The position numbers were made by a program, and so were the translations under genes. Under the pieces are notes generated by a model that had not been told where the DNA came from, did not search any database, and saw nothing but the letters and a program-made list of their open reading frames with translations. Below, piece after piece: positions 1-64,000 of a DNA stretch of 64,000 nt. Origin of the DNA: Sulfurovum sp. UBA12169 (GTDB lineage Bacteria > Campylobacterota > Campylobacteria > Campylobacterales > Sulfurovaceae); contig DLUH01000005.1 of NCBI GenBank assembly GCA_002742845.1, positions 1 through 64,000 on the forward strand. Direction: 5' to 3'. Position 1 is the stretch's first letter; the number at the start of each line of letters is the position of its first letter.

Positions 1-167
1 TTCATATAAGAATACCCCAAACCTACATAGAATGCGCCAGGGAACGGAGCTGCTTCTACTACTTCGGGTACTGTTACTTCCGGTTCTACCGGAGCGATAT
101 CTCCACCTGCGAATGCAAATGCATTCATTGCCAATGCTGCTACGATTGAAACTGTAATCTTTTTCAT
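1..167 (-). CDS. Outer-membrane protein, N-terminal part (runs off window)
   Basis: The reading frame starts at ATG 165-167 and is open to the window edge, giving 55 codons. The first 20 or so residues form a Sec signal peptide (MKKITVSIVAALAMNAFAFA) followed by an acidic Pro/Val/Glu-rich linker and then the start of an aromatic, Gly-rich segment (FYVGLGYSYM) typical of the first strand of an outer-membrane beta-barrel. An AAGGA ribosome site lies just upstream and a near-consensus promoter lies at 203-232. The exact family cannot be given because most of the protein is outside the window; an OmpA/opacity-type small barrel is the best guess. Confidence 0.75.
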   Translation of the reverse strand, partial: MKKITVSIVAALAMNAFAFAGGDIAPVEPEVTVPEVVEAAPFPGAFYVGLGYSYM

Positions 168-202
168 TGTCTTTTCCTTGTTTTTTTAATTTATTATTGC
201 TA

Positions 203-232
203 AGTATAACGCTTTCTTTGTGTAAAAGTCAA
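203..232 (-). promoter_or_regulatory. Sigma70-type promoter of the outer-membrane protein gene
   Basis: On the minus strand a TTGACT -35 box (227-232) is followed, after an 18 bp spacer, by a TATACT -10 box (203-208). Start of transcription would fall near 196, leaving a leader of about 30 nt before the ATG at 167. The -35 box is unusually good for this lineage, where -35 elements are often poor. Confidence 0.7.
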
Positions 233-239
233 TAGAAAA

Positions 240-259
240 TTAACGAAAAATTAACGAAA
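240..259 (-). promoter_or_regulatory. Direct repeat directly upstream of the porin-like promoter
   Basis: TTTCGTTAA occurs twice on the minus strand (240-248 and 251-259), 11 bp apart and on the same helix face, ending 7 bp from the -35 box. This geometry is typical of paired monomer sites for OmpR-family response regulators. The regulator is unknown. Confidence 0.4.
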
Positions 260-285
260 TTGAATTTTAAACCATGCCTACTGGT

Positions 286-543
286 TTACTCTTCTGTTTT
301 CATCTCCATAAGTTCGGTCAAAAGCTCATCAATTTCTTCTGCTTCAAGTTCGTCACGCTTAAGCTCTTCCACGATAGCAAAACACTCTGTGCGCATCTCT
401 CTCAGTTCTTCCAGATCTTCTTTTTGCTCTTTGGTAGCATTTTTGGCTTTATCTATCTCTTCGAACAGCTCATCGATCGCTGCTTCCAAATCAGGGATAA
501 TCTCTAGCTCTAAAAGATTTTGAAGTTTTTCGGCATTTGTCAT
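286..543 (-). CDS. Small acidic helical protein, unknown function
   Basis: An 85-residue protein. The frame stays open to 705, but the start chosen is ATG 541-543 because it has an AAGGA site 7 nt upstream and the extra upstream residues look like untranslated AT-rich sequence. The protein is strongly acidic (many Glu/Asp and Leu, little else), with long runs predicted helical and a heptad-like pattern, so a coiled-coil or small helical bundle is likely. No family recognised. It follows the Mrp-like gene on the same strand after a 162 bp gap that contains a possible terminator, so it may have its own promoter. Confidence 0.6.
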   Translation of the reverse strand: MTNAEKLQNLLELEIIPDLEAAIDELFEEIDKAKNATKEQKEDLEELREMRTECFAIVEELKRDELEAEEIDELLTELMEMKTEE

Positions 544-663
544 AGGAGTATCCTTCTTTTTTAAAATTATAACAGAAATAAAGTAAAAAGGATTGGAGAT
601 GGAAATATGATTTGATATTGTCAAAAACAATTTATTGCTTAAACTGCTGCCCTTTTGGTTTAA

Positions 664-694
664 AGAGAGCAAAACCCGGAAGGATTTGCTCTCT
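664..694 (-). terminator. Possible terminator of the Mrp-like gene
   Basis: A 10 bp perfect stem (AGAGAGCAAA at 664-673 with TTTGCTCTCT at 685-694) closes an 11 nt loop 12 bases after the stop of the Mrp-like gene. On the minus strand it is followed by only a short T run, so it may terminate incompletely. Confidence 0.5.
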
Positions 695-705
695 TGGGTA
701 TCCAA

Positions 706-1878
706 TTAGCTGCATCCGCATCCGGTTGAGCAGCCTCCGCCGGAAGTTTCCTGTTTAGGAGCAGCTTGCGTACTGCATGCACTTACCCCCGCAGGTGTTG
801 TAGGCTGGATAGCTTCATTGTTTACGCCGCCTTGAGCGTTGACCTTATCAATGAAAGCAAGCAGCTTGCTTGCAGCCTCTTGGTAGCGCTTAGCTGTTTC
901 GCTGTCCGGTTTATGATAAACCACAGGCATACCTGTATCTCCGCCGATTCGAACCGCCGGCTCAATAGGAATACGGGCAATAAGTTCTGTATCATATTCG
1001 CGCGCAACAGGTTCTGTCGTTCCCATACCGAAGATATCTGATTCTGTTTCGCATGAAGGACAGATAAAACCGCTCATGTTTTCAATAATACCCGCTGTTG
1101 GGATATGAAGTTTTTGGAACATATCAAGCGATCTTCTGCTGTCATCCAAGCTTACTTCTTGCGGTGTAGTGACTGTAATACCTGCAGTGACCGGCACGGA
1201 TTGAGCCAATGTAAGCTGCGCGTCACCTGTTCCAGGAGGCATATCGATCACCAGCACGTCAAGTTCTGACCAGAGAATGTCTCTGAGGAATTGCTCAATC
1301 GCTTTCATGATCATTGCGCCTCTCCAGATAAGCGACTGTCCCGGCTCCATAAGCGAACCCATAGACATAATCTCAACACCATAAGCTTTAAGAGGAAGCA
1401 CTTTGTTTCCTTGAATTTCAGGTCTCTGATCTGCTACACCCATCATCCGCGGGATATTGGGCCCATAGATATCCGCATCCAAAAGCCCTACTTTTTTGCC
1501 TTGCATCGCCATAGCTATGGCAAGGTTAACCGAAGTGGTTGACTTTCCAACGCCTCCCTTACCCGAACTAACCATCACAAAGTTTTTTACATGCGGAGCA
1601 ATATTTTTACCGCTCATAGAGTTGCTCATCTGCCTAGGGGCTTCAGGGGCTTTTATATTTACTGCAATATCTGAAAAACCAAGTTTTTTTAACTCTGTGG
1701 TTGCTTCTTGAACAATTTGCTGCTTAACCTCTTCAGCAGAAGAAGTGATCTCTACGGTTAAACTGATATTTGCACCCTCAATAGCAACATCCTTTACAAA
1801 CCCAAAAGCAACAATATCTTTGGTAAATCCCGGATACGTTACCTTTTTAAGCGCTTCTAGTACTATTTCGTTTGTCAT
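706..1878 (-). CDS. apbC: Mrp/ApbC/NBP35-type Fe-S cluster carrier ATPase
   Basis: A 390-residue cytoplasmic P-loop ATPase expected to hold and hand over [4Fe-4S] clusters to apoproteins. Residues 1-80 form a MIP18/DUF59 domain. The deviant Walker A motif GKGGVGKST is at 106-114, followed by DADIYGPN (134-141) and DMPPGTGDAQ (212-221). The conserved CPSC pair (C273, C276), which bridges a cluster between subunits, is present. The tail is Cys-rich (GGCSTGCGCS), a possible extra metal site not universal in the family. AGGAG sits 6 nt before the ATG. Such a carrier fits the many Fe-S enzymes encoded nearby (ThiC, polyferredoxin, oxidoreductase). Confidence 0.93.
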   Translation of the reverse strand: MTNEIVLEALKKVTYPGFTKDIVAFGFVKDVAIEGANISLTVEITSSAEEVKQQIVQEATTELKKLGFSDIAVNIKAPEAPRQMSNSMSGKNIAPHVKNFVMVSSGKGGVGKSTTSVNLAIAMAMQGKKVGLLDADIYGPNIPRMMGVADQRPEIQGNKVLPLKAYGVEIMSMGSLMEPGQSLIWRGAMIMKAIEQFLRDILWSELDVLVIDMPPGTGDAQLTLAQSVPVTAGITVTTPQEVSLDDSRRSLDMFQKLHIPTAGIIENMSGFICPSCETESDIFGMGTTEPVAREYDTELIARIPIEPAVRIGGDTGMPVVYHKPDSETAKRYQEAASKLLAFIDKVNAQGGVNNEAIQPTTPAGVSACSTQAAPKQETSGGGCSTGCGCS

Positions 1879-2005
1879 TTAAACTCCTATTTTAATTTGA
1901 TTTATTACTATAGTTTGATCTATAAGTTTCAGTGCGACAAGTCGCATGAACTCATCCTAAAGATGAGCACCGCGTTAGCATATGTGTAGCCTATTGGGTG
2001 TATCC
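1879..2005. other. Intergenic segment with several short hairpins
   Basis: Between thiC and the Mrp-like gene three compact inverted repeats follow one another: TGCGAC/GTCGCA (1933-1946), CTCATC/GATGAG (1951-1967) and CCC/GGG around TAGT (2004 end). None is followed by a good T run. The density of small stems suggests processed mRNA structure or a degenerate repeat element; no function can be assigned. Confidence 0.3.
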
Positions 2006-3414
<1,409 letters not shown>

Positions 3415-3459
3415 CCAAGCCAATCTTAAATTTTATTTAAAATATGGGTATCTAAAAGC

Positions 3460-3484
3460 AAATAAGATAAAATTTATCTTATTT
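3460..3484. promoter_or_regulatory. 25 bp perfect palindrome between thiC and ispDF (operator candidate)
   Basis: Arms AAATAAGATAAA (3460-3471) and TTTATCTTATTT (3473-3484) match perfectly around a single central base. It sits where the -35 region of the ispDF promoter would be (its -10 is at 3492-3497) and upstream of divergent thiC. This is the shape of an operator for a dimeric regulator. The GATAAAATTTATC core loosely resembles Fur-type boxes, and fur is in this window, but the match is not diagnostic. Confidence 0.55.
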
Positions 3485-3491
3485 ATACAGA

Positions 3492-3497
3492 TATAAT
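3492..3497 (+). promoter_or_regulatory. -10 box of the ispDF operon
   Basis: A consensus TATAAT placed 55 bp before the GTG start of ispDF, immediately downstream of the palindrome at 3460-3484. Predicted leader about 50 nt. Confidence 0.5.
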
Positions 3498-3552
3498 CAA
3501 GCAATGGCTGAGTATAATACGTTACAATTTGATACATAAAACAGGAATATGC

Positions 3553-4674
3553 GTGTCTGATACAACATTAATACTATTAGGGGCAGGCAGCTCAACAAGA
3601 TTTAAGGCCGATGTTAAAAAGCAATGGCTTTATAGCGGCGATATGCCTTTGTGGCTGCATGTAGCTCAAACATTTGCTTCTGTTGCAGCTTTTAAAAAGA
3701 TTATCATCGTTTCCTCAAAGGAAGAAATTGATTTTATGCAAAATTTTGCAAACTTTATATACGTAGAGGGCGGAGACTCAAGGCAGGCCTCTTTAACCCA
3801 TGCAATGGAGTACGTAGATTCAGAATACGTGCTTGTAAGCGATATTGCACGCTGCTGTATCGACAAAGAAACCATTCAACGCATTTTGGATGCAAAAACA
3901 AAAGCTTCATGCATCGTGCCTGTGCTCAATGTGGTCGATACACTTTATCTCGAAGGCACACCCATCGATAGAGAAAAAGCAAAGATCATCCAAACACCCC
4001 AGCTTAGCATTGCGCGGATACTCAAAAAAGCACTCAATACCGTAAAATCATTTACAGATGAAAGTTCAGCCATTGCTGATCTGGGGGAGAGCGTTGCTTT
4101 TGTTGCAGGATCGGCAATGGCACACAAGCTCACTACCATTGAAGATCTTACAAAACTCTCCTGCCTCAAAGCGCCTTCCCCTAAAACGCTTACAGGATTT
4201 GGCGTGGATATCCATCCCTTCGAATCAGGAAAAACAATGTTTTTATGCGGTGTACAGATAGATACAGAGTATGGATTTAAGGCGCACAGCGATGGAGATG
4301 TTGCCATCCATGCGCTTATCGACGCACTGCTTGGCGCAGCAGGAATGGGGGATATTGGTGAACTTTATCCCGATACTGATGAAGCCTATAGGGGGGCTGA
4401 CTCTAAAGTGCTTTTGCGTGATACCGTTAGAAGGCTCACCTCTTTTGGTTATGTATTGGGTAATGTGGATTTGACCATTATGGCAGAAACCCCCAAACTC
4501 ATGTCCTACAAATCGCTCATGCGCCAATCTCTTGCTTCTCTTCTTGGCATTGGACAACATTTGGTCAATATCAAAGCAACAACAGCAGAAAAGCTTGGTT
4601 TTGTCGGACGGAAAGAGGGTGTTGCCGTCTATGCCGTAGCAAACTTAACCTACTTTAATTGGAAAGCACTATGA
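3553..4674 (+). CDS. ispDF: Bifunctional IspD/IspF isoprenoid precursor enzyme
   Basis: A fusion of 373 residues typical of Campylobacterota. The IspD half (about 1-208; LLGAGSSTRF and KKQWL nucleotide-binding motifs) makes CDP-methylerythritol. The IspF half (from about 213; DIHPF, HSDGDVAIHALIDALLG with metal-binding Asp/His) makes the cyclodiphosphate. The frame opens with a TTG at 3529, but GTG 3553 is chosen because AGGAA lies 7 nt upstream and the protein then begins directly at the IspD fold. The stop overlaps the next start by 4 bases (ATGA), indicating translational coupling to the regulator gene, the same order as in C. jejuni and H. pylori. Confidence 0.95.
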   Translation: MSDTTLILLGAGSSTRFKADVKKQWLYSGDMPLWLHVAQTFASVAAFKKIIIVSSKEEIDFMQNFANFIYVEGGDSRQASLTHAMEYVDSEYVLVSDIARCCIDKETIQRILDAKTKASCIVPVLNVVDTLYLEGTPIDREKAKIIQTPQLSIARILKKALNTVKSFTDESSAIADLGESVAFVAGSAMAHKLTTIEDLTKLSCLKAPSPKTLTGFGVDIHPFESGKTMFLCGVQIDTEYGFKAHSDGDVAIHALIDALLGAAGMGDIGELYPDTDEAYRGADSKVLLRDTVRRLTSFGYVLGNVDLTIMAETPKLMSYKSLMRQSLASLLGIGQHLVNIKATTAEKLGFVGRKEGVAVYAVANLTYFNWKAL

Positions 4675-5552
4675 AAATTATTATTATAGAAAACGAACTC
4701 TATCTTGCGCAAAGCATCGCATCCAAACTCAGTGAACACAGATTTGAAACAGAAATTTACAGTTCCATCAAAGAAGCCATGCAAAGCAAAGGAGATGTCT
4801 ATCTTCTTTCTACAAACCTGCCCGGGCAAAACATACTGCCGCTCATCAAAGAGTTTAAAGACAAGATTATTATCTTGATGGTCAACTACATCAACAATGA
4901 TACCGTAAGCGAGCCCCTTAAGCTTGGAGCAAAAGACTATATTGTCAAACCTTTCATGATAGAAGAGTTGTTGCGAAAAATTGATCACTACAAAGAGTAT
5001 CAGGAACTTAAAAAAAATACTCTTCTTTATCAGGAGTATATGCAAAATCTGCTTCAAGAAATTGAAACAGATTTTGACACAGAGAAAATCAATACACCGC
5101 TTGTTATCCAGACCAACTATCAAAGACTTGTAGATAAAATCGTTTTTGATTATGCGCACAAAAAAGATCTGCTTTTAACCTTTATCCCCCTGAGTAATGA
5201 AAACTGGAGAGAGAAAATAACCAAAAGCAGCACCAAATCATTGCTCTATATCACAGAAATACAGACTCTCAAAAAAACAGACAGAGAGCAACTGTTTGAA
5301 ATACTGAAAAATTATGATTTCATCTTGTGCAGTACAATCGAAATCGAGACTGATTTTGAAACCATTACGCTCAATACAGAAAGTAAACTCTATGATCAAA
5401 ACGAGATACTGGCCATTGATGATTATGTAAAGTTTATCGTTAATAGTTTTCAATACAAATTTCCCGATACGGAACTCTCTAAAAAATTAGGCATATCAAG
5501 AAAAAGTTTGTGGGAAAAAAGGAAAAAATATGGACTCTTCAAAAAGAAATAA
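4671..5552 (+). CDS. HP1021-type atypical response regulator
   Basis: A 293-residue protein with an N-terminal receiver-like domain (about 1-112) and a C-terminal Fis-like helix-turn-helix (about 262-290, KKLGISRKSLWEKRKKYG). The residue at the phospho-acceptor position is Ser47 in LLSTNLPG instead of Asp, and the acidic pocket starts I-E-N, so classical phosphorylation is unlikely. This matches H. pylori HP1021 and C. jejuni Cj1608, which sit beside ispDF and have been reported as redox-responsive global regulators that also bind the replication origin. Start ATG 4671 overlaps the ispDF stop. Function in this organism is inferred from family and synteny. Confidence 0.88.
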   Translation: MKIIIIENELYLAQSIASKLSEHRFETEIYSSIKEAMQSKGDVYLLSTNLPGQNILPLIKEFKDKIIILMVNYINNDTVSEPLKLGAKDYIVKPFMIEELLRKIDHYKEYQELKKNTLLYQEYMQNLLQEIETDFDTEKINTPLVIQTNYQRLVDKIVFDYAHKKDLLLTFIPLSNENWREKITKSSTKSLLYITEIQTLKKTDREQLFEILKNYDFILCSTIEIETDFETITLNTESKLYDQNEILAIDDYVKFIVNSFQYKFPDTELSKKLGISRKSLWEKRKKYGLFKKK

Positions 5553-6729
5553 AAATCAAAATTCACTCTATATCGACACAGAAGCACTTTCTACATTGGC
5601 GCTTGTAAAGGCCGGGCTTATTTCTCCCGTGGATAAGCTTATGAATGAAAAAGAGGCCAAAGAAGTAGACAGAACTAAAATGTACAAAGGTGTGCCGTTT
5701 CCTTTTGCTTTTTTGCTCGCCCCTAAAGGTAAACGCAATTATAAAACATTGGAAAATCTAAAAAAAGGTGATCTGGTCGACCTTATCTCTGAAAATAAAA
5801 AAGTGGGTGAGCTTATAGTGGAGGATACTTTTCGTATCGATCCCATAGAGCGCGTACACAATATTTACGGGACTGCTGACACCCATCATCCCGGAGTCAA
5901 AAACACAATATCAAGACTTGGAGAGATCGCTGTTTCCGGAGAATATACTGTTGAATATCCTTTAATCGATGACAATATCAAGCGAATTCAGCAGATGATT
6001 ACCAAAACCGGCGCGAAGGTGATTTCATCCATGCTCCTTGCAGCCAACCCGCTTAACAGAGCGCATGAAAAAATAATCCGTCAAGCCATTGACGAAAGCG
6101 ATCTGCTTGTGATTTTTTTGCGAAAGCCTTTTACCTCGGCGGGATTGCGTTACGACATACGGCACAAAGCACTCATGACTTTTGTTGATAATTTCTTACC
6201 CAGAAATAAAGTCATAATTGTTCCCTTTGAAAACACTTATATTTTTGCAGGCTACAATGAACTCATCCTTGATGCACTTTTGGCAAAAAATTACGGCTGC
6301 ACCCAGCTTGTTATAGGCAAAAATCATGGGGGCTTGGGGCTTTACTATGACCAAAACCGGCTGGCTTCCATATTTGATGAGTGCAAGAATATCGGTATTC
6401 AAATCAAAACGATTGATGAATATGTTTATTGCGATACTTGCAGAACACTGGTAAGCACACGAACATGTCCGCATGGGCAGCATCACCACGTTCATTATCA
6501 TTCGGATTCTATTTTAAAACTCATGCAGAGCGGCCTTGTGCCCCCTACCATTTTGGTAAGAAAAGAGGTATCAGCCAATATCCTTGCTTCGCTTTTTCCT
6601 AACAGATTTGATAATCTGCAAGAAATGCACTACTCTTTAATGCCAGGATCAGGACTGCTTGAACAGCAAAATGAAGAACAATTTTATCTTAAGCTTATAA
6701 AACTTTATCAAACCTCATCGTTGACATAA
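5530..6729 (+). CDS. sat: Sat-family (ATP sulfurylase-like) protein, catalytic motifs degenerate
   Basis: A 399-residue protein with the overall Sat fold: PUA-like N-terminal domain (1-150), nucleotidyltransferase core, and the C-terminal cysteine motif (C301, C304, C313; CPHG) of bacterial and archaeal ATP sulfurylases. The active-site motifs are altered. The canonical QxRNPxHRAHE reads AANPLNRAHE (171-180), losing the Gln and Arg and turning the first His into Asn; GRDHAG reads GKNHGG (263-268); SGTxxR is also lost. Ordinary sulfate activation is therefore doubtful. It overlaps the regulator gene by 23 bp and precedes pgpA, an order recalled from C. jejuni. The symbol marks family only. Confidence 0.8.
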   Translation: MDSSKRNKNQNSLYIDTEALSTLALVKAGLISPVDKLMNEKEAKEVDRTKMYKGVPFPFAFLLAPKGKRNYKTLENLKKGDLVDLISENKKVGELIVEDTFRIDPIERVHNIYGTADTHHPGVKNTISRLGEIAVSGEYTVEYPLIDDNIKRIQQMITKTGAKVISSMLLAANPLNRAHEKIIRQAIDESDLLVIFLRKPFTSAGLRYDIRHKALMTFVDNFLPRNKVIIVPFENTYIFAGYNELILDALLAKNYGCTQLVIGKNHGGLGLYYDQNRLASIFDECKNIGIQIKTIDEYVYCDTCRTLVSTRTCPHGQHHHVHYHSDSILKLMQSGLVPPTILVRKEVSANILASLFPNRFDNLQEMHYSLMPGSGLLEQQNEEQFYLKLIKLYQTSSLT

Positions 6730-6740
6730 AAAGGATGGCT

Positions 6741-7232
6741 ATGAATCTGCAAAAACTTTTTTTAACTTTTTTTGGTGCAGGACTTAGTCCAAAAGCTCCC
6801 GGAACGGTAGGTACGCTCGCCTCTCTCCCCGTGGGTGTTGGCGTTTTGTATTATTTGGGAATGGAAACACTTTTTATGCTGACCTTGGCAATAATAATCA
6901 TAGGTATTGTGGAGATCAATAAATACGAAAAATATACTGGCATCCATGATCAGCAAGAGATTGTTATAGATGAGGCTGCAGGCATGTGGATCTCCCTTAT
7001 GATAGCCCACTCAACAGCTGTTACAATGCATTATCCCTACATACACATAATGGCAATTGTTTTAAGTTTTGGGGCATTTCGTCTTTTTGACATCTGGAAA
7101 CCTTCGACGATAGGGTGGATTGACAGAGAACTTAAGGGAGGGCTTGGCGTTATGGGCGATGATATACTTGCGGGCGTTGCCGGAGGGCTTTTGTCTGCGG
7201 TTGTTTTAATGGGGATAGAAAAAATATTTTAA
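6741..7232 (+). CDS. pgpA: Phosphatidylglycerophosphatase A
   Basis: An inner-membrane enzyme of 163 residues that removes phosphate from phosphatidylglycerol phosphate. The PgpA pattern is clear: GLSPKAPGTVGTLASLP near the N-terminus, EIVIDEAAGMW in the middle, FDIWKPSTIGWIDRELKGGLGVMGDDILAG near the end, and three to four hydrophobic segments. ATG 6741 is preferred over ATG 6735 because AAGGA at 6731-6735 is well spaced for it. The stop codon abuts the stop of the convergent GTPase gene with no base between. Confidence 0.94.
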   Translation: MNLQKLFLTFFGAGLSPKAPGTVGTLASLPVGVGVLYYLGMETLFMLTLAIIIIGIVEINKYEKYTGIHDQQEIVIDEAAGMWISLMIAHSTAVTMHYPYIHIMAIVLSFGAFRLFDIWKPSTIGWIDRELKGGLGVMGDDILAGVAGGLLSAVVLMGIEKIF

Positions 7233-8630
7233 TTATACATTGATGCATTTTTTTAAGATTTCAAAAATTATTTTTTCATATGTTTTTATATCCTCCGCAT
7301 CTATTTTTGCTTCGCTTTGAAATTTTTTATGGTAGCGGTATAAAGATTTTCGTTTACGTTCGTCCAGCCATTGGTTTTTAAATGCTTCATTCATTTCAAG
7401 TTTTAGTTTTTCTCTTCTTGCATGAGATACGGAAGCAACTGTTTGCGCATGGTACAAAGCGCGCCCCAAAAGGATGAAAGGAAAATTTTGATTTTCCATA
7501 GGACCGATTTGGAGATATTTTTGTCCCAGCTTTTGCCCTAAAAGATTTATCTTGGCAAGCTTTTCGAATCCAAAAAAAGCACTAGCCCCGCCGACAACCG
7601 CCCCAATAGCACCTCCCAAAAGAAGTGTATGTCCTGCAAACAACAAATCTATCCCTGCTCCGGTAATGGCTCCTCCTGTTGCTCCCGTAACAATAAGCTC
7701 TTTTTGTGTCAGGCCGAATATCGAGGCGCTTTGCTTAGAAAAAAGATCCATATTTTCAAACGTCAAACCTTTCTCTTCTTTTTGAAGATGCCCATGATGC
7801 CATATCTTTTCTATATTTTTTTGAGATTTATATTCTAGATCCCGTAATGTTTTTTTATACATTTCTTCAACTTTTTTTTCTTCTGTGACGGTAGCTTCTT
7901 TATCTTTTAGATTGAGGCGCTCTGCATGAGCAAGAGACTCTGCTATGAGCTGTGTTATTGTCTCTGCGGTCAGACGAAGCATCTGCTCATGGTATTGCTC
8001 AAAATATTTAATAGAGATCTTCATCGGAGTTATCCACTCTTCTTTGAGCTGAGCCATGCTTTCTAAAAGCTGCAAATGCTTTTTAAAAGTTGCTGTCATT
8101 GGGTTGAACACTCTAACCATCTTAAAATATTGCTCCAGCGCCCTCTTCCATTCTTGCACATAATCGGTTTGATCTATAAGATTGATTAGCGCCATAGAGG
8201 GCTGGCCCGTCCAGCGAAGTATCTCCATTTCAGCTTCATATTCTTGGCTATAGGGCTTAGAACCATCCACCACATAAATAATCCCCGCTTCTTCCATAAT
8301 GGGTTCAAGCAGCTCTATTTCGTCCCTGAAACGCTCATCCTTTTGGTGCGCATGCATAAAAGCCTGCACCACCTCTTGTTTTTTGTCCGCAGATACGTCA
8401 TGTTTTTTAAGCCACTCAAGCACATGTCTTGCTCTTTGAAAACCGGGAGTATCATACAGTTCATACAGTATCTTTCCGTCTACCACAAGAGGAAAGCTGC
8501 GTTTTTTAACCGTGGTTCCGGGAGTATCTGAAATCTGTACACTGTCATCGAGCGCCAAAGAAGCAACGATACTGCTTTTGCCTTTATTTGGGTGCCCTAC
8601 AACGGCAAATTTTGGATGAGAGAAGTTCAT
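7233..8630 (-). CDS. Era-like GTPase with DUF3482-type C-terminal region
   Basis: A 465-residue protein. The GTPase domain has G1 GHPNKGKSS (12-20), G3 DTPG (60-63) and a modified G4, NLID (150-153) in place of NKxD, so base specificity may be altered. A long charged helical middle is followed by a glycine-zipper stretch (GGAITGAGIDLLFAGH and GGAIGAVVGGAS, about 315-350) that could enter membranes. It overlaps the upstream DUF2868 membrane gene by 4 bases. GTPase-DUF3482/DUF2868 pairs are known from many proteobacteria, but their role is not established; membrane-associated stress or remodelling functions are speculative. Confidence 0.82.
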   Translation of the reverse strand: MNFSHPKFAVVGHPNKGKSSIVASLALDDSVQISDTPGTTVKKRSFPLVVDGKILYELYDTPGFQRARHVLEWLKKHDVSADKKQEVVQAFMHAHQKDERFRDEIELLEPIMEEAGIIYVVDGSKPYSQEYEAEMEILRWTGQPSMALINLIDQTDYVQEWKRALEQYFKMVRVFNPMTATFKKHLQLLESMAQLKEEWITPMKISIKYFEQYHEQMLRLTAETITQLIAESLAHAERLNLKDKEATVTEEKKVEEMYKKTLRDLEYKSQKNIEKIWHHGHLQKEEKGLTFENMDLFSKQSASIFGLTQKELIVTGATGGAITGAGIDLLFAGHTLLLGGAIGAVVGGASAFFGFEKLAKINLLGQKLGQKYLQIGPMENQNFPFILLGRALYHAQTVASVSHARREKLKLEMNEAFKNQWLDERKRKSLYRYHKKFQSEAKIDAEDIKTYEKIIFEILKKCINV

Positions 8631-10009
8631 ATTTTAAACCATATTTTATCATCTTGCAACAAAGCAAGCTTTCTTGCCCATACTTGAACTGCATTTGACT
8701 GCGGCCGATATGCTTCTTGAGGCGTGCCCAAAGGAACAACTATGATTTTATCGGCTTGTTTACTCAAAGCTTGCACAAAATCTATAAAATCCATCGTCGG
8801 AGGTTCCCAGGCCTTAATGCACAAAAGCATCTCCCCATGAGATTGGCTTACGGCATAGGCATCATCTTCTAAACTGTTGTTTCCGCCTACGGAGAGTATG
8901 AATGAAGCTACAATTCCTATCGCATCGCCTAAGACCGCTATTTCTTCTTTAGAATACGACCAGCCAAGCATACCGTCATAAGATGTATTCATTTTTTTTA
9001 TCTCCTGAAGATGCCCTCGAGTTGTTTTTACCAAAGAACTCTCTATGTCATCAGTGGAGCTTGCTATCAGCGGCTCATTTATTTCACGCAACAATTGAAC
9101 TGCACTCTTTTGACTCAGTATTGATCTCTTCAGTGCTCTCTTAAGACCTATTTTGGCCAATAAGATCATTCCAAATCTTAAAATGATCGCATAAAAAAGC
9201 GCAGCACACAATAAAAATTTCCACCACTCTCCCAACATAGAAGCATGGCGTATCATCTGAGCATCCACTTTCTCACCCAGTCTAAAATATCGGCTTTGCT
9301 CTATTAATTCTAAAGACGGAACTGCCCCGGGAACAAAATCTCTCCATGCAAAAGCGATCATATTTACAAAATTATAAAATTCTTCAGGAGAAACTTTAAG
9401 TGTTGTACTCCATGCAAAAGCTATATCTTTTGCAATCACCGCCCCCAAAAGTGCAGCCACCAACCCCCACGAAAAAACCCATGCAAGCAACTGAGAACGC
9501 TCAATAACAAGCCAATTGCCCACCAGCGGATCTATTTTAAATTTTTGTATATCGTTCCGTTTAGCGTAAGACAACCGCTCAAATATCTTTTCCATCCAAA
9601 ATGCCGGCGATATATGCACCAATAAATTTTGCGATTTGTGCGCTCTGATCATAGACAAAAATGCCAATGCCATCGTAAGCAACGGTACAAAGACAACCAT
9701 TGCTAAAAAATAAATAATATTGACAGGCTCCTGTCCGCTATAGCTAAGCAACCCAATTCCTGAAAAAAAACCTATGATAAAAACCAAGATACATAATATA
9801 AGGGTTACCGTATAAACATAAGAGGAGAACAGATCGCCAACATAAGGTTGCTTTAAAACAGAAATATGCTTTTCCATCCAAAGAAAAAGTTGTCTTATCG
9901 GCCTATTTTCCTCCGAAGGATGCTCTAAGCCAAATGCTCGATTTTCCTTATGTGTCGCCGGATGCCTCTTAAGCAGTTCACCAAGAAGAAGATAAGACCT
10001 TAAATTCAT
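8627..10009 (-). CDS. DUF2868 family membrane protein
   Basis: A 460-residue integral membrane protein with hydrophobic segments at about 68-92, 100-125, 175-200 and 265-290, and a charged C-terminal cytoplasmic half. Family assignment rests on its pairing with the following GTPase gene (4-base overlap, ATGA) and overall layout. The malic enzyme stop is 1 base beyond its start side, but that gene is upstream on the same strand only if read separately, as the malic enzyme ends exactly where this gene begins. Function unknown; likely the membrane partner of the GTPase. Confidence 0.75.
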   Translation of the reverse strand: MNLRSYLLLGELLKRHPATHKENRAFGLEHPSEENRPIRQLFLWMEKHISVLKQPYVGDLFSSYVYTVTLILCILVFIIGFFSGIGLLSYSGQEPVNIIYFLAMVVFVPLLTMALAFLSMIRAHKSQNLLVHISPAFWMEKIFERLSYAKRNDIQKFKIDPLVGNWLVIERSQLLAWVFSWGLVAALLGAVIAKDIAFAWSTTLKVSPEEFYNFVNMIAFAWRDFVPGAVPSLELIEQSRYFRLGEKVDAQMIRHASMLGEWWKFLLCAALFYAIILRFGMILLAKIGLKRALKRSILSQKSAVQLLREINEPLIASSTDDIESSLVKTTRGHLQEIKKMNTSYDGMLGWSYSKEEIAVLGDAIGIVASFILSVGGNNSLEDDAYAVSQSHGEMLLCIKAWEPPTMDFIDFVQALSKQADKIIVVPLGTPQEAYRPQSNAVQVWARKLALLQDDKIWFKI

Positions 10010-11293
10010 CTACTGCAGCACTTTCTCGTCGGAAAATCCATAGATAAGACATTCCAACTCTTTTCGATATGCTTCATGATCATAGTCTTTTATTCTCGCC
10101 ACTCCCTCTTCAAAAGCGGCTTTGGCTACAGCAGAGGAAACCCAAATCAATATTTCCTTATGAAAGGGAAGCGGAATAATATACTCTTTCCCATAGGCTA
10201 TATGCTGATTACAATAAGCTGTTTTCACATAATCGGGCACCGTCTCTTTGGCTAAATCAGCCAAGGCTTTGGCTGCTGCCATTTTCATGCCTTCTGTGAT
10301 TTTTTTTGCTCCAACATCCAACGCTCCCCTAAAAATAAAAGGAAATCCCAATACATTGTTGATTTGATTTGGATAATCAGAACGTCCGGTGCCAATAATT
10401 GCATCTTCTCTTATCGCTTTAATCTCTTCAGGGAAAATTTCAGGGATGGGATTTGCCAAGGCAAAGACAATGGGATCCGGGGCCATTTTTGCAACCATTT
10501 CTTTGGTTAAGGCCCCTGCCGCGCTTAATCCCAAAAACATATCCGCACCTTCTATGGCATCCTCTAAGTTTTTTGCATCTGTTTGTATGGCAAATGCCGC
10601 TTTGTAGCTATTGAGATCTGTTCTCTCTGCAGATAGCACTCCTTTGCTGTCGCACATAATGATATTTTTTACCCCTAGGCTTTGATACATTTTTGCACAT
10701 GAAATTCCGGCTGCTCCCGCCCCGTTAACAACCACCTTTATCTCTTCGGCTTTTTTCCCTGTCAACTCCAACACATTTATCAATCCGGCGGTAGTAATAA
10801 TGGCTGTACCATGCTGATCGTCATGAAAAACAGGAATATCAAGTGCATCTTGGAGTACTTTTTCTATTTCAAAACACTTAGGAGCACTGATATCTTCAAG
10901 ATTGATCCCTCCGAATGTCGGCGCAATCGCTTTGCAGACAGCCACAATCTCCTCTACGCTATGTACATCCAGCTCGATATCAAAAGCATCAACATTAGCA
11001 AATTTTTTAAAAAGTACCGATTTTCCTTCCATAACAGGTTTTGCAGCCAACGGACCGATATTTCCTAGACCGAGCACGGCTGTTCCGTCAGAAACAACAG
11101 CTACCAGGTTGGCACGGTTAGTATATTCAAACGAAAGTGCTTTATCTTTTGCTATCTCAAGACAAGGATAGGCCACGCCGGGCGTATAGGCCAAAGAAAG
11201 GTCATATTGCGTATCGCAAGGCTTTGTAAGCTCTATGCCTATTTTGCCTTTTTTGTGATACTTCAGCGCTTTTTCTTTGGTAACTTTTGACAC
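10010..11293 (-). CDS. maeB: NADP-type malic enzyme (malate dehydrogenase, decarboxylating)
   Basis: A 427-residue enzyme converting malate to pyruvate, CO2 and reduced NAD(P). Landmarks are SLAYTPGVAYPC (30-42), the DGTAVLGLGNIGP turn, FHDDQHGTAI metal site and the VNGAGAAGISCA Rossmann motif. It is the short form lacking the phosphotransacetylase-like C-terminal domain of enterobacterial MaeB. The stop lies directly against the start of the DUF2868 gene. The 57 bp between it and the upstream unknown gene leaves co-transcription with the oxidoreductase accessory genes possible. Confidence 0.93.
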   Translation of the reverse strand: MSKVTKEKALKYHKKGKIGIELTKPCDTQYDLSLAYTPGVAYPCLEIAKDKALSFEYTNRANLVAVVSDGTAVLGLGNIGPLAAKPVMEGKSVLFKKFANVDAFDIELDVHSVEEIVAVCKAIAPTFGGINLEDISAPKCFEIEKVLQDALDIPVFHDDQHGTAIITTAGLINVLELTGKKAEEIKVVVNGAGAAGISCAKMYQSLGVKNIIMCDSKGVLSAERTDLNSYKAAFAIQTDAKNLEDAIEGADMFLGLSAAGALTKEMVAKMAPDPIVFALANPIPEIFPEEIKAIREDAIIGTGRSDYPNQINNVLGFPFIFRGALDVGAKKITEGMKMAAAKALADLAKETVPDYVKTAYCNQHIAYGKEYIIPLPFHKEILIWVSSAVAKAAFEEGVARIKDYDHEAYRKELECLIYGFSDEKVLQ

Positions 11294-11350
11294 AACAATC
11301 CTTTACAATAAATGCAATGATTATAGCGCAAATTAGTTTAATTGGATTGC

Positions 11351-11821
11351 TTACTCAAAATACTCTTCGATAATCTGAGGAAAAAGTTTCATTGTTTTTT
11401 GAGCTTTTTCGATCTTTGGCCTGAACACCCCGGTACTCGCAGGAAAATCAGTCATCAGCTCTTCATAGATAGCAATTTTTTCTTCTATATGCTCTTTTAG
11501 AGCATCTAAAACATTTTGCATATCCTCTTTGGTCGTCGCAAATTTCATCAAAAGTTCAAACATTCTTTTTCTTGGATGAATTGCCATAGATTCCCCCGCT
11601 GCCTGAGCGATATTTTTGATATCCCATCGTGACAAATAGATACCGCTTACACAAGGAGATGCGAGCTTTGCATACAATGCCTCAGTATAGCTTGGATAAT
11701 CCTTCAGATCATTTCCCTCTTCAATTTCGCAGCTTTCATCAGAACAGAATAGCGGCTTAGTATTAAATTTTTTATCCGTAAATGCTTCAAACTCTTTTCT
11801 AAAATCATCCATATCATTCAT
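11351..11821 (-). CDS. Unknown protein, last gene of oxidoreductase accessory run
   Basis: A 156-residue soluble protein with no recognised family. It is acidic and mostly helical by composition, with an N-terminal Cys pair region (CSDESCE, about 27-33), a central segment ASPCVSGIYLSRWDI, and a helical C-terminal half. The start overlaps the stop of the preceding gene in a TAATG arrangement, the same coupling used by other genes in this locus, which ties it to the ferredoxin/TorD/oxidoreductase group. A maturation or electron-transfer accessory role is only an inference from context. Confidence 0.65.
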   Translation of the reverse strand: MNDMDDFRKEFEAFTDKKFNTKPLFCSDESCEIEEGNDLKDYPSYTEALYAKLASPCVSGIYLSRWDIKNIAQAAGESMAIHPRKRMFELLMKFATTKEDMQNVLDALKEHIEEKIAIYEELMTDFPASTGVFRPKIEKAQKTMKLFPQIIEEYFE

Positions 11822-12294
11822 TATCTCTCTCCTATAAACAAGGGTATATCATTTGGTTCTATAGGACAATCATACCATCTGTTGGCTATAAGCATTATTT
11901 TAGCTACAAAACGTATCTGATCGTCTATGAATAATGGATTATCAAAAAGATCTTCCACTTTATCATCCAGACTAACTCCTTTGATTGTTCCATTCTCTAT
12001 CTCAATAAAATCAATTCTGCCTTTTTTCCGGCTTACCTCATCCAAACTATCGCAATAGTCTATAGATTTTGCTTGAAATTCTCGTTCAATCATCATTCTG
12101 TCGACTTTTGACTGACCCACATTAGACATCGTAAAATCAAAATGTTCATCTGTAATATTAAGCGCAATAGCGGTTGCATTGACACCATAATGCTTCATGA
12201 TTTTATTGAAATATTTTCGTATATAGCCGGTTTGGGCATTGTGGCCCAAAATAGTGCAAAGCTTTGTATCGGGTTTTATCTCATGGGGCTGCAT
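11821..12294 (-). CDS. Unknown protein with weak resemblance to shikimate dehydrogenase N-domain
   Basis: A 157-residue protein, sandwiched between a polyferredoxin gene (2 bp gap) and another unknown (TAATG overlap). The N-terminal segment TILGHNAQTGYIRKYFN followed by GVNATAIALNI is reminiscent of the substrate-binding domain of AroE (GNPxxHSKSPxxHN ... YxPL), but the key Ser/Lys/Ser motif is missing and there is no Rossmann domain, so enzymatic activity of that kind is not claimed. Function unknown; context suggests a link to the respiratory oxidoreductase. Confidence 0.62.
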   Translation of the reverse strand: MQPHEIKPDTKLCTILGHNAQTGYIRKYFNKIMKHYGVNATAIALNITDEHFDFTMSNVGQSKVDRMMIEREFQAKSIDYCDSLDEVSRKKGRIDFIEIENGTIKGVSLDDKVEDLFDNPLFIDDQIRFVAKIMLIANRWYDCPIEPNDIPLFIGER

Positions 12295-12296
12295 AA

Positions 12297-13409
12297 CTAT
12301 TCTTCTCCTCTCATTTTTTTGGCATTATGATGAAGAAAAAACGCCTCCTCTTCTTCTACCATGCAACGCGGACAAATCTGCTCTTTGCCCGCACCTGTAT
12401 AAGTAAAATAATTGCCGCACTCATTGCATCGTTTGACATTAAAAGCAGCTAAGATTCTTTGGGAAGGTTCAAAAAATTCTTTAATTTCAAAACCGCTTTG
12501 AAGCCCTATGGCATCAGGTTCACACACATCATGGCACAAATGGCACTTGACGCAAAGCATTGCATCAAAATGTATAAGCGAAAACTTGCTATCAGAACTC
12601 AAAGCGCCTGTAGGGCAAACACGATAGCAGATTTGACAATTGGTACAATTTTCATTTATATGTTTTTGGGATACAAAACTCACTTCTTCTTGGGGCAATA
12701 TCTCAAAAACTTTTGGTGCATTCGTTCTTTTGAGTGCTGTAAAAAGTATTTTTCTTTTATCGGGCAGCTGCTTGTTTTTTATTTTGGCAATTACAGCGCC
12801 GTCTATCTCAAACTGCTGCAGCATCCGGGCATTTACCGCATCATCAAATGCTTTTTTTTGTTTGATTGCACCCTTTAGAGAAGCATTGCGCAAAAAATCA
12901 CGTCTTGATGCCTCTTCTTGCTTTGGCATAAACGTTTGCGCTTCCATAGGGATGGCGACAATATTCGTTTCAAGCTGCTTGTCGCAAAAACTTGAAAGTA
13001 TAAAATTCGCCTCTTCTATCGTTGTTCTAATATGCCCCAAAAGTGCGCTGCCTTTTTCATAGCCGGCTAAATCCAGACAGATGGCTTCGTCGCTCGCCAA
13101 TGCCAGAGCAATAAGATGTTCCACGCTTAATACGGAAATACAGGGAACATTAATGCCAGAAGAGATAAGTCTTACCTTTGATGCGAGAAAACGAAAGAAA
13201 AACTCTGTGACAGAAAAATCAGAGAGACTAAACGCTTCGGTCGGACAAACTCCCACACACGCAGCCGCCTGTATGCCCGTTGAGGGTGTAAAACTTGGCA
13301 GATTGTCTACTATCTGTATGCTTGAGGGGCACACATCAACGCATTTGGTACAATTTGAAGATTTACTTTTGGCTCTTACACATAAGCCTGCATCAAAATG
13401 TAAACGCAT
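12297..13409 (-). CDS. Polyferredoxin-like 4Fe-4S protein with C-terminal zinc ribbon
   Basis: A 370-residue protein. Start ATG 13409 is chosen over a TTG at 13421 because it overlaps the TorD stop as TAATG. The N-terminal ferredoxin module has CTKCVDVCP and CVGVCP. The middle is helical and carries an odd twin-arginine-like stretch (RRDFLRNASLKG) far from the N-terminus. The C-terminal half has two more cluster motifs (CTNCQICYRVCP, CVKCHLCHDVCEP) and ends in a rubredoxin-like CNECG...CPRC ribbon. It probably relays electrons or helps maturation for the molybdopterin enzyme encoded upstream. NapF-like proteins are the nearest analogy. Confidence 0.82.
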   Translation of the reverse strand: MRLHFDAGLCVRAKSKSSNCTKCVDVCPSSIQIVDNLPSFTPSTGIQAAACVGVCPTEAFSLSDFSVTEFFFRFLASKVRLISSGINVPCISVLSVEHLIALALASDEAICLDLAGYEKGSALLGHIRTTIEEANFILSSFCDKQLETNIVAIPMEAQTFMPKQEEASRRDFLRNASLKGAIKQKKAFDDAVNARMLQQFEIDGAVIAKIKNKQLPDKRKILFTALKRTNAPKVFEILPQEEVSFVSQKHINENCTNCQICYRVCPTGALSSDSKFSLIHFDAMLCVKCHLCHDVCEPDAIGLQSGFEIKEFFEPSQRILAAFNVKRCNECGNYFTYTGAGKEQICPRCMVEEEEAFFLHHNAKKMRGEE

Positions 13410-14044
13410 TAGTTCTCGCAATAGCTGTTAAGCTCTTTTGTCACATATTCATAATCACTCAATAAAAATTCCAAAACAAGTTCAGCACCATCATGATACA
13501 GAGGCGTCTGCGACTCTTTTTTCATATTGATGAGAAACATTGGGGCCCATTCAAGCAAATGATCTCTTAAAAATCCTTTTTGAATCTCCAGAATCTCCTT
13601 TATTCCCTCGCTATCCTCTGCGTCATGGGCTTTTTTCAGAGCCACGCAAAGCATCAGCATAAACTCCAACTCTACTCCGATATGATCCGGGCTCACGACC
13701 CTTACCCTGTCAAGTTCTGCTCTAAAATCAAGCGCGTTATAGAGTGACACCACGGGATTGTCTCCTCCGCTTTCTATCATTTGATCTTCTCTTGTATAAA
13801 AGCTCTCATAGGGTACCAAATGCATTAAAAAAAGATTGGCAAAATCAACATCATAATATTTCTCTTTTAGTGCATCCATGGACAACTCTTTGTGTTTGCT
13901 CCAATCTCTATAGTTTGGAAACATCTCTAAAATCGCTTCATCACTATGGATCGATTCTAAAAATGTCTTATCAACTTCCATGATCATGAGTCTTGAGCTT
14001 AAGCCATATATGGCAATACGATTTTCTATGTCTTCTGTCTTCAT
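13409..14044 (-). CDS. TorD/DmsD-type molybdoenzyme chaperone
   Basis: A 211-residue all-helical protein whose layout fits the TorD family: N-terminal helices, a central LFLMHLVPYESFY segment corresponding to the family's E-P-x-S/YESFY-type motif, and a C-terminal LEWAPMFLINM helix. Such chaperones bind the Tat signal of a partner molybdoenzyme until cofactor insertion. It follows the catalytic subunit gene by 107 bp on the same strand and is coupled by TAATG to the ferredoxin gene. AAGGA lies 7 nt before the ATG. Confidence 0.82.
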   Translation of the reverse strand: MKTEDIENRIAIYGLSSRLMIMEVDKTFLESIHSDEAILEMFPNYRDWSKHKELSMDALKEKYYDVDFANLFLMHLVPYESFYTREDQMIESGGDNPVVSLYNALDFRAELDRVRVVSPDHIGVELEFMLMLCVALKKAHDAEDSEGIKEILEIQKGFLRDHLLEWAPMFLINMKKESQTPLYHDGAELVLEFLLSDYEYVTKELNSYCEN

Positions 14045-14151
14045 TTTTTTCCTTATAGTACCATTGTGAACAAAATTGTGATCTTTATTCGCAACAACAA
14101 ACTGTCATTGCGAAGTTTTCATAAGATAGAATCATTTTAAATGAACTTTAA

Positions 14152-17100
14152 TTAATCTGTAATATTAACAGACCAAGCTTTGTCTGTCAACGCCCAGACA
14201 GGTCTTTTAAGCTCTTTGGGTCTTCTGGTTGTATTGGTACTGTCAAGCGGTCTTGCAAGCTTATCTCTCCATGCTTGATAAACTTTCATATTGTTATCAT
14301 AATTAACATAAATATCACCGATTTTATGTTCTTTTCCTGCTGGCTCAATCGAAACTTTATGATGCCATGCATGTGCTCCCGAAATCGGATCAGGGTGAGC
14401 CGGAGCCACTGCATTTTGCCATGAGCCGCTCAGGCCATCCCACCATACATTGTCTACATCTCTGTTATACTCTTTGAACTGCCAAGTATTTTTTCGCTCC
14501 ATAAGTCCCGCATCAATTCCCTCTTTTGGTTTAAGCGTACCGACTTTATCATCCATAGTCATCTCATGCAGCGGTGCGCCCAGACCCATAACACCCAATT
14601 TTTCTTTAAATCCAGGAATTTCGACTGCATTTTGAAGCTTCCACCGCCCTGCATGGTGTGAACATGCAAGCGTGCCCGGCAAGATACCCTCTGTAGGTAC
14701 AGCCATAGCAACAAAATATCCGCTTTCAAGCCCGGAAACAGTATCAGTCATCGTTACTTTGATGGCATCCCCTCGCTTGATGTTTAACCGTTTGGCGTCA
14801 CTAGCGGCAATCCAGATCGGATTGTGGTTTTGTGAAATTTCCATCAAATGCTTAGAGTTCGTCGAACGCGTATGAATATTATACGGCAATCTAAAAATTG
14901 GATTAAGTGCAAAATCATTCTCTTTTTGCATATGGTCATGATGAATCTGGCTGACAATATGTACCATTTTTTCTCTTTGCTCTTTAGTGGTAGGATAGAT
15001 TGGTATCGCATACTCAGGCCATTTCCAATCCTTCATCCAGCTTGCAAAAAATTCCATTTTGCGGCTGGAGGACTTGAAGCCTTCCACGACCTTGTCTCCC
15101 ATAACAAGACCCATAGCTTTCACTTCGTCGCTTCCTACGATTTTTGCCTTGACAACACCATTGGGTTCTACGTTGAGCGTACTGGCATCAAATTGCATCT
15201 CCATTGATTCGACAATACCATTTTCATTTTTTAATTCTCTTTCTTGGGGTTTGAAAATATTGTCTTCTTCAAGCCAAGCCCCCATATCCCTCATCATCTC
15301 ATAATTTGGGTATTTGCTATTGGCATATTTTGGATCTTTTGAAGCTGCAGCCTTAAGATGATGCACATGGTCAAATGCTGCTTGATACCATTCAGGAATA
15401 GTAACCGGCTTGCTTGGGTCTTCTTTAGATGCCCAATGTTTTTTCACTCCCAGACTTCCATCCGGATCAACATAATGAACAAACATATTTGCCCAAAACT
15501 CTACCTCTTCCCACACTTCGCCAAGACCGGCTTTCATGTGTGCTTCAAGGGTTGCCCTGGCAGGGTCAGTGGGCTTCCATCCCATCTTTTCAAGTGCTAC
15601 CCTAAGGACAGGCTGTCTAAACCCCAACCACCTTGCCGGCTTTGTTGCTTCCGAATGCTGATCGTGTCTTTCTCCTGCCAGTCCGGTAGGAAGAATATAA
15701 TCACAATACCAGTTTGTTTCCGACCAGGTAGGCGAGAGATTGAATGTGAGCTCCATTTTGTCTTCCCGCTTAAGCACCTCAATCCATCTAAATCCATCAG
15801 GATTGATCCATACCGGATTATACATTCTAGGAATATATACTGCAAGCTTCTGTGGAACATTCAATCCTTTGCTGATCCATTTCTTTTGCCATTCCTCATC
15901 GGCAAGCATATGAGGCAGCAAATAACTTGGCTCATTGGTACTTAACGGAAAATCCGGCGGAAACAAAAGCTCATTCCACGCATCGACTTTTTCAGGTTTT
16001 TTACCGGCTTCGGTAGCTGCATCGCCTTTGGCATTGACAAAAATTTCATGAAAGCCATAACATCCGTTATTCCCCACATCTCCATTCATGCAGCCTCTCA
16101 GAGCCAATGCAAGCACACCCGTTCTTACATTCATCCAGCCTCCGCGATTGCCAATGGTGCCGGCCCTCCAGAAGTAGGTTGTCACCTTATCTCCGCCCTC
16201 AATAAACATATCAAAAAGTTTTGACAAAGTTGCAGCATCAACCTTGCACTCTTTTGCCGCAAATTCAAGCGTATAAGGAGCATACACCTCTTGAAGAAGC
16301 TTGACAAAATCTTCATAGCTTCCCCCCAAAGGAAGCTTAGAAATATAGCCTTGCGAAACCATAAAAGTAAGATACTCTTCATCCCGAATGAGAACATCCC
16401 AGTTGATCCAATTTTTCATAAAATCATGATCAATATAATCTTTGCCTGTTTTAGGGTCTTTTTCGTTAACGATACGATTCACCAAATAAAGATAAAGCGC
16501 TGCTTCTGTCCCCGGCCAAATAGGCACCCACAAATCTGCCATTCCTGCAGCATTGGACATACGCGGATCCATAACCACCAATTTGGCGCCTTTTTTTCTC
16601 GCATCTGCGATAAATCCTGCGTGTTGCTGAAAAAAGTGCCCTGCATCCGCAGCATGTGATGATTGTAAAAAAATCAGTTTACTGTTTGCCCAATCCGGAG
16701 AAGGCCTGTCGTCCCCCGTCCAATGCGTCAACCCCTGTCTTGTGCCTGCACTGCACACATTACTGTGCGAATTGTGTCCGTCCACTCCCATAGAATAAAG
16801 TACTCTATGGCCAAATCCGCTCTCGTTGGGTCGCCCAACATGATACATAATCGATTTTTTAGAGATTTCATCCCCGCTTTTAAGCGTGTCATGCATCTTT
16901 TTACCAATCGTTTGCATTGCTTCATCCCAAGTCGTACGCACCCATTTGCCTTCACCGCGTTTAGAACCCGGTGCTCTTTTGAGCGGAAACGGAATGCGGT
17001 CAGGATCATACATCTGCGATTGTACGGCATACCCTTTGGCGCAGTTGCGCCCACGGCTTGCCGGGTGCAACGGATTCCCCATGTATTTTCTCACCTTAAG

Positions 17101-17505
17101 ATCTTTTGGATCTTGGGTTTGCTTATAGGTTCCAATATCTACCCATCCGGTAAGTCCGCAAGCAGCCTCGCAGTTTGAACAGATCAAAGGAACAAGCATG
17201 TATTCTGTTGCTTTAATTCCATTTGGATTGTCGCTGTTGGCAACACCATTGCGAAGTGTGCCGCCCCTCTTCCAATCGTGACCATCAAGCTCCGTAAAAC
17301 TATCCCACTGTTCGAGCGGCGGATAAAATGAAAGTGTTTGGGGTGTAGGCGTAAATCTACTCTCTGCTACGACCGGCGTATCCGCTATGGTTTTAAAAAC
17401 ACCTGCGGCAAGTGTTGCTCCTGCTACAGAATACGCCGTACCCTTAAGGAAAGTTCTTCTGCTTTCTACGAAAACAGGCTGTTTATTGTTTATTGATTTT
17501 GTCAT
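14152..17505 (-). CDS. Tat-exported molybdopterin oxidoreductase, polysulfide/tetrathionate reductase type
   Basis: A 1117-residue catalytic subunit of the DMSO reductase superfamily. A Tat signal (SRRTFLK, residues 15-21) sends it to the periplasm. C109, C112, C116 and C155 form the N-terminal [4Fe-4S] site, and Cys251 in SNVCSAG is the probable Mo ligand, as in PsrA, PhsA and TtrA; nitrate-type membrane enzymes use Asp. The length is closer to TtrA (about 1020) than to PsrA (about 760). It closes a B-C-A gene order with the Fe-S and NrfD-type subunits, again as in ttrBCA. Substrate cannot be read from sequence; sulfur, polysulfide, tetrathionate or arsenic compounds are all possible. AAGGAG precedes the ATG. 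Confidence 0.87.
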   Translation of the reverse strand: MTKSINNKQPVFVESRRTFLKGTAYSVAGATLAAGVFKTIADTPVVAESRFTPTPQTLSFYPPLEQWDSFTELDGHDWKRGGTLRNGVANSDNPNGIKATEYMLVPLICSNCEAACGLTGWVDIGTYKQTQDPKDLKVRKYMGNPLHPASRGRNCAKGYAVQSQMYDPDRIPFPLKRAPGSKRGEGKWVRTTWDEAMQTIGKKMHDTLKSGDEISKKSIMYHVGRPNESGFGHRVLYSMGVDGHNSHSNVCSAGTRQGLTHWTGDDRPSPDWANSKLIFLQSSHAADAGHFFQQHAGFIADARKKGAKLVVMDPRMSNAAGMADLWVPIWPGTEAALYLYLVNRIVNEKDPKTGKDYIDHDFMKNWINWDVLIRDEEYLTFMVSQGYISKLPLGGSYEDFVKLLQEVYAPYTLEFAAKECKVDAATLSKLFDMFIEGGDKVTTYFWRAGTIGNRGGWMNVRTGVLALALRGCMNGDVGNNGCYGFHEIFVNAKGDAATEAGKKPEKVDAWNELLFPPDFPLSTNEPSYLLPHMLADEEWQKKWISKGLNVPQKLAVYIPRMYNPVWINPDGFRWIEVLKREDKMELTFNLSPTWSETNWYCDYILPTGLAGERHDQHSEATKPARWLGFRQPVLRVALEKMGWKPTDPARATLEAHMKAGLGEVWEEVEFWANMFVHYVDPDGSLGVKKHWASKEDPSKPVTIPEWYQAAFDHVHHLKAAASKDPKYANSKYPNYEMMRDMGAWLEEDNIFKPQERELKNENGIVESMEMQFDASTLNVEPNGVVKAKIVGSDEVKAMGLVMGDKVVEGFKSSSRKMEFFASWMKDWKWPEYAIPIYPTTKEQREKMVHIVSQIHHDHMQKENDFALNPIFRLPYNIHTRSTNSKHLMEISQNHNPIWIAASDAKRLNIKRGDAIKVTMTDTVSGLESGYFVAMAVPTEGILPGTLACSHHAGRWKLQNAVEIPGFKEKLGVMGLGAPLHEMTMDDKVGTLKPKEGIDAGLMERKNTWQFKEYNRDVDNVWWDGLSGSWQNAVAPAHPDPISGAHAWHHKVSIEPAGKEHKIGDIYVNYDNNMKVYQAWRDKLARPLDSTNTTRRPKELKRPVWALTDKAWSVNITD

Positions 17506-17518
17506 CTGTATCTCCTTA

Positions 17519-18469
17519 TTAACTCAACGGTAGCATTTGTGGGATCTTCAGCCATACATCTTTTGCAAGATAAAGTCCGACCAATGTCAAAATAGCTGCA
17601 AATCTCAATAGCGTTGCATTGTCGCTTTTTATGGTACTTGCTGCCAAGAAAAAGGGGACAATAAACCCGAGTACCATACCAAACCAAAATTCAACATTGA
17701 ACTCTCCCCCCGCATGCACATAAGCCAAGGTTGCTTCTGCCTCTGAAGATTTGAATGAGAAAAAGTATTCGCCCATATACATCAGAAAACTTGCAAATAC
17801 GGCAACCATCAGCACCAGCGACAAATCTTTTCTCACTTCTTTATCCCAAGAACCCGACGATAAAATGAGCGCTGCTGATCCCCCCATTAAAGCCGCTAGC
17901 AACATTTGTGTCATCTCTGTAGGAGCCTGCCATAGTTCTCTTGCGCTTGATTCTGCCATAATAATCGCTGTATACATAGTTACAGGAATTGCTAAAAAAA
18001 CTACAAAAGGAAATAGCTTTTCATATAAACCGCTATTGTTTCTGGCCAACGCCGCAATCTTACACTTTTTGCCGCCCAATCCAGGGAAAGCGTCTGCAGC
18101 ACCGATAACCATTAAAATCGTCATCAAGAGTGTAAAAAGTGATGCCATCCATGCACCCACAGTAATTGCAGATGTCCAGTGTGGATGCAAAAATATATTG
18201 ACCATTCTATAAGGCTGGTGAAGATCCACCAAAGTAAATAACAAAAAAACATTCAATGCTACAAATGAAATAAGAGGCATAATCCATCTAAGATTGGGTA
18301 CCTCTTCTTTTTTATATTTATACAAAAGATAAGCCCCTACCATAACAACACCTGTTCCAATACTTTTTGCCCACATATTCAATGTGATCATCCACCCCCA
18401 AATAATTCCCGGAAGCGGAATATCCAATGTTACGACTGCCTGTGTGGCATGTATAGTATTCTCAACCAT
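17519..18469 (-). CDS. NrfD/PsrC-type membrane subunit of the oxidoreductase
   Basis: A 316-residue quinone-reactive membrane anchor with eight or nine hydrophobic segments. The N-terminal part (PGIIWGWMITLNMWAKSIGTG) and the loop LVDLHQPYR...HPHWTSAITVGAWM match the NrfD family. It should pass electrons from menaquinol to the Fe-S subunit. Its start shares one base with the stop of the Fe-S subunit gene (TAATG) and it has an unusually full ribosome site, AAGGAGG. The catalytic subunit gene starts 13 bp after its stop. Confidence 0.88.
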   Translation of the reverse strand: MVENTIHATQAVVTLDIPLPGIIWGWMITLNMWAKSIGTGVVMVGAYLLYKYKKEEVPNLRWIMPLISFVALNVFLLFTLVDLHQPYRMVNIFLHPHWTSAITVGAWMASLFTLLMTILMVIGAADAFPGLGGKKCKIAALARNNSGLYEKLFPFVVFLAIPVTMYTAIIMAESSARELWQAPTEMTQMLLAALMGGSAALILSSGSWDKEVRKDLSLVLMVAVFASFLMYMGEYFFSFKSSEAEATLAYVHAGGEFNVEFWFGMVLGFIVPFFLAASTIKSDNATLLRFAAILTLVGLYLAKDVWLKIPQMLPLS

Positions 18470-19221
18470 TAATGACCTCCTTCTTTTGATGTAGTTTGAT
18501 CGGTGCTAAAGTCCATAAAACTTTTATTATCGATTTTCTCATGCCCCACAAATGGCGCCAAAAATCTATCAAGTACGCCATGATGCGGATCACCGTTATG
18601 CTTAAGATGTGTCACATTGTTAAACAATCCGTATCCTTCAAGCCTCTGATGCGCAAGGGGATCAAGCGTTTGTGTTCCGCCGCCTACATAATAATGCTTA
18701 GGATTGGTATGTTTTTCTGGTTTGCGCACCTGTACTCCGCCTTGATGCTCCATGATATAGCGTGAAATATGGCTATGCTCATCTTCCACATCCCCAAAAA
18801 TATTTGCCTCCACCGGACAAGCAACCACGCATGCCGGCATCATACCGCTTTCTATTCTGTGCGCACAATAGGTGCACTTGTCCGCTGTGTTGGACTCTGG
18901 ATCCATATAAATAGCCCCATACGGACATGCCATCATACATCCTGCACAGCCAATACATCTGGCACTGTCAATATTAACAATACCATTTTCCAAATAATGC
19001 AATGCCGATACAGGACATATTCGTTCACAAGGAGCATTCTCGCAGTGGTTACAGCGCAATGGCGTAAAAGATCTTGAAGTATTGGGAAACGACCCTATAT
19101 CAATATATTTTACGCGTAGGCGCCAAGAGCTAAGTGGCACTTCATTTTCCACCTTACAAGCGATTTCACAACCTTTGCAGCCCATGCAAAGGTTGAGGTC
19201 AACTAAAAAACCCAGTTTCAT
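18469..19221 (-). CDS. Four-cluster Fe-S electron-transfer subunit of the oxidoreductase
   Basis: A 250-residue protein with sixteen cysteines in four ferredoxin motifs, starting with CMGCKGCEIAC (12-22), then CNHCENAPCERICP, CIGCAGCMMACP and CTYCAHR...CVVACP. This is the PsrB/TtrB/DmsB type. It carries no signal peptide, so it must be exported with the Tat-bearing catalytic subunit. Compared with usual relatives it has a His-rich C-terminal extension of about 90 residues (HLKHNGDPHHG). First gene of the operon; AAGGAG 6 nt upstream of the ATG. Confidence 0.9.
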   Translation of the reverse strand: MKLGFLVDLNLCMGCKGCEIACKVENEVPLSSWRLRVKYIDIGSFPNTSRSFTPLRCNHCENAPCERICPVSALHYLENGIVNIDSARCIGCAGCMMACPYGAIYMDPESNTADKCTYCAHRIESGMMPACVVACPVEANIFGDVEDEHSHISRYIMEHQGGVQVRKPEKHTNPKHYYVGGGTQTLDPLAHQRLEGYGLFNNVTHLKHNGDPHHGVLDRFLAPFVGHEKIDNKSFMDFSTDQTTSKEGGH

Positions 19222-19248
19222 ACTTTCTCCTTGATATTAATTATCATC

Positions 19249-19280
19249 ATAATACCTATTACTATAGAAATAAGTATTAT
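19249..19280. promoter_or_regulatory. 32 bp near-palindrome in the oxidoreductase leader
   Basis: Arms ATAATACCTATT (19249-19260) and AATAAGTATTAT (19269-19280) match at 11 of 12 positions, and the spacer itself has a CTATAG centre. It lies between the -10 box (19298-19303) and the start codon (19221), so it could be a repressor operator or form a hairpin in the mRNA leader. It ends 28 bp before the start codon. Confidence 0.55.
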
Positions 19281-19297
19281 TAATACAAGATAATTTT

Positions 19298-19303
19298 ATT
19301 ATA
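19298..19303 (-). promoter_or_regulatory. -10 box of the oxidoreductase operon
   Basis: TATAAT on the minus strand in an AT-rich setting, about 77 bp upstream of the Fe-S subunit start. No convincing -35 box, as is usual in this lineage. The 217 bp gap between the histidine kinase stop and this operon holds nothing else that I recognise. Confidence 0.45.
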
Positions 19304-19438
19304 TAAAGTATTAACTTTGAATGATTTTTCCAAAAAAGAAGTTTTATGAAATAAAATTTGGCTAAAGTGTGGAAAATTGTTCAGTAAGAGAGACTTGTCT
19401 TCAATCAAACTCATAAATATCATCAAAACATTTGCATC

Positions 19439-20464
19439 TCAAACCATGACAAATGAAAAAACAGAACCTTTTCCCAGTTCGCTTTCAATTTCTAATTTTG
19501 TGTAATGCAGCATCAATATCGTTTTAACGATAGAAAGTCCAAGCCCCATAGAGTTATCCCAATTGTGTACGCCTGAGCGATAAAATTTTTTAGTAACCTT
19601 GTCGATATCTTTAGGTGCGATGCCCACACCTTTATCTGCTACAGATATTCTCTGAGCATCTACGATGATAACCACTTCATCTTTTGAATATTTGAGCGCA
19701 TTTTCGACAAGATTCTTTAAAACAACGTCCATTAATGTTCTGTCTGCTTCAACCATACGGCTTTTTCCCTGCACGACAATCTCTCTGTTTTTATATTTCT
19801 CTTGGAGGGAAATTCTGGTCTCCTGCGCCAACTCCAAAATATCAAATTTGCTTTTGTGGAGCTTTGTTTCCTTGCTTTCAAATTTATTCCATAAAATTAA
19901 ACGGCCCAAAAGACTCTCTATTTTATTGCCATTATTGTAAATTTTACTTAGAAATTTTTCCTGCAGAGGCTTAGGAATATTCGGGTCATCTTGTAATGTC
20001 TGGGCATAGCCCATAATAGAGGCTATCGGATTGCGAAATTCGTGCGCAATAGCGGAAATCATATCGGCCCGCTGTCTATTTTTTAATTTAAGTTTTGCAT
20101 TATACTGCTGCTTGATCTCTTCTCTTTTTTGTGCTTTTTTTAATGCTTTGGCCAAATTTTGATTGAGTTCTTCAAATTCCTGGGTAAAAAAATGTGCTTT
20201 ATAGTCGATTTTATCGATTTTATCGATATTTTCCAAATATTTATTGATCGTATTTAACTCTTTTTCCATGTGTCTGGCTCCACGGTAAATGGAAAAAACA
20301 AAAAAAGAAAAAGCCAAAGCCAGCAACAGTATTGCCAAAACGATTGTTTGCATATCTCTGCCCACCAGAAACAGACCTATACTAAAAACTAGAAATATCA
20401 TTATGCTCAAGGAGACTAGCCTTGCCATCATGTATTCTTTAAAACGGGGGCGACCAAAAATCAT
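19439..20464 (-). CDS. Orphan membrane sensor histidine kinase
   Basis: A 341-residue kinase with two transmembrane helices (about 12-30 and 36-55) separated by only a few residues, so it lacks a periplasmic sensor domain. A HAMP-like/coiled segment leads to the H-box HEFRNPIASIMGY, the N-box NLVENALKYS, and G motifs DKGVGIAP and GLGLSIV. No response regulator gene is adjacent. It lies 217 bp upstream of the oxidoreductase operon on the same strand. Start uncertain: ATG 20464 has only a weak AAGA site, and ATG pair at 20431 is an alternative. Confidence 0.85.
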   Translation of the reverse strand: MIFGRPRFKEYMMARLVSLSIMIFLVFSIGLFLVGRDMQTIVLAILLLALAFSFFVFSIYRGARHMEKELNTINKYLENIDKIDKIDYKAHFFTQEFEELNQNLAKALKKAQKREEIKQQYNAKLKLKNRQRADMISAIAHEFRNPIASIMGYAQTLQDDPNIPKPLQEKFLSKIYNNGNKIESLLGRLILWNKFESKETKLHKSKFDILELAQETRISLQEKYKNREIVVQGKSRMVEADRTLMDVVLKNLVENALKYSKDEVVIIVDAQRISVADKGVGIAPKDIDKVTKKFYRSGVHNWDNSMGLGLSIVKTILMLHYTKLEIESELGKGSVFSFVMV

Positions 20465-20532
20465 ATATTTTTCTTATTTTTAATGTACTCATCATTTGAT
20501 ATGTGTCATTTATGAGACACTATCGCTCTGTC

Positions 20533-20940
20533 TTAATTTATTGATGAAGATTGAATGCGCTCAGCGTCATCAATATAACCCAAAAAATCTTCGACATTAA
20601 AATATCCCACTACTTTTTGCAATATTTTTTTCTCAGGGGTCATAAAAAAAATAGTAGGAACACCGTGGATCATGGGCAATTGATCCATAATCCTTTCCTC
20701 TCCTCTGGAAACTTTCACAAGGCTATAAGAGGCCAATCTTTTCTGTACATTTTCATCAGCCAAGGTCTCATCTTCCATCTTTTTACACCATCGACAGTTC
20801 TGGCTCTCCACCATAAGCATAATATTTTTATGTTCTTTTTGTGCAATTTCAAATGCCGCATCAATATCTTTTTGCCAAACCAATTCCGTACCAAACAATC
20901 CGCTCCAAAAAATTCCCATTAAAATTATAATTTTTTTCAT
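20533..20940 (-). CDS. Exported thioredoxin-fold protein (CRWC)
   Basis: A 135-residue protein with a signal peptide (about 1-17) and a thioredoxin fold of the SoxW/thioredoxin_7 type. The redox pair is C49-R-W-C52, and the cis-proline segment GVPTIFF is present. It likely reduces or transfers disulfides in the periplasm. Its start overlaps the dapE stop by 4 bases, so it is translated from the same message. Confidence 0.85.
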   Translation of the reverse strand: MKKIIILMGIFWSGLFGTELVWQKDIDAAFEIAQKEHKNIMLMVESQNCRWCKKMEDETLADENVQKRLASYSLVKVSRGEERIMDQLPMIHGVPTIFFMTPEKKILQKVVGYFNVEDFLGYIDDAERIQSSSIN

Positions 20941-22085
20941 CTCTCACCTTCTTGCTGCTTAATTGTTTTTTGTTTCCATGCCAAATCTCTGCCAAAATGA
21001 ACAATCATGTGTCTAAACACTTCATAAAGCCCCTCAATCTCTTTAATGCTGGTTCTCTCATTAGGGGCATGTATGGTATCATTTTTTACGCCGAACTCAA
21101 CTACATCAATATCAAATGCTGCAATAAATCTTGCATCGCTTGTTCCGCCTGCTGTGGAAAATTTTGTTTTAATCCCTGTTGCACTCAAGATGCTTTCAAA
21201 AAGTTTTTTTACGACAAGAGAATCCCTGCTTGTTACAAAAGGATATGCTGATTGCGCAAGTGTCAACTCATAATCAAGCCCTTTAAAACAATTTTCTATA
21301 TATGACCTCATCTCTTTTTGTGTTGTTTTTGTAGAATTTCGCACGTTAAACATCATTTTTAATGTTCCCGGAGATACATTGGTGACCTCCATTCCTGAAC
21401 GTATATCGGTAATCACTATCTTGCTTGGAGCAAAATCTTCATCGCCATTGTCCAAATTAACACCTGCGATTTTGTTTAATACTTGACTAATTTGGTGAAT
21501 GGGGTTAACTGCTTTTTCCGGATAGGCAGCGTGCCCTTGTTTTCCCTTCAATACCAAAGCACCATTAATAGATCCTCTTCTTCCGATCTTAATAGCATCT
21601 CCAAAAACTGTTTCACAGGTCGGCTCTGCAACAACACAATATTCAGGAAGAAGATTAATTTGTTTTAAATACTCAAGCATGACTACTGTGCCATATTTTG
21701 CATCCCCTTCCTCATCTGATGTAAGCAAAAGTGATAGCCGCCCTTTAAAGCCATCTGTATCTTTGGCCGCCTGCACAAATGCAGCCACACCGCTTTTCAT
21801 ATCCTGCGCCCCGCGGGCATAGATATTGCCTTCTTTAATGACGGGAATAAAAGGGTTTGTTTCCCACCCTTCGCCGGCAGGCACCACATCTACATGCCCT
21901 GCAAAACATAAATGGGGTCCTTCTGAAAATTTTTTCGTTAAAAAAAGGTTTTTTACCCCTTCTTTGTTTGCATAATGCGCCTCATATCCCTGAAGGTATG
22001 CTTCTATGAACGCTAAAGAGCCTGCATCGTCCGGCGTAACAGATTCGAAACTAAGCAGTTTCATAAAAAGATCAACAACACTCAT
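20937..22085 (-). CDS. dapE: Succinyl-diaminopimelate desuccinylase
   Basis: A 382-residue M20 family di-zinc hydrolase of lysine and peptidoglycan precursor synthesis. Metal-site motifs are CFAGHVDVVPAG, GAQDMKSGVAAF, TSDEEGDAKYGT and VAEPT; the C-terminal GGTSDARF and EFGVKNDTIHAPNE segments are typical of DapE and separate it from ArgE. The gene starts 3 bp after the rhodanese stop and overlaps the thioredoxin-fold gene. Confidence 0.95.
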   Translation of the reverse strand: MSVVDLFMKLLSFESVTPDDAGSLAFIEAYLQGYEAHYANKEGVKNLFLTKKFSEGPHLCFAGHVDVVPAGEGWETNPFIPVIKEGNIYARGAQDMKSGVAAFVQAAKDTDGFKGRLSLLLTSDEEGDAKYGTVVMLEYLKQINLLPEYCVVAEPTCETVFGDAIKIGRRGSINGALVLKGKQGHAAYPEKAVNPIHQISQVLNKIAGVNLDNGDEDFAPSKIVITDIRSGMEVTNVSPGTLKMMFNVRNSTKTTQKEMRSYIENCFKGLDYELTLAQSAYPFVTSRDSLVVKKLFESILSATGIKTKFSTAGGTSDARFIAAFDIDVVEFGVKNDTIHAPNERTSIKEIEGLYEVFRHMIVHFGRDLAWKQKTIKQQEGER

Positions 22086-22088
22086 TGC

Positions 22089-22424
22089 TTACTTTTCTAT
22101 CTCGCCGCGGTAAGTGACTATTCCGCCTGCATGGTTGACTGCATGCTGATGACCATTGTGCTTAAAAATCATTTGCACCTGTCCGCTTCTGCTGCCGGTA
22201 CGGCAGGTAAAAATAACTGTTTTGTCTTTGGATTCATTAAGAAGTGCTTCTGCCCAGCCGGAGAAATTAGATGTCGGCCTAAGCATGTCCACTCCCTTGA
22301 TATGCCCCATATCGTACTCTACCTTCTCTCTTACATCTACCAAAATGAAATCAATCTCACCTTGTGCTCTGGATTTCAAAAGACTTTCAAGCTCTTCAGA
22401 ATTAACACTGCTTGTTTGCAACAT
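22089..22424 (-). CDS. Single-domain rhodanese
   Basis: A 111-residue cytoplasmic rhodanese. The active-site Cys74 sits in the loop CRTGSRS, and the N-terminal VDVREKVEYDMGHIKG motif is standard. It could carry persulfide sulfur between donors and acceptors. It lies between the FTR-like gene (52 bp) and dapE (3 bp). Confidence 0.9.
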   Translation of the reverse strand: MLQTSSVNSEELESLLKSRAQGEIDFILVDVREKVEYDMGHIKGVDMLRPTSNFSGWAEALLNESKDKTVIFTCRTGSRSGQVQMIFKHNGHQHAVNHAGGIVTYRGEIEK

Positions 22425-22476
22425 CCTTTTCTATTTCCCCTCTATCTCAAATAATTACATTTCATATCTAATTTAG

Positions 22477-22824
22477 CTATTTTTTATGTGCCTCAAAATA
22501 CTCCGGAGTACAAAATATCTGACAATGGCAAATGCCCTCTTGAGGGATTTCTTTTTCAATAGCAGGCTTGCAAGGACATATCCTGTCGTCCGCACTTTTA
22601 AATTTTCCGGGTCTGCTTTCATCCTCTTCCACCATATAGCAAGGGCAAAATCTTTTCCCGTAAAGCAACTTGTGTCTGGCCAATCCCATAATCACGCCTT
22701 CATTAACATCGGCATTAGGACCATACGACCACCCCCGACTTTCACACACTTTATCTGCAAATCTTTCTGTTTTTTCAAGCTCTGCTTTAAATTCTTCCGA
22801 ATTCATATCTAATTGCTGCAGCAT
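22477..22824 (-). CDS. Ferredoxin:thioredoxin reductase-like Fe-S protein
   Basis: A 115-residue protein with the FTR catalytic-subunit cysteine pattern: C60-P-C62, C83-P-C85 and C99-H-C101. In FTR these ligate a [4Fe-4S] cluster next to a redox disulfide. Spacings between the pairs (20 and 13 residues) are longer than in plant FTR (16 and 8). No variable-chain gene is present, as usual in non-photosynthetic bacteria. It heads a short operon with rhodanese, dapE and an exported thioredoxin-fold protein. AAGGA precedes the ATG. Confidence 0.85.
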   Translation of the reverse strand: MLQQLDMNSEEFKAELEKTERFADKVCESRGWSYGPNADVNEGVIMGLARHKLLYGKRFCPCYMVEEDESRPGKFKSADDRICPCKPAIEKEIPQEGICHCQIFCTPEYFEAHKK

Positions 22825-22883
22825 ATCTCTATCCTTTGATTTGTCATTTAACTTTTGTAGTTATATCTTAAACTAAATTAATA

Positions 22884-22889
22884 TATAAT
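22884..22889 (+). promoter_or_regulatory. -10 box of gatC operon
   Basis: TATAAT 26 bp upstream of the gatC ATG in the divergent gap between the FTR-like gene and gatC. No clear -35 box. Confidence 0.45.
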
Positions 22890-22914
22890 AAGAAAAAGGT
22901 TGAGGGGTTTAATT

Positions 22915-23205
22915 ATGCGTATAGATAGTACTGTTTTAAACAAATTGGAAAAACTTTCCCATCTTCGGGTGGATGAACGTAAAAAAGGAGAAATCATGAA
23001 ACAATTAACAGAAATACTTGCATATGTAGATAATCTCAACGAACTTGATACCCAAATGCTAGATGCTTCTTTTTCTACTTTGGAGGGCGGTACACCCATG
23101 AGAGAAGACAGTATCCGGAAATCAGATACTATTGCAAATGAAATTCTTTCCCATGCACCTCAAAGTCAAAATGATTTCTTTATTGTCCCGGCAATTATTG
23201 AGTAA
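22915..23205 (+). CDS. gatC: Asp-tRNA(Asn)/Glu-tRNA(Gln) amidotransferase subunit C
   Basis: A 96-residue GatC, the small subunit that clamps GatA and GatB together in the transamidation route to Gln-tRNA and Asn-tRNA. Typical features are the N-terminal LEKLSHLRV helix, a Leu-rich coiled helix and the C-terminal MREDSIRKSD...APQSQNDFFIVPAIIE. ATG 22915 is preferred over a TTG at 22900 because GAGG is correctly spaced upstream. gatA and gatB are not in the window. Confidence 0.93.
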   Translation: MRIDSTVLNKLEKLSHLRVDERKKGEIMKQLTEILAYVDNLNELDTQMLDASFSTLEGGTPMREDSIRKSDTIANEILSHAPQSQNDFFIVPAIIE

Positions 23206-23207
23206 AA

Positions 23208-23549
23208 ATGATAAAGGTATATGGGATAAAAAACTGCAGCAGCGTAAAAAAAGCGGTCAAATACTTTCAAACGCATGGGGTACCTTATATTTTTATAGAT
23301 TTTCGCGAATCGCCTGCAACACAAAAAAAGATTGATGATTGGCTTAAATGCGCGGACATTCATGTGCTGTTTAACACAAAGAGCGCCACATACCGAACCC
23401 TAAAACTCAAAGACCTTGCTCTGAATGAAAGAGAAAAAGCACAATGGTTAACCAAAGACAATATGCTGATCAAAAGGCCTGTTGTCGAATGGAATGATGA
23501 TATTATCGTCGGCTACAATGAGTCTGCTTATCAAAAGAAATTACATTAA
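23208..23549 (+). CDS. ArsC/Spx-family small thiol protein
   Basis: A 113-residue thioredoxin-fold protein of the ArsC/YffB/Spx family. The N-terminal KNCSSVKKA places a single Cys10 at the active site, without the CX2C second cysteine of Spx. RPVVEW matches the family's conserved Arg-Pro motif. True arsenate reductase activity is not assured; YffB-like members use glutathione-type thiols. It follows gatC by 2 bp. Confidence 0.85.
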   Translation: MIKVYGIKNCSSVKKAVKYFQTHGVPYIFIDFRESPATQKKIDDWLKCADIHVLFNTKSATYRTLKLKDLALNEREKAQWLTKDNMLIKRPVVEWNDDIIVGYNESAYQKKLH

Positions 23550-23563
23550 AAAAGGAAATCTCT

Positions 23564-24622
23564 ATGGCCGATTTTGATATTAAAAAGTTGCTTCAAAGTG
23601 TTACCGTGCATGGCGCTTCAGACCTTCATCTAGTGAGCCGCACCGAACCTCAGATCAGGCTTGACGGCTCGCTAAAACCCGTCAATCTTCCCAAGCTGAC
23701 AGGCGAAAACATTGAAGAAATGTGTTATTCTTTAATCACAGAAAGACAAAAACAGCACTTTGAAGAAAACAACGAACTGGATTTTGCTCTTTTGCTTCCC
23801 AATATCGGTCGTTTTAGAGCAAACTATTATAGAACATTGGGCGATATGGCCGCGGCTTTTAGAACGATTCCCATTGACGTTCCCTCTCTTGATGACCTCG
23901 GTTCACCGCTTGTATACAAAAGTCTAATTAAAAGAGAAAAAGGACTTATTCTTGTTACCGGGCCTACGGGATCGGGAAAATCAACTACGCTTGCTGCCAT
24001 GCTCAATGAGATCAATCTTCATTATTCAAAACATATCATCACCATTGAGGATCCGGTGGAGTTTATTCATCAAAACAAAAAGGCTGTTTTTTCTCATAGA
24101 GGCGTAGGAGAGGATACTAAAAATTTTGCCACCGCGCTCAAATATGCCATGCGTCAAGATCCCGATGTTATCCTTATCGGTGAGATGAGAGACAAGGAAA
24201 CCATAGAAGCGGCTCTAACGGCTGCGGAAACAGGGCACCTTGTTTTCGGTACACTGCATACCTCTTCTGCACCGAGCACAATCAACCGTATCATTGATGT
24301 TTTTAGCGGCGAAGAACAGCCGCAAGTCAGAGCAATGCTCTCCTCTTCTTTGGTGGCCGTTATTGCACAGGCGCTTTTACCCAAATTAGGTGGCGGTCGT
24401 GTAGCGGCATCTGAAATTCTGATTACCAACCATGCCATTTCAAACCTTATTCGTGAAGATAAAATACACCAGATCTATTCACAAATGCAATTAGGTCAGG
24501 GCGACACGGGCATGCAAACGCAGACACAAGCCCTCCTTAAATTTCTCAGAGAAGGAAAAATCAGCCGTGATATTGCTCTGCAATATGCCAATAAGCCTGA
24601 TGAAGTTTCCAAATTAATATAA
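23564..24622 (+). CDS. pilT: PilT-type twitching motility ATPase
   Basis: A 352-residue hexameric ATPase that depolymerises type IV pili. Walker A GPTGSGKST is at 133-141, the Asp box ITIEDPVEF, Walker B DVILIGEMRD and His box TGHLVFGTLHT are intact, and the PilT-specific AISNLIRE segment is near the C-terminus. No other pilus genes lie in the window, so the target machine is unknown. Confidence 0.93.
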   Translation: MADFDIKKLLQSVTVHGASDLHLVSRTEPQIRLDGSLKPVNLPKLTGENIEEMCYSLITERQKQHFEENNELDFALLLPNIGRFRANYYRTLGDMAAAFRTIPIDVPSLDDLGSPLVYKSLIKREKGLILVTGPTGSGKSTTLAAMLNEINLHYSKHIITIEDPVEFIHQNKKAVFSHRGVGEDTKNFATALKYAMRQDPDVILIGEMRDKETIEAALTAAETGHLVFGTLHTSSAPSTINRIIDVFSGEEQPQVRAMLSSSLVAVIAQALLPKLGGGRVAASEILITNHAISNLIREDKIHQIYSQMQLGQGDTGMQTQTQALLKFLREGKISRDIALQYANKPDEVSKLI

Positions 24623-24681
24623 ACTTGCTAAAGTGTTTTTAGATACAATAACGAAAAATGAGTCAACAATAGGGATTTTAG

Positions 24682-25332
24682 ATGGATTTTGCAATAACAG
24701 ATTTTAATTATTTTGATGTCACTATCGGCGCTATTGTTCTGATACTTGGCATCAAAGGGTTTATTGGCGGATTTATTAAAGAAGTATTCGGCCTGTTGGG
24801 TCTTGTCGCCGGTGTTTATTTTGCTTCCCGCTTTGCTGAAACTGCCGCTAAAGTGATTGATACCAACTTCTTGCATTTAGAAAATACTTCCTTGCTTAAG
24901 CTTATCGGTTTTCTTGCTATTTTAACCATGGTATGGCTTGGAGCCACCCTGCTTGGCTCTCTTTTTTCCAAATTGAGCGACGCAAGCGGATTGGGATTTC
25001 TCAATCGACTTTTTGGTTTTATTGCAGGGGGAGGAAAATACTTTATTATTTTTGCCCTCATCGTCACTGCATTATCGAATGTTGCTCTCATCAAAGACAA
25101 TCTTGAAAAATATGTAAAAGAGAGTGTGCTCTACCCTTATTTAAAGGCAACTGGTTCTTATCTAATTGATCTTGACACTTCGGCTTTAGGCTTAAATCCC
25201 TCAACAACTATTGAAAATACAAAAGAAGCTGTTGATCAGAACGAAACCAATCTTTCAACCACTTTTCAATCAGAAAGCAATACAACTTTAGAAAACCGTA
25301 CTGAAGCTAATCGCACTATGTCTTCATATTAA
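24682..25332 (+). CDS. cvpA: CvpA family membrane protein
   Basis: A 216-residue membrane protein with four hydrophobic segments in residues 1-120 (DVTIGAIVLILGIKGFIGGF is the family's first helix) and a polar, Asn/Thr/Glu-rich tail after about 165. CvpA proteins have been tied to envelope homeostasis and toxin export; the molecular role is not settled. It sits directly before fur, lysS and glyA, as recalled from C. jejuni Cj0399-Cj0402. Confidence 0.88.
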   Translation: MDFAITDFNYFDVTIGAIVLILGIKGFIGGFIKEVFGLLGLVAGVYFASRFAETAAKVIDTNFLHLENTSLLKLIGFLAILTMVWLGATLLGSLFSKLSDASGLGFLNRLFGFIAGGGKYFIIFALIVTALSNVALIKDNLEKYVKESVLYPYLKATGSYLIDLDTSALGLNPSTTIENTKEAVDQNETNLSTTFQSESNTTLENRTEANRTMSSY

Positions 25333-25342
25333 AAGGGTATCG

Positions 25343-25813
25343 ATGATTGCCTATTCTCTTCTTTTAAAAAAATTTAAAATACTGCTTAAGGATAATGCAC
25401 TCAAGTTCACCAAACAAAGAGAGCTTATTTTAAAATTTCTGTATGAAAACAGCGGTCATTATACGCCAGAAGAGATTTATATACTTCTTAAAAAAGCCTA
25501 TCCTGACATCAATGTCGGCATTGCTACAGTCTATCGAACCCTAGCGCTGCTTGAAGAGTCTGGTATTGTCAGTTCCATTTCTTTTGGAGTTCAGGGCAAA
25601 AAATATGAGATTGGACTTAAAAAACATCATGACCATCTTATCTGCACTTCTTGCGGAAAGATTATAGAGTTTTATGATGAAACCATTGAAAGTCAGCAAG
25701 AAAAAATTGCTAAAACATTTAACTTCAAGATGACGGGACATACAATGAAGATCATTGGAATCTGTGAAGCTTGCCAAAAAAATAAATACCAACAAACAGA
25801 GGAGAGACTTTGA
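25343..25813 (+). CDS. fur: Ferric uptake regulator Fur
   Basis: A 156-residue metal-dependent repressor. The winged helix domain includes [12 protein letters not shown] and [18 protein letters not shown]; the dimer domain has [16 protein letters not shown] and a second CEAC pair for structural zinc. Its last bases overlap the TTG start of lysS. No obvious Fur box lies directly before it; expression may come from the cvpA promoter region. Confidence 0.95.
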
Positions 25814-27345
25814 TATTTGAAAATCAATATATTCAAGAGCGCATCAAAAAAACAGAAATCTTAAGAGAAGAAGGCATCAATCCCTATCCCAACCAAATCA
25901 AAAAAGGAATACCCTCCAAGCAATTCATAAAAGAGTGTGCCTACATCAAAGAGATAGATGCGGATGAAAAAAAAGATCTGTCAAAAACCTATACGCTTAC
26001 AGGCAGAATCAAATTTATCCGCATTATGGGAAAAGCTGCATTTGCCAAACTTGAAGATACTGATGGGTTGGTGCAAATTTATTATAATCGCGACGACCTG
26101 CCTGAAGGATATTATAATAAAATTAAAAAGCTTATTGAAGTCGGAGATATTGTTCTTGCCGAGGGTTATCCTTTCATCACGCAAACCGGTGAATTAACGC
26201 TTCATTGTAAACGTTTTGAGATTGTCAGTAAAGCCATCTCTCCGCTTCCGGAAAAATTTCACGGATTGCAAGACCATGAATTGCGCTACCGCCAAAGGTA
26301 TCTTGACATGATCATGAATCCGGAAGTTAAAGACAACTTCATCATGAGAAGCAAAATTGTTTCGCTTATAAGAAGATTTTTTGAAGAGAGATCCTTTTTG
26401 GAAGTCGAAACACCCATGATGCACCCTATTCCCGGCGGTGCAAATGCCAAGCCCTTTATCACCCACCATAATGCGCTTGGCATAGACAGATATTTGCGTG
26501 TAGCACCCGAACTCTACCTTAAGCGTCTTATTGTCGGAGGAATGGAAGCGGTTTTTGAAATCAATAGAAACTTTAGAAACGAGGGAATGGACCATACCCA
26601 TAATCCTGAATTTACCATGATAGAATTTTACTGGGCCTATCATACCTATACAGATTTGATGCAAATTACAGAGGCGCTTTTTGATTATCTTTTTGAAAAT
26701 CTCAACCTATCAAGAGTACTCCCTTATGGGGATCAAAAGATCGATTTTGCAACACCTTTTGCAAAAGTACCCTATATGGAAGCCCTTACAAGCATAGGGG
26801 GTGTTCCGCAAGAAGTGGCCGCCAACAAAGAAAAGGCATTGCGTTATCTGGCCGAACATCACATCAAAGTTGATGCCAACCTGACCTTGGGTCACTTACA
26901 GGCCGAACTTTTTGACGAATTTGTAGAGCCCAAACTCATTAATCCCACCTTTATCACCGATTTTCCAATAGACATTTCTCCCTTAGCAAGAAGAAATGAT
27001 AAAAATCCTGATATTGCCGAACGCTTCGAACTCTTTATCGCAGGAAAAGAGATTGCGAACGGATTTAGCGAGCTAAACGACCCGCTGGACCAATACGAAC
27101 GATTTAAAGCACAAGTGGCAGCAAAAGACGCCACCGGAGATGATGAAGCGATGCATATGGATACCGATTATGTCAAAGCGCTAAGTTACGGCATGGCGCC
27201 AACAGCAGGCGAAGGCATAGGCATAGACAGGCTTGTTATGATGCTGACCGATCAGCACTCCATCAGGGACGTACTCCTCTTCCCTGCAATGAAGCCCGAA
27301 GTGCCAAGGCATGAGGTCACAAATGAGAATCAACAAGCAGAGTAA
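25810..27345 (+). CDS. lysS: Lysyl-tRNA synthetase, class II
   Basis: A 511-residue synthetase. The N-terminal OB-fold anticodon domain (about 55-160) is followed by the class II core with [21 protein letters not shown] (motif 1), [20 protein letters not shown] (motif 2) and GIGIDRLVM (motif 3). The start is a TTG (25810) with an AGGAG site; no ATG lies near the expected N-terminus, and the TTGA overlap with the fur stop suggests coupled translation. Confidence 0.96.
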
Positions 27346-27408
27346 TATCTAAGTAGAAATTAGATATAAACCAAAAAAAATAAGATTTACTATAAAAAAA
27401 GGAACACT

Positions 27409-28659
27409 ATGTCATACGCAATGGAAACATTTGACCCTGAAGTATTTGAGGCGATCAAGCATGAGCTTGAAAGACAAACCAATCATTTGGAAATGATAGC
27501 AAGCGAAAACTTTACGCTCCCCGCGGTGATGGAAGCAATGGGTTCTGTACTTACAAATAAATATGCAGAAGGCTACCCAGGCAAAAGATACTATGGCGGG
27601 TGTGAATTTGCAGACAAAGTGGAACAGCTTGCTATCGACAGAGCCTGTGCGCTTTTTGACTGCGGCTATGCCAATGTCCAACCCCATTCAGGAAGCCAGG
27701 CCAACAGCGCCGTGTATGCGGCACTGCTTAAGGCCGGAGATAAAATTTTGGGGATGGATTTAAGCCACGGCGGGCATTTAACACATGGTTCAAAACCAAG
27801 TTTTTCCGGGAAAAACTACCATAGTTTTACCTATGGCGTAGAACTAGACGGACGCATCAACTATGAAAGAGTGATGGATATCGCCAAAATCACACAGCCT
27901 AACATTATTGTATGCGGAGCCTCTGCCTATGCAAGAGAGATCGATTTTAAAAAATTTCGAGAAATAGCCGATGCGGTGGGCGCTATTTTATTTGCCGATA
28001 TTGCCCATATTGCCGGTCTTGTATGTGCAGGCGAACATCCCAGTCCGTTCCCTTATGCCGACGTGGTGACAACCACAACACACAAAACTCTTGCAGGACC
28101 GCGAGGCGGCATCGTTTTGACCAACGATGAGGAGATTGCTAAAAAGATTAACTCTGCGATATTTCCCGGACTTCAGGGAGGACCGCTTGTTCATGTAATT
28201 GCCGCAAAAGCAGTAGGATTCAAACATAATCTAAGTGATGAATGGAAAGTCTATGCAAAACAGGTTAAAGCAAATGCCGGCGTGCTTGCGGATGTTCTAA
28301 TGAGAAGAGGGTACAATATAATCTCCGGCGGTACAGACAACCACCTTGTATTGGTTTCTTTCCTGAACAAAGAATTTTCAGGCAAAGACGCGGATGCTGC
28401 ACTGGGAGCTGCAGGAATCACAGTGAACAAAAACACTGTTCCCGGGGAAACAAGAAGCCCGTTTGTTACATCAGGTATTCGAATTGGCTCACCTGCACTT
28501 ACAAGCAGGGGTATGAAAGAAAAAGAGTTTGAAATCATTGCCAATAAAATTGCGGATGTACTTGATAATATCAACGATACAGCACTTCATGCCGCAATCA
28601 AAGAAGAGATGAAAGAACTTGCTTCGCACTTTGTAATTTACGATAAACCGATTTATTAA
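27409..28659 (+). CDS. glyA: Serine hydroxymethyltransferase
   Basis: A 416-residue PLP enzyme interconverting serine and glycine with tetrahydrofolate. The PLP lysine lies in [14 protein letters not shown], and the N-terminal [18 protein letters not shown] and [14 protein letters not shown] motifs are standard. AAGGA lies 6 nt upstream of the ATG. Follows lysS after 63 bp. Confidence 0.97.
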
Positions 28660-28669
28660 GGGTAAAGCC

Positions 28670-29164
28670 ATCAAAGTTTTCAGCCTTTCCCTTTTTGATG
28701 ACTTTTATTATATTAAAAGAAATGCGATTGTTGAAAAAATAACATTCAACAATCGTACATTCTATGCTAAATTTGAACGCATCAATGCTCCCCTTACGCC
28801 TCTGCTTTTTCAACAGCATCTTAATAAAGAATACACAATCGCCGTCCCTTTGCTCAAAAACAATCGCACCAACTATCTGGTGCTTGAATACAAAGGAGAA
28901 GAGCACCAAAGATTTATTCCTCTCGTAAAACATCTTTTAAAAACTTTGGACATTGGCATCTATTGTTTTTTTCAAGGAAAGAATGAAGAAAAAATACAGG
29001 CATTTATAGAGGTAGAAAACATAACACTTGAAGAGGCCGACAAAATACTTCTAAAGATCTCTGATGCGCTTAAAACCAAACTCACCAAAAAATGGAAATG
29101 CCTGCCCTCTTCTTCTCTGCCTGAGGCCTACAATATTGTTACGTTGCCTTATAAAGTTTTGTGA
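28670..29164 (+). CDS. DUF1882-type protein with an apparent non-standard start codon
   Basis: An open frame runs from 28637 to 29164 with no ATG, GTG or TTG before TTG 28850. The best start is ATC 28670: AAGGG sits 7 nt upstream and the protein then begins with a natural sequence (KVFSLSLFDDFYYIKRN). That gives 164 residues. Starting at TTG 28850 would remove the N-terminal third of a continuous coding frame. Position directly after glyA matches a Campylobacterota-specific family (DUF1882; recalled as HP0184 and Cj0403), whose function is unknown. Either ATC really initiates or a base differs from ATG here. Confidence 0.7.
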   Translation: MKVFSLSLFDDFYYIKRNAIVEKITFNNRTFYAKFERINAPLTPLLFQQHLNKEYTIAVPLLKNNRTNYLVLEYKGEEHQRFIPLVKHLLKTLDIGIYCFFQGKNEEKIQAFIEVENITLEEADKILLKISDALKTKLTKKWKCLPSSSLPEAYNIVTLPYKVL

Positions 29165-29198
29165 CAAAAAACATTACTGCAATGCCATCTGCCTATTC

Positions 29199-29888
29199 TC
29201 AAAACAGTATATCTTCTTTACAAATAATTTTGTACTGCCCCTCTTGTAAATCACCGATCTCTATATTTGCAAATTGTTTCCTATGCAGCCTTACCACCTT
29301 GTTTCCCACTGCTGCAAACATTCTTTTGACCTGATGATATCTTCCTTCAGTAAGCTCTACGGTTGCGTTATAGCTGTCTATTATGGTTAATTTTGCACTC
29401 ATACAGGGTTTATCATCGCCGTGCAGCATAAGTGTGCCTGAAGAAAAAATATCGACCTCATCTCCTCTTACCGGTGAAGCCAGGGTCACCTCGTAGAGTT
29501 TAGCTACATGCTTTTTGGGTGAAGTAAGCGCATGATTCAATGCTCCGTCATCTGTAAGCAATATGACACCGGTCGTATCGCCGTCAAGTCTGCCTATGGT
29601 AGAAATTTTAGGATTTCTCTTTTGCCACCTAGGGGGCAAAAGAGAATAAATGAGTCTTCCGGCATCATTGTGCGAACAGACATACTTCATAGGCTTATAG
29701 AGCACAACAATAAGTGTTTGGGGATCAAGCGGCTCGCCATCGATGGTGACATCGGCATGATAGACTTTTTGTTTAACATCTTTGGAAACCATTCCGCATA
29801 CTGCAACCTGACCATTTTTAATGAGATGCTGCACCTCTTTTCTGCTTCCATAACCCAAAGAGGTGAGTATTTTGTCCAGTCTATCCAA
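29199..29888 (-). CDS. rsuA: RsuA/RluB-family pseudouridine synthase
   Basis: A protein of 229 residues from TTG 29888 (a further TTG at 29903 is in frame; GGAG fits the inner one, giving the usual family start DRLDKIL). An N-terminal S4 RNA-binding domain (about 1-55) precedes the catalytic GRLDGDTTGVILLTDDG motif with the nucleophilic Asp, and EGRYHQVKRMFAAVGN near the end. It modifies one uridine in rRNA; 16S U516 (RsuA) is most likely but RluB/E types cannot be excluded. Confidence 0.88.
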   Translation of the reverse strand: MDRLDKILTSLGYGSRKEVQHLIKNGQVAVCGMVSKDVKQKVYHADVTIDGEPLDPQTLIVVLYKPMKYVCSHNDAGRLIYSLLPPRWQKRNPKISTIGRLDGDTTGVILLTDDGALNHALTSPKKHVAKLYEVTLASPVRGDEVDIFSSGTLMLHGDDKPCMSAKLTIIDSYNATVELTEGRYHQVKRMFAAVGNKVVRLHRKQFANIEIGDLQEGQYKIICKEDILF

Positions 29889-30041
29889 GTCCAACTCCAC
29901 CAAAATTTAAAACAAGTCTATCCAAAATGAGATTAAACTATATTGGAGTATATACGAATAGTGCAATGTTTTGTATCATCTTAAAATGCTATTCAGTAAA
30001 GAAGCTGGCGCTGCGATAAAGTTTTATATAGATAAATATGA

Positions 30042-30047
30042 TATAAT
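30042..30047 (+). promoter_or_regulatory. Extended -10 promoter of the SPOR/trpE/aroE run
   Basis: TGATATAAT (TG at 30039-30040, TATAAT at 30042-30047) lies 33 bp upstream of the SPOR protein start. The three following genes are spaced 7 and 2 bp apart and would be co-transcribed. Confidence 0.5.
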
Positions 30048-30080
30048 TGATCAAAAATTATATCCGGAGAATCTTCCCTT

Positions 30081-30887
30081 ATGAACCATCACAATCTTGA
30101 CGATTTGATCATCGATAATATTGATCCAAAAAATAGTAAAATGAAAGGTCTTCTGACCATTATCGCACTCATCATCGTTATTTTAATCGTGGCCATCATC
30201 CTTACCAAAATCATACTCAAAGATCCCAACACGCAAAGAATAGCCTTGGAAGAGAACAATACCGAACTCATCAGTCCGGAGCTTACTCTGCAGCATGCCG
30301 TGGAAACAGAGGAATCTCAAAAAAATACTATCCTCGGCATACCTGCCAAAGAGGAACTAAAAAAAGATGAAATATCACTTTCTGCCCAAGAGGTCTCTTC
30401 TCCAGAACAAGAATCTGCCGCGTCAACAGAAAATCAGCCAACCCAAAACAAGCAAAAAACAGAAATAGTTTCCAAGATAGTTGAGCCTGATGAAGAAGTA
30501 TCCGAATATACAGCAGCAGAAACCATTGAAGAAAAACCTGAACAGGCACCTATCCAAGAAACAACTGTACCTGCACCTGCCAAAATTACAGAAAAAACAG
30601 TTGCGCAGTCTGTCCCGGAAGAGCCGGTAAAAATTCCGACGCCTTCTTCGCAGCCAACCGTTTCTTCACAATACTATATCCAAGTCGGCTCGTTCAGATC
30701 GATGCCTAGTGCACAGTTTTTGAACGTTATTAAAAATAGCGGCTTTGAATATCATATCGTACCTGAACCTTTAAACAATACTAAAAAATTGCTCATAGGG
30801 CCGTACACAAACCGAAGCGAGGCTGATGCCGCGATCATACGAGTCAAAGACCGCATCAATAAAAGTGCATTTGTGATAAAAAAGTAG
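30081..30887 (+). CDS. SPOR-domain cell division-type membrane protein
   Basis: A 268-residue bitopic membrane protein: a short cytoplasmic N-terminus, one transmembrane helix (about 24-47), a long Glu/Pro/Gln-rich linker (about 60-190) and a C-terminal SPOR domain (about 195-268, YYIQVGSFRSMPSAQ ... LLIGPYTNRSEADAAI). SPOR domains bind denuded peptidoglycan at the septum, so a FtsN/DedD-like role is likely. Position before the aroE gene matches Cj0404. GGAG precedes the ATG. Confidence 0.88.
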   Translation: MNHHNLDDLIIDNIDPKNSKMKGLLTIIALIIVILIVAIILTKIILKDPNTQRIALEENNTELISPELTLQHAVETEESQKNTILGIPAKEELKKDEISLSAQEVSSPEQESAASTENQPTQNKQKTEIVSKIVEPDEEVSEYTAAETIEEKPEQAPIQETTVPAPAKITEKTVAQSVPEEPVKIPTPSSQPTVSSQYYIQVGSFRSMPSAQFLNVIKNSGFEYHIVPEPLNNTKKLLIGPYTNRSEADAAIIRVKDRINKSAFVIKK

Positions 30888-30894
30888 ACACAGC

Positions 30895-32304
30895 ATGAAC
30901 TATAAGACTTTTCTCTTTGATCAACTGACTCCTGTTGCCTTATATGGAAAAATAAAAAATCTTTTTCCAAAAGAAATCACTATGCTTTTTGAAAGTGTCG
31001 TTAATACGAATGACGGAAATTTCAGTTTTATCACAATCGGAGCACAGGAACGCCTTACCTACAAAAATAACACAACAACCTATACTGATGCCTCCGGAAC
31101 AAAAAAAACTCTTCAGGAAAATCCTTTTTCATTTTTAAAAACCTACTATCAGGCCATAAATAAATCAAGGTATCAAGAAAATGCATCCGAACTTGGATTT
31201 TCATTTGTTGACGGATTTATAGGCTTCATTGGCTATGATATGGTAAGGGTGTTTGAACCGACACTGGAAAAAAGTATGGGTCACCTGCCTGATCCGCTGA
31301 ACACTCCCGACCTTGATCTTGTGCGACCCAAAATCATTATCGCCTATTCACACAAAAATGCAAAAATCACTTTCATTCTCAACGATGAGCGCATGTCAAG
31401 TTCTCTGCAAAAAATCGAAGCTATGCTGCAATCTGCGTTTGTGCCGATGCCGTTAAGTCCCATAAAACTGGAAGATGAAGGAAACTTCAGCATTGATGAA
31501 GAACGTTTTAAACAATTGGTTGACGAATCCAAAGAAAACATAAGAAGCGGCGACATTTTCCAAATTCTTATTTCCAACCGCTACACACAAAAAGCCAAAG
31601 TTGACCCTTTGAGTTTCTATCGGGTATTGCGATCAAAAAATCCTTCGCCTTATCTTTTTTTGCTTGATTATGAAGATTTTTCAATTTGCGGCTCTTCGCC
31701 CGAAGTAATGGTTCGACTCACAGAAGGGGAGATACTTCTCCGCCCTATCGCAGGAACAAGAAAACGCGGCAAAAGTCATCGCAGGGACAAAGAGCTTGAG
31801 CTTGAAATGCTTTCTGACCCCAAGGAGTGTGCCGAGCATTTAATGCTCGTAGACCTAGGAAGAAATGATGTGGGCCGAGTGGCAAAAACAGGAACCGTCA
31901 AAGTTACCGAAATGATGCGCGTAGAACGCTATAGCCATGTGATGCATATGGTTTCTGATGTAGAAGCCATTCTTCAAGAAGATAAAGATATGTTTGATCT
32001 CTTTGCGGCAACATTTACCGCAGGAACGATGACGGGTGCGCCCAAAATAAAAGCCATGGAGCTGATTGCGCACTATGAAAACCTAAAGCGTGGTTTTTAC
32101 AGCGGGAGTGTAGGTTATTTTTCCTTCAACGGAAATATGGATTCAGCGATTGCCATTCGCACCGCGCTTATCAAGTCTGACAGTATTACACTCCAAGCAG
32201 GCGCGGGAATTGTAGCGGATTCGAAGCCTGAACTCGAGTATCTTGAAGTGAAAAATAAATTAGGGGCGCTCATGGCTACCCTTAAAGAGATGGAAACTTT
32301 TTAG
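30895..32304 (+). CDS. trpE: Anthranilate synthase component I
   Basis: A 469-residue chorismate-utilising enzyme. The allosteric N-terminal region has LFESV (the Trp-binding LLES-type motif), and the core has RPIAGTRKRG, LVDLGRNDVGRV, FTAGTMTGAPKIKAME and GSVGYFSFNG. PIAGTR (Ala rather than Lys) marks TrpE over PabB. The glutaminase subunit gene is not adjacent. It is placed with aroE and near a DAHP synthase, forming an aromatic-pathway cluster. Confidence 0.9.
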   Translation: MNYKTFLFDQLTPVALYGKIKNLFPKEITMLFESVVNTNDGNFSFITIGAQERLTYKNNTTTYTDASGTKKTLQENPFSFLKTYYQAINKSRYQENASELGFSFVDGFIGFIGYDMVRVFEPTLEKSMGHLPDPLNTPDLDLVRPKIIIAYSHKNAKITFILNDERMSSSLQKIEAMLQSAFVPMPLSPIKLEDEGNFSIDEERFKQLVDESKENIRSGDIFQILISNRYTQKAKVDPLSFYRVLRSKNPSPYLFLLDYEDFSICGSSPEVMVRLTEGEILLRPIAGTRKRGKSHRRDKELELEMLSDPKECAEHLMLVDLGRNDVGRVAKTGTVKVTEMMRVERYSHVMHMVSDVEAILQEDKDMFDLFAATFTAGTMTGAPKIKAMELIAHYENLKRGFYSGSVGYFSFNGNMDSAIAIRTALIKSDSITLQAGAGIVADSKPELEYLEVKNKLGALMATLKEMETF

Positions 32305-32306
32305 CC

Positions 32307-33101
32307 ATGAAACAACTCTTCGCCATCTTTGGCAACCCGGTTGCACATTCAAAATCACCGCTCATGCATAATCTTGCCTTCAAAGGGTTAAACTACCCTG
32401 CATGCTATACGCGCTATCTGCTCAGAGACGGAAAGCGACTTAAAGAGACTTTTTTTGCTTTAGGCCTAAAGGGTGCCAATATTACCGTACCCCACAAAGA
32501 AGAAGCCTTTAAGGCGTGTGATGCAGTAGATAGTTTTGCCCAAAAGGTAGGAGCGGTCAATACAATTGTAGAGCATGAAGGCAGACTCTATGGCTACAAT
32601 ACAGACGCACCGGGTTTTCTTAAGACAATACAATCGCTTAAAGAAATCAAAACGATTCTCCTTCTGGGCGCCGGAGGCACAGCAAGGTCCACTGCTGCTA
32701 TATTGAGAGATACGGGACATGAAGTAATCCTTTTAAACCGAAGTGCCGGGCGCTTAAAATACTATGAAGAGGAAGAGTTTGAAACGTATACCTTTGATAA
32801 CTTTCAGCCAAAAACCTATGACCTTGTGATTAATATGACGTCAGCCGGCCTGGAAGACGATCTTCTTCCGGCCCCGGAAGAAATACTTAAAAAGATCATC
32901 CCCTCTTCTAAAGCTTGCATAGATATCATTTACGGGAAAAACACCCCTTTTTTACAATGGGCCAAAATCTACAATAAACCAACCAAAGACGGCAGCGATA
33001 TGCTTCTTCATCAGGGGGTTATTGCTTTTGATTATTTTACTGGCCACCGCTTCGCACAAAGAGATATTGAACCGCATATGAAACAAGCATTTTTGCTCTA
33101 A
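32307..33101 (+). CDS. aroE: Shikimate dehydrogenase
   Basis: A 264-residue NADPH enzyme. Substrate-domain motif GNPVAHSKSPLMHN (residues 7-20), catalytic Lys in NITVPHKEEAF, Rossmann motif GAGGTARST and C-terminal GSDMLLHQGVIAF are all intact. It follows trpE after 2 bp. Confidence 0.95.
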   Translation: MKQLFAIFGNPVAHSKSPLMHNLAFKGLNYPACYTRYLLRDGKRLKETFFALGLKGANITVPHKEEAFKACDAVDSFAQKVGAVNTIVEHEGRLYGYNTDAPGFLKTIQSLKEIKTILLLGAGGTARSTAAILRDTGHEVILLNRSAGRLKYYEEEEFETYTFDNFQPKTYDLVINMTSAGLEDDLLPAPEEILKKIIPSSKACIDIIYGKNTPFLQWAKIYNKPTKDGSDMLLHQGVIAFDYFTGHRFAQRDIEPHMKQAFLL

Positions 33102-33129
33102 AGCATTGCCTATTTGATTTTAATTAACC

Positions 33130-33143
33130 TTTTATGCATAAAA
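33130..33143. promoter_or_regulatory. 14 bp perfect palindrome before the two-component genes
   Basis: TTTTATGCATAAAA ends 30 bp upstream of the response regulator ATG. It may be an operator, perhaps for autoregulation, but OmpR-type regulators usually use direct repeats, so the binder is uncertain. Confidence 0.35.
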
Positions 33144-33173
33144 TAAAGAAAATATTATCAAAAGGCTAGAAAA

Positions 33174-33824
33174 ATGATAAATATCCTTATGATTGAAGAT
33201 GATACAGAATTTGCTGAACTTTTAAGTGAATACCTTGCACAATATGACATAAAAGTTACCAACTATGAAGATCCTTATTTGGGTTTAAGCGCAGGCGTTA
33301 AAAAATATGATCTGCTTATCCTTGATCTGACGCTGCCCGGCATGGACGGGCTGGAAGTGTGCAAAGAAGTCGTACAAAAATACAATATCCCCATCATCAT
33401 CTCTTCAGCCAGATCAGACATCAACGATAAAGTACAGGGTTTGGCACTTGGAGCGGATGACTATCTTCCCAAACCCTACGATCCCAAAGAGATGTATGCT
33501 AGAATCACGTCTTTGCTTAGACGTTACCACAAAACACAACACGAAGAAGATGCTCCAAAAAGCGACTTTGAGACAAGGGGCGATACGATCTACTTTAAAG
33601 GAGAAGCTCTTATTTTAACTCCTGCAGAATTTGAAGTCCTCTCACTCCTTGTCAAACACCAAGGCATCACTCAGTCTCGCGAACAAATCATTAATACATC
33701 CCAAACCATGAGCATTGATTCACAAGGAAAAAGCCTGGATGTCATCATCTCAAAAATCCGCTCCAAACTTGATGACCCCAAACGCATTCAAGCAGTACGC
33801 GGCATTGGATACAAACTCGTATGA
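33174..33824 (+). CDS. OmpR-family response regulator
   Basis: A 216-residue regulator. The receiver domain has acidic pocket IEDD, phospho-acceptor Asp in LLILDLTLPGMDG (about residue 52) and Lys in LPKPYDPKEM. The winged helix domain (about 125-216) has LTPAEFEVLSLLVKHQG and KIRSKLDDPKRIQAVRGIGYKLV. It overlaps the kinase gene by 4 bases. The pair most resembles ArsR/ArsS (acid response) of Helicobacter or CprR/CprS of Campylobacter; the signal here is unknown. Confidence 0.92.
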   Translation: MINILMIEDDTEFAELLSEYLAQYDIKVTNYEDPYLGLSAGVKKYDLLILDLTLPGMDGLEVCKEVVQKYNIPIIISSARSDINDKVQGLALGADDYLPKPYDPKEMYARITSLLRRYHKTQHEEDAPKSDFETRGDTIYFKGEALILTPAEFEVLSLLVKHQGITQSREQIINTSQTMSIDSQGKSLDVIISKIRSKLDDPKRIQAVRGIGYKLV

Positions 33825-35014
33825 AAAGCTTTACTTCTCTGCGCAGCAAAATTAATCTTGTATTTTCCATCACACTGTTGCTGCTTGGTATACTTTTTAT
33901 CGTATCGATTAAATATGACCACAATAAAGTCGAAGATCTCACTGAGACACAAGAAAGAGAGATATCCCATTACCTCTATATGTATTTTTTAAAACACGGA
34001 AAGATTGACGAAGCCTATCTGGAAGCACAAAATATCTCTATTATTACAGACAAGGGACAATTGGTACAAATAGAACGCTACTTTAAAGATAAAGGCAAAT
34101 ATACGCGTTATGCTGTAGATACCTACCGCCTAAAGCGCATTATCCTTATCAATAACGACCGATTTAAACTCTTTCTCGAAAACAAAAATAAAGCGGTTTT
34201 TCCACTCAAACGCGCGCTTATCTTTTCAACAGTATTTTTTTTGATACTTATGCTTTATCTTTGGATCATTAGAAGCCTTAAGCCTCTGTCTGTGCTCAAA
34301 CAAAAAATACAAACATTTTCCCAGGGCAATTTAAACATTGCGTGTACCAGCGACAAAGAAGATGAAATTGCTGAAGTTGCCAATGAGTTTGATCATGCAG
34401 TCAAAATGATACGTGAATTACTGCAATCAAGACAATTGTTCTTGCGTGCGATTATGCATGAGCTTAAAACACCTATTGCCAAAGGAAGACTGGTAAGTGA
34501 GATGCTAAGCGAAGAAAAACATAAAGTACGGCTGCATAGTATCTTTGAAAGGCTCAATCTTCTCATAGATGAGTTTGCTAAAATTGAAAAAATTACTTCT
34601 AAAAATTTCAAATTGGATATCAGATCTTATAAGGTGAGTGATCTTGTGGAGGCCAGCATTGATCTGCTGATGATAGAAAATCCAAAGCAATTTATCCGTC
34701 TTGAGATCAAAAAAGACTATCAGCTAGACGTGGATTTTGAACTCTTTTCTCTGGTGATTAAAAATTTACTGGACAATGGCATCAAATACAGTATCGATAA
34801 AAGCGTAACGGTCATTATCGATACAGATAATTTTTTGATTATCAATAAAGGAGAGGCCCTAAAAGAACCTTTGGAAAACTATTTTGGACCTTTTCACGCT
34901 TCCCAAAAAGGTTTGGGGTTGGGTATTTATATCATAAAGAGTATTTTGGATATCCATCAAATGAAATTAACTTATCGCCATGAAGAGAAAGAAAATATCT
35001 TCATGGTGCGCTAA
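33821..35014 (+). CDS. Sensor histidine kinase paired with the regulator upstream
   Basis: A 397-residue kinase: transmembrane helices at about 9-27 and 128-147 flank a roughly 100-residue periplasmic sensor region, then HAMP (LKPLSVLKQKIQTFSQG), the H-box LRAIMHELKTPIAKGRL and N-box NLLDNGIKYS. The last ATP-lid glycines read GLGLGIYII. It overlaps the regulator by 4 bases and converges on the DAHP synthase gene 9 bp away. Confidence 0.92.
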   Translation: MKSFTSLRSKINLVFSITLLLLGILFIVSIKYDHNKVEDLTETQEREISHYLYMYFLKHGKIDEAYLEAQNISIITDKGQLVQIERYFKDKGKYTRYAVDTYRLKRIILINNDRFKLFLENKNKAVFPLKRALIFSTVFFLILMLYLWIIRSLKPLSVLKQKIQTFSQGNLNIACTSDKEDEIAEVANEFDHAVKMIRELLQSRQLFLRAIMHELKTPIAKGRLVSEMLSEEKHKVRLHSIFERLNLLIDEFAKIEKITSKNFKLDIRSYKVSDLVEASIDLLMIENPKQFIRLEIKKDYQLDVDFELFSLVIKNLLDNGIKYSIDKSVTVIIDTDNFLIINKGEALKEPLENYFGPFHASQKGLGLGIYIIKSILDIHQMKLTYRHEEKENIFMVR

Positions 35015-35023
35015 GAAAATATA

Positions 35024-36370
35024 TTATTTTGATATATTTATCGTATCTGAGAGTGTAAAAGCAAGCTCCAGCGCCTGGCTTGCATTGAGTCTTGGATCGC
35101 ACTGGGTGTGATAACGGCTTGCAAGCCCTTCGTCTGTGATTGCACAAGAAGTGCTTCCTGTGCACTCAGTTACATCATTGCCTGTCATTTCCAGATGAAT
35201 GCCTGCTGCCACCGTACCCATTTCTTTGTGAATAGCAAAAAACTGCTTCACCTCACTTAAGATGTTATCAAAATCTCTGGTTTTAAACCCGGTGGAACTC
35301 TTTTCCACATTTCCATGCATTGGATCACACGACCATACCACGTTTTTACCTTCCTCTCTGACACGCTTAAGCAGTGCAGGAAAATATTGGGCTATTTTGT
35401 CTGCGCCCATACGCACTATAAGGTTCAGCCTTCCTTCTTCATTGTGAGGATTGAGTGCATCAATAAGCGCTATAAGTTCATCGCCTTGTATGCTAGGGCC
35501 CACCTTGACTCCAATAGGATTTTTTATACCTCTAAAATACTCAATATGCGCTTCTTTGAGATCTCTGGTTCTGTCACCGATCCACAACATATGCGCCGAG
35601 CAGTCATACCATTCTCCTGTTTCCGTATCAAGTCTCGTTAAAGCCTCTTCATAGTTAAGAAGCAATGCTTCATGCGAAGTATAAACTGTGGTTTGATGAA
35701 GTTGCGGCAAAGTATCACTATTGAGTCCGCAAGCAGCCATAAAGTTCATTGCATAGTCTATTTTTTCACTTAATTCATCATATTTTTTCCCAAGAGGATT
35801 ATCTTTAATGAAATCCAAATTCCACTGATGCACTTTTTTCAAATCCGCCAAGCCTCCTCTTGAAAAAGCACGCAAAAGATTGAGCGTAGCCGCCGATTGA
35901 TTATAGGCCCTAATCATGTTGTGGGGATTGGGTACTCTGGCTTCTTCGGTAAATTCAATACCATTGATGATGTCCCCGCGATAGCTAGGAAGTGTTTCGC
36001 CGTTTATCTCTTCAAAATCGCTGCTTCTTGGTTTTGCAAATTGTCCGGCAATGCGCCCCACTTTAACAACAGGCTTTCCCGTAGAATACATCAGCACCAT
36101 GTTCATTTGCAGCATTAATTTAAAAAGATTCTTAATACTTTTAGCGCTAAAGTCACTAAAACTTTCTGCACAATCTCCGCCCTGAAGCAAAAAAGCCTCT
36201 CCGCGCCCTGCCTGAGCCAATTTTTCCTTAAGTCTTCTTGCTTCGCCGGCAAAAATAAGCGGAGGATAAGAACTAAGTTCTTTTTCTACTTTTTTGAGTT
36301 CTTCTTTGTTTTCATAGGTTGGTTGTTGCTTTATAGGAAAATCTCTCCAGCTACCGGGTGTCCAACTCAT
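35024..36370 (-). CDS. Type II 3-deoxy-7-phosphoheptulonate synthase
   Basis: A 448-residue class II (plant-type) DAHP synthase, first step of the shikimate pathway. Signatures: [59 protein letters not shown] and GGIHLEMTG-like [16 protein letters not shown]. It belongs functionally with trpE and aroE about 2-4 kb away but is transcribed in the other direction. Confidence 0.96.
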
Positions 36371-36442
36371 TATATGTCCTTCAAATAAATTGGGAGATTA
36401 TAGCTTAAAACATTTGAAAAACAAAATTAAAAGGAATCACAC

Positions 36443-36497
36443 TGTGAACAAGTAGTTTAAAAACAGCTTATTCACTTGGTGAAAAACGTGTGAATAA
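36443..36497. other. Cluster of three DnaA-box-like sites
   Basis: Within 55 bp there are TTGTTCACA (36443-36451, minus strand), TTATTCACT (36468-36476, plus strand) and TTATTCACA (36489-36497, minus strand). All share the TTCAC core reported for Campylobacterota DnaA boxes; the last is a consensus box. An AT-rich stretch follows. The dnaA gene is not in the window, so this need not be the origin; it could titrate DnaA or regulate cmoA. The outer two minus-strand sites flank the plus-strand one, giving a TTATTCAC/GTGAATAA inverted repeat. Confidence 0.5.
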
Positions 36498-36541
36498 CTT
36501 ATATTAAATAATACAACTCGTATTTTAGGACAATACAAGTT

Positions 36542-37252
36542 TTACTGTTTTTTTGCAACAAACGTCACAAAATTTGCCCATTGAAAAATAGTCTCCACCT
36601 GGGCAAATCCGGCGTCCTTGCACATCTGTAGGTTTTCTTCGATCGTAAAAGGTATCAATACGTTTTCAAGGGCTTCCCGCTTTTGGGCTATCTCATATTC
36701 ACTGTAGCCCTGCGCTTTTTTATAGTCGTAATAAATATCGATCATCTGCTTATCAAGTCTTTTATCAACAAATATCACCTTCTCGGAAAAAATAAACATT
36801 CCGTCTTCATTTAACCCTTCAAATATACTTTTAACAAGTTCTATGCGCTGCATAGGGCGAATAAACTGAAGCGTATAATTAGCAATGACAATATCTTCGT
36901 CTTTGTACTCATACGCCAGCATATCTGCAAGCTCAAGCTCTATATCCACGCCAAAAGCCCGGCATTTTTGTCTTGCTCTATCGAGCATCGCCTGTGAATT
37001 ATCCAACCCCTTTAATTTCATCTTGGCATCCATCTTGGCGTACAGATCAAGCAGAAATTTCCCTGTAGAAGAGCCTAAATCAAGTACTTTTTTGCCTTCT
37101 TTTTGTTCAAATAAAATCAATGAGATAATGAGTTTTCTTACCTCATCATAAAATGGCACCGAACGGCTAAGCATATCATCAAATACAGAAGCAACTGCTT
37201 CATCAAATTCAAATTTCTTCTCTATAGGTTTTTCAAATACTTTATCTTTCAT
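36542..37252 (-). CDS. cmoA: Carboxy-S-adenosylmethionine synthase
   Basis: A 236-residue class I methyltransferase-fold enzyme that makes Cx-SAM from prephenate and SAM for wobble uridine modification of tRNA. Typical are [52 protein letters not shown] and EKVIF. It overlaps ribF by 4 bases and ends the long minus-strand housekeeping run that begins at rppH or lysC. Confidence 0.93.
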
Positions 37253-38052
37253 CCAATATTTCCTGCCTGCTTGATATCGTTATCTATCTGTATCTTGAGC
37301 GCATCTAAATTTTCAAATTTTTTATTTTCGCGCAAAAATGCTAAAAACTCCACCAAGAGAGTGCCTTCAATTGCACCAAAATCTTCATTTAGAATATGTG
37401 TTTCTACGGCGTATGAACCATCAACACTTATTCTATGGCCCAGAAAGCTGACACTTTGATACCATTTCTGTTTGATTTTCGTTCGTGTAGCATAGACACC
37501 CTCTTTGGGAAGCTGATAATGGTCAATATGAAGATTGAGCGTGGGCACAAGTGCTTTTCTCCCTAAGCCTTGCCCCCGGATGATCTTTCCTTCTATCTGA
37601 TAAAGTCGTCCGAGCAAAAGGTTTGCCATTTCTACAGAGCCTTTTTTAAGGTAGCTTTTGATGTTGCGGGAGTGCACTGCAATACCTTGTATGCTTACTT
37701 CTTCTATGATACATACTTCTCCGTCAAATATTTCTTTGAGCCGTTGTGCGTTGCCGGCTTTGGATTTTCCAAAATGAAAATCATACCCTACGACTATTTT
37801 TTTCAATGAAGGAAAATCCGCCCTTAATCTCTGCACAAAAGCTTCAGGAGTCAAAGCGTTGATCTTTTCAAAATGATAAAAATGACATTCTCTGTCTGTA
37901 TAGAGTGTGCGTTTGTAACCGGGGGTAAGGTATCCGCCGTTGCGCTCTATAATTACAATCGCTTCAACCTGCCCAATAAGCACTTGATGCGCGATATGCA
38001 TACCGTCAAATGATCCAATCGCTACGGAGGTGATTTGATTGGTTAAATGCAC
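37249..38052 (-). CDS. ribF: Bifunctional riboflavin kinase/FAD synthetase
   Basis: A 267-residue protein, shorter than the usual 300 or more. The N-terminal adenylyltransferase domain has [11 protein letters not shown] (the GxxxGxHxGH-type site) and [15 protein letters not shown]; the C-terminal kinase domain has [20 protein letters not shown], with Val in place of the usual Phe before PT, and GVYATRT. Placed 1 bp after the tlyA stop. Confidence 0.9.
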
Positions 38053-38053
38053 G

Positions 38054-40716
<2,663 letters not shown>

Positions 40717-40787
40717 TTATTATCTTTATTAACAAAGGAAGTATGTTTTATTGACGTTATTTTATCATTGTTACGCCCGCCGGAGGC

Positions 40788-41426
40788 TTATGACTTTAAA
40801 ACTATCTTTTCTTTTTTTGTATCCGGCATGGGCTTTATAGACAAAAGATAGATATCCAAAAATGCTTTGGTGCGTGCCAGATATTCTCTAAACTTCATTC
40901 TGTATGCCGCTTTGGTCCCTTGAATATCTTTGGCAGCAAAACCGATTGCTTTTTGCCCCTTCTTTTTGGCGATAAACAGTGCCCTTTCCAGATGAAACCG
41001 TTGAGAGACGATAACATAATCCTCTACTTCAAAAACCTCCTTGGTTCTTGCTATAGAATCAAATGTTCTAAACCCTGCATTGTCAAGCATGATATGCCTG
41101 GAAGGTACACCGGCATGAATGAGATCTTTTTGCATTGTTGTTGTTTCATCATAATATTTAGTACCGTTGTCTCCTGAAACTAGAATGTCTTTTACTTTGC
41201 CTGCTTTGAAAAGTGCGACAGCTGCGCGTATGCGATAGGTATAAAAATAGTTTTTCTGACCTTTGGCAATGTACTTTGCCGTGCCCAAAAGCAATGCAGT
41301 CTTTTTAAAAGGAAGTTTGCGGATATCAGTATAAATAGAAGCACTTGCCTGCTGTGCTACCATCGCATTTATACCCGCAACCGCAAATACACACACAACA
41401 AGCGCAACCCCTATCCATCGTATCAC
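40788..41426 (-). CDS. SanA/YdcF-type DUF218 membrane-anchored protein
   Basis: A 212-residue protein with one N-terminal transmembrane helix or uncleaved signal (about 3-24) and a DUF218 domain: LLGTAKY, YRIRAAVALFKAGKVKDILVSGDNG and NAGFRTFDSIARTKEVF. Related proteins (SanA, ElyC) affect envelope permeability and peptidoglycan lipid carriers; enzymatic activity is unclear. It overlaps folP by 4 bases. Confidence 0.85.
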   Translation of the reverse strand: MIRWIGVALVVCVFAVAGINAMVAQQASASIYTDIRKLPFKKTALLLGTAKYIAKGQKNYFYTYRIRAAVALFKAGKVKDILVSGDNGTKYYDETTTMQKDLIHAGVPSRHIMLDNAGFRTFDSIARTKEVFEVEDYVIVSQRFHLERALFIAKKKGQKAIGFAAKDIQGTKAAYRMKFREYLARTKAFLDIYLLSIKPMPDTKKEKIVLKS

Positions 41427-42562
41427 CTCATGGCCTCAAATACTTTTAATGCTTGCCGGTGCTCACCTACATCATGGCATCTTATAATGCTTGCGCCATT
41501 TTCTACTGCCTTAAGATGAATCGCAAGTGTTCCCGGCAATCGTTCAGGTATCGGTGCAGAAATAATTTTGTCTATCATGGATTTTCTGCTTGCGCCAATA
41601 AGAAGCTCGCAACCAAATTTTTTGAAATGAGTCAAATTTTTAAGAAGCACAAGGTTGTGTTCCAAGGTTTTGCCAAAGCCTATACCTACATCCAAAATAA
41701 GCTTATCCGGGCTTAACCCTAGCGCTTCACACTTTGCGATACGTGCTTCAAAAAAATCACTTACCTCTGTCATCACATCTTCATAGTGTGGATTTTCTTG
41801 CATCATTTGGGGAGTACCCTGCATATGCATAATACACAGTTTTGCATCATACTTCAAGGCAAGCTTGATTAGCTCATCATTGCTGGCTCCCGTGATATCA
41901 TTGATTAAAGCAAAACCGCTTTGCAAAGCATACTCTACTACCAACGGGGTGTAGCTGTCAATGCTGAAAGTAGCTTTCTTGTAAAGCTTCTCTGCTTTGA
42001 TGGCATCGCAAAGAGGCTTAACACGTTCAAGCTCTTCTTCTTCGCTTACCTCTTGAGACCCTGGACGGCTTGATACCGGACCGATATCAATGATAGAAGC
42101 ACCTTCATCTATCATCTTTTGACATTTCAAAAGAGCATCCTGCGCTACAAATCTGCTGCCTTCAAAAAAACTATCATCATTGGTATTGATGATACCCATA
42201 ATCTGAAGAGGATAGATTCTGGCAGAAAGAAATTTTTTAAGTTCTTTTGCCACATTTTTAAGCCCAAAGGGCTGAGCCAATTCTTTACGCGAAAGAATTT
42301 CTATATGTTTTTTTGTGCCAATAAGGATACAGTCATACAAAGGCTTCTCGCATGTAATGACTCCGCTTGGCGCTGCAAGCTCTGCACCGATACTCAGAGC
42401 ATCTTGTTTGAGAATATTGACTGCGGGAGTTTTGAGATCCTTGAGATAGAAGCAAAACAACTCCATTTTTTTTGACATTATCTCTATGCCTTCATGCTCT
42501 ACTCCTAATGCTTGAAGAGCCGCCTTGTTGTCTAGAATATTGCCAAGCTGATAAATATTCAT
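41423..42562 (-). CDS. folP: Dihydropteroate synthase with N-terminal extension
   Basis: A 379-residue enzyme of folate synthesis. The catalytic barrel begins only at about residue 120 (GIINTNDDSFFEGSR, in place of the usual MGILNVTPDSF) and includes IIDIGPVSSRPGS, SIDSYTP, LINDITGA and DVGIGFGKTLEHN. The first 115 residues form an extra domain also present in Campylobacter and Helicobacter FolP. It lies between holB and the DUF218 gene. Confidence 0.93.
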   Translation of the reverse strand: MNIYQLGNILDNKAALQALGVEHEGIEIMSKKMELFCFYLKDLKTPAVNILKQDALSIGAELAAPSGVITCEKPLYDCILIGTKKHIEILSRKELAQPFGLKNVAKELKKFLSARIYPLQIMGIINTNDDSFFEGSRFVAQDALLKCQKMIDEGASIIDIGPVSSRPGSQEVSEEEELERVKPLCDAIKAEKLYKKATFSIDSYTPLVVEYALQSGFALINDITGASNDELIKLALKYDAKLCIMHMQGTPQMMQENPHYEDVMTEVSDFFEARIAKCEALGLSPDKLILDVGIGFGKTLEHNLVLLKNLTHFKKFGCELLIGASRKSMIDKIISAPIPERLPGTLAIHLKAVENGASIIRCHDVGEHRQALKVFEAMR

Positions 42563-42579
42563 TTTTACTCCTAATTATT

Positions 42580-43197
42580 TTAATGCTTTTTTCTTGCCAA
42601 AAGCTTCAAAAGCAATACATTAAGAACAAATACCGGGGGAGAACCCATGTCTAAAGCTATAAATGCATTAGAAAAAAGTGTCAATGTTTTTTCATCTATA
42701 TCATAAGCTTCCGAATGCATAGCCGTTTTACCGATATACTCGACCACTCGCTTCATCTCTTTGGCGTTTGTACGCTGATGTGTCTGCACAAACTTATATA
42801 CACTGCCCAAAGAGAGCTGTCTCACCTCCAAACCAAAATCCTCTTCTTTAGCGGTTGTCAAAAATGTGACCACAGGGAGTCTTGAACGAATAGTGCCAAG
42901 AATCGTTGCTTTGCTTGAAGTGAGCAAAATAAATTCTTTTTTGGCGGGAGGCTCTTCGATCACTTTGAGCAGTTTATTTTGCGCGATAGGAGAAAACAGC
43001 TTTGCGGCAAGAATGATCACAGTGGTTTCTTCGCTTGCCAAATAAGCTTTTTCAACAGCCAATTTGGCATCTTCTACCAAAAAAGTATCTTCTTTAATAA
43101 TTTTTACAAAACGTTCTGTCGTTTTTGCCGCTTCAAGTTCTGCAATGGCTGCTTCGATATTTGAAGTGATAAGAACTTGGCTGGCCAGCTTCATCAT
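42580..43197 (-). CDS. holB: DNA polymerase III delta' subunit, short form
   Basis: A 205-residue protein corresponding to a reduced clamp-loader delta' subunit: LLKVIEEPPAKKEFILLTSSKATILGTIRSRLPVVTF is the characteristic segment. It lacks the N-terminal P-loop region found in longer family members, which fits delta' as a non-hydrolysing subunit. ATGA overlap with hobA; the order lysC-hobA-holB-folP is the one I recall from C. jejuni and H. pylori. Confidence 0.85.
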   Translation of the reverse strand: MMKLASQVLITSNIEAAIAELEAAKTTERFVKIIKEDTFLVEDAKLAVEKAYLASEETTVIILAAKLFSPIAQNKLLKVIEEPPAKKEFILLTSSKATILGTIRSRLPVVTFLTTAKEEDFGLEVRQLSLGSVYKFVQTHQRTNAKEMKRVVEYIGKTAMHSEAYDIDEKTLTLFSNAFIALDMGSPPVFVLNVLLLKLLARKKH

Positions 43198-43739
43198 TCT
43201 AGTTCTAAATCCCCAAAAATCATGGCCGAAACAGTTCTGTCAAAAAGTTTATAAAGTTGCAACAGCTTGATATCCAATAAAGTATCTGCACTTCTTAGAG
43301 CAAAACTGTTTGGCACCTCCTGATCCATAATCCATAAGAAACTGTCATCATTTCTGTAGGCCATTTTTGTGTAAGGATGGTCTCCTTTGCCGATATACCA
43401 GATAAAATATCCGTTAGGGTAGGAGATATCTAGCATATCTTCAAGCAATTGCATCTCTTGTGTGCTGTGAAGAGAGGAGAGATTGGGAAAAATCTCCGCA
43501 AGCTGGTAAAAAGGTAAAAGCGGTCGATTTTTCTGCAGATCATTTATGCTAGTGAGTATATATTTGGCAAACCACTTGCGCGATTCATCAGTCACAACCA
43601 GTACGGTTTTTCCTTCCAATATCTGAGAAGCAGCGCTCTTGATTAGAGGTGCCCACTCGTAGCGATATTCTTCCATCCATGAGAAACAAGATTCTTCTTC
43701 ACGTATGGCGCCCAGTGTCCAATTTAAAAGCTGTTTCAT
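43194..43739 (-). CDS. hobA: HobA, DnaA-binding initiation factor
   Basis: A 181-residue protein. Identification rests on synteny (between lysC and holB, as HP1230 and Cj0583) plus the fold pattern: sheet-forming TVLVVTDESRKWFAKYIL, PNGYFIWYIGKGDHPYTKMAYRNDDSFLWIMD and a DTLLDIKLLQLYKLFD helix. HobA tetramers scaffold DnaA at the origin in Campylobacterota and are structural counterparts of E. coli DiaA without close sequence similarity. Confidence 0.87.
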   Translation of the reverse strand: MKQLLNWTLGAIREEESCFSWMEEYRYEWAPLIKSAASQILEGKTVLVVTDESRKWFAKYILTSINDLQKNRPLLPFYQLAEIFPNLSSLHSTQEMQLLEDMLDISYPNGYFIWYIGKGDHPYTKMAYRNDDSFLWIMDQEVPNSFALRSADTLLDIKLLQLYKLFDRTVSAMIFGDLELE

Positions 43740-43743
43740 AAAG

Positions 43744-44949
43744 TTATTTATCTAACTCATATGCTTCATGGAGCATGCGAATAGCCAGTTCTCCATATTT
43801 TTCATCGATGATCATAGAGACTTTGATTTCTGAAGTGGAAATCATCTGGATATTAATATTGCTTGCTGCAAGCACGCTAAACGCCTTTGCTGCAACACCT
43901 GCATGCGACTTCATCCCCACGCCCACAACGGATACTTTGCAAATGTGATCATCAAAATCCATGCCGGCAATATCATGGTCAAATTTTTCCATCACCCTTC
44001 TGGCATTTTGAAGTTCACTTTGGGGAACAGTGAATCCAAGATTTGTTGAACCGTCTGTACCTGTAGTTTGGATAATCATATCTACATTAATGTTTTCATT
44101 TGCCAATCTTGTAAAAATTTCTGCTGCGATTCCCGGTCTGTCTGAAACACCTCTGAGTGTAACCCTTGCTTGGTTTTTGTCAAGGACAACCCCGCTGACT
44201 AATACTGCTTCCATACTATTGTTCTCCTGTGTAATAAGTGTGCCTTCATTGTCGCTGAAGCTGCTTTTTGCGTATAGTTTAACATTAAGTTTTTTTGCCA
44301 ATTCCACTGAACGGTTTTGCAGAACCTTCGCCCCCAAAGAAGAAAGCTCAAGCATTTCATCATAAGAGATGGTGTCCATTTTTTTTGCCTTGGGCTCAAT
44401 ACGCGGATCTGTTGTATAGATACCATCCACATCCGAATAAATCTCGCACTGGTCTGCATTGAGCGCACCTGCAATTGCCACCGCCGAAAGATCCGAACCT
44501 CCGCGTCCAAGCGTCGTCACCGACCCTTCTTTGCTCACCCCCTGAAATCCTGCCACCACAACAATTTTGCCCTCTTTGATTGCATTTTGCATGGCTGCAG
44601 GGTCTATGGATTCTATACGTGCATAAGTATGCGTGGTGTCAGTCACAATCCCTGCTTGACGTCCGCTCATCGCAACAGCATCATATCCTTTAGCCTGCAA
44701 AGCAATAGAAAGAAGTGCGGCCGTCACTCTCTCTCCTGCACTTAACAACAAGTCCATCTCTTTTTTTGCAGGACTGGACGTAAAATAATTCGCATACTCA
44801 ATAAGCTTGTTTGTCTCTCCGCTCATTGCCGATACAACCACCACAATATCATCCCCTGCCTCTTTGGCTTTTGCCACACGATTGGCCACATTTTCTATAC
44901 GGCTCAAATCTCCAACGCTTGTTCCCCCATACTTATGTACGACTAGCAT
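43744..44949 (-). CDS. lysC: Aspartate kinase
   Basis: A 401-residue aspartokinase, first step toward lysine, threonine and methionine. N-terminal KYGGTSVGD, central GRGGSDLSAVAIAGALNADQCEIYSDVDGIYTTDPR, and two C-terminal ACT domains (about 265-401) for feedback control. GGAG precedes the ATG. It starts the tight gene run hobA-holB-folP. Confidence 0.96.
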   Translation of the reverse strand: MLVVHKYGGTSVGDLSRIENVANRVAKAKEAGDDIVVVVSAMSGETNKLIEYANYFTSSPAKKEMDLLLSAGERVTAALLSIALQAKGYDAVAMSGRQAGIVTDTTHTYARIESIDPAAMQNAIKEGKIVVVAGFQGVSKEGSVTTLGRGGSDLSAVAIAGALNADQCEIYSDVDGIYTTDPRIEPKAKKMDTISYDEMLELSSLGAKVLQNRSVELAKKLNVKLYAKSSFSDNEGTLITQENNSMEAVLVSGVVLDKNQARVTLRGVSDRPGIAAEIFTRLANENINVDMIIQTTGTDGSTNLGFTVPQSELQNARRVMEKFDHDIAGMDFDDHICKVSVVGVGMKSHAGVAAKAFSVLAASNINIQMISTSEIKVSMIIDEKYGELAIRMLHEAYELDK

Positions 44950-45022
44950 ATCACTCCATTCCTTCCTTTAAATTTAACCTTTTTCAAATCAAGCCCTTTT
45001 TCATTTATTTAGTTTGCTCCGA

Positions 45023-45496
45023 TCAAATAAAACCTTCTTGCACAAAATAGTCAATCACCTTTCGATACACTTTTTTCTTAAAATAGGTTACTTTTTTAAA
45101 AAGCTCATCATACTCTACAAACTCATGTTCTACAAATTCAGGTATCTCGAATGCATTGAGATCAATGACGGCATCCTCCTTTAGGCGAACTAAAAAATAT
45201 TTTTGCTTTTGTCCGTCAAAAGGATACTGCTTCCCTCTTGCTATACTGGGAAAATCATAAGATATCCACTCAGGAAATTCTCCTAGAATTTCCACCTTAT
45301 TGCAACCGATCTCTTCATGCAGCTCTCTGTAGAGGGCCTCTTGAGGCGTTTCCCCTTCGTCGATACCCCCTTGAGGAAATTGCCATGCATTTTTGATGTC
45401 ACTGCGATGCGCAACAAAGAATTCACACTTATGCGGATATCTGGAAGAGAGGATGACAGCTGCAACATTAGGACGATAACGTTTTTCATTTTGCAT
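45023..45496 (-). CDS. rppH: RNA pyrophosphohydrolase / Nudix hydrolase
   Basis: A 157-residue Nudix enzyme that removes pyrophosphate from mRNA 5' ends or cleaves diadenosine polyphosphates. The Nudix box is [22 protein letters not shown] with the catalytic Glu residues intact. The reading frame extends to a TTG at 45523, but ATG 45494-45496 gives the usual family length ([11 protein letters not shown] soon after the start). Divergent from hemW. Confidence 0.92.
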
Positions 45497-45588
45497 CTTA
45501 CTGCTCACTTCTTTGATTATCAATATGTTTGACTCACTATTTTTCTGATATCATTTTATCCAAAATGCCATTAAAAAAGTGAGTAAAT

Positions 45589-46644
45589 GTGCTAGTCTAT
45601 CTTCATATCCCCTATTGCGATTCAAAGTGTTATTACTGCAGTTTTAATTCTTATGTCGACAAATTTGATACGCGCACCGCTTATATGGACGCGCTTTACA
45701 GGCAGCTCTTTTTTGAATTGAAGCGATTTGGCGCAACAAAAGAGAGTATTGAAACACTTTTCATTGGAGGAGGAACCCCCTCAACGGTTGCGCCGGAACT
45801 TTATGCACCTCTTTTTGATTTGCTTAAACCCTATCTTCAAAAAAATGCAGAAATTACTACCGAAGCCAACCCGAACTCGGCAACAAAGTCTTGGCTGAGC
45901 GGAATGAAAGCACTCGGCGTCAATCGTGTCAGTTTTGGCGTACAAAGCTTTGATGCAGCAAAACTTAAAGCCCTCAACCGTGCCCATTCGCCCGCACAAG
46001 CCAAAGAGGCTATTTTATGGGCAAAAACAATTGGATTTGAACACCTCTCTCTTGATTTAATCTACAATTACCAAGGAGATACGAAAGCTCTGCTTGGCCG
46101 AGACATCAAAGAGGCCTTTGCTCTGCCGATTGATCACATATCAGCCTATGAACTCACCATTGAAGAGGGTACGGCATTTTCAATGAAACCCCAAGCAAAA
46201 CAAGAAAATGACGATTTGGCCTTTTTTGTTTCCGACGAAATCCAAAAAAAAGGATTTTCGCACTATGAAATTTCCAATTACGGCATTTATCAAAGCAAAC
46301 ACAATAAGGGATACTGGAGACTTGAAAATTATATAGGTGCCGGTGCCGGTGCGGTAGGTTTTTTGAAGGATCGTCGTTTTTATCCTCAAAACAGCATTGA
46401 TGCCTATATTCAAAATCCCCTAAAAATAAAAAAGGAAATTTTAAGCGAAGAAGAAATGCTTACGGAAAAAATATTTTTGGGATTACGCTCAACTATCGGT
46501 ATCAAAAGCTCTGTTCTTACTGAAACCATGCACGGCAAAGCGATGTTTCTGGTCAAAGAAAAAAAGCTTATCTATAAAAATGAAATTTTTTATAATCCGA
46601 ACTATTTTCTGAGTGATTCGCTTGCACTCTATCTCTTAGATTAA
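45589..46644 (+). CDS. hemW: HemW-like radical SAM protein
   Basis: A 351-residue radical SAM enzyme with CDSKCYYCSF cluster motif near the N-terminus and GGGTPS. HemW is a haem chaperone often misnamed coproporphyrinogen oxidase; true HemN needs an extra N-terminal segment and longer length, both lacking here. The start is GTG 45589 after a GTGAG ribosome site. Upstream of tatB as in C. jejuni (inverted). Confidence 0.92.
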   Translation: MLVYLHIPYCDSKCYYCSFNSYVDKFDTRTAYMDALYRQLFFELKRFGATKESIETLFIGGGTPSTVAPELYAPLFDLLKPYLQKNAEITTEANPNSATKSWLSGMKALGVNRVSFGVQSFDAAKLKALNRAHSPAQAKEAILWAKTIGFEHLSLDLIYNYQGDTKALLGRDIKEAFALPIDHISAYELTIEEGTAFSMKPQAKQENDDLAFFVSDEIQKKGFSHYEISNYGIYQSKHNKGYWRLENYIGAGAGAVGFLKDRRFYPQNSIDAYIQNPLKIKKEILSEEEMLTEKIFLGLRSTIGIKSSVLTETMHGKAMFLVKEKKLIYKNEIFYNPNYFLSDSLALYLLD

Positions 46645-46665
46645 GGCCGTATCTAATTATTTTTT
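46636..46665 (+). terminator. Terminator after hemW
   Basis: TTAGAT (46636-46641) pairs with ATCTAA (46651-46656) around a 9 nt loop, followed by TTATTTTTT. The 5' arm overlaps the hemW stop codon. The stem is short and AT-rich, so strength is uncertain. Confidence 0.5.
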
Positions 46666-46702
46666 GGATAAAATAGTCCCATTTAAAATTTGAAGGGGAC
46701 AT

Positions 46703-47128
46703 ATGTTTGGAATCGGCTTTACTGAGTTGCTTCTTATTGCTATCGTTGCGATACTGTTTTTAGGGCCCGATAAACTTCCTGAGGCCATGGTGCAAATCGC
46801 AAAGTTCATCAAAAGTGTTCAAAGAACCATACGAGATGCAAAAATTTCTTTAGAAGAAGAGATAAAAATTGCAGACCTTAAAGAGGAGGCACTCAGCTAC
46901 AAAAGACAACTCGATGAGGCTAGCAGTGAACTTAAAGGCTTTAAAAATATAGATGCCAATCCCATCAAAGAGATCAATGAAGCCATAAGCGATGCAAAAA
47001 AAACTTTTTCCGGCACCAGTCTTCTTGAAGAACAAAGCGAACCGGCAGCTGCATCGGTGGAACCAAAGCGTGATACCGTTACTTTTGAAAAAAACAAAAA
47101 AGAGAATGATGACAAAGGCAATACATAA
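46703..47128 (+). CDS. tatB: Twin-arginine translocase subunit TatB
   Basis: A 141-residue protein with the TatA/B signature: short N-terminal helix (FTELLLIAIVAILFLGPDKLPEAM), Gly-Pro hinge, amphipathic helix and a long acidic, helical tail. Length and tail favour TatB over TatA. TatB is needed to export Tat substrates such as the molybdopterin enzyme in this window. Start overlaps none; GAAGGGG precedes ATG; the stop shares a base with tatC. Confidence 0.93.
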   Translation: MFGIGFTELLLIAIVAILFLGPDKLPEAMVQIAKFIKSVQRTIRDAKISLEEEIKIADLKEEALSYKRQLDEASSELKGFKNIDANPIKEINEAISDAKKTFSGTSLLEEQSEPAAASVEPKRDTVTFEKNKKENDDKGNT

Positions 47129-47883
47129 TGTTTAGTGAATTAAAACCGCATCTTGTAGAGTTAAGAAAAAGACTTGGACTTTCCGTGCTCTCTGTTTTTA
47201 TCATGTTTGCAGTCGCCTTTACTTTTCATGAGCCTATCTTGGAATGGGTCACCCATCCGCTGAATGACGCGCTTACTCAAGTGTCGGAAATCTCAAAAAA
47301 AGCAGCCGAAGGAATGGTGACCACGCATCAGGTGGGAGGAGCCTTTTTTGTGGCGCTGAAAGTCTCTTTTTTTGCAGCATTGATCGGAGCGCTTCCTTTT
47401 GTCCTTTATCAGCTCTGGCTCTTTATAGCGCCGGGGCTCTACGCCAATGAAAAGAAAATGATTCTCCCTTTTGTGTTAGGGGGAACGGTAATGTTTGTGA
47501 TCGGTGTGCTTTTTTCTTACTATATCGTCACGCCGTTTGGTTTTCAATTTCTTATCACTTTTGGTTCATTTCTCTATACCCCTTTGATCAACATCGAAGA
47601 TTATGTAGGATTTTTTACGAAGATTATGGTGGGTTTTGGTATTTCGTTTGAATTGCCTGTATTTGCTTATTTTTTAGCATTATTGGGGTTGGTGACTGAT
47701 CGCACGCTTGTTGACTTTTTCAAATATGCGATTGTCATTATTTTTGTGGTTGCAGCGCTTTTAACTCCTCCCGATGTCCTGACTCAGTTTCTTATGGCTG
47801 TACCTCTCGTGCTCCTGTATGGTCTATCTATCCTTATTGTTCGCATGGTCAATCCTGCCCCAAAAGAAGAGAATGACGAATAA
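47128..47883 (+). CDS. tatC: Twin-arginine translocase subunit TatC
   Basis: A 251-residue protein with six transmembrane helices. The N-terminal motif ELKPHLVELRKRL and FFAALIGALPFVLYQLWLFIAPGLYANEKK, with the conserved Pro and Glu of the signal-binding surface, are clear. Directly follows tatB (1-base overlap). tatA is elsewhere. Confidence 0.96.
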   Translation: MFSELKPHLVELRKRLGLSVLSVFIMFAVAFTFHEPILEWVTHPLNDALTQVSEISKKAAEGMVTTHQVGGAFFVALKVSFFAALIGALPFVLYQLWLFIAPGLYANEKKMILPFVLGGTVMFVIGVLFSYYIVTPFGFQFLITFGSFLYTPLINIEDYVGFFTKIMVGFGISFELPVFAYFLALLGLVTDRTLVDFFKYAIVIIFVVAALLTPPDVLTQFLMAVPLVLLYGLSILIVRMVNPAPKEENDE

Positions 47884-48067
47884 AAAATTAAAATTGGGTC
47901 ATAAAGATTTTATGCCCTTTTTAAAGTCATTGTGCGCACTAAAGACCGGGGGTCAGCCGCCGAGATTATCCGCCAATATGCTTTGCAGTCCGACACAGTA
48001 CCCCGATGGTCTTTCAATTTTTTCCAAAAAGAGTGCAAACTCAAAGACCCGCAGAGTGTTTTATTGA
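47873..48067 (+). CDS. Doubtful short ORF between tatC and queA
   Basis: A 64-codon frame that starts inside the tatC stop region and ends in TGATG on the queA start, so it could couple the two genes. Its first 20 codons look natural for this genome; the later part (GGQPPRLSANMLCSP) does not, while the queA frame becomes open there (from about 47905) and reads like normal protein (DRGSAAEIIRQYALQSD). A frameshifted remnant of a small gene, or a leader peptide, are both possible. Low confidence that it is a functional gene. Confidence 0.25.
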   Translation: MTNKKLKLGHKDFMPFLKSLCALKTGGQPPRLSANMLCSPTQYPDGLSIFSKKSANSKTRRVFY

Positions 48068-49092
48068 TGCTTTCTCCCGAACTTCTTACTCAAAACTATG
48101 ACTATAAGCTCCCCGAAGGATTCATAGCCACAGCGCCTGTGCATCCAAGGGATCATGCCAGGCTGCTGGTGTATGATAGAAAATCAGATACGATCACCCA
48201 TACCACCTTTAAACATCTGTTGGATTTTGTTCCCAAAGAGTGTGACATTTTTCTCAATGATACGCGAGTCATCAAGGCGCGTATTTTCGGCACCAAAAAA
48301 AGCGGCGGAAAAGTAGAGTTGCTTTTCAATAAACCTGTCGATGCGTATCACTATGCTGTGCTTATACGCGGAAAAGTAAAAACAGGGACGGAGCTTTTGT
48401 TTGAAGACGGCTTGGCAGCTACCGTAACCGCGCTATGCGATGACGGCTCGCGTTTGGTCTCCTTTACACATGGGGGCAAAGAGATACGATTTGAAACGCT
48501 GGTCCCTATTTTAGACAAAATAGGCCACATTCCTCTTCCTCCCTATATGCAAAGAGAGGATAACAAAGAAGACGAAATCGATTATCAAACGCTTTTTGCC
48601 AAACATGCAGGTGCAGTAGCAGCCCCTACGGCCTCTTTGCATTTTACCCCCGAACTTTTTGCTGCTTTAGAAGTCAGACATAAAACACATAGAGTCACGC
48701 TGCATGTAGGAGCAGGGACTTTTAAGCCCGTAGAAACTGAACAGATACTTGACCATCCTATGCATTCTGAATATTTTCACATCAGCAACGAAGCAGCAAA
48801 AGTCATTCAAAGCAAAACCCCTATTTTAGCCATTGGTACAACCGTAACAAGAACAGTGGAATACTTCACCAGGACAGAACGGCAGGAAGGAGAATGCAAC
48901 CTTTTTCTAAATCCGCACAATCCGCCCCAAAGAGTTTCTCATCTGCTTACCAATTTTCATTTGCCAAAAAGCACACTAATCATGCTTGTAAGTGCTTTTA
49001 TCGGGAGAGAGAAAACATTGCACATATACAATGAAGCTATTCAAGAAAAGTATCGTTTTTTTTCATATGGCGATGCCATGCTTATACTTTGA
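48067..49092 (+). CDS. queA: S-adenosylmethionine:tRNA ribosyltransferase-isomerase
   Basis: A 341-residue enzyme making epoxyqueuosine in tRNA. Start ATG 48067 gives the usual family N-terminus (SPELLTQNYDYKLPEGFIA); the frame continues upstream to a GTG at 47932, which would add 45 residues not normal for QueA. Other signatures: HTTFKHLLDFV, LFLNDTRVIKAR-like IFLNDTRVIKARIFG, GHIPLPPYM, APTASLHFT, LHVGAGTFKPV and LTNFHLPKSTLIMLVSAF. Confidence 0.95.
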   Translation: MLSPELLTQNYDYKLPEGFIATAPVHPRDHARLLVYDRKSDTITHTTFKHLLDFVPKECDIFLNDTRVIKARIFGTKKSGGKVELLFNKPVDAYHYAVLIRGKVKTGTELLFEDGLAATVTALCDDGSRLVSFTHGGKEIRFETLVPILDKIGHIPLPPYMQREDNKEDEIDYQTLFAKHAGAVAAPTASLHFTPELFAALEVRHKTHRVTLHVGAGTFKPVETEQILDHPMHSEYFHISNEAAKVIQSKTPILAIGTTVTRTVEYFTRTERQEGECNLFLNPHNPPQRVSHLLTNFHLPKSTLIMLVSAFIGREKTLHIYNEAIQEKYRFFSYGDAMLIL

Positions 49093-49239
49093 AAAAAATG
49101 AAAAAACACTTTGCGCCCCATAGAGACACGCAAATCAAAAGATAAAATCTTCGATACTTTCATCGTGCATTCTGACAGTCTGACATAAAAATCCCTTTAA
49201 AACAGTATCATATTTTAGTGAATTTTTCAGGCAATATTT

Positions 49240-49256
49240 TATAATTATTGTATAAT
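49240..49256 (+). promoter_or_regulatory. Overlapping -10 boxes before the NlpC/SPOR lipoprotein gene
   Basis: TATAAT occurs at 49240-49245 and again at 49251-49256. The second lies only 7 bp before the ATG at 49263, so transcription could begin on or next to the start codon. There is no proper ribosome site between. Confidence 0.4.
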
Positions 49257-49262
49257 TATAGG

Positions 49263-50225
49263 ATGGAAAAATTAACCTATTTAACTCTTTTTAGTATTGT
49301 CATGCTGATGACAGGATGCAGTCAGAAAGATCCAAAACCTTATCACCATCCAAAAAATCCTGACTATAGTATAAAGAAACCAAAAGTAGTCTATGAACCC
49401 AGTAGAAATAATTTAAGCAAAATGGTCGAGGAGTTGCAAGGCAGGCCTTATGTGTGGGCCGAAGAGGGACCTGAATGTTTTGATTGTTCGGGGTTTACCT
49501 ACTATGTATATGGCAGCATGGGTATAGATATTCCCAGGGTAGCAAGAGAACAGGCCAAAGTCGGCAAAACAATCAATGTCGAAGAGTTACAATATGGCGA
49601 TTTGATCTTTTTCAACACTACCGACCAGCCGGGTCAAAGCATCACTCATGTAGGGCTTTATCTTGGAAACGGGTGGTTTACCCATGCGAGCACAGGCAAA
49701 TATGAAGTGCTCTATACCAATCTTTATACGTCCGTTTATTTTAAAGAAAGATTACGGGTTTGCCGCAGATATCTGCCTGATGCACAGATTGAGGTCAATA
49801 AAAGAAAACCATGGAAAATTGTAAGAGAAAAGCCGATTAAATTGCAAACAGAAGCCTTAATAAGATTGGCAGCCATCCCTCCTGCGGCCAAGGAAGTTCC
49901 GATTGTGGAAGAATCGCTTGCTCCTGCCCTAAAAAAAGAATCCGGACACGATATTGTTTGCGCTGTACCTGTCAGCAGGGAAAATACGGCCAATGGTATC
50001 TTTTATGTTCAGGTGGGATCTTTTGAAGGAAAACCAAACAATGATCTGCTTCTTACTATTACCCATCAAGGCTTTGCCTATAAAATGATACAATTTCCAA
50101 AAGGAAATGTTCAAATTAACAAATTGCTTATAGGACCGTACAAAAGCAAAAAAGAGGTTTTAGCTGCCCTGTCCAATGTTAAACAAAAAATTCAAAAAGA
50201 TGCTTTTATTGCAGAAATACGATAA
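49263..50225 (+). CDS. NlpC/P60 endopeptidase-SPOR lipoprotein
   Basis: A 320-residue lipoprotein: signal with lipobox LMTGC (Cys19), an NlpC/P60 cysteine peptidase domain (about 50-170; Cys75 in ECFDCSGFTY, His129 in THVGLYL, His141) and a C-terminal SPOR domain (about 245-320; FYVQVGSFEGKPNNDLL). The first part should cut peptidoglycan stem peptides, and SPOR would target it to glycan-rich septal wall. The frame extends to TTG 49248, but ATG 49263 gives a normal signal peptide. Last bases lie 5 bp before the next gene. Confidence 0.87.
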   Translation: MEKLTYLTLFSIVMLMTGCSQKDPKPYHHPKNPDYSIKKPKVVYEPSRNNLSKMVEELQGRPYVWAEEGPECFDCSGFTYYVYGSMGIDIPRVAREQAKVGKTINVEELQYGDLIFFNTTDQPGQSITHVGLYLGNGWFTHASTGKYEVLYTNLYTSVYFKERLRVCRRYLPDAQIEVNKRKPWKIVREKPIKLQTEALIRLAAIPPAAKEVPIVEESLAPALKKESGHDIVCAVPVSRENTANGIFYVQVGSFEGKPNNDLLLTITHQGFAYKMIQFPKGNVQINKLLIGPYKSKKEVLAALSNVKQKIQKDAFIAEIR

Positions 50226-50230
50226 AATCG

Positions 50231-50632
50231 ATGCCTAAAATTTCTATCAATGCATCATGTCCCTGCGGGAGCGGAGATAAATATAAAAAATGCTGCCGTA
50301 TTTACCACCAAGGAGCGAAAGCTCCGGATGCATTAACCTTAATGAAAACTCGTTATAGCGCATACGCTGCAAATGAATATGCTTATATTATCAAAACAAC
50401 GCACCCTAAGAATCCGGATTACTCTATAGAAATGCAAACATGGAAAACCTCTATTCTTGCATTTAGTAACCATACAGAATTTCTGGGTTTGGAGATCATT
50501 GAATTCATAGATACCCCCCATGAAGCATTTGTTACTTTCACAGCACATCTTTCAAGCGGTATCTTAAACGAAAAAAGCCGTTTTTTAAAAACGGATGGCA
50601 AATGGCTCTACGTAGACGGAGTATTGTTTTAA
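50231..50632 (+). CDS. YchJ-like SEC-C motif protein
   Basis: A 133-residue protein starting with a zinc-binding SEC-C motif (CPCGSGDKYKKCC, about 9-21) followed by an NTF2-like YchJ domain (ALTLMKTRYSAYAANEYAYIIKTTHP). The usual second SEC-C motif at the C-terminus is absent. Function unknown. Likely co-transcribed with the preceding lipoprotein gene. Confidence 0.85.
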   Translation: MPKISINASCPCGSGDKYKKCCRIYHQGAKAPDALTLMKTRYSAYAANEYAYIIKTTHPKNPDYSIEMQTWKTSILAFSNHTEFLGLEIIEFIDTPHEAFVTFTAHLSSGILNEKSRFLKTDGKWLYVDGVLF

Positions 50633-50665
50633 ATCTTCTTCAAATAACAAGAATGAAAAATAAGA

Positions 50666-50671
50666 TATAAT
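50666..50671 (+). promoter_or_regulatory. -10 box before the lysine-rich lipoprotein gene
   Basis: TATAAT 67 bp upstream of the ATG at 50738. No clear -35. Confidence 0.4.
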
Positions 50672-50737
50672 TCCTAAAAAATCTATGCCGTCAAAGCAGA
50701 ATCAAACATTAGATTTGACCCCAAAAAGAGAAAGAAA

Positions 50738-51574
50738 ATGAAAAAAATTAAACCCATTTATATAATATTGTTAAGTACTCTGTGGTTTATCATTGGATGC
50801 GGTTCTGATGACACTCCAAAACCAAATACACCAAAAAATAAAGCAGGATTTCATACCGACCGATCAAAATTTATTGCAACTATAGATGCGGCCGCTTCAG
50901 ACAAACAAGAAAGAAACAACTATATTGATGAATTTATTGCCAAATCAGACGTTCAGTGCCAACGCTATTTGGACAGACCTCTCAGAAAATCCGAAAGCAA
51001 ATCAAAAAGTGCACTCTACATGAATCTGTTTGATGCTGTAAGTGCAGTATTTGGCACAAAAGATGTTACAGACAGCGCCAAAAAACTGTATATGAAAAAT
51101 CCAAACGGTGAAAATGAAGCGAAAATGGCCTATGAAAAAGCCCTATCTTTTGAGATCAAACGTGGCGTAGAGATTGCCCGAGAACGCTATGCTCAAACTA
51201 TGTTGATTAAGAAAAACAGGCTCATAGAAAGCTATACGATTGCTATGCTTGAGCAGGATATACAAAACTACGATAAATTATGCGATTATGAATATGGCCT
51301 CGTAGAGATCAACAATATTCTCAAAAAAGCACAAACACCAACCACCGTACAACCTTTTTCTTCAAGACTAACCATAGACCCTGCTTCTATCAAAAATAAA
51401 GTAGAGGCCGTCACTATCGAAGCCAAAAGCAAAGAAGAGAAAAAGAAAAAGAAAAAGACAAAGAAAAAGAAAAAGAAAAAGAAAAAGAAAATTATACAAA
51501 GCGAAGAAGAAATGCAAATCATAGAAACATCTCTTGATGGCAATACCTCTTTGGCCGCCAATCTTCAAAACTAA
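50738..51574 (+). CDS. Lysine-tract lipoprotein, unknown function
   Basis: A 278-residue protein with a lipobox (FIIGCGS, Cys21) and no recognised domain. The middle is helical and charged. Near residues 235-251 lies a run of 16 Lys broken by one Thr, encoded by AAAAAG hexamers at 51440-51490; a short acidic tail follows. A basic patch like this in an exported protein might bind teichoic-like, nucleic acid or LPS phosphate, but that is speculation. The hexamer unit keeps frame when its number changes. Confidence 0.78.
   Translation: MKKIKPIYIILLSTLWFIIGCGSDDTPKPNTPKNKAGFHTDRSKFIATIDAAASDKQERNNYIDEFIAKSDVQCQRYLDRPLRKSESKSKSALYMNLFDAVSAVFGTKDVTDSAKKLYMKNPNGENEAKMAYEKALSFEIKRGVEIARERYAQTMLIKKNRLIESYTIAMLEQDIQNYDKLCDYEYGLVEINNILKKAQTPTTVQPFSSRLTIDPASIKNKVEAVTIEAKSKEEKKKKKKTKKKKKKKKKKIIQSEEEMQIIETSLDGNTSLAANLQN
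51440..51490 (+). repeat. Simple repeat (AAAAAG hexamers) inside a coding gene
   Basis: Seventeen codons alternate AAA and AAG, with a single ACA at 51458. Units of 6 bp (two codons) can expand or shrink by slippage without breaking the frame. Confidence 0.85.
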
Positions 51575-51630
51575 CTATAATTGCTGCAAACGTGATTCAT
51601 TTTTACAGCAAAAAAGGATACAATCTCTTT

Positions 51631-52017
51631 ATGAAATTAGCCGGTATAGACATTGGACTTAAGCGTATTGGCGTGGCAATTTGCCTGGATGACAAGATTG
51701 TTATGCCTCAAAATGCCATTCTCAGAAAAAACCGCAACCAAGCTGCACGGGATGTAAAAACTTTTTTACACGAATGGGAGATAGAAAAACTAATCGTGGG
51801 AATCCCGAAAGACGGCAGCAGCAGCAGCGAAATGGAGCGCCGAATCAAACACTTTGTCTCTCTTTTGGCTCTTGATATCGAAATCGTCTATCAAGACGAA
51901 CAGGGTTCCAGTTTTGAAGCCAAAGAGCTTACGATGGGAGAGTTTAAACATAAACGAGACGGCAGACTTGATTCTGTGGCAGCAAAGATCATCTTGGAGA
52001 GATTTCTGCATTTGTAG
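51631..52017 (+). CDS. ruvX: RuvX/YqgF-type RNase H-fold nuclease
   Basis: A 128-residue YqgF protein (putative Holliday junction resolvase, also linked to pre-16S rRNA processing). Catalytic acids are in AGIDIGLKRIGVA, and VGIPKDGSSSSEM, VYQDEQGSSFEA and RLDSVAAKIILERFL follow. The frame extends upstream to GTG 51592; ATG 51631 gives the normal family start. AAGGA is 12 nt away, a long spacing. Confidence 0.9.
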   Translation: MKLAGIDIGLKRIGVAICLDDKIVMPQNAILRKNRNQAARDVKTFLHEWEIEKLIVGIPKDGSSSSEMERRIKHFVSLLALDIEIVYQDEQGSSFEAKELTMGEFKHKRDGRLDSVAAKIILERFLHL

Positions 52018-52019
52018 AG

Positions 52020-52041
52020 TCTTTTTGTCCATCCAAAAAGA
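52020..52041. terminator. Possible bidirectional terminator between ruvX and the efflux permease gene
   Basis: TCTTTTTG (52020-52027) and CAAAAAGA (52034-52041) form an 8 bp stem around 6 nt between convergent genes. The T-rich arm serves either direction, but no T tract follows the stem, so it may be weak. Confidence 0.4.
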
Positions 52042-52058
52042 TAGCGCTGGGCATCCTG

Positions 52059-53270
52059 CTATTCATACCTTAAAGCATCAATCGGATTCATATTGGCTGC
52101 TTTACGCGCAGGAATGATCCCAAACACAATGCCGATCAGCATGGAAAAAAACAAAGCAACCATTGTAATTGTCGGATTGATTACCAGCGCAATATCAAGC
52201 CAAAGCGTTACGCCAAAGGTGATTGCAACACCCAATACAATTCCCACAACTCCCCCCAATCCTGAAAGCACAATAGATTCGATCAGAAACTGTATCAAAA
52301 TATCTTTTGCCATTGCTCCTACTGCCATACGAATACCTATCTCTCTTGTGCGCTCCGTAACCGAAACAAGCATGATATTCATGATACCGATTCCTCCGAC
52401 TATCAAAGAAATTGCGGCTACTGCGCCCAGCATGATTGTCAATATCGTAGTAACTTCTGAAATCGTATCAATAAGTGCTGTCATGCTCCTTACTGAAAAA
52501 TTATCTTCATCTGCTGAATCTATGCGTCTTCTTTCTCTGAGCAGCTGCTCTATTTGAACTTTAGCCTCAACAAGCGGGATATTCTCTTTTACTGCAGCTA
52601 TCATAAGGTGAATATTGTCACTGCCGCTAATGCGTCGCTGAAACAAAGAAAAAGGAACCAGCAGCATATCGTCTTGATCTGAACCAAACGTGTTGGCACC
52701 CTTAGTCTCAAGAACCCCTATGACTTCGCAAGAAAAGTTTTTAAGACGTATTCTCTTGCCGACAATCGATTCAGAAGGCGCAAAAAGTGTTTTAACGACA
52801 GTCTGGCCTACGATGCACACATTTTGTCCTGTTCTTAGTTCGCTTTTATCAAATACTCTTCCCTCTTGCAGATTCCAGTTTTGTGCAATCAGATAATCAT
52901 TTTCAACTCCTCTGATGTTCGTACGATAATTTTGATCTTTATAAATTATGGTCATCAAAGCATTTTCTACCGGCGAAATAGCCCTGAGTGTATACAAAGA
53001 GGATCGCAATGTTTCGAGGTCTTTTTTTTTGAAAGGTATCTCTATAGCACCCCGATTGCCGGGTCCGCGTTGTTGTCCTGGCATAATATAAAGCGTATTG
53101 CTCCCCAGTTTTTCAACACTTTGAGTAATTGATTTACTTGCTCCTTTGCCTATATTTACCATTGCGATCACAGAAGCAATACCAATCACTATCCCGATTG
53201 CAGTCAGTAAAGAACGCATCAGATTTCGCCTGATCTCGCGCAATGCCTGAAAAAATGCATTACGAAGCAT
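52059..53270 (-). CDS. MacB-like ABC exporter permease
   Basis: A 403-residue permease with one N-terminal transmembrane helix (about 20-42), a large periplasmic MacB_PCD domain and three C-terminal helices of the FtsX fold (GAVAAISLIVGGIGIMNIMLVSVTERTREIGIRMAVGA). Start ATG 53270 has GAGG 6 nt upstream; a TTG at 53288 is in frame. It overlaps the ATPase gene by 11 bp. The substrate may be a peptide, toxin or macrolide-like compound. Confidence 0.9.
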   Translation of the reverse strand: MLRNAFFQALREIRRNLMRSLLTAIGIVIGIASVIAMVNIGKGASKSITQSVEKLGSNTLYIMPGQQRGPGNRGAIEIPFKKKDLETLRSSLYTLRAISPVENALMTIIYKDQNYRTNIRGVENDYLIAQNWNLQEGRVFDKSELRTGQNVCIVGQTVVKTLFAPSESIVGKRIRLKNFSCEVIGVLETKGANTFGSDQDDMLLVPFSLFQRRISGSDNIHLMIAAVKENIPLVEAKVQIEQLLRERRRIDSADEDNFSVRSMTALIDTISEVTTILTIMLGAVAAISLIVGGIGIMNIMLVSVTERTREIGIRMAVGAMAKDILIQFLIESIVLSGLGGVVGIVLGVAITFGVTLWLDIALVINPTITMVALFFSMLIGIVFGIIPARKAANMNPIDALRYE

Positions 53271-53940
53271 GATTGACCTCTTTTTCAATCATTCCATCGC
53301 GCAGATATATCGTTCTTGAAGCATACGCAGCAATATCCTCTTCATGCGTAACCATAATCACCGTAATGCCCTGCTTGTTAAATGTCGTAATCAATTCCAT
53401 GATCTCATGGCCGCGCTTGGTATCAAGATTTCCCGTAGGTTCATCGGCGATCAGAACTTTTGGGCGGGTCACCATTGCTCTGGCGATAGCTACACGCTGC
53501 TGTTGTCCGCCCGAAAGCTGTCCGGGTTCATAAAAGATTCTATCTTCCAATCCTACTTTTTCAAGGGCTTCATAGGCCATTTTTTTGCATGTCGCGGCAT
53601 CTAGTCCCTGATATATCAACGGTATTTCAACATTTTCAAGAGAGGTGGTTTTTTTCAAAAGATTGTATCCCTGAAAAATAAATCCCAAAACATGGCGTCT
53701 AAACAAAGCGCGCTGGTCTTGATTGAGATTGCCGATCTCTGTATCAAAAAACAAATAGTTGCCGTTGCTGGGCACATCTAGGGTACCTAAAATATTGAGC
53801 AGTGTTGATTTGCCGCTTCCGCTTGGCCCCATGATGGCGACAAATTCTCCCTCTTCAATGTTTAAATTAATCCCTTGAAGTACCGTTGTTGCCGTCTCTC
53901 CTTCTCCATAGGTTTTCTCAATATTTTTCAGCACGATCAT
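53260..53940 (-). CDS. MacB-like ABC exporter ATPase
   Basis: A 226-residue ATPase of the LolD/MacB/FtsE group: Walker A GPSGSGKST (38-46), signature LSGGQQQR, Walker B VLIADEPTGNLD, H-loop VTHEE. In E. coli MacB this domain is fused to the permease; here the two are separate genes. It overlaps the adaptor gene by 4 bases. Confidence 0.93.
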   Translation of the reverse strand: MIVLKNIEKTYGEGETATTVLQGINLNIEEGEFVAIMGPSGSGKSTLLNILGTLDVPSNGNYLFFDTEIGNLNQDQRALFRRHVLGFIFQGYNLLKKTTSLENVEIPLIYQGLDAATCKKMAYEALEKVGLEDRIFYEPGQLSGGQQQRVAIARAMVTRPKVLIADEPTGNLDTKRGHEIMELITTFNKQGITVIMVTHEEDIAAYASRTIYLRDGMIEKEVNHAS

Positions 53941-55145
53941 AATCGTTTTTCCTGGTTGATAATCACACCGTCATCCTCATCAAGCTCTTCTGCATTAATC
54001 GCACTGATGGGGCCGTTATGCCCCAGTACTTCAACATAGATCTTTTTAGGTACGCCGTTTTTAAGAACCCAAACATGAGGATTTGGATCTATGTCTATCT
54101 TTTCTTCTTCTGCGCTGCTGAAAAGATTTTTTGTTTTTGGCTGAACCGGAATATAAAGCAGTGCAGCTCTTTTAATAATAAAAGCATCTTTAACCTCCCT
54201 GATAACAATATCTGCATCCACACTCATTCCGGGTCTCAATAAAAGTTCTTTATTGTTTACCTCCATAATCGCTTTATAGGTCACGACACTCTCTAAAATT
54301 TCAGAATTGATGCGCACCTGCTTGATTGCTGCATTAAATAGTCTCTCAGGATAGGCGTCAACGCTAAAAGTAGCCCGCTGTCCTACTTGTATTTTTGCAA
54401 TGTCTGCCTCATCAATGCTGATTTGAAGCTCCATGTTGGTCAGATCTTTAGCGATACTAAACAATACCGGAGTTTGAAAAGAAGCCGCAACCGTTTGCCC
54501 AGGATCAATATTGCGCACCAAAATCGTTCCGTCTACAGGAGAGTAGACTTTTGTTTTTTTTAGATCATACTCTGCCGATGTGAGCGCATGTTTGGCTTGT
54601 TCTATCTGGGCATTGGCATTGGCGATTTGCGCTTGGGCCAAAAGATAGTTTCCCCAGTCGCGGTCCCAGTCGCTTTGTGTAGGCAACGCGCCTTTGGAAG
54701 TGCTTCTAAGTTTTTTATTTCGCTCCATCGTTGTTTGCGCCTGATAGTACTGCGCCTGGGCGCTTTGCAGTGAGGCATTGGCTATCTCCAGTGACGCCTT
54801 TGCTCTATCAAAAACACTTTGGTATTTTGTAATATCCAGCACAGCCAACAGTTGTCCTTTTTTGACCTCATCGTTATAATCAACATACACCTCCTCTATC
54901 GTTCCGGAAACTTCGGTTCCTACATCCACACTTTCTACCGGCTGAATATACCCGCTCGCAGAAACCGTCAGTTCAAGGTTTCCTCTTTTTAGAGGATCTG
55001 TTATATACCGATATCCTGTGCCCCCTGATCCTTTAATAAAAAAACTATAGAATCCTATGCCTACGGCTAAAAATAATATACTAAAAAAGATGATCCATCT
55101 TGTTTTATGATTTTTATACTGAATAATTTTTTGCATCTCTTCCAT
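53937..55145 (-). CDS. MacA-like periplasmic adaptor
   Basis: A 402-residue membrane fusion protein: one N-terminal transmembrane helix (about 18-38), a biotinyl-lipoyl-like domain split by a long coiled-coil hairpin (about 90-180), and a beta-barrel (SIDEADIAKIQVGQRATFSVDAYPERLF). It links the ABC pair to an outer-membrane channel, most likely the TolC-type protein encoded upstream. Start ATG 55145 is chosen for its AAGGA site; the frame continues to 55169. Confidence 0.9.
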   Translation of the reverse strand: MEEMQKIIQYKNHKTRWIIFFSILFLAVGIGFYSFFIKGSGGTGYRYITDPLKRGNLELTVSASGYIQPVESVDVGTEVSGTIEEVYVDYNDEVKKGQLLAVLDITKYQSVFDRAKASLEIANASLQSAQAQYYQAQTTMERNKKLRSTSKGALPTQSDWDRDWGNYLLAQAQIANANAQIEQAKHALTSAEYDLKKTKVYSPVDGTILVRNIDPGQTVAASFQTPVLFSIAKDLTNMELQISIDEADIAKIQVGQRATFSVDAYPERLFNAAIKQVRINSEILESVVTYKAIMEVNNKELLLRPGMSVDADIVIREVKDAFIIKRAALLYIPVQPKTKNLFSSAEEEKIDIDPNPHVWVLKNGVPKKIYVEVLGHNGPISAINAEELDEDDGVIINQEKRL

Positions 55146-55281
55146 CTTTTTCCTTTCTTCATATACCAATCAACACCGCATATTTTTTGTTGATTGTGTT
55201 AAGACGGTGCCGCTTTACCATTCTAACGGAGATTGGCTGCAATGTCAATTTGAGGTTTGTGCGGCATCCGCTTTTCTGCTT

Positions 55282-58200
55282 TTACGAAACTTTTCCTACT
55301 TCGTACCATTTTCTCAACCATTTATCAAAAGGCGTAATGAATCTATAAATCACCGGCACAATGAGCAGGGTTAGCACCATGGAACTTAAAAGTCCTCCTA
55401 TGACAGCAATGGCCATCGGCGCTTTCGTCTCACTTCCCAGCCCTGTTGCTATGGCCAGCGGCAGCATTGCAAACACCATTGCAAGGGTTGTCATCAAAAT
55501 CGGTCTGAGTCTTTTTTCGCCCGCTTCAAGGAGCGCTTCGTCTGTATTTTTTCCTTTTCGCATCGCTTCATTGGCAAAATCCACCAGCAAAACGGCATTT
55601 TTTCCTACCATTCCCATCAGCAGCATAAAGCCGATCATCACAAAAAGACTAAATTGCAATCCGCTCAAATAGAGCGCAAGCATCACTCCAATGATACTAA
55701 GCGGCAGCGAAACCATGATAATCACAGGCTGGATCAAAGATTCATACAAAATAGCCAGAATGATAAACATCAAAATGACAGAAAGTCCCAATGCAACACC
55801 AAATGCCTCCCCTGTCTTAACCATTTCTTCTGCAAATCCGGTAAACTTATAGGTTACTCCCTTAGGCAACAGCTCATCAATTTTTTCTTCCGTATATTTG
55901 ACTGCTCCTCCAAGATCAAGCCCAAACAGATCGGCATATATACTGACCTGTCTTTGTCTGTCAAAATGATAAATGCTTGCCAAAGAAGTGCTTGGAACAA
56001 AATTGACCAAACCGTCAAGATAGACAAGTGCTCCGTTTTGCGCACGAAGCTGAATCTTTTTCAAATCTTCAATCGTTTTTCGATGAGCATCATCAAATCT
56101 AAGCGTGATATTATACTGCTTTCCCTTTTCCTCAAAATGAGATATTTCCAGATCGCTTGAAAATGCAATCGCGACAGCCTCGGCAATCTGGGAAGCAGTG
56201 ATCCCCATTTTGCTGGCATTTTCACGCAATATCTGAATATCTATTTGAGGTTTTCCTTCATCTAAATTGGTATCAATATCGACAAATCCTTTTTTTTGGG
56301 CAAGATAGCCTGTCAGATTGTGTGCGGCTGTCTTCAGTGCCTCAAATGAATCTGACTTTAAAATGATCTGGTAGGGAACGCTTGCTCCTGCTCCTTTAAT
56401 GTTGGGGATCGCTGCAGCCGTAATATATAAATTTTTTTGGTAAGGCTTGAGTTTTTCTCTCAGACTCTGGATAATCTCTTCTTGATTAAGTTTTCTTTGC
56501 ATCTTCGATGTCAGCTGAACATAAATAAGTGCCTTGTGAATTTCTTGGGAACTGTTGTACCCTACACTTAATGTGGTATAGAGTACATTTTTATCCTTTT
56601 TAACCAATGCTTCAATCTTTTTTGATTGCCTGATCATCTCCTCCAGAGAAATTCCCGCCTGTGCCCGGATCTGGACTTCAAATTCAGCTTTGTCTTCCTT
56701 GGGAATAAAATCCATACCGATCTTAGGAAAAAGGCTCAAACTGCCCACAAACGCAGCCAATACAAAAACAATTGTTAAAATCTTAAACTTCAAAACAAAA
56801 CGCAATGAGCTTGCATAGATAGTTTCCAAGCCTTTAAAAAAAGGCTCGGTTACGGTATAAAATCGGCTCTCTTTTTTATGAAGTGTTCTTGCGCTCAAAC
56901 TGGGAATAAAACTTAACGCTATCGTATAAGAGATAACCACAGCAAAACCAACCGTCATGGCAAAAGATTCAAAAAACTTTCCGACAATACCGCTCATATT
57001 TGCAACAGGGATAAAAACCGCCAAAAGCATCGCCGAGATCGCCAAAATAGCAAACGAAATCTCTTTAACGCCTTCATAGGCCGCCTCAAATCTTCCTTTT
57101 CCCTCTTCAAGTTTTTTGTAAATATTCTCTATAACAACCACCGCATCGTCAATGATAATACCTATTGCAAGCGTAAGTCCAATAAGCGTCATTCTATTAA
57201 GATCATATCCCATAAAATGCATCAACGCAATTGTGCCAAATATTGAGGCAGGAATAGAAAGTGCTGAAACAAAAGTAATAGTCATATTTCTCAAAAATAC
57301 GAAAATAATGATAACAGCCAAAAAAGCACCGTAGACCAAATCAAATTCAACATCTTTAAGCGAGTGAATAATGAAAGGCGAAGTATCATTAAGTATTTTA
57401 ACCTCAAATTTTTCTTGGGCAAGTTCTTGCAGCAAAGGCACCTCTGCTTTTACTTTGGCAACAATATCAAGCGTATTGGTGCCAGAAATCTTTTGCACTT
57501 CAAGCATTACTCCCTCCACGCCGTTGTAGGAAGCATAACTTTTGGCATCACTCAATCCGTCATCTACTTTAGCAATATCTTTAAGCCTTATGCCTTCTTT
57601 GATATTGATATTTTCAAGTTCTTTTATACTTAATGCATCCGCTTTGGTCTTTAGGATAAACTCTTTATCTTTGGCAATAAGCTTGCCTCCGCCGATTTTG
57701 ATATTTTCTTGGGCAACAATACTGTTGAATTCCGCTACCGTAATTCCATATCGGGTAAGTTTGGTGATATCAGGGTAGATTTTGATTTCTCTATCCTTAT
57801 AACCGATAATGTTGATTGCTCCTACGCCGTTGATCTTCTGGATGATTGGTTTGACTTTTTCATCAGCAAAAACCATTAAATTTTGCACCGTATCATTTTT
57901 TGCCGTAACAAAAAGATTGATTATCGATGCGCTGCCGATATCAAGTTTGCTTACCAAAGGCGTTTTGGCATCTTTCGGAAGAGAAACTGCAGAAACTTTA
58001 TCCCTTACATCATTGGTTGCCTCATCAATGTCACGCTCTAAAAAGAATTTAACCGTCACAATACTTACGCTGTCACTGCTTGTAGAAATTATAGAATCCA
58101 CCCCTCCTATTCTTGAGATTGCCTCTTCTATCTTTTCGGTCACCTCCGATTCGATTGTAGTTGGTTCAGCTCCCGGATAAACAGTTTTGATCGTTACGAG

Positions 58201-58323
58201 GGGAAAATCCACATTAGGAAAAAGGGCTGCTGGCATAACTTTGAAACTCATCCACCCGAAGATAACCAAAGTCAATGCATACATTAATGTAGCAATCGGT
58301 CTATTTATGGCAAACCTATACAT
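55282..58323 (-). CDS. RND efflux transporter (AcrB/HAE type)
   Basis: A 1013-residue inner-membrane proton antiporter. Two six-helix bundles and two large periplasmic loops are evident. The proton-relay pair is in GLTLAIGIIIDDAVVVIENIYK (TM4), and the N-terminal INRPIATLMYALTLVIFG and VDFPLVTIKTVYPGAEP are typical. It probably pumps hydrophobic drugs or detergents. 136 bp separate it from the MacA-like gene downstream, so the six efflux genes may form one or two transcripts. Confidence 0.95.
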   Translation of the reverse strand: MYRFAINRPIATLMYALTLVIFGWMSFKVMPAALFPNVDFPLVTIKTVYPGAEPTTIESEVTEKIEEAISRIGGVDSIISTSSDSVSIVTVKFFLERDIDEATNDVRDKVSAVSLPKDAKTPLVSKLDIGSASIINLFVTAKNDTVQNLMVFADEKVKPIIQKINGVGAINIIGYKDREIKIYPDITKLTRYGITVAEFNSIVAQENIKIGGGKLIAKDKEFILKTKADALSIKELENINIKEGIRLKDIAKVDDGLSDAKSYASYNGVEGVMLEVQKISGTNTLDIVAKVKAEVPLLQELAQEKFEVKILNDTSPFIIHSLKDVEFDLVYGAFLAVIIIFVFLRNMTITFVSALSIPASIFGTIALMHFMGYDLNRMTLIGLTLAIGIIIDDAVVVIENIYKKLEEGKGRFEAAYEGVKEISFAILAISAMLLAVFIPVANMSGIVGKFFESFAMTVGFAVVISYTIALSFIPSLSARTLHKKESRFYTVTEPFFKGLETIYASSLRFVLKFKILTIVFVLAAFVGSLSLFPKIGMDFIPKEDKAEFEVQIRAQAGISLEEMIRQSKKIEALVKKDKNVLYTTLSVGYNSSQEIHKALIYVQLTSKMQRKLNQEEIIQSLREKLKPYQKNLYITAAAIPNIKGAGASVPYQIILKSDSFEALKTAAHNLTGYLAQKKGFVDIDTNLDEGKPQIDIQILRENASKMGITASQIAEAVAIAFSSDLEISHFEEKGKQYNITLRFDDAHRKTIEDLKKIQLRAQNGALVYLDGLVNFVPSTSLASIYHFDRQRQVSIYADLFGLDLGGAVKYTEEKIDELLPKGVTYKFTGFAEEMVKTGEAFGVALGLSVILMFIILAILYESLIQPVIIMVSLPLSIIGVMLALYLSGLQFSLFVMIGFMLLMGMVGKNAVLLVDFANEAMRKGKNTDEALLEAGEKRLRPILMTTLAMVFAMLPLAIATGLGSETKAPMAIAVIGGLLSSMVLTLLIVPVIYRFITPFDKWLRKWYEVGKVS

Positions 58324-58334
58324 AGTGTTCCTGC

Positions 58335-59042
58335 TTATTTGTCATCTGCGATAATTGTTCCCTGACCAGAAAGACCCACCATCAAGTCTTTAGCCTCAAC
58401 CTCTGCAATCACTTTTCTATTTTCCATATTCACCACAGGATGAATTTTAGAGATCTTCCCCTCATGCATTTTTTCATCTCCGTCTATTTTATATTTAAAG
58501 TGATCTCCTACCTTTACTTTGGCATGATACTTTTGGTCAAACTCCAGAATCAATTTTCTCTCGTGTGCGCTTTGTATCTTCAAGAGCGTTCGGATCATGG
58601 CCCCGCTTACCACATCCCCTTCCTCTAAACTCTTTTCATAAATAACCCCATCAAAAGGAGCCCTTAAAACGGTTTTGTCCAATAGTGACTTTTGGTATGC
58701 TGCTTGCACCTTGGCATTCTCATGCTTGAACGCATATTGGTCAAATTGTGATTGGTCAATGATCTTTTTGACTTTCACCTGTCTATCATAGTCTAATTTC
58801 GCATACTTCAGTGCCACCTGCGCACCTTCTAGCATCACTTTAAGATCATCGTTTTGCAGTGTTGAAAGAACATCCTCTTTTTTGACTTCGCTTCCAACAT
58901 CTACAGTCACTTTTTGCACAATACCGCTGCTGCTGAAAGCAAGATTGGCACTTTTTTGGGCTTCTACTTGAAATGTGGCGTAAACTTCTTCCGCAGACAT
59001 CGCCGTTATCATCCACAGCATGCTCCATATAATTTTTTTCAT
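58335..59042 (-). CDS. RND periplasmic adaptor, short form
   Basis: A 235-residue membrane fusion protein with a signal peptide (about 1-17). It has the lipoyl half-motifs (SGIVQKVTVDVGSEVKKEDVLSTL and LRAPFDGVIYEKSLEEGDVV) and a beta-barrel domain but a short hairpin and no membrane-proximal domain; typical adaptors are 350-400 residues. It lies between tolC-like and RND genes, overlapping the former by 4 bases. Confidence 0.88.
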   Translation of the reverse strand: MKKIIWSMLWMITAMSAEEVYATFQVEAQKSANLAFSSSGIVQKVTVDVGSEVKKEDVLSTLQNDDLKVMLEGAQVALKYAKLDYDRQVKVKKIIDQSQFDQYAFKHENAKVQAAYQKSLLDKTVLRAPFDGVIYEKSLEEGDVVSGAMIRTLLKIQSAHERKLILEFDQKYHAKVKVGDHFKYKIDGDEKMHEGKISKIHPVVNMENRKVIAEVEAKDLMVGLSGQGTIIADDK

Positions 59043-60286
59043 CTTATAAACTCCCTGGGGTCTTTTCCTGCATAGTAATAATAAATTGATTTGGCTATCT
59101 CATAGTCATACAGTGTTCCTTCATAGCGCGCTTGAGCAAGCGTCTGCTCGTTTAGCGCATCAAGATAGGCAATGTTGTCCACCAATCCGACTTCAAATTT
59201 CTTAACAATACTTTTATAGGTGCTTTTTGCCGCCCTGAGTGCACTGCTTGCACTCTCAAGTTTGACGCGGATCGTTTTGAGATTGCTGCTGGATAGATTA
59301 AAATTCATCTTCTGTTCTCGTACCCTATAAGAATGCTCCGCCTCCAATGCCATTTTTTGATAGATCACCGCTTCGCGTTCTTTTTTCATCTTTCCATGAT
59401 CAAAAAGGCGCATATTCACAGAAAGTGTGACTTTGTTCTGATGATCGAGCAATAAGCCTTCCGTACTGAATCCTCCTGAGTTTACCAGATCATCATAGTG
59501 TGATTTGCTATAGGTATCTTCGAGTATCACTTGAGGCTTGTATCCTGCATCGATAGCCTTGGCATTCTCCTGAAGCGCATTCGCATTAGCTTGCAAGATC
59601 TTGCTGTTTTCATAAGCTTCAAATTCTACATGCTTAGGTTCCGCAAACTGATTGTTCTTTATATTTTTAACCGGCAGTCCGCTCATAAGCTGAAGATTTT
59701 CTTTCTGTGTTTCAAGCAAAAGCTTTGTATTTTCTATCGTGTAACGATTGTCTTCATACACGGCTTGAAGTTTGTCTATCTCTTCTTGTGTCGCCAGTCC
59801 CGCCTCAGTGAATTTTTTCACACGAAGCATCTGGGCTTGCAGTTCTTTGGATTGTCCGTCCAGTGCGTAAAGTATTGCTTTGAGTTTTTGTATCGAATAG
59901 TAGCGATTGATGATATCTAGTGAAACACTTTTTGAAAAAGCGTTTTTTTCAAATAAAGAGGCTTGGTGCTCAAAAGATTTTGATCTCTTTTGGGCACTTT
60001 TTCTTCCTCCGTCGTACAGTTCCATTCCTACAGAAGCATATCCCGTGCTCACTTCTCCGGGACTGATGAGAGAGTTTGGATTGACTCGGCTGTAGCTTGC
60101 ACCTATGTCCAGTGTCGGCCAATAAGCACTCTGCTTCGCTTCTACTTCTTTAGCCTTCGCTTTGCTTCTGAGTTCACTTGACTCCATAAGCGGATTATGC
60201 GTATGGGCATGATCTATGAAATCTCTCAAACCGTACGTTTGAGAAAAAACCCAAACAGGTAAAATTATCATCCATAAAATTCTCAT
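59039..60286 (-). CDS. TolC-family outer-membrane efflux channel
   Basis: A 415-residue protein with a signal peptide (about 1-15) and two helical repeats of the OEP fold (SVDIINRYYSIQKLKAILYALDGQ and NLKTIRVKLESASSALRAAKSTYKSIVKKFEVGLVDNIAYLDALNEQTLAQARYEGTLYDYEIAKS). First gene of the efflux run; it may serve both the RND and the ABC pumps. AAGGAG precedes the ATG, and an operator-like palindrome lies at 60310-60319. Confidence 0.92.
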   Translation of the reverse strand: MRILWMIILPVWVFSQTYGLRDFIDHAHTHNPLMESSELRSKAKAKEVEAKQSAYWPTLDIGASYSRVNPNSLISPGEVSTGYASVGMELYDGGRKSAQKRSKSFEHQASLFEKNAFSKSVSLDIINRYYSIQKLKAILYALDGQSKELQAQMLRVKKFTEAGLATQEEIDKLQAVYEDNRYTIENTKLLLETQKENLQLMSGLPVKNIKNNQFAEPKHVEFEAYENSKILQANANALQENAKAIDAGYKPQVILEDTYSKSHYDDLVNSGGFSTEGLLLDHQNKVTLSVNMRLFDHGKMKKEREAVIYQKMALEAEHSYRVREQKMNFNLSSSNLKTIRVKLESASSALRAAKSTYKSIVKKFEVGLVDNIAYLDALNEQTLAQARYEGTLYDYEIAKSIYYYYAGKDPREFIR

Positions 60287-60304
60287 TATTTCTCCTTGCT
60301 TGCA

Positions 60305-60319
60305 ATTAGTGTACGTACA
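60305..60319. promoter_or_regulatory. Operator-like site upstream of the efflux operon
   Basis: The 11-mer ATTAGTGTACG (60305-60315) runs into a perfect 10 bp palindrome TGTACGTACA (60310-60319), 24 bp before the tolC-like start codon. A possible -10 (TAAAAT, minus strand, near 60330) would put it just after the transcription start. The 11-mer recurs at 61497-61507 and 61703-61713 in the repeats beside nagZ. Confidence 0.45.
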
Positions 60320-60348
60320 AACTCTCTGTCGTTATTTTAAAGATTGTT

Positions 60349-61446
60349 TTACAGCTTCTCTTTGAGCGCCTGGATGCGACGATAGGCATTATCAATAGTT
60401 TCTTTTTTAATCTCACCGCTTTTAACCATCTGCGCAATTAGTCCGACCAAAGTTTTGGTGCTTACGGTTTTTCTCGGATCAAGCTGGTTTCCAAAAAGCA
60501 GCAGATCATTTCCCGCATTGATTGCCAGCTTAAGCGTATTTCTTAGACCATATTTTTGTGAGATGGCTCCCATTTGCAAATCGTCCGTGATTACTATACC
60601 ACGATAATCTAAATCCCGGCGTAATTTTTGAGTGACAGTTTTAAATGAAAGGCTTGCGGGATAATCCGCATCAAGCTTTTGATTGAATACATGGGCAACC
60701 ATAACCGTATCCGCTTTAGCTTTAAGAAGGCGGTAAGGTTCAAGCTCTATCTCTTTCCACACCTGAGTGACATCAACAAAGCCTTTATGCGTATCCCCCA
60801 AAGAAGATCCGTGTCCAGGAAAATGCTTGATAGAAGTAAGTACGCCATGCTGATGCATCGCATCAATAAATGCAGAAGCATGGGCTGCAACACTTTGCGG
60901 ATCTTTTCCAAAGGAACGTCCAAGTCCATAAATCACCCGGTTTTTAGGATTGATTGCCAGATCGACTACCGGCGCAAGGTCAAAATTGATTCCGACACTT
61001 TGCAGCTCCCGGCTCATTTTTTGATAAACAGTTTTTATTTGAGATGAATTCATTTTGCTGACTTGGGCAGCTTTGGGAAACCTGCCGTAAAAACCGTAAG
61101 CACTTTTAAGTCTTTGAACCTTTCCGCCTTCCTGGTCTACCGCAATAAGCAACTTTCCGTCTTGACTGCATGCTTGCAGTTCCTTTGTCAATTGGGCAAG
61201 TTGTTTTTTTGAAATAATATTTTTAGGCTTATTTTTATCCACCGGGTTATAATCAAATAAAATAACGGATCCCAGATTGTATCGCTTGATATCCTGGCAT
61301 ATCTGCGTATTTGCTTTTGCCGTAGTGCCATGAAATCCCACCATTAACATCTGACCTATGCGCCTCTCTAACGATAAGTCATCCTTTGCTATCAAACCAG
61401 AAGCAATACACATCATGTTCACAGCAAAAAATAGTTTTTTTAACAT
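60349..61446 (-). CDS. Secreted glycoside hydrolase family 3 (NagZ-like) N-acetylhexosaminidase
   Basis: A 365-residue GH3 enzyme with a signal peptide (about 1-20), which sets it apart from cytoplasmic NagZ. IDQEGGxVxR appears as VDQEGGKVQRL, the catalytic His lies in KHFPGHGSS and the nucleophilic Asp in VITDDLQMGAI. It should release GlcNAc from peptidoglycan fragments in the periplasm or outside. AAGGAG is 7 nt before the ATG, partly hidden by a hairpin at 61457-61478. Confidence 0.9.
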   Translation of the reverse strand: MLKKLFFAVNMMCIASGLIAKDDLSLERRIGQMLMVGFHGTTAKANTQICQDIKRYNLGSVILFDYNPVDKNKPKNIISKKQLAQLTKELQACSQDGKLLIAVDQEGGKVQRLKSAYGFYGRFPKAAQVSKMNSSQIKTVYQKMSRELQSVGINFDLAPVVDLAINPKNRVIYGLGRSFGKDPQSVAAHASAFIDAMHQHGVLTSIKHFPGHGSSLGDTHKGFVDVTQVWKEIELEPYRLLKAKADTVMVAHVFNQKLDADYPASLSFKTVTQKLRRDLDYRGIVITDDLQMGAISQKYGLRNTLKLAINAGNDLLLFGNQLDPRKTVSTKTLVGLIAQMVKSGEIKKETIDNAYRRIQALKEKL

Positions 61447-61456
61447 CCTTTGACTC

Positions 61457-61478
61457 CTTCATTTTTTAGAAAATGAAG
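61457..61478 (-). promoter_or_regulatory. Hairpin in the nagZ-like leader
   Basis: CTTCATTTT (61457-61465) and AAAATGAAG (61470-61478) form a perfect 9 bp stem with a 4 nt loop. In the mRNA its 3' arm ends inside the AAGGAG ribosome site, so it could limit translation. The stem also covers the end of a possible -10 box (TATACT, 61477-61482, minus strand). Confidence 0.5.
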
Positions 61479-61488
61479 TATAGCGATA

Positions 61489-61652
61489 TTTTGATTATTA
61501 GTGTACGGTTAACCTTTGAAATGTATCATAACATTACAAGAGCATCCGGGGTACATATCCCACCCTATCTTGAAATATAATATTTTACTCCTCCTTATTA
61601 AAATATTTCCCTCCCTTTTATTCCGGATGCTCTTTGTAGATTAATTTAGACA
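61489..61652. repeat. Direct repeat copy 1 in the long non-coding region
   Basis: 164 bp, repeated as 162 bp at 61695-61856. The first 57 bp (from TTTTGATTATTAG to AGAGCAT) are identical in both copies; later parts differ by substitutions and a 2 bp gap. It is too long and only two-fold to be CRISPR, and there is no long open reading frame. The copies are separated by 42 bp of unrelated AT-rich DNA. Confidence 0.9.
61536..61652 (+). ncRNA. Candidate small RNA 1 with anti-Shine-Dalgarno loop
   Basis: Proposed transcript from near 61536, 7 bp after a TATCAT -10-like box (61524-61529). A closing stem pairs AAGAGCATCCGG (61538-61549) with CCGGATGCTCTT (61623-61634). Inside it, AATATTTTA (61579-61587) and TAAAATATT (61599-61607) form a perfect 9 bp hairpin whose whole 11 nt loop is CTCCTCCTTAT, complementary to strong ribosome sites (AAGGAGGAG). 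A second C/U-rich stretch follows. No strong T tract marks the 3' end, so the end is approximate. Strand is inferred from promoter position; the opposite strand would instead show GGAGGAG in the loop. Confidence 0.55.
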
Positions 61653-61694
61653 GCATTTTCTATCATATCCTTTTCACATTTTTATTTAAACGAT

Positions 61695-61856
61695 TTTTGA
61701 TTATTAGTGTACGGTTAACCTTTGAAATGTATCATAACATTACAAGAGCATTCAGGATGTCCATCCTGTACTGAAATATGATATTTTACTCCTCCTTATT
61801 AAAATATTTTCCCCCTTCCTTTTATTCTGGATGCTCTTTGTAAATTATTTTAGACA
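61695..61856. repeat. Direct repeat copy 2 in the long non-coding region
   Basis: Second copy of the unit at 61489-61652. Sequence identity is complete over the 57 bp presumed promoter and over the hairpin loop, and changes cluster in unpaired parts. It ends 73 bp before the next start codon. Confidence 0.9.
61742..61856 (+). ncRNA. Candidate small RNA 2 with anti-Shine-Dalgarno loop
   Basis: Same design as copy 1: -10-like TATCAT at 61730-61735, closing stem AAGAGCATTCAG (61744-61755) with CTGGATGCTCTT (61827-61838), and an 8 bp hairpin ATATTTTA/TAAAATAT (61781-61807) with the identical loop CTCCTCCTTAT. Compared with copy 1, stem changes keep pairing: one G-C pair becomes A-T on both sides, one C-G becomes T-G, and one A-T becomes G-T. 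An additional 7 bp inverted repeat (CAGGATG/CATCCTG, 61753-61768) competes with the end of the closing stem. Confidence 0.55.
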
Positions 61857-61895
61857 AATACATTTAATTGCACATTTTTTACATCTTCAATAGTG

Positions 61896-61901
61896 TATAA
61901 T
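61896..61901 (+). promoter_or_regulatory. -10 box of the TlpA-like gene
   Basis: TATAAT preceded by TG, 29 bp before the ATG at 61930. The gap 61447-61929 thus holds a nagZ-side promoter and hairpin, two repeat units and this promoter. Confidence 0.55.
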
Positions 61902-61929
61902 GTTTAAAATTATATTTAAAGGCTTGAAT

Positions 61930-62511
61930 ATGAAAAAATTAGTAACATTGGCATTTTTGATCTTTTCTCTTTTCTCTTATGCGCAGGCACAAGAAATACC
62001 AAGCAAAGAACATGCGTTTACGATCACCGACATTAAAGGGATTTCTTATGAAATTAACGGCAAAGAAGAGGGTCTAGACATTAAAGGGCTTGAAGGGAAA
62101 ATTGTCTTTTTGGAATTTTTTGGGCACAAGTGCCCGCCATGCTTGGCTAGCATCCCCCATCTTATTAGCCTGCAAGAAAAATATAAAGACAGCTTAGCAA
62201 TCATAGCACTTGAGGTGCAAGGATATGACAATGCAAAATTATCTGCATTTGCGAAAGAAAAAGGCATAAATTATATTGCAGTATCTGAAGAAACAAGCGG
62301 AAATTTTGTTAATTATATTAGCCAAAGAGCCGAATGGAATGGAAATATTCCTTTTTTAATTGCGTTAGATACAAAAGGAAGCGTTCAGTTTATTCAAGCA
62401 GGAATGATGCCCGAAGAATCCCTGGAAGAACTCATCAGACAACTCACGCCCCCCACCATAGCGGAAACCAACCAAACCAACCAAACCAACCAAGCCGCCC
62501 AAACTAACTAA
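61930..62511 (+). CDS. TlpA-like exported thiol-disulfide protein
   Basis: A 193-residue protein with a cleavable signal (about 1-21, ending YAQAQ) and a thioredoxin fold. The redox motif is C-P-P-C in FGHKCPPCLASIP, with NIPFLIAL as the cis-Pro loop. The last 20 residues are low-complexity Asn-Gln-Thr repeats. The frame opens at 61900, but ATG 61930 has AAAGG 8 nt upstream and gives a proper signal peptide. A periplasmic reductase or cytochrome-maturation helper is likely. Confidence 0.87.
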   Translation: MKKLVTLAFLIFSLFSYAQAQEIPSKEHAFTITDIKGISYEINGKEEGLDIKGLEGKIVFLEFFGHKCPPCLASIPHLISLQEKYKDSLAIIALEVQGYDNAKLSAFAKEKGINYIAVSEETSGNFVNYISQRAEWNGNIPFLIALDTKGSVQFIQAGMMPEESLEELIRQLTPPTIAETNQTNQTNQAAQTN

Positions 62512-62512
62512 T

Positions 62513-63292
62513 CTACTGTAATCTCACGATACCGTTGTGTATCGTGATACTTCCCTCCAATTCAGCTTCATATACTTTCTCTTTAAATTGAGCCAATGCC
62601 TCATCCAATGTAGGCGAAGTTTGGCAAAAATAAAAAAAATCATCTTTTTCCAAAGAGTCACTGCTTGGAACCTCCCCAAATAAAGAGGCAAATCTCTCTA
62701 TGTCGTAAATAGGAGTTGCTTTTTCTTCTAAAAGCAAAAAAGTTGTGCCGCTGCTCTCTTCAAGCCTCTGAGGCAATACAAAAATTTTTTTGCCCATCTT
62801 TTGTGCATACCGAACCGAACGCATGGAACCGCTCTCAAGATCCGCCTGGGTAACAATGAGCATATCTCCCAAAGCAACCACCAGTTCATTTCTCACTACA
62901 AAGCTCCAGGCTGTTGCCTTAAAGCCATTATTGAATTGACTGAGGACAAGCCCTTGTTTTTCTATTCTCTCTATCAATGCTCTATTTACTGAAGGATAAC
63001 GGATATCCAAGCCGTTGGCCGCTACAGCTATAGTGTTTTCTTCCCCTGCTCCTGCATGCGCCACAGCATCCACCCCCATTGCCGCTCCGCTCACAATACA
63101 TACTCCCCGTTTTGCCAAAGCTTTTGCAATAGTATAGGTAAACTGTTTGGTATAGTTTGAAGGTCTCCTGCTTCCCACGATAGAGACCTTGGGACGCTTA
63201 AGCAGATCAAGATTGCCTTTATAGTAAAGCGAAGAGGGAGGTTTTTTCATTGCATCCAATGCAGCAATAGAATCTAAAAGAAGTTGACCCAT
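62513..63292 (-). CDS. dprA: DNA processing protein DprA
   Basis: A 259-residue Rossmann-fold protein that loads RecA on incoming single-stranded DNA during natural transformation. Motifs: VGSRRPSNYTKQF, SGAAMGVDAVAHAGA, NGLDIRYPSVN and RNELVVALGDMLIVTQADLESGSMRSVRYAQKMGKKIFVLP. It is compact, without N-terminal SAM domain. Start ATG 63292 has AAGG 8 nt upstream; the frame continues to 63352 with two other in-frame ATG codons. It converges on the TlpA-like gene with a 1 bp gap. Confidence 0.92.
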   Translation of the reverse strand: MGQLLLDSIAALDAMKKPPSSLYYKGNLDLLKRPKVSIVGSRRPSNYTKQFTYTIAKALAKRGVCIVSGAAMGVDAVAHAGAGEENTIAVAANGLDIRYPSVNRALIERIEKQGLVLSQFNNGFKATAWSFVVRNELVVALGDMLIVTQADLESGSMRSVRYAQKMGKKIFVLPQRLEESSGTTFLLLEEKATPIYDIERFASLFGEVPSSDSLEKDDFFYFCQTSPTLDEALAQFKEKVYEAELEGSITIHNGIVRLQ

Positions 63293-63529
63293 CTTAAAAA
63301 CCTTTTTTTTGATCATATCACAAGGCTTTCTTTGGAGAAAAAAATCTGTCAATTTGTCATCAAATCATCTCTTTTCATATGAAAGAGGCTGACACGCAAA
63401 GCACAACACTGCCGTGATCAAGTTGAATTTTATTCCTATTCTTGCCATTTGCTTGACAGAAACGGCATCCCCGGCTGCAGAGATTTGGCTGCAGAGGAGA
63501 CAGAACAGTATCGTTTAAAATAAGAAAGC

Positions 63530-64000
63530 TTACGACGAGATCGAGATAGAAACACGATTGTAACCGTATCTGCGTACAAGGCTGTAAAGCTTGAAAGCGT
63601 TGTCAGGATGCAGCCTCACACAGCCATGGGACGCCTTGCGACCCAGACTCCTGACCCACTCCGTGCCGTGAATTGCAAAACCGTCTTTGAAAAAGACCGA
63701 GTAAGGCATCGGTGAATTGTAAAACTGCTTGGAGTAATGCATCTTTGCCGCGTGGTAAGGCTTAAACCTTCCAGTTGGCGTATAATACCCATCAGCAGCC
63801 GTAGAGACAAACCACGAATAGACCATCGTATCGCCCTTATAGATATTCATGATCTGGTCTGAGATATCGATCTTCACATGAATATCTCCATCTATCATCG
63901 GTATCCGGCATTCAAGTTCCGCCATGCAGCGGTCGCGCTCCAGATGTTTGGCAACAATTTTATCTTTATTGGCTTGTGCTCTTTTTGCTTTTTCCTGATA
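63530..64000 (-). CDS. L,D-transpeptidase (YkuD domain), N-terminus outside window
   Basis: The frame is open to the window edge, giving 156 visible codons; a Met at 63925 is internal, since upstream codons are also coding-like (helical, Lys/Ala-rich). The YkuD domain has the catalytic His/Cys pattern FAIHGTEWVRSLGRKASHGCVRLHPDNA (His about 20 residues before SHGCVR). Such enzymes make 3-3 cross-links or attach proteins to peptidoglycan. The 237 bp before dprA hold no clear gene. Confidence 0.87.
   Translation of the reverse strand, partial: YQEKAKRAQANKDKIVAKHLERDRCMAELECRIPMIDGDIHVKIDISDQIMNIYKGDTMVYSWFVSTAADGYYTPTGRFKPYHAAKMHYSKQFYNSPMPYSVFFKDGFAIHGTEWVRSLGRKASHGCVRLHPDNAFKLYSLVRRYGYNRVSISISS

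Follow-up and report, generated by a model that had tools for sequence, protein, structure and literature searches.

Bacteria of the genus Sulfurovum are widespread chemolithotrophs that live at hydrothermal vents and sulfidic sites; no report of small RNAs in them was returned when the open literature was searched. Two direct repeats near the end of the window (bases 1-64000 of contig 5, the whole stretch that was analysed) raise the question of whether a pair of small RNA genes lies there, displaying an anti-Shine-Dalgarno (aSD) sequence as the original prediction proposed, and of what such RNAs would do in the cell.

The repeats and their candidate RNA family

The repeats, at 61489-61652 and 61695-61856, were recovered by a mechanical repeat search of the window, which together with their alignment bore out the predicted identity of the first 57 nt. 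They share a 62-nt block (61489-61550 and 61695-61756, 97% identity) and, 3' of it, a second block of 76 nt, and between both blocks the alignment displays point changes and short indels only. No third copy was found in the 1.86 Mb of the same genome, which holds two copies in total. On the plus strand, an RNA of 97 nt is predicted for copy 1 (61538-61634, 127 bits with the covariance model R1 described below, and supported by the covariation of the family) and one of 95 nt for copy 2 (61744-61838, 119.6 bits); these starts are close to the positions 61536 and 61742 first proposed, which they replace. The plus strand folds have z-scores of -5.3 for copy 1 and -4.4 for copy 2, with 0 of 200 shuffles as stable, and a closing stem of 10-16 bp, which comes to 16 bp when each repeat unit is folded. 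In copy 1 this stem is AAGAGCATCCGG / CCGGATGCTCTT (within 61538-61634, plus strand), from which the stem of copy 2 differs by G-C to A-U and C-G to U-G changes. Both minimum free energy (MFE) folds agree with the expected C/U sequence forming the exact loop of an AT-rich hairpin, itself enclosed by a longer closing stem. Indeed, CUCCUCCUUAU is the 11-nt loop of the inner hairpin in both copies (CTCCTCCTTAT, plus strand, 61588-61598 in copy 1 and 61789-61799 in copy 2), and the same folds leave unpaired a second C/U tract on this strand, which is CCCTCCC at 61609-61615 in copy 1 and CCCCCTTCC at 61811-61819 in copy 2. The loop of copy 1 has CCTCCTT in common with the 16S rRNA 3' tail of the genus, and its CCCTCCC is the counterpart of the C/U tract that is best conserved in the family.

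Rfam 15 gave no family match in the window at the gathering threshold, only chance-level matches (snoZ185, RsaB) over the repeats in a permissive scan (E ≤ 5), and no match where the sRNA lies in eight homologous loci. When 78 Sulfurovum genomes were searched at the DNA level, both clear and weak relatives of the repeats came up. As an exact 30-mer scan of named genomes produced no matches, a degenerate form of the promoter box was used instead, and the named records sharing it are mostly Sulfurovum. The covariance model R1 was built from 44 copies with 11 outer pairs as its only structure; these copies were chosen by their AAGAGCA/TGCTCTT stem and box, which inflates the conservation of the outermost pairs. 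Searching relatives with a covariance model, as had been suggested at the outset, turned out in favour of the prediction, with the family present in 73 of the 78 Sulfurovum genomes (38 of the 40 of good quality), as one copy in 48, two in 24 and three in 1. In a 299-genome sample of the order, covariance matches were confined to Sulfurovum, and among 175 genomes of the taxonomic family there was one clear extra case, in a genome of another genus (G389, E about 1e-3). This copy (L161) sits at the same place and has a closing stem of wholly different sequence (AAGGATATCGG/CCGATATCC), yet it retains the C/U tracts TCTCCTTT and TTTCCTCCTCCTTTT. By these searches the sRNA family is nearly absent outside Sulfurovum.

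Over 99 distinct copies, 96.4% of the closing-stem cells are paired and compensatory changes on both sides are seen in 8 of the 11 pairs, related copies being phylogenetically non-independent in these counts. The covariation score is 0.228 compared to 0.099 for shuffled alignments (0 of 500 shuffles equal it), and sliding the stem partners destroys the signal. Furthermore, G-U wobble cells number 46 if the plus strand is the RNA and 2 if it is the minus strand, hence the plus strand is taken to be the RNA. A coding RNA was rejected, given that 62 of 98 RNAs have no ATG and that predicted lengths across the family are 70-122 nt. This comparative support is strong, and it indicates that the repeats are members of a real RNA family, previously unlisted.

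Some loci depart from the common form. A shortened copy (L142:2537-2649, G071; 70-nt RNA) keeps the stem, box and C/U tracts and has lost most of the interior, a weak model match downstream of a full copy (L137:5677-5729) looks like a promoter-only relic consisting of box and -10 element, and a C-run followed by a T-run, possibly a tract of variable length, lies between the tandem copies of G007 (L112:5430-5470).

Unpaired CUCC tracts and their predicted action

The AT-rich hairpin with its exact loop is clade-specific, the inner hairpin of other clades differing in sequence and in place. The interior of the RNA is nearly G-free (7.9% G) and C/U-rich, and CUCC occurs 2.97 times per copy compared to 0.50 in shuffles, with an unpaired probability of 0.91 versus 0.51 for the rest of the RNA. 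Of 98 copies, 96 have one or more wholly unpaired CUCC, a conserved sequence complementary to the SD, 90 have two or more, and in 75 one of them lies in a hairpin loop. CCTCC is seen in 97 of 98 copies, with 33 expected under dinucleotide shuffling. This is not merely pyrimidine-rich sequence, since CTCT is found only 0.28 times per copy. Given that the 16S gene of the genome itself (G000 contig 5, 321571-323066, L188) contains Ns and misses its 3' end, the aSD tail was read from two relatives, where it is GGATCACCTCCTTTCA. Identical to this tail is CCUCCUUU (CCTCCTTT), which 57 of 98 copies carry, and the mean longest identity with the tail is 7.47 nt compared to 4.85 nt (maximum 6.86) for shuffled tails. 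As with the stem, these tract counts are taken over related, non-independent copies.

What these alignments and folds show to be conserved is a set of two or three CUCC tracts left unpaired, not one single loop. Hence, of the displayed aSD loop first described, the unpaired tracts hold throughout the family and the exact loop and AT-rich hairpin hold for one clade. Loss of the loop from otherwise conserved flanks, which had been named as evidence against the claim, was not what the homologues displayed, as the CUCC tracts are conserved. Strong support for plus-strand small RNA genes with a displayed aSD, as predicted, comes from the covariation, the direction of the wobbles, the place of the promoter, the conservation across the genus and the unpaired CUCC.

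The computation establishes the family with its strand, structure and conservation, where its promoter lies, its unpaired tracts and its gene context, whereas expression, pairing in trans, repression, targets and a controlling signal are inferred. The best explanation, with a probability of roughly two in three, is that the RNAs are Hfq-independent trans-acting aSD sRNAs which would block ribosome binding at selected mRNAs. Each repeat would be an independent gene for a plus-strand sRNA of ~95 nt, whose transcription would begin where the long closing stem has its foot. Enclosed by this stem is the near-G-free interior, in which two or three CUCC tracts copying the 16S 3' tail are placed in a hairpin loop and in a flanking single-stranded stretch. 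These tracts would pair in trans, without Hfq, with purine-rich ribosome-binding sites, and 30S binding would be blocked on those mRNAs whose flanking bases also fit, with the promoter box, probably an activator site, setting the timing. No Hfq gene was found in the 11 genomes searched, namely this one and ten relatives. Action directed at the SD is well grounded as a prediction.

The duplex energy of the tracts was calculated against the start regions of 1511 predicted genes. It is strongest over the SD, as expected for any aSD-like sequence, and the real tracts did no better than shuffled ones. The best single predicted target, a PAS-domain gene (C5:815556), was rejected because its complementarity is not kept in a near relative (G070). 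The NrfD-type gene (17519-18469) had been named as a fitting target. Its AAGGAGG is real and fits, being found at 18476-18482 on the minus strand, just upstream of the start at 18469; however, five other minus-strand AAGGAGG sites occur in the window, hence the motif alone does not make NrfD a target, and the choice gains no support beyond a good SD.

Two alternatives were weighed. In the first, which we consider unlikely, the sRNA would imitate the 16S tail in general, having up to three copies of the SD-reading sequence and favouring no one target; it would rival the ribosomes for the whole class of messages with a strong SD, and under one signal it would shift the translation programme cell-wide. 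The main rival to the aSD reading, given a similarly small chance, is protein titration, in which a C/U-rich and G-poor RNA would sequester a single-strand-binding protein (Rho, S1 or cold-shock-type) and not pair with mRNA. The G-poor, C/U-rich interior resembles Rho-loading RNA, and both the target signal, not above that of shuffled tracts, and a hairpin framework that evolves fast as the C/U content stays would suit such a sponge. However, the motif is specific, as the counts of CTCC and CTCT per copy attest, and the RNAs match the 16S tail over longer stretches than they match shuffled tails; Rho would have no need of CCUCCUUU.

Promoters and gene neighbourhood

Each predicted RNA is preceded on the plus strand by a conserved promoter box (TTATTAGTGTACGGTTAACCT, 61495-61515 in copy 1 and identical at 61701-61721 in copy 2), which is nearly invariant in 99 copies from 73 genomes and has the family consensus tTATTaGtaTtCgGTTAAcCTt, and by a -10 element TATCAT (61524-61529 and 61730-61735), a TATAnT-like hexamer at a fixed distance before AAGAGCA. 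The box spans about -43 to -23, the usual place of a -35 element, and the hexamer is most often found 8 nt ahead of the first stem base; in summary form the dedicated promoter is a ATTAGTnnnCgGTTaACCT box plus TATAnT. In this genome the box is found with 0-2 mismatches at the two repeat sites only. Transcription is predicted to start at the foot of the closing stem, from a dedicated promoter for each copy, and the box is probably a dedicated activator site. Only a short U-run follows the closing stem (mostly 1-5 T in 8), which makes the 3' end of the RNA uncertain.

In all 20 genomes inspected the sRNA lies between a divergent nagZ-like GH3 gene on the opposite strand (here 60349-61446, minus strand, Pfam PF00933) and a TlpA-like redoxin gene that shares its strand (61930-62511, plus strand, Pfam Redoxin/AhpC-TSA), which is followed by dprA at the inspected loci. 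Extra copies are either in tandem or ~3 kb off, where the gene that follows is that of a polysaccharide deacetylase (L105, L106, L115, L116), and one further locus (L132) has two copies with the same ~3 kb spacing. Among the genomes without an sRNA match, G011 gave no nagZ match, and G030 has nagZ with no TlpA-like gene or sRNA adjoining it within the stretch read. Several sister genera retain the divergent pair of nagZ and the TlpA-like gene and have no sRNA between them. The TlpA-like gene has a separate promoter (TTGCACATTTTTTACATCTTCAATAGTGTATAAT, 61868-61901, plus strand), conserved after the last sRNA copy and also in the sister genera without the sRNA, where it reads TTACACrATT.TTACA...TATAAT. 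This element or a near match is found at most 160 nt 3' of the sRNA in 74 of 99 Sulfurovum copies, a count in which the match may be spurious for first tandem copies. Since the sister genera possess both neighbours without the sRNA, together with this promoter, the sRNA gene would have arisen between old neighbours and would not be needed as their leader. Within 61868-61901 there is also an inverted TACAC...GTGTA pair, possibly a regulator site, which is kept throughout Sulfurovum and in part by the sister genera.

A cis element of the TlpA-like gene, whether leader, attenuator or riboswitch, would account for the constant position of the sRNA, immediately 5' of this gene and in its orientation, for the weak terminator tail and for the second-locus copies, which are also just upstream of a same-strand gene, that of the polysaccharide deacetylase. 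However, the TATAAT promoter of the TlpA-like gene is placed between the sRNA and the start codon and is conserved where the sRNA is absent, each tandem copy has its own promoter, and in several of the genomes inspected a copy is found at the second place, ~3 kb from the first. A leader was hence largely rejected, and the cis reading as a whole is quite improbable. More improbable still is that the opposite strand is the RNA, with GGAGGA loops acting as a CsrA-type sponge or as part of the nagZ leader: AAGGAGGAG does lie in a minus-strand hairpin loop of copy 1 (z -3.5), but the minus-strand folds are weaker (-3.5 and -2.2), the wobbles favour the plus strand, and box and -10 element are oriented to it. 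A repeat or mobile element devoid of regulatory function, which direct repeats with inverted ends might evoke, has next to no likelihood, since the position is fixed throughout the genus, which already contradicts it, the genome has only two copies and the stem has evolved by compensatory changes.

Relation to known small RNAs

A near-universal sRNA at a fixed position, with its own promoter code, would be of interest in a lineage where an Hfq gene was not found. It would also offer two comparative cases, one of an RNA function (unpaired copies of the 16S tail) being kept while the framework is rebuilt, the other of an sRNA gene arising between two old neighbours.

Among described RNAs, AbcR1 and AbcR2 (alpha-r15) of Rhizobiales are ~115-120 nt long, are encoded in tandem in one intergenic region, bind Hfq, and fold into three stem-loops in a row with two C/U-rich aSD motifs in unpaired regions, the Rfam model given being RF00519 (PMC7143759). 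The tandem genes and the two unpaired aSD motifs are alike; however, the Sulfurovum sRNA has one closing stem enclosing all in place of the three stem-loops of these alphaproteobacterial RNAs, and it belongs to genomes where no Hfq gene was found. RF00519 (AbcR/suhB) had no match in the window at the gathering threshold, nor over the repeats at E ≤ 5. The cuckoo/CcsR RNAs resemble the Sulfurovum sRNA in their C/U loops and in forming clusters of homologous stem-loop RNAs, and are less close to it than AbcR1/2. RNase E releases CcsR1-4 from a single ccaF1 (DUF1127) transcript, whose expression is driven by RpoHI/RpoHII (PMC10253847), whereas each Sulfurovum copy has its own predicted promoter. 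No DUF1127 gene was present among the scanned neighbours, which include the GH3 and redoxin genes in 20 of 20 genomes. Given the other neighbours, the separate promoters, the lack of Hfq and of any Rfam match, the Sulfurovum sRNA is judged not to belong to the AbcR family and probably not to the cuckoo/CcsR family either. The expectation that it is unrelated to cuckoo RNAs and to sRNAs of Helicobacter fits the missing Rfam 15 match and the other gene context, the cuckoo RNAs being set apart by description.

Within the Campylobacterota, CJnc230 of Campylobacter jejuni is a 98-nt, RpoN-dependent sRNA downstream of flgE, with two separate stem-loops and a single short motif, an aSD-type CCUU in a 12-nt single-stranded region (PMC11187230). 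It shares with the Sulfurovum sRNA the phylum and an aSD-type single-stranded segment; the latter differs by its neighbours and by a TATAnT-type promoter with a dedicated box. RepG of Helicobacter pylori, encoded between hp1043 and hp1044, uses the C/U-rich loop of its terminator hairpin to bind the tlpB 5' UTR at a homopolymeric G-repeat (PMC8295292). Here too an sRNA of the phylum has a C/U-rich loop for pairing, but the Sulfurovum tracts are located inside the closing stem and not in a terminator loop, and the neighbouring genes differ.
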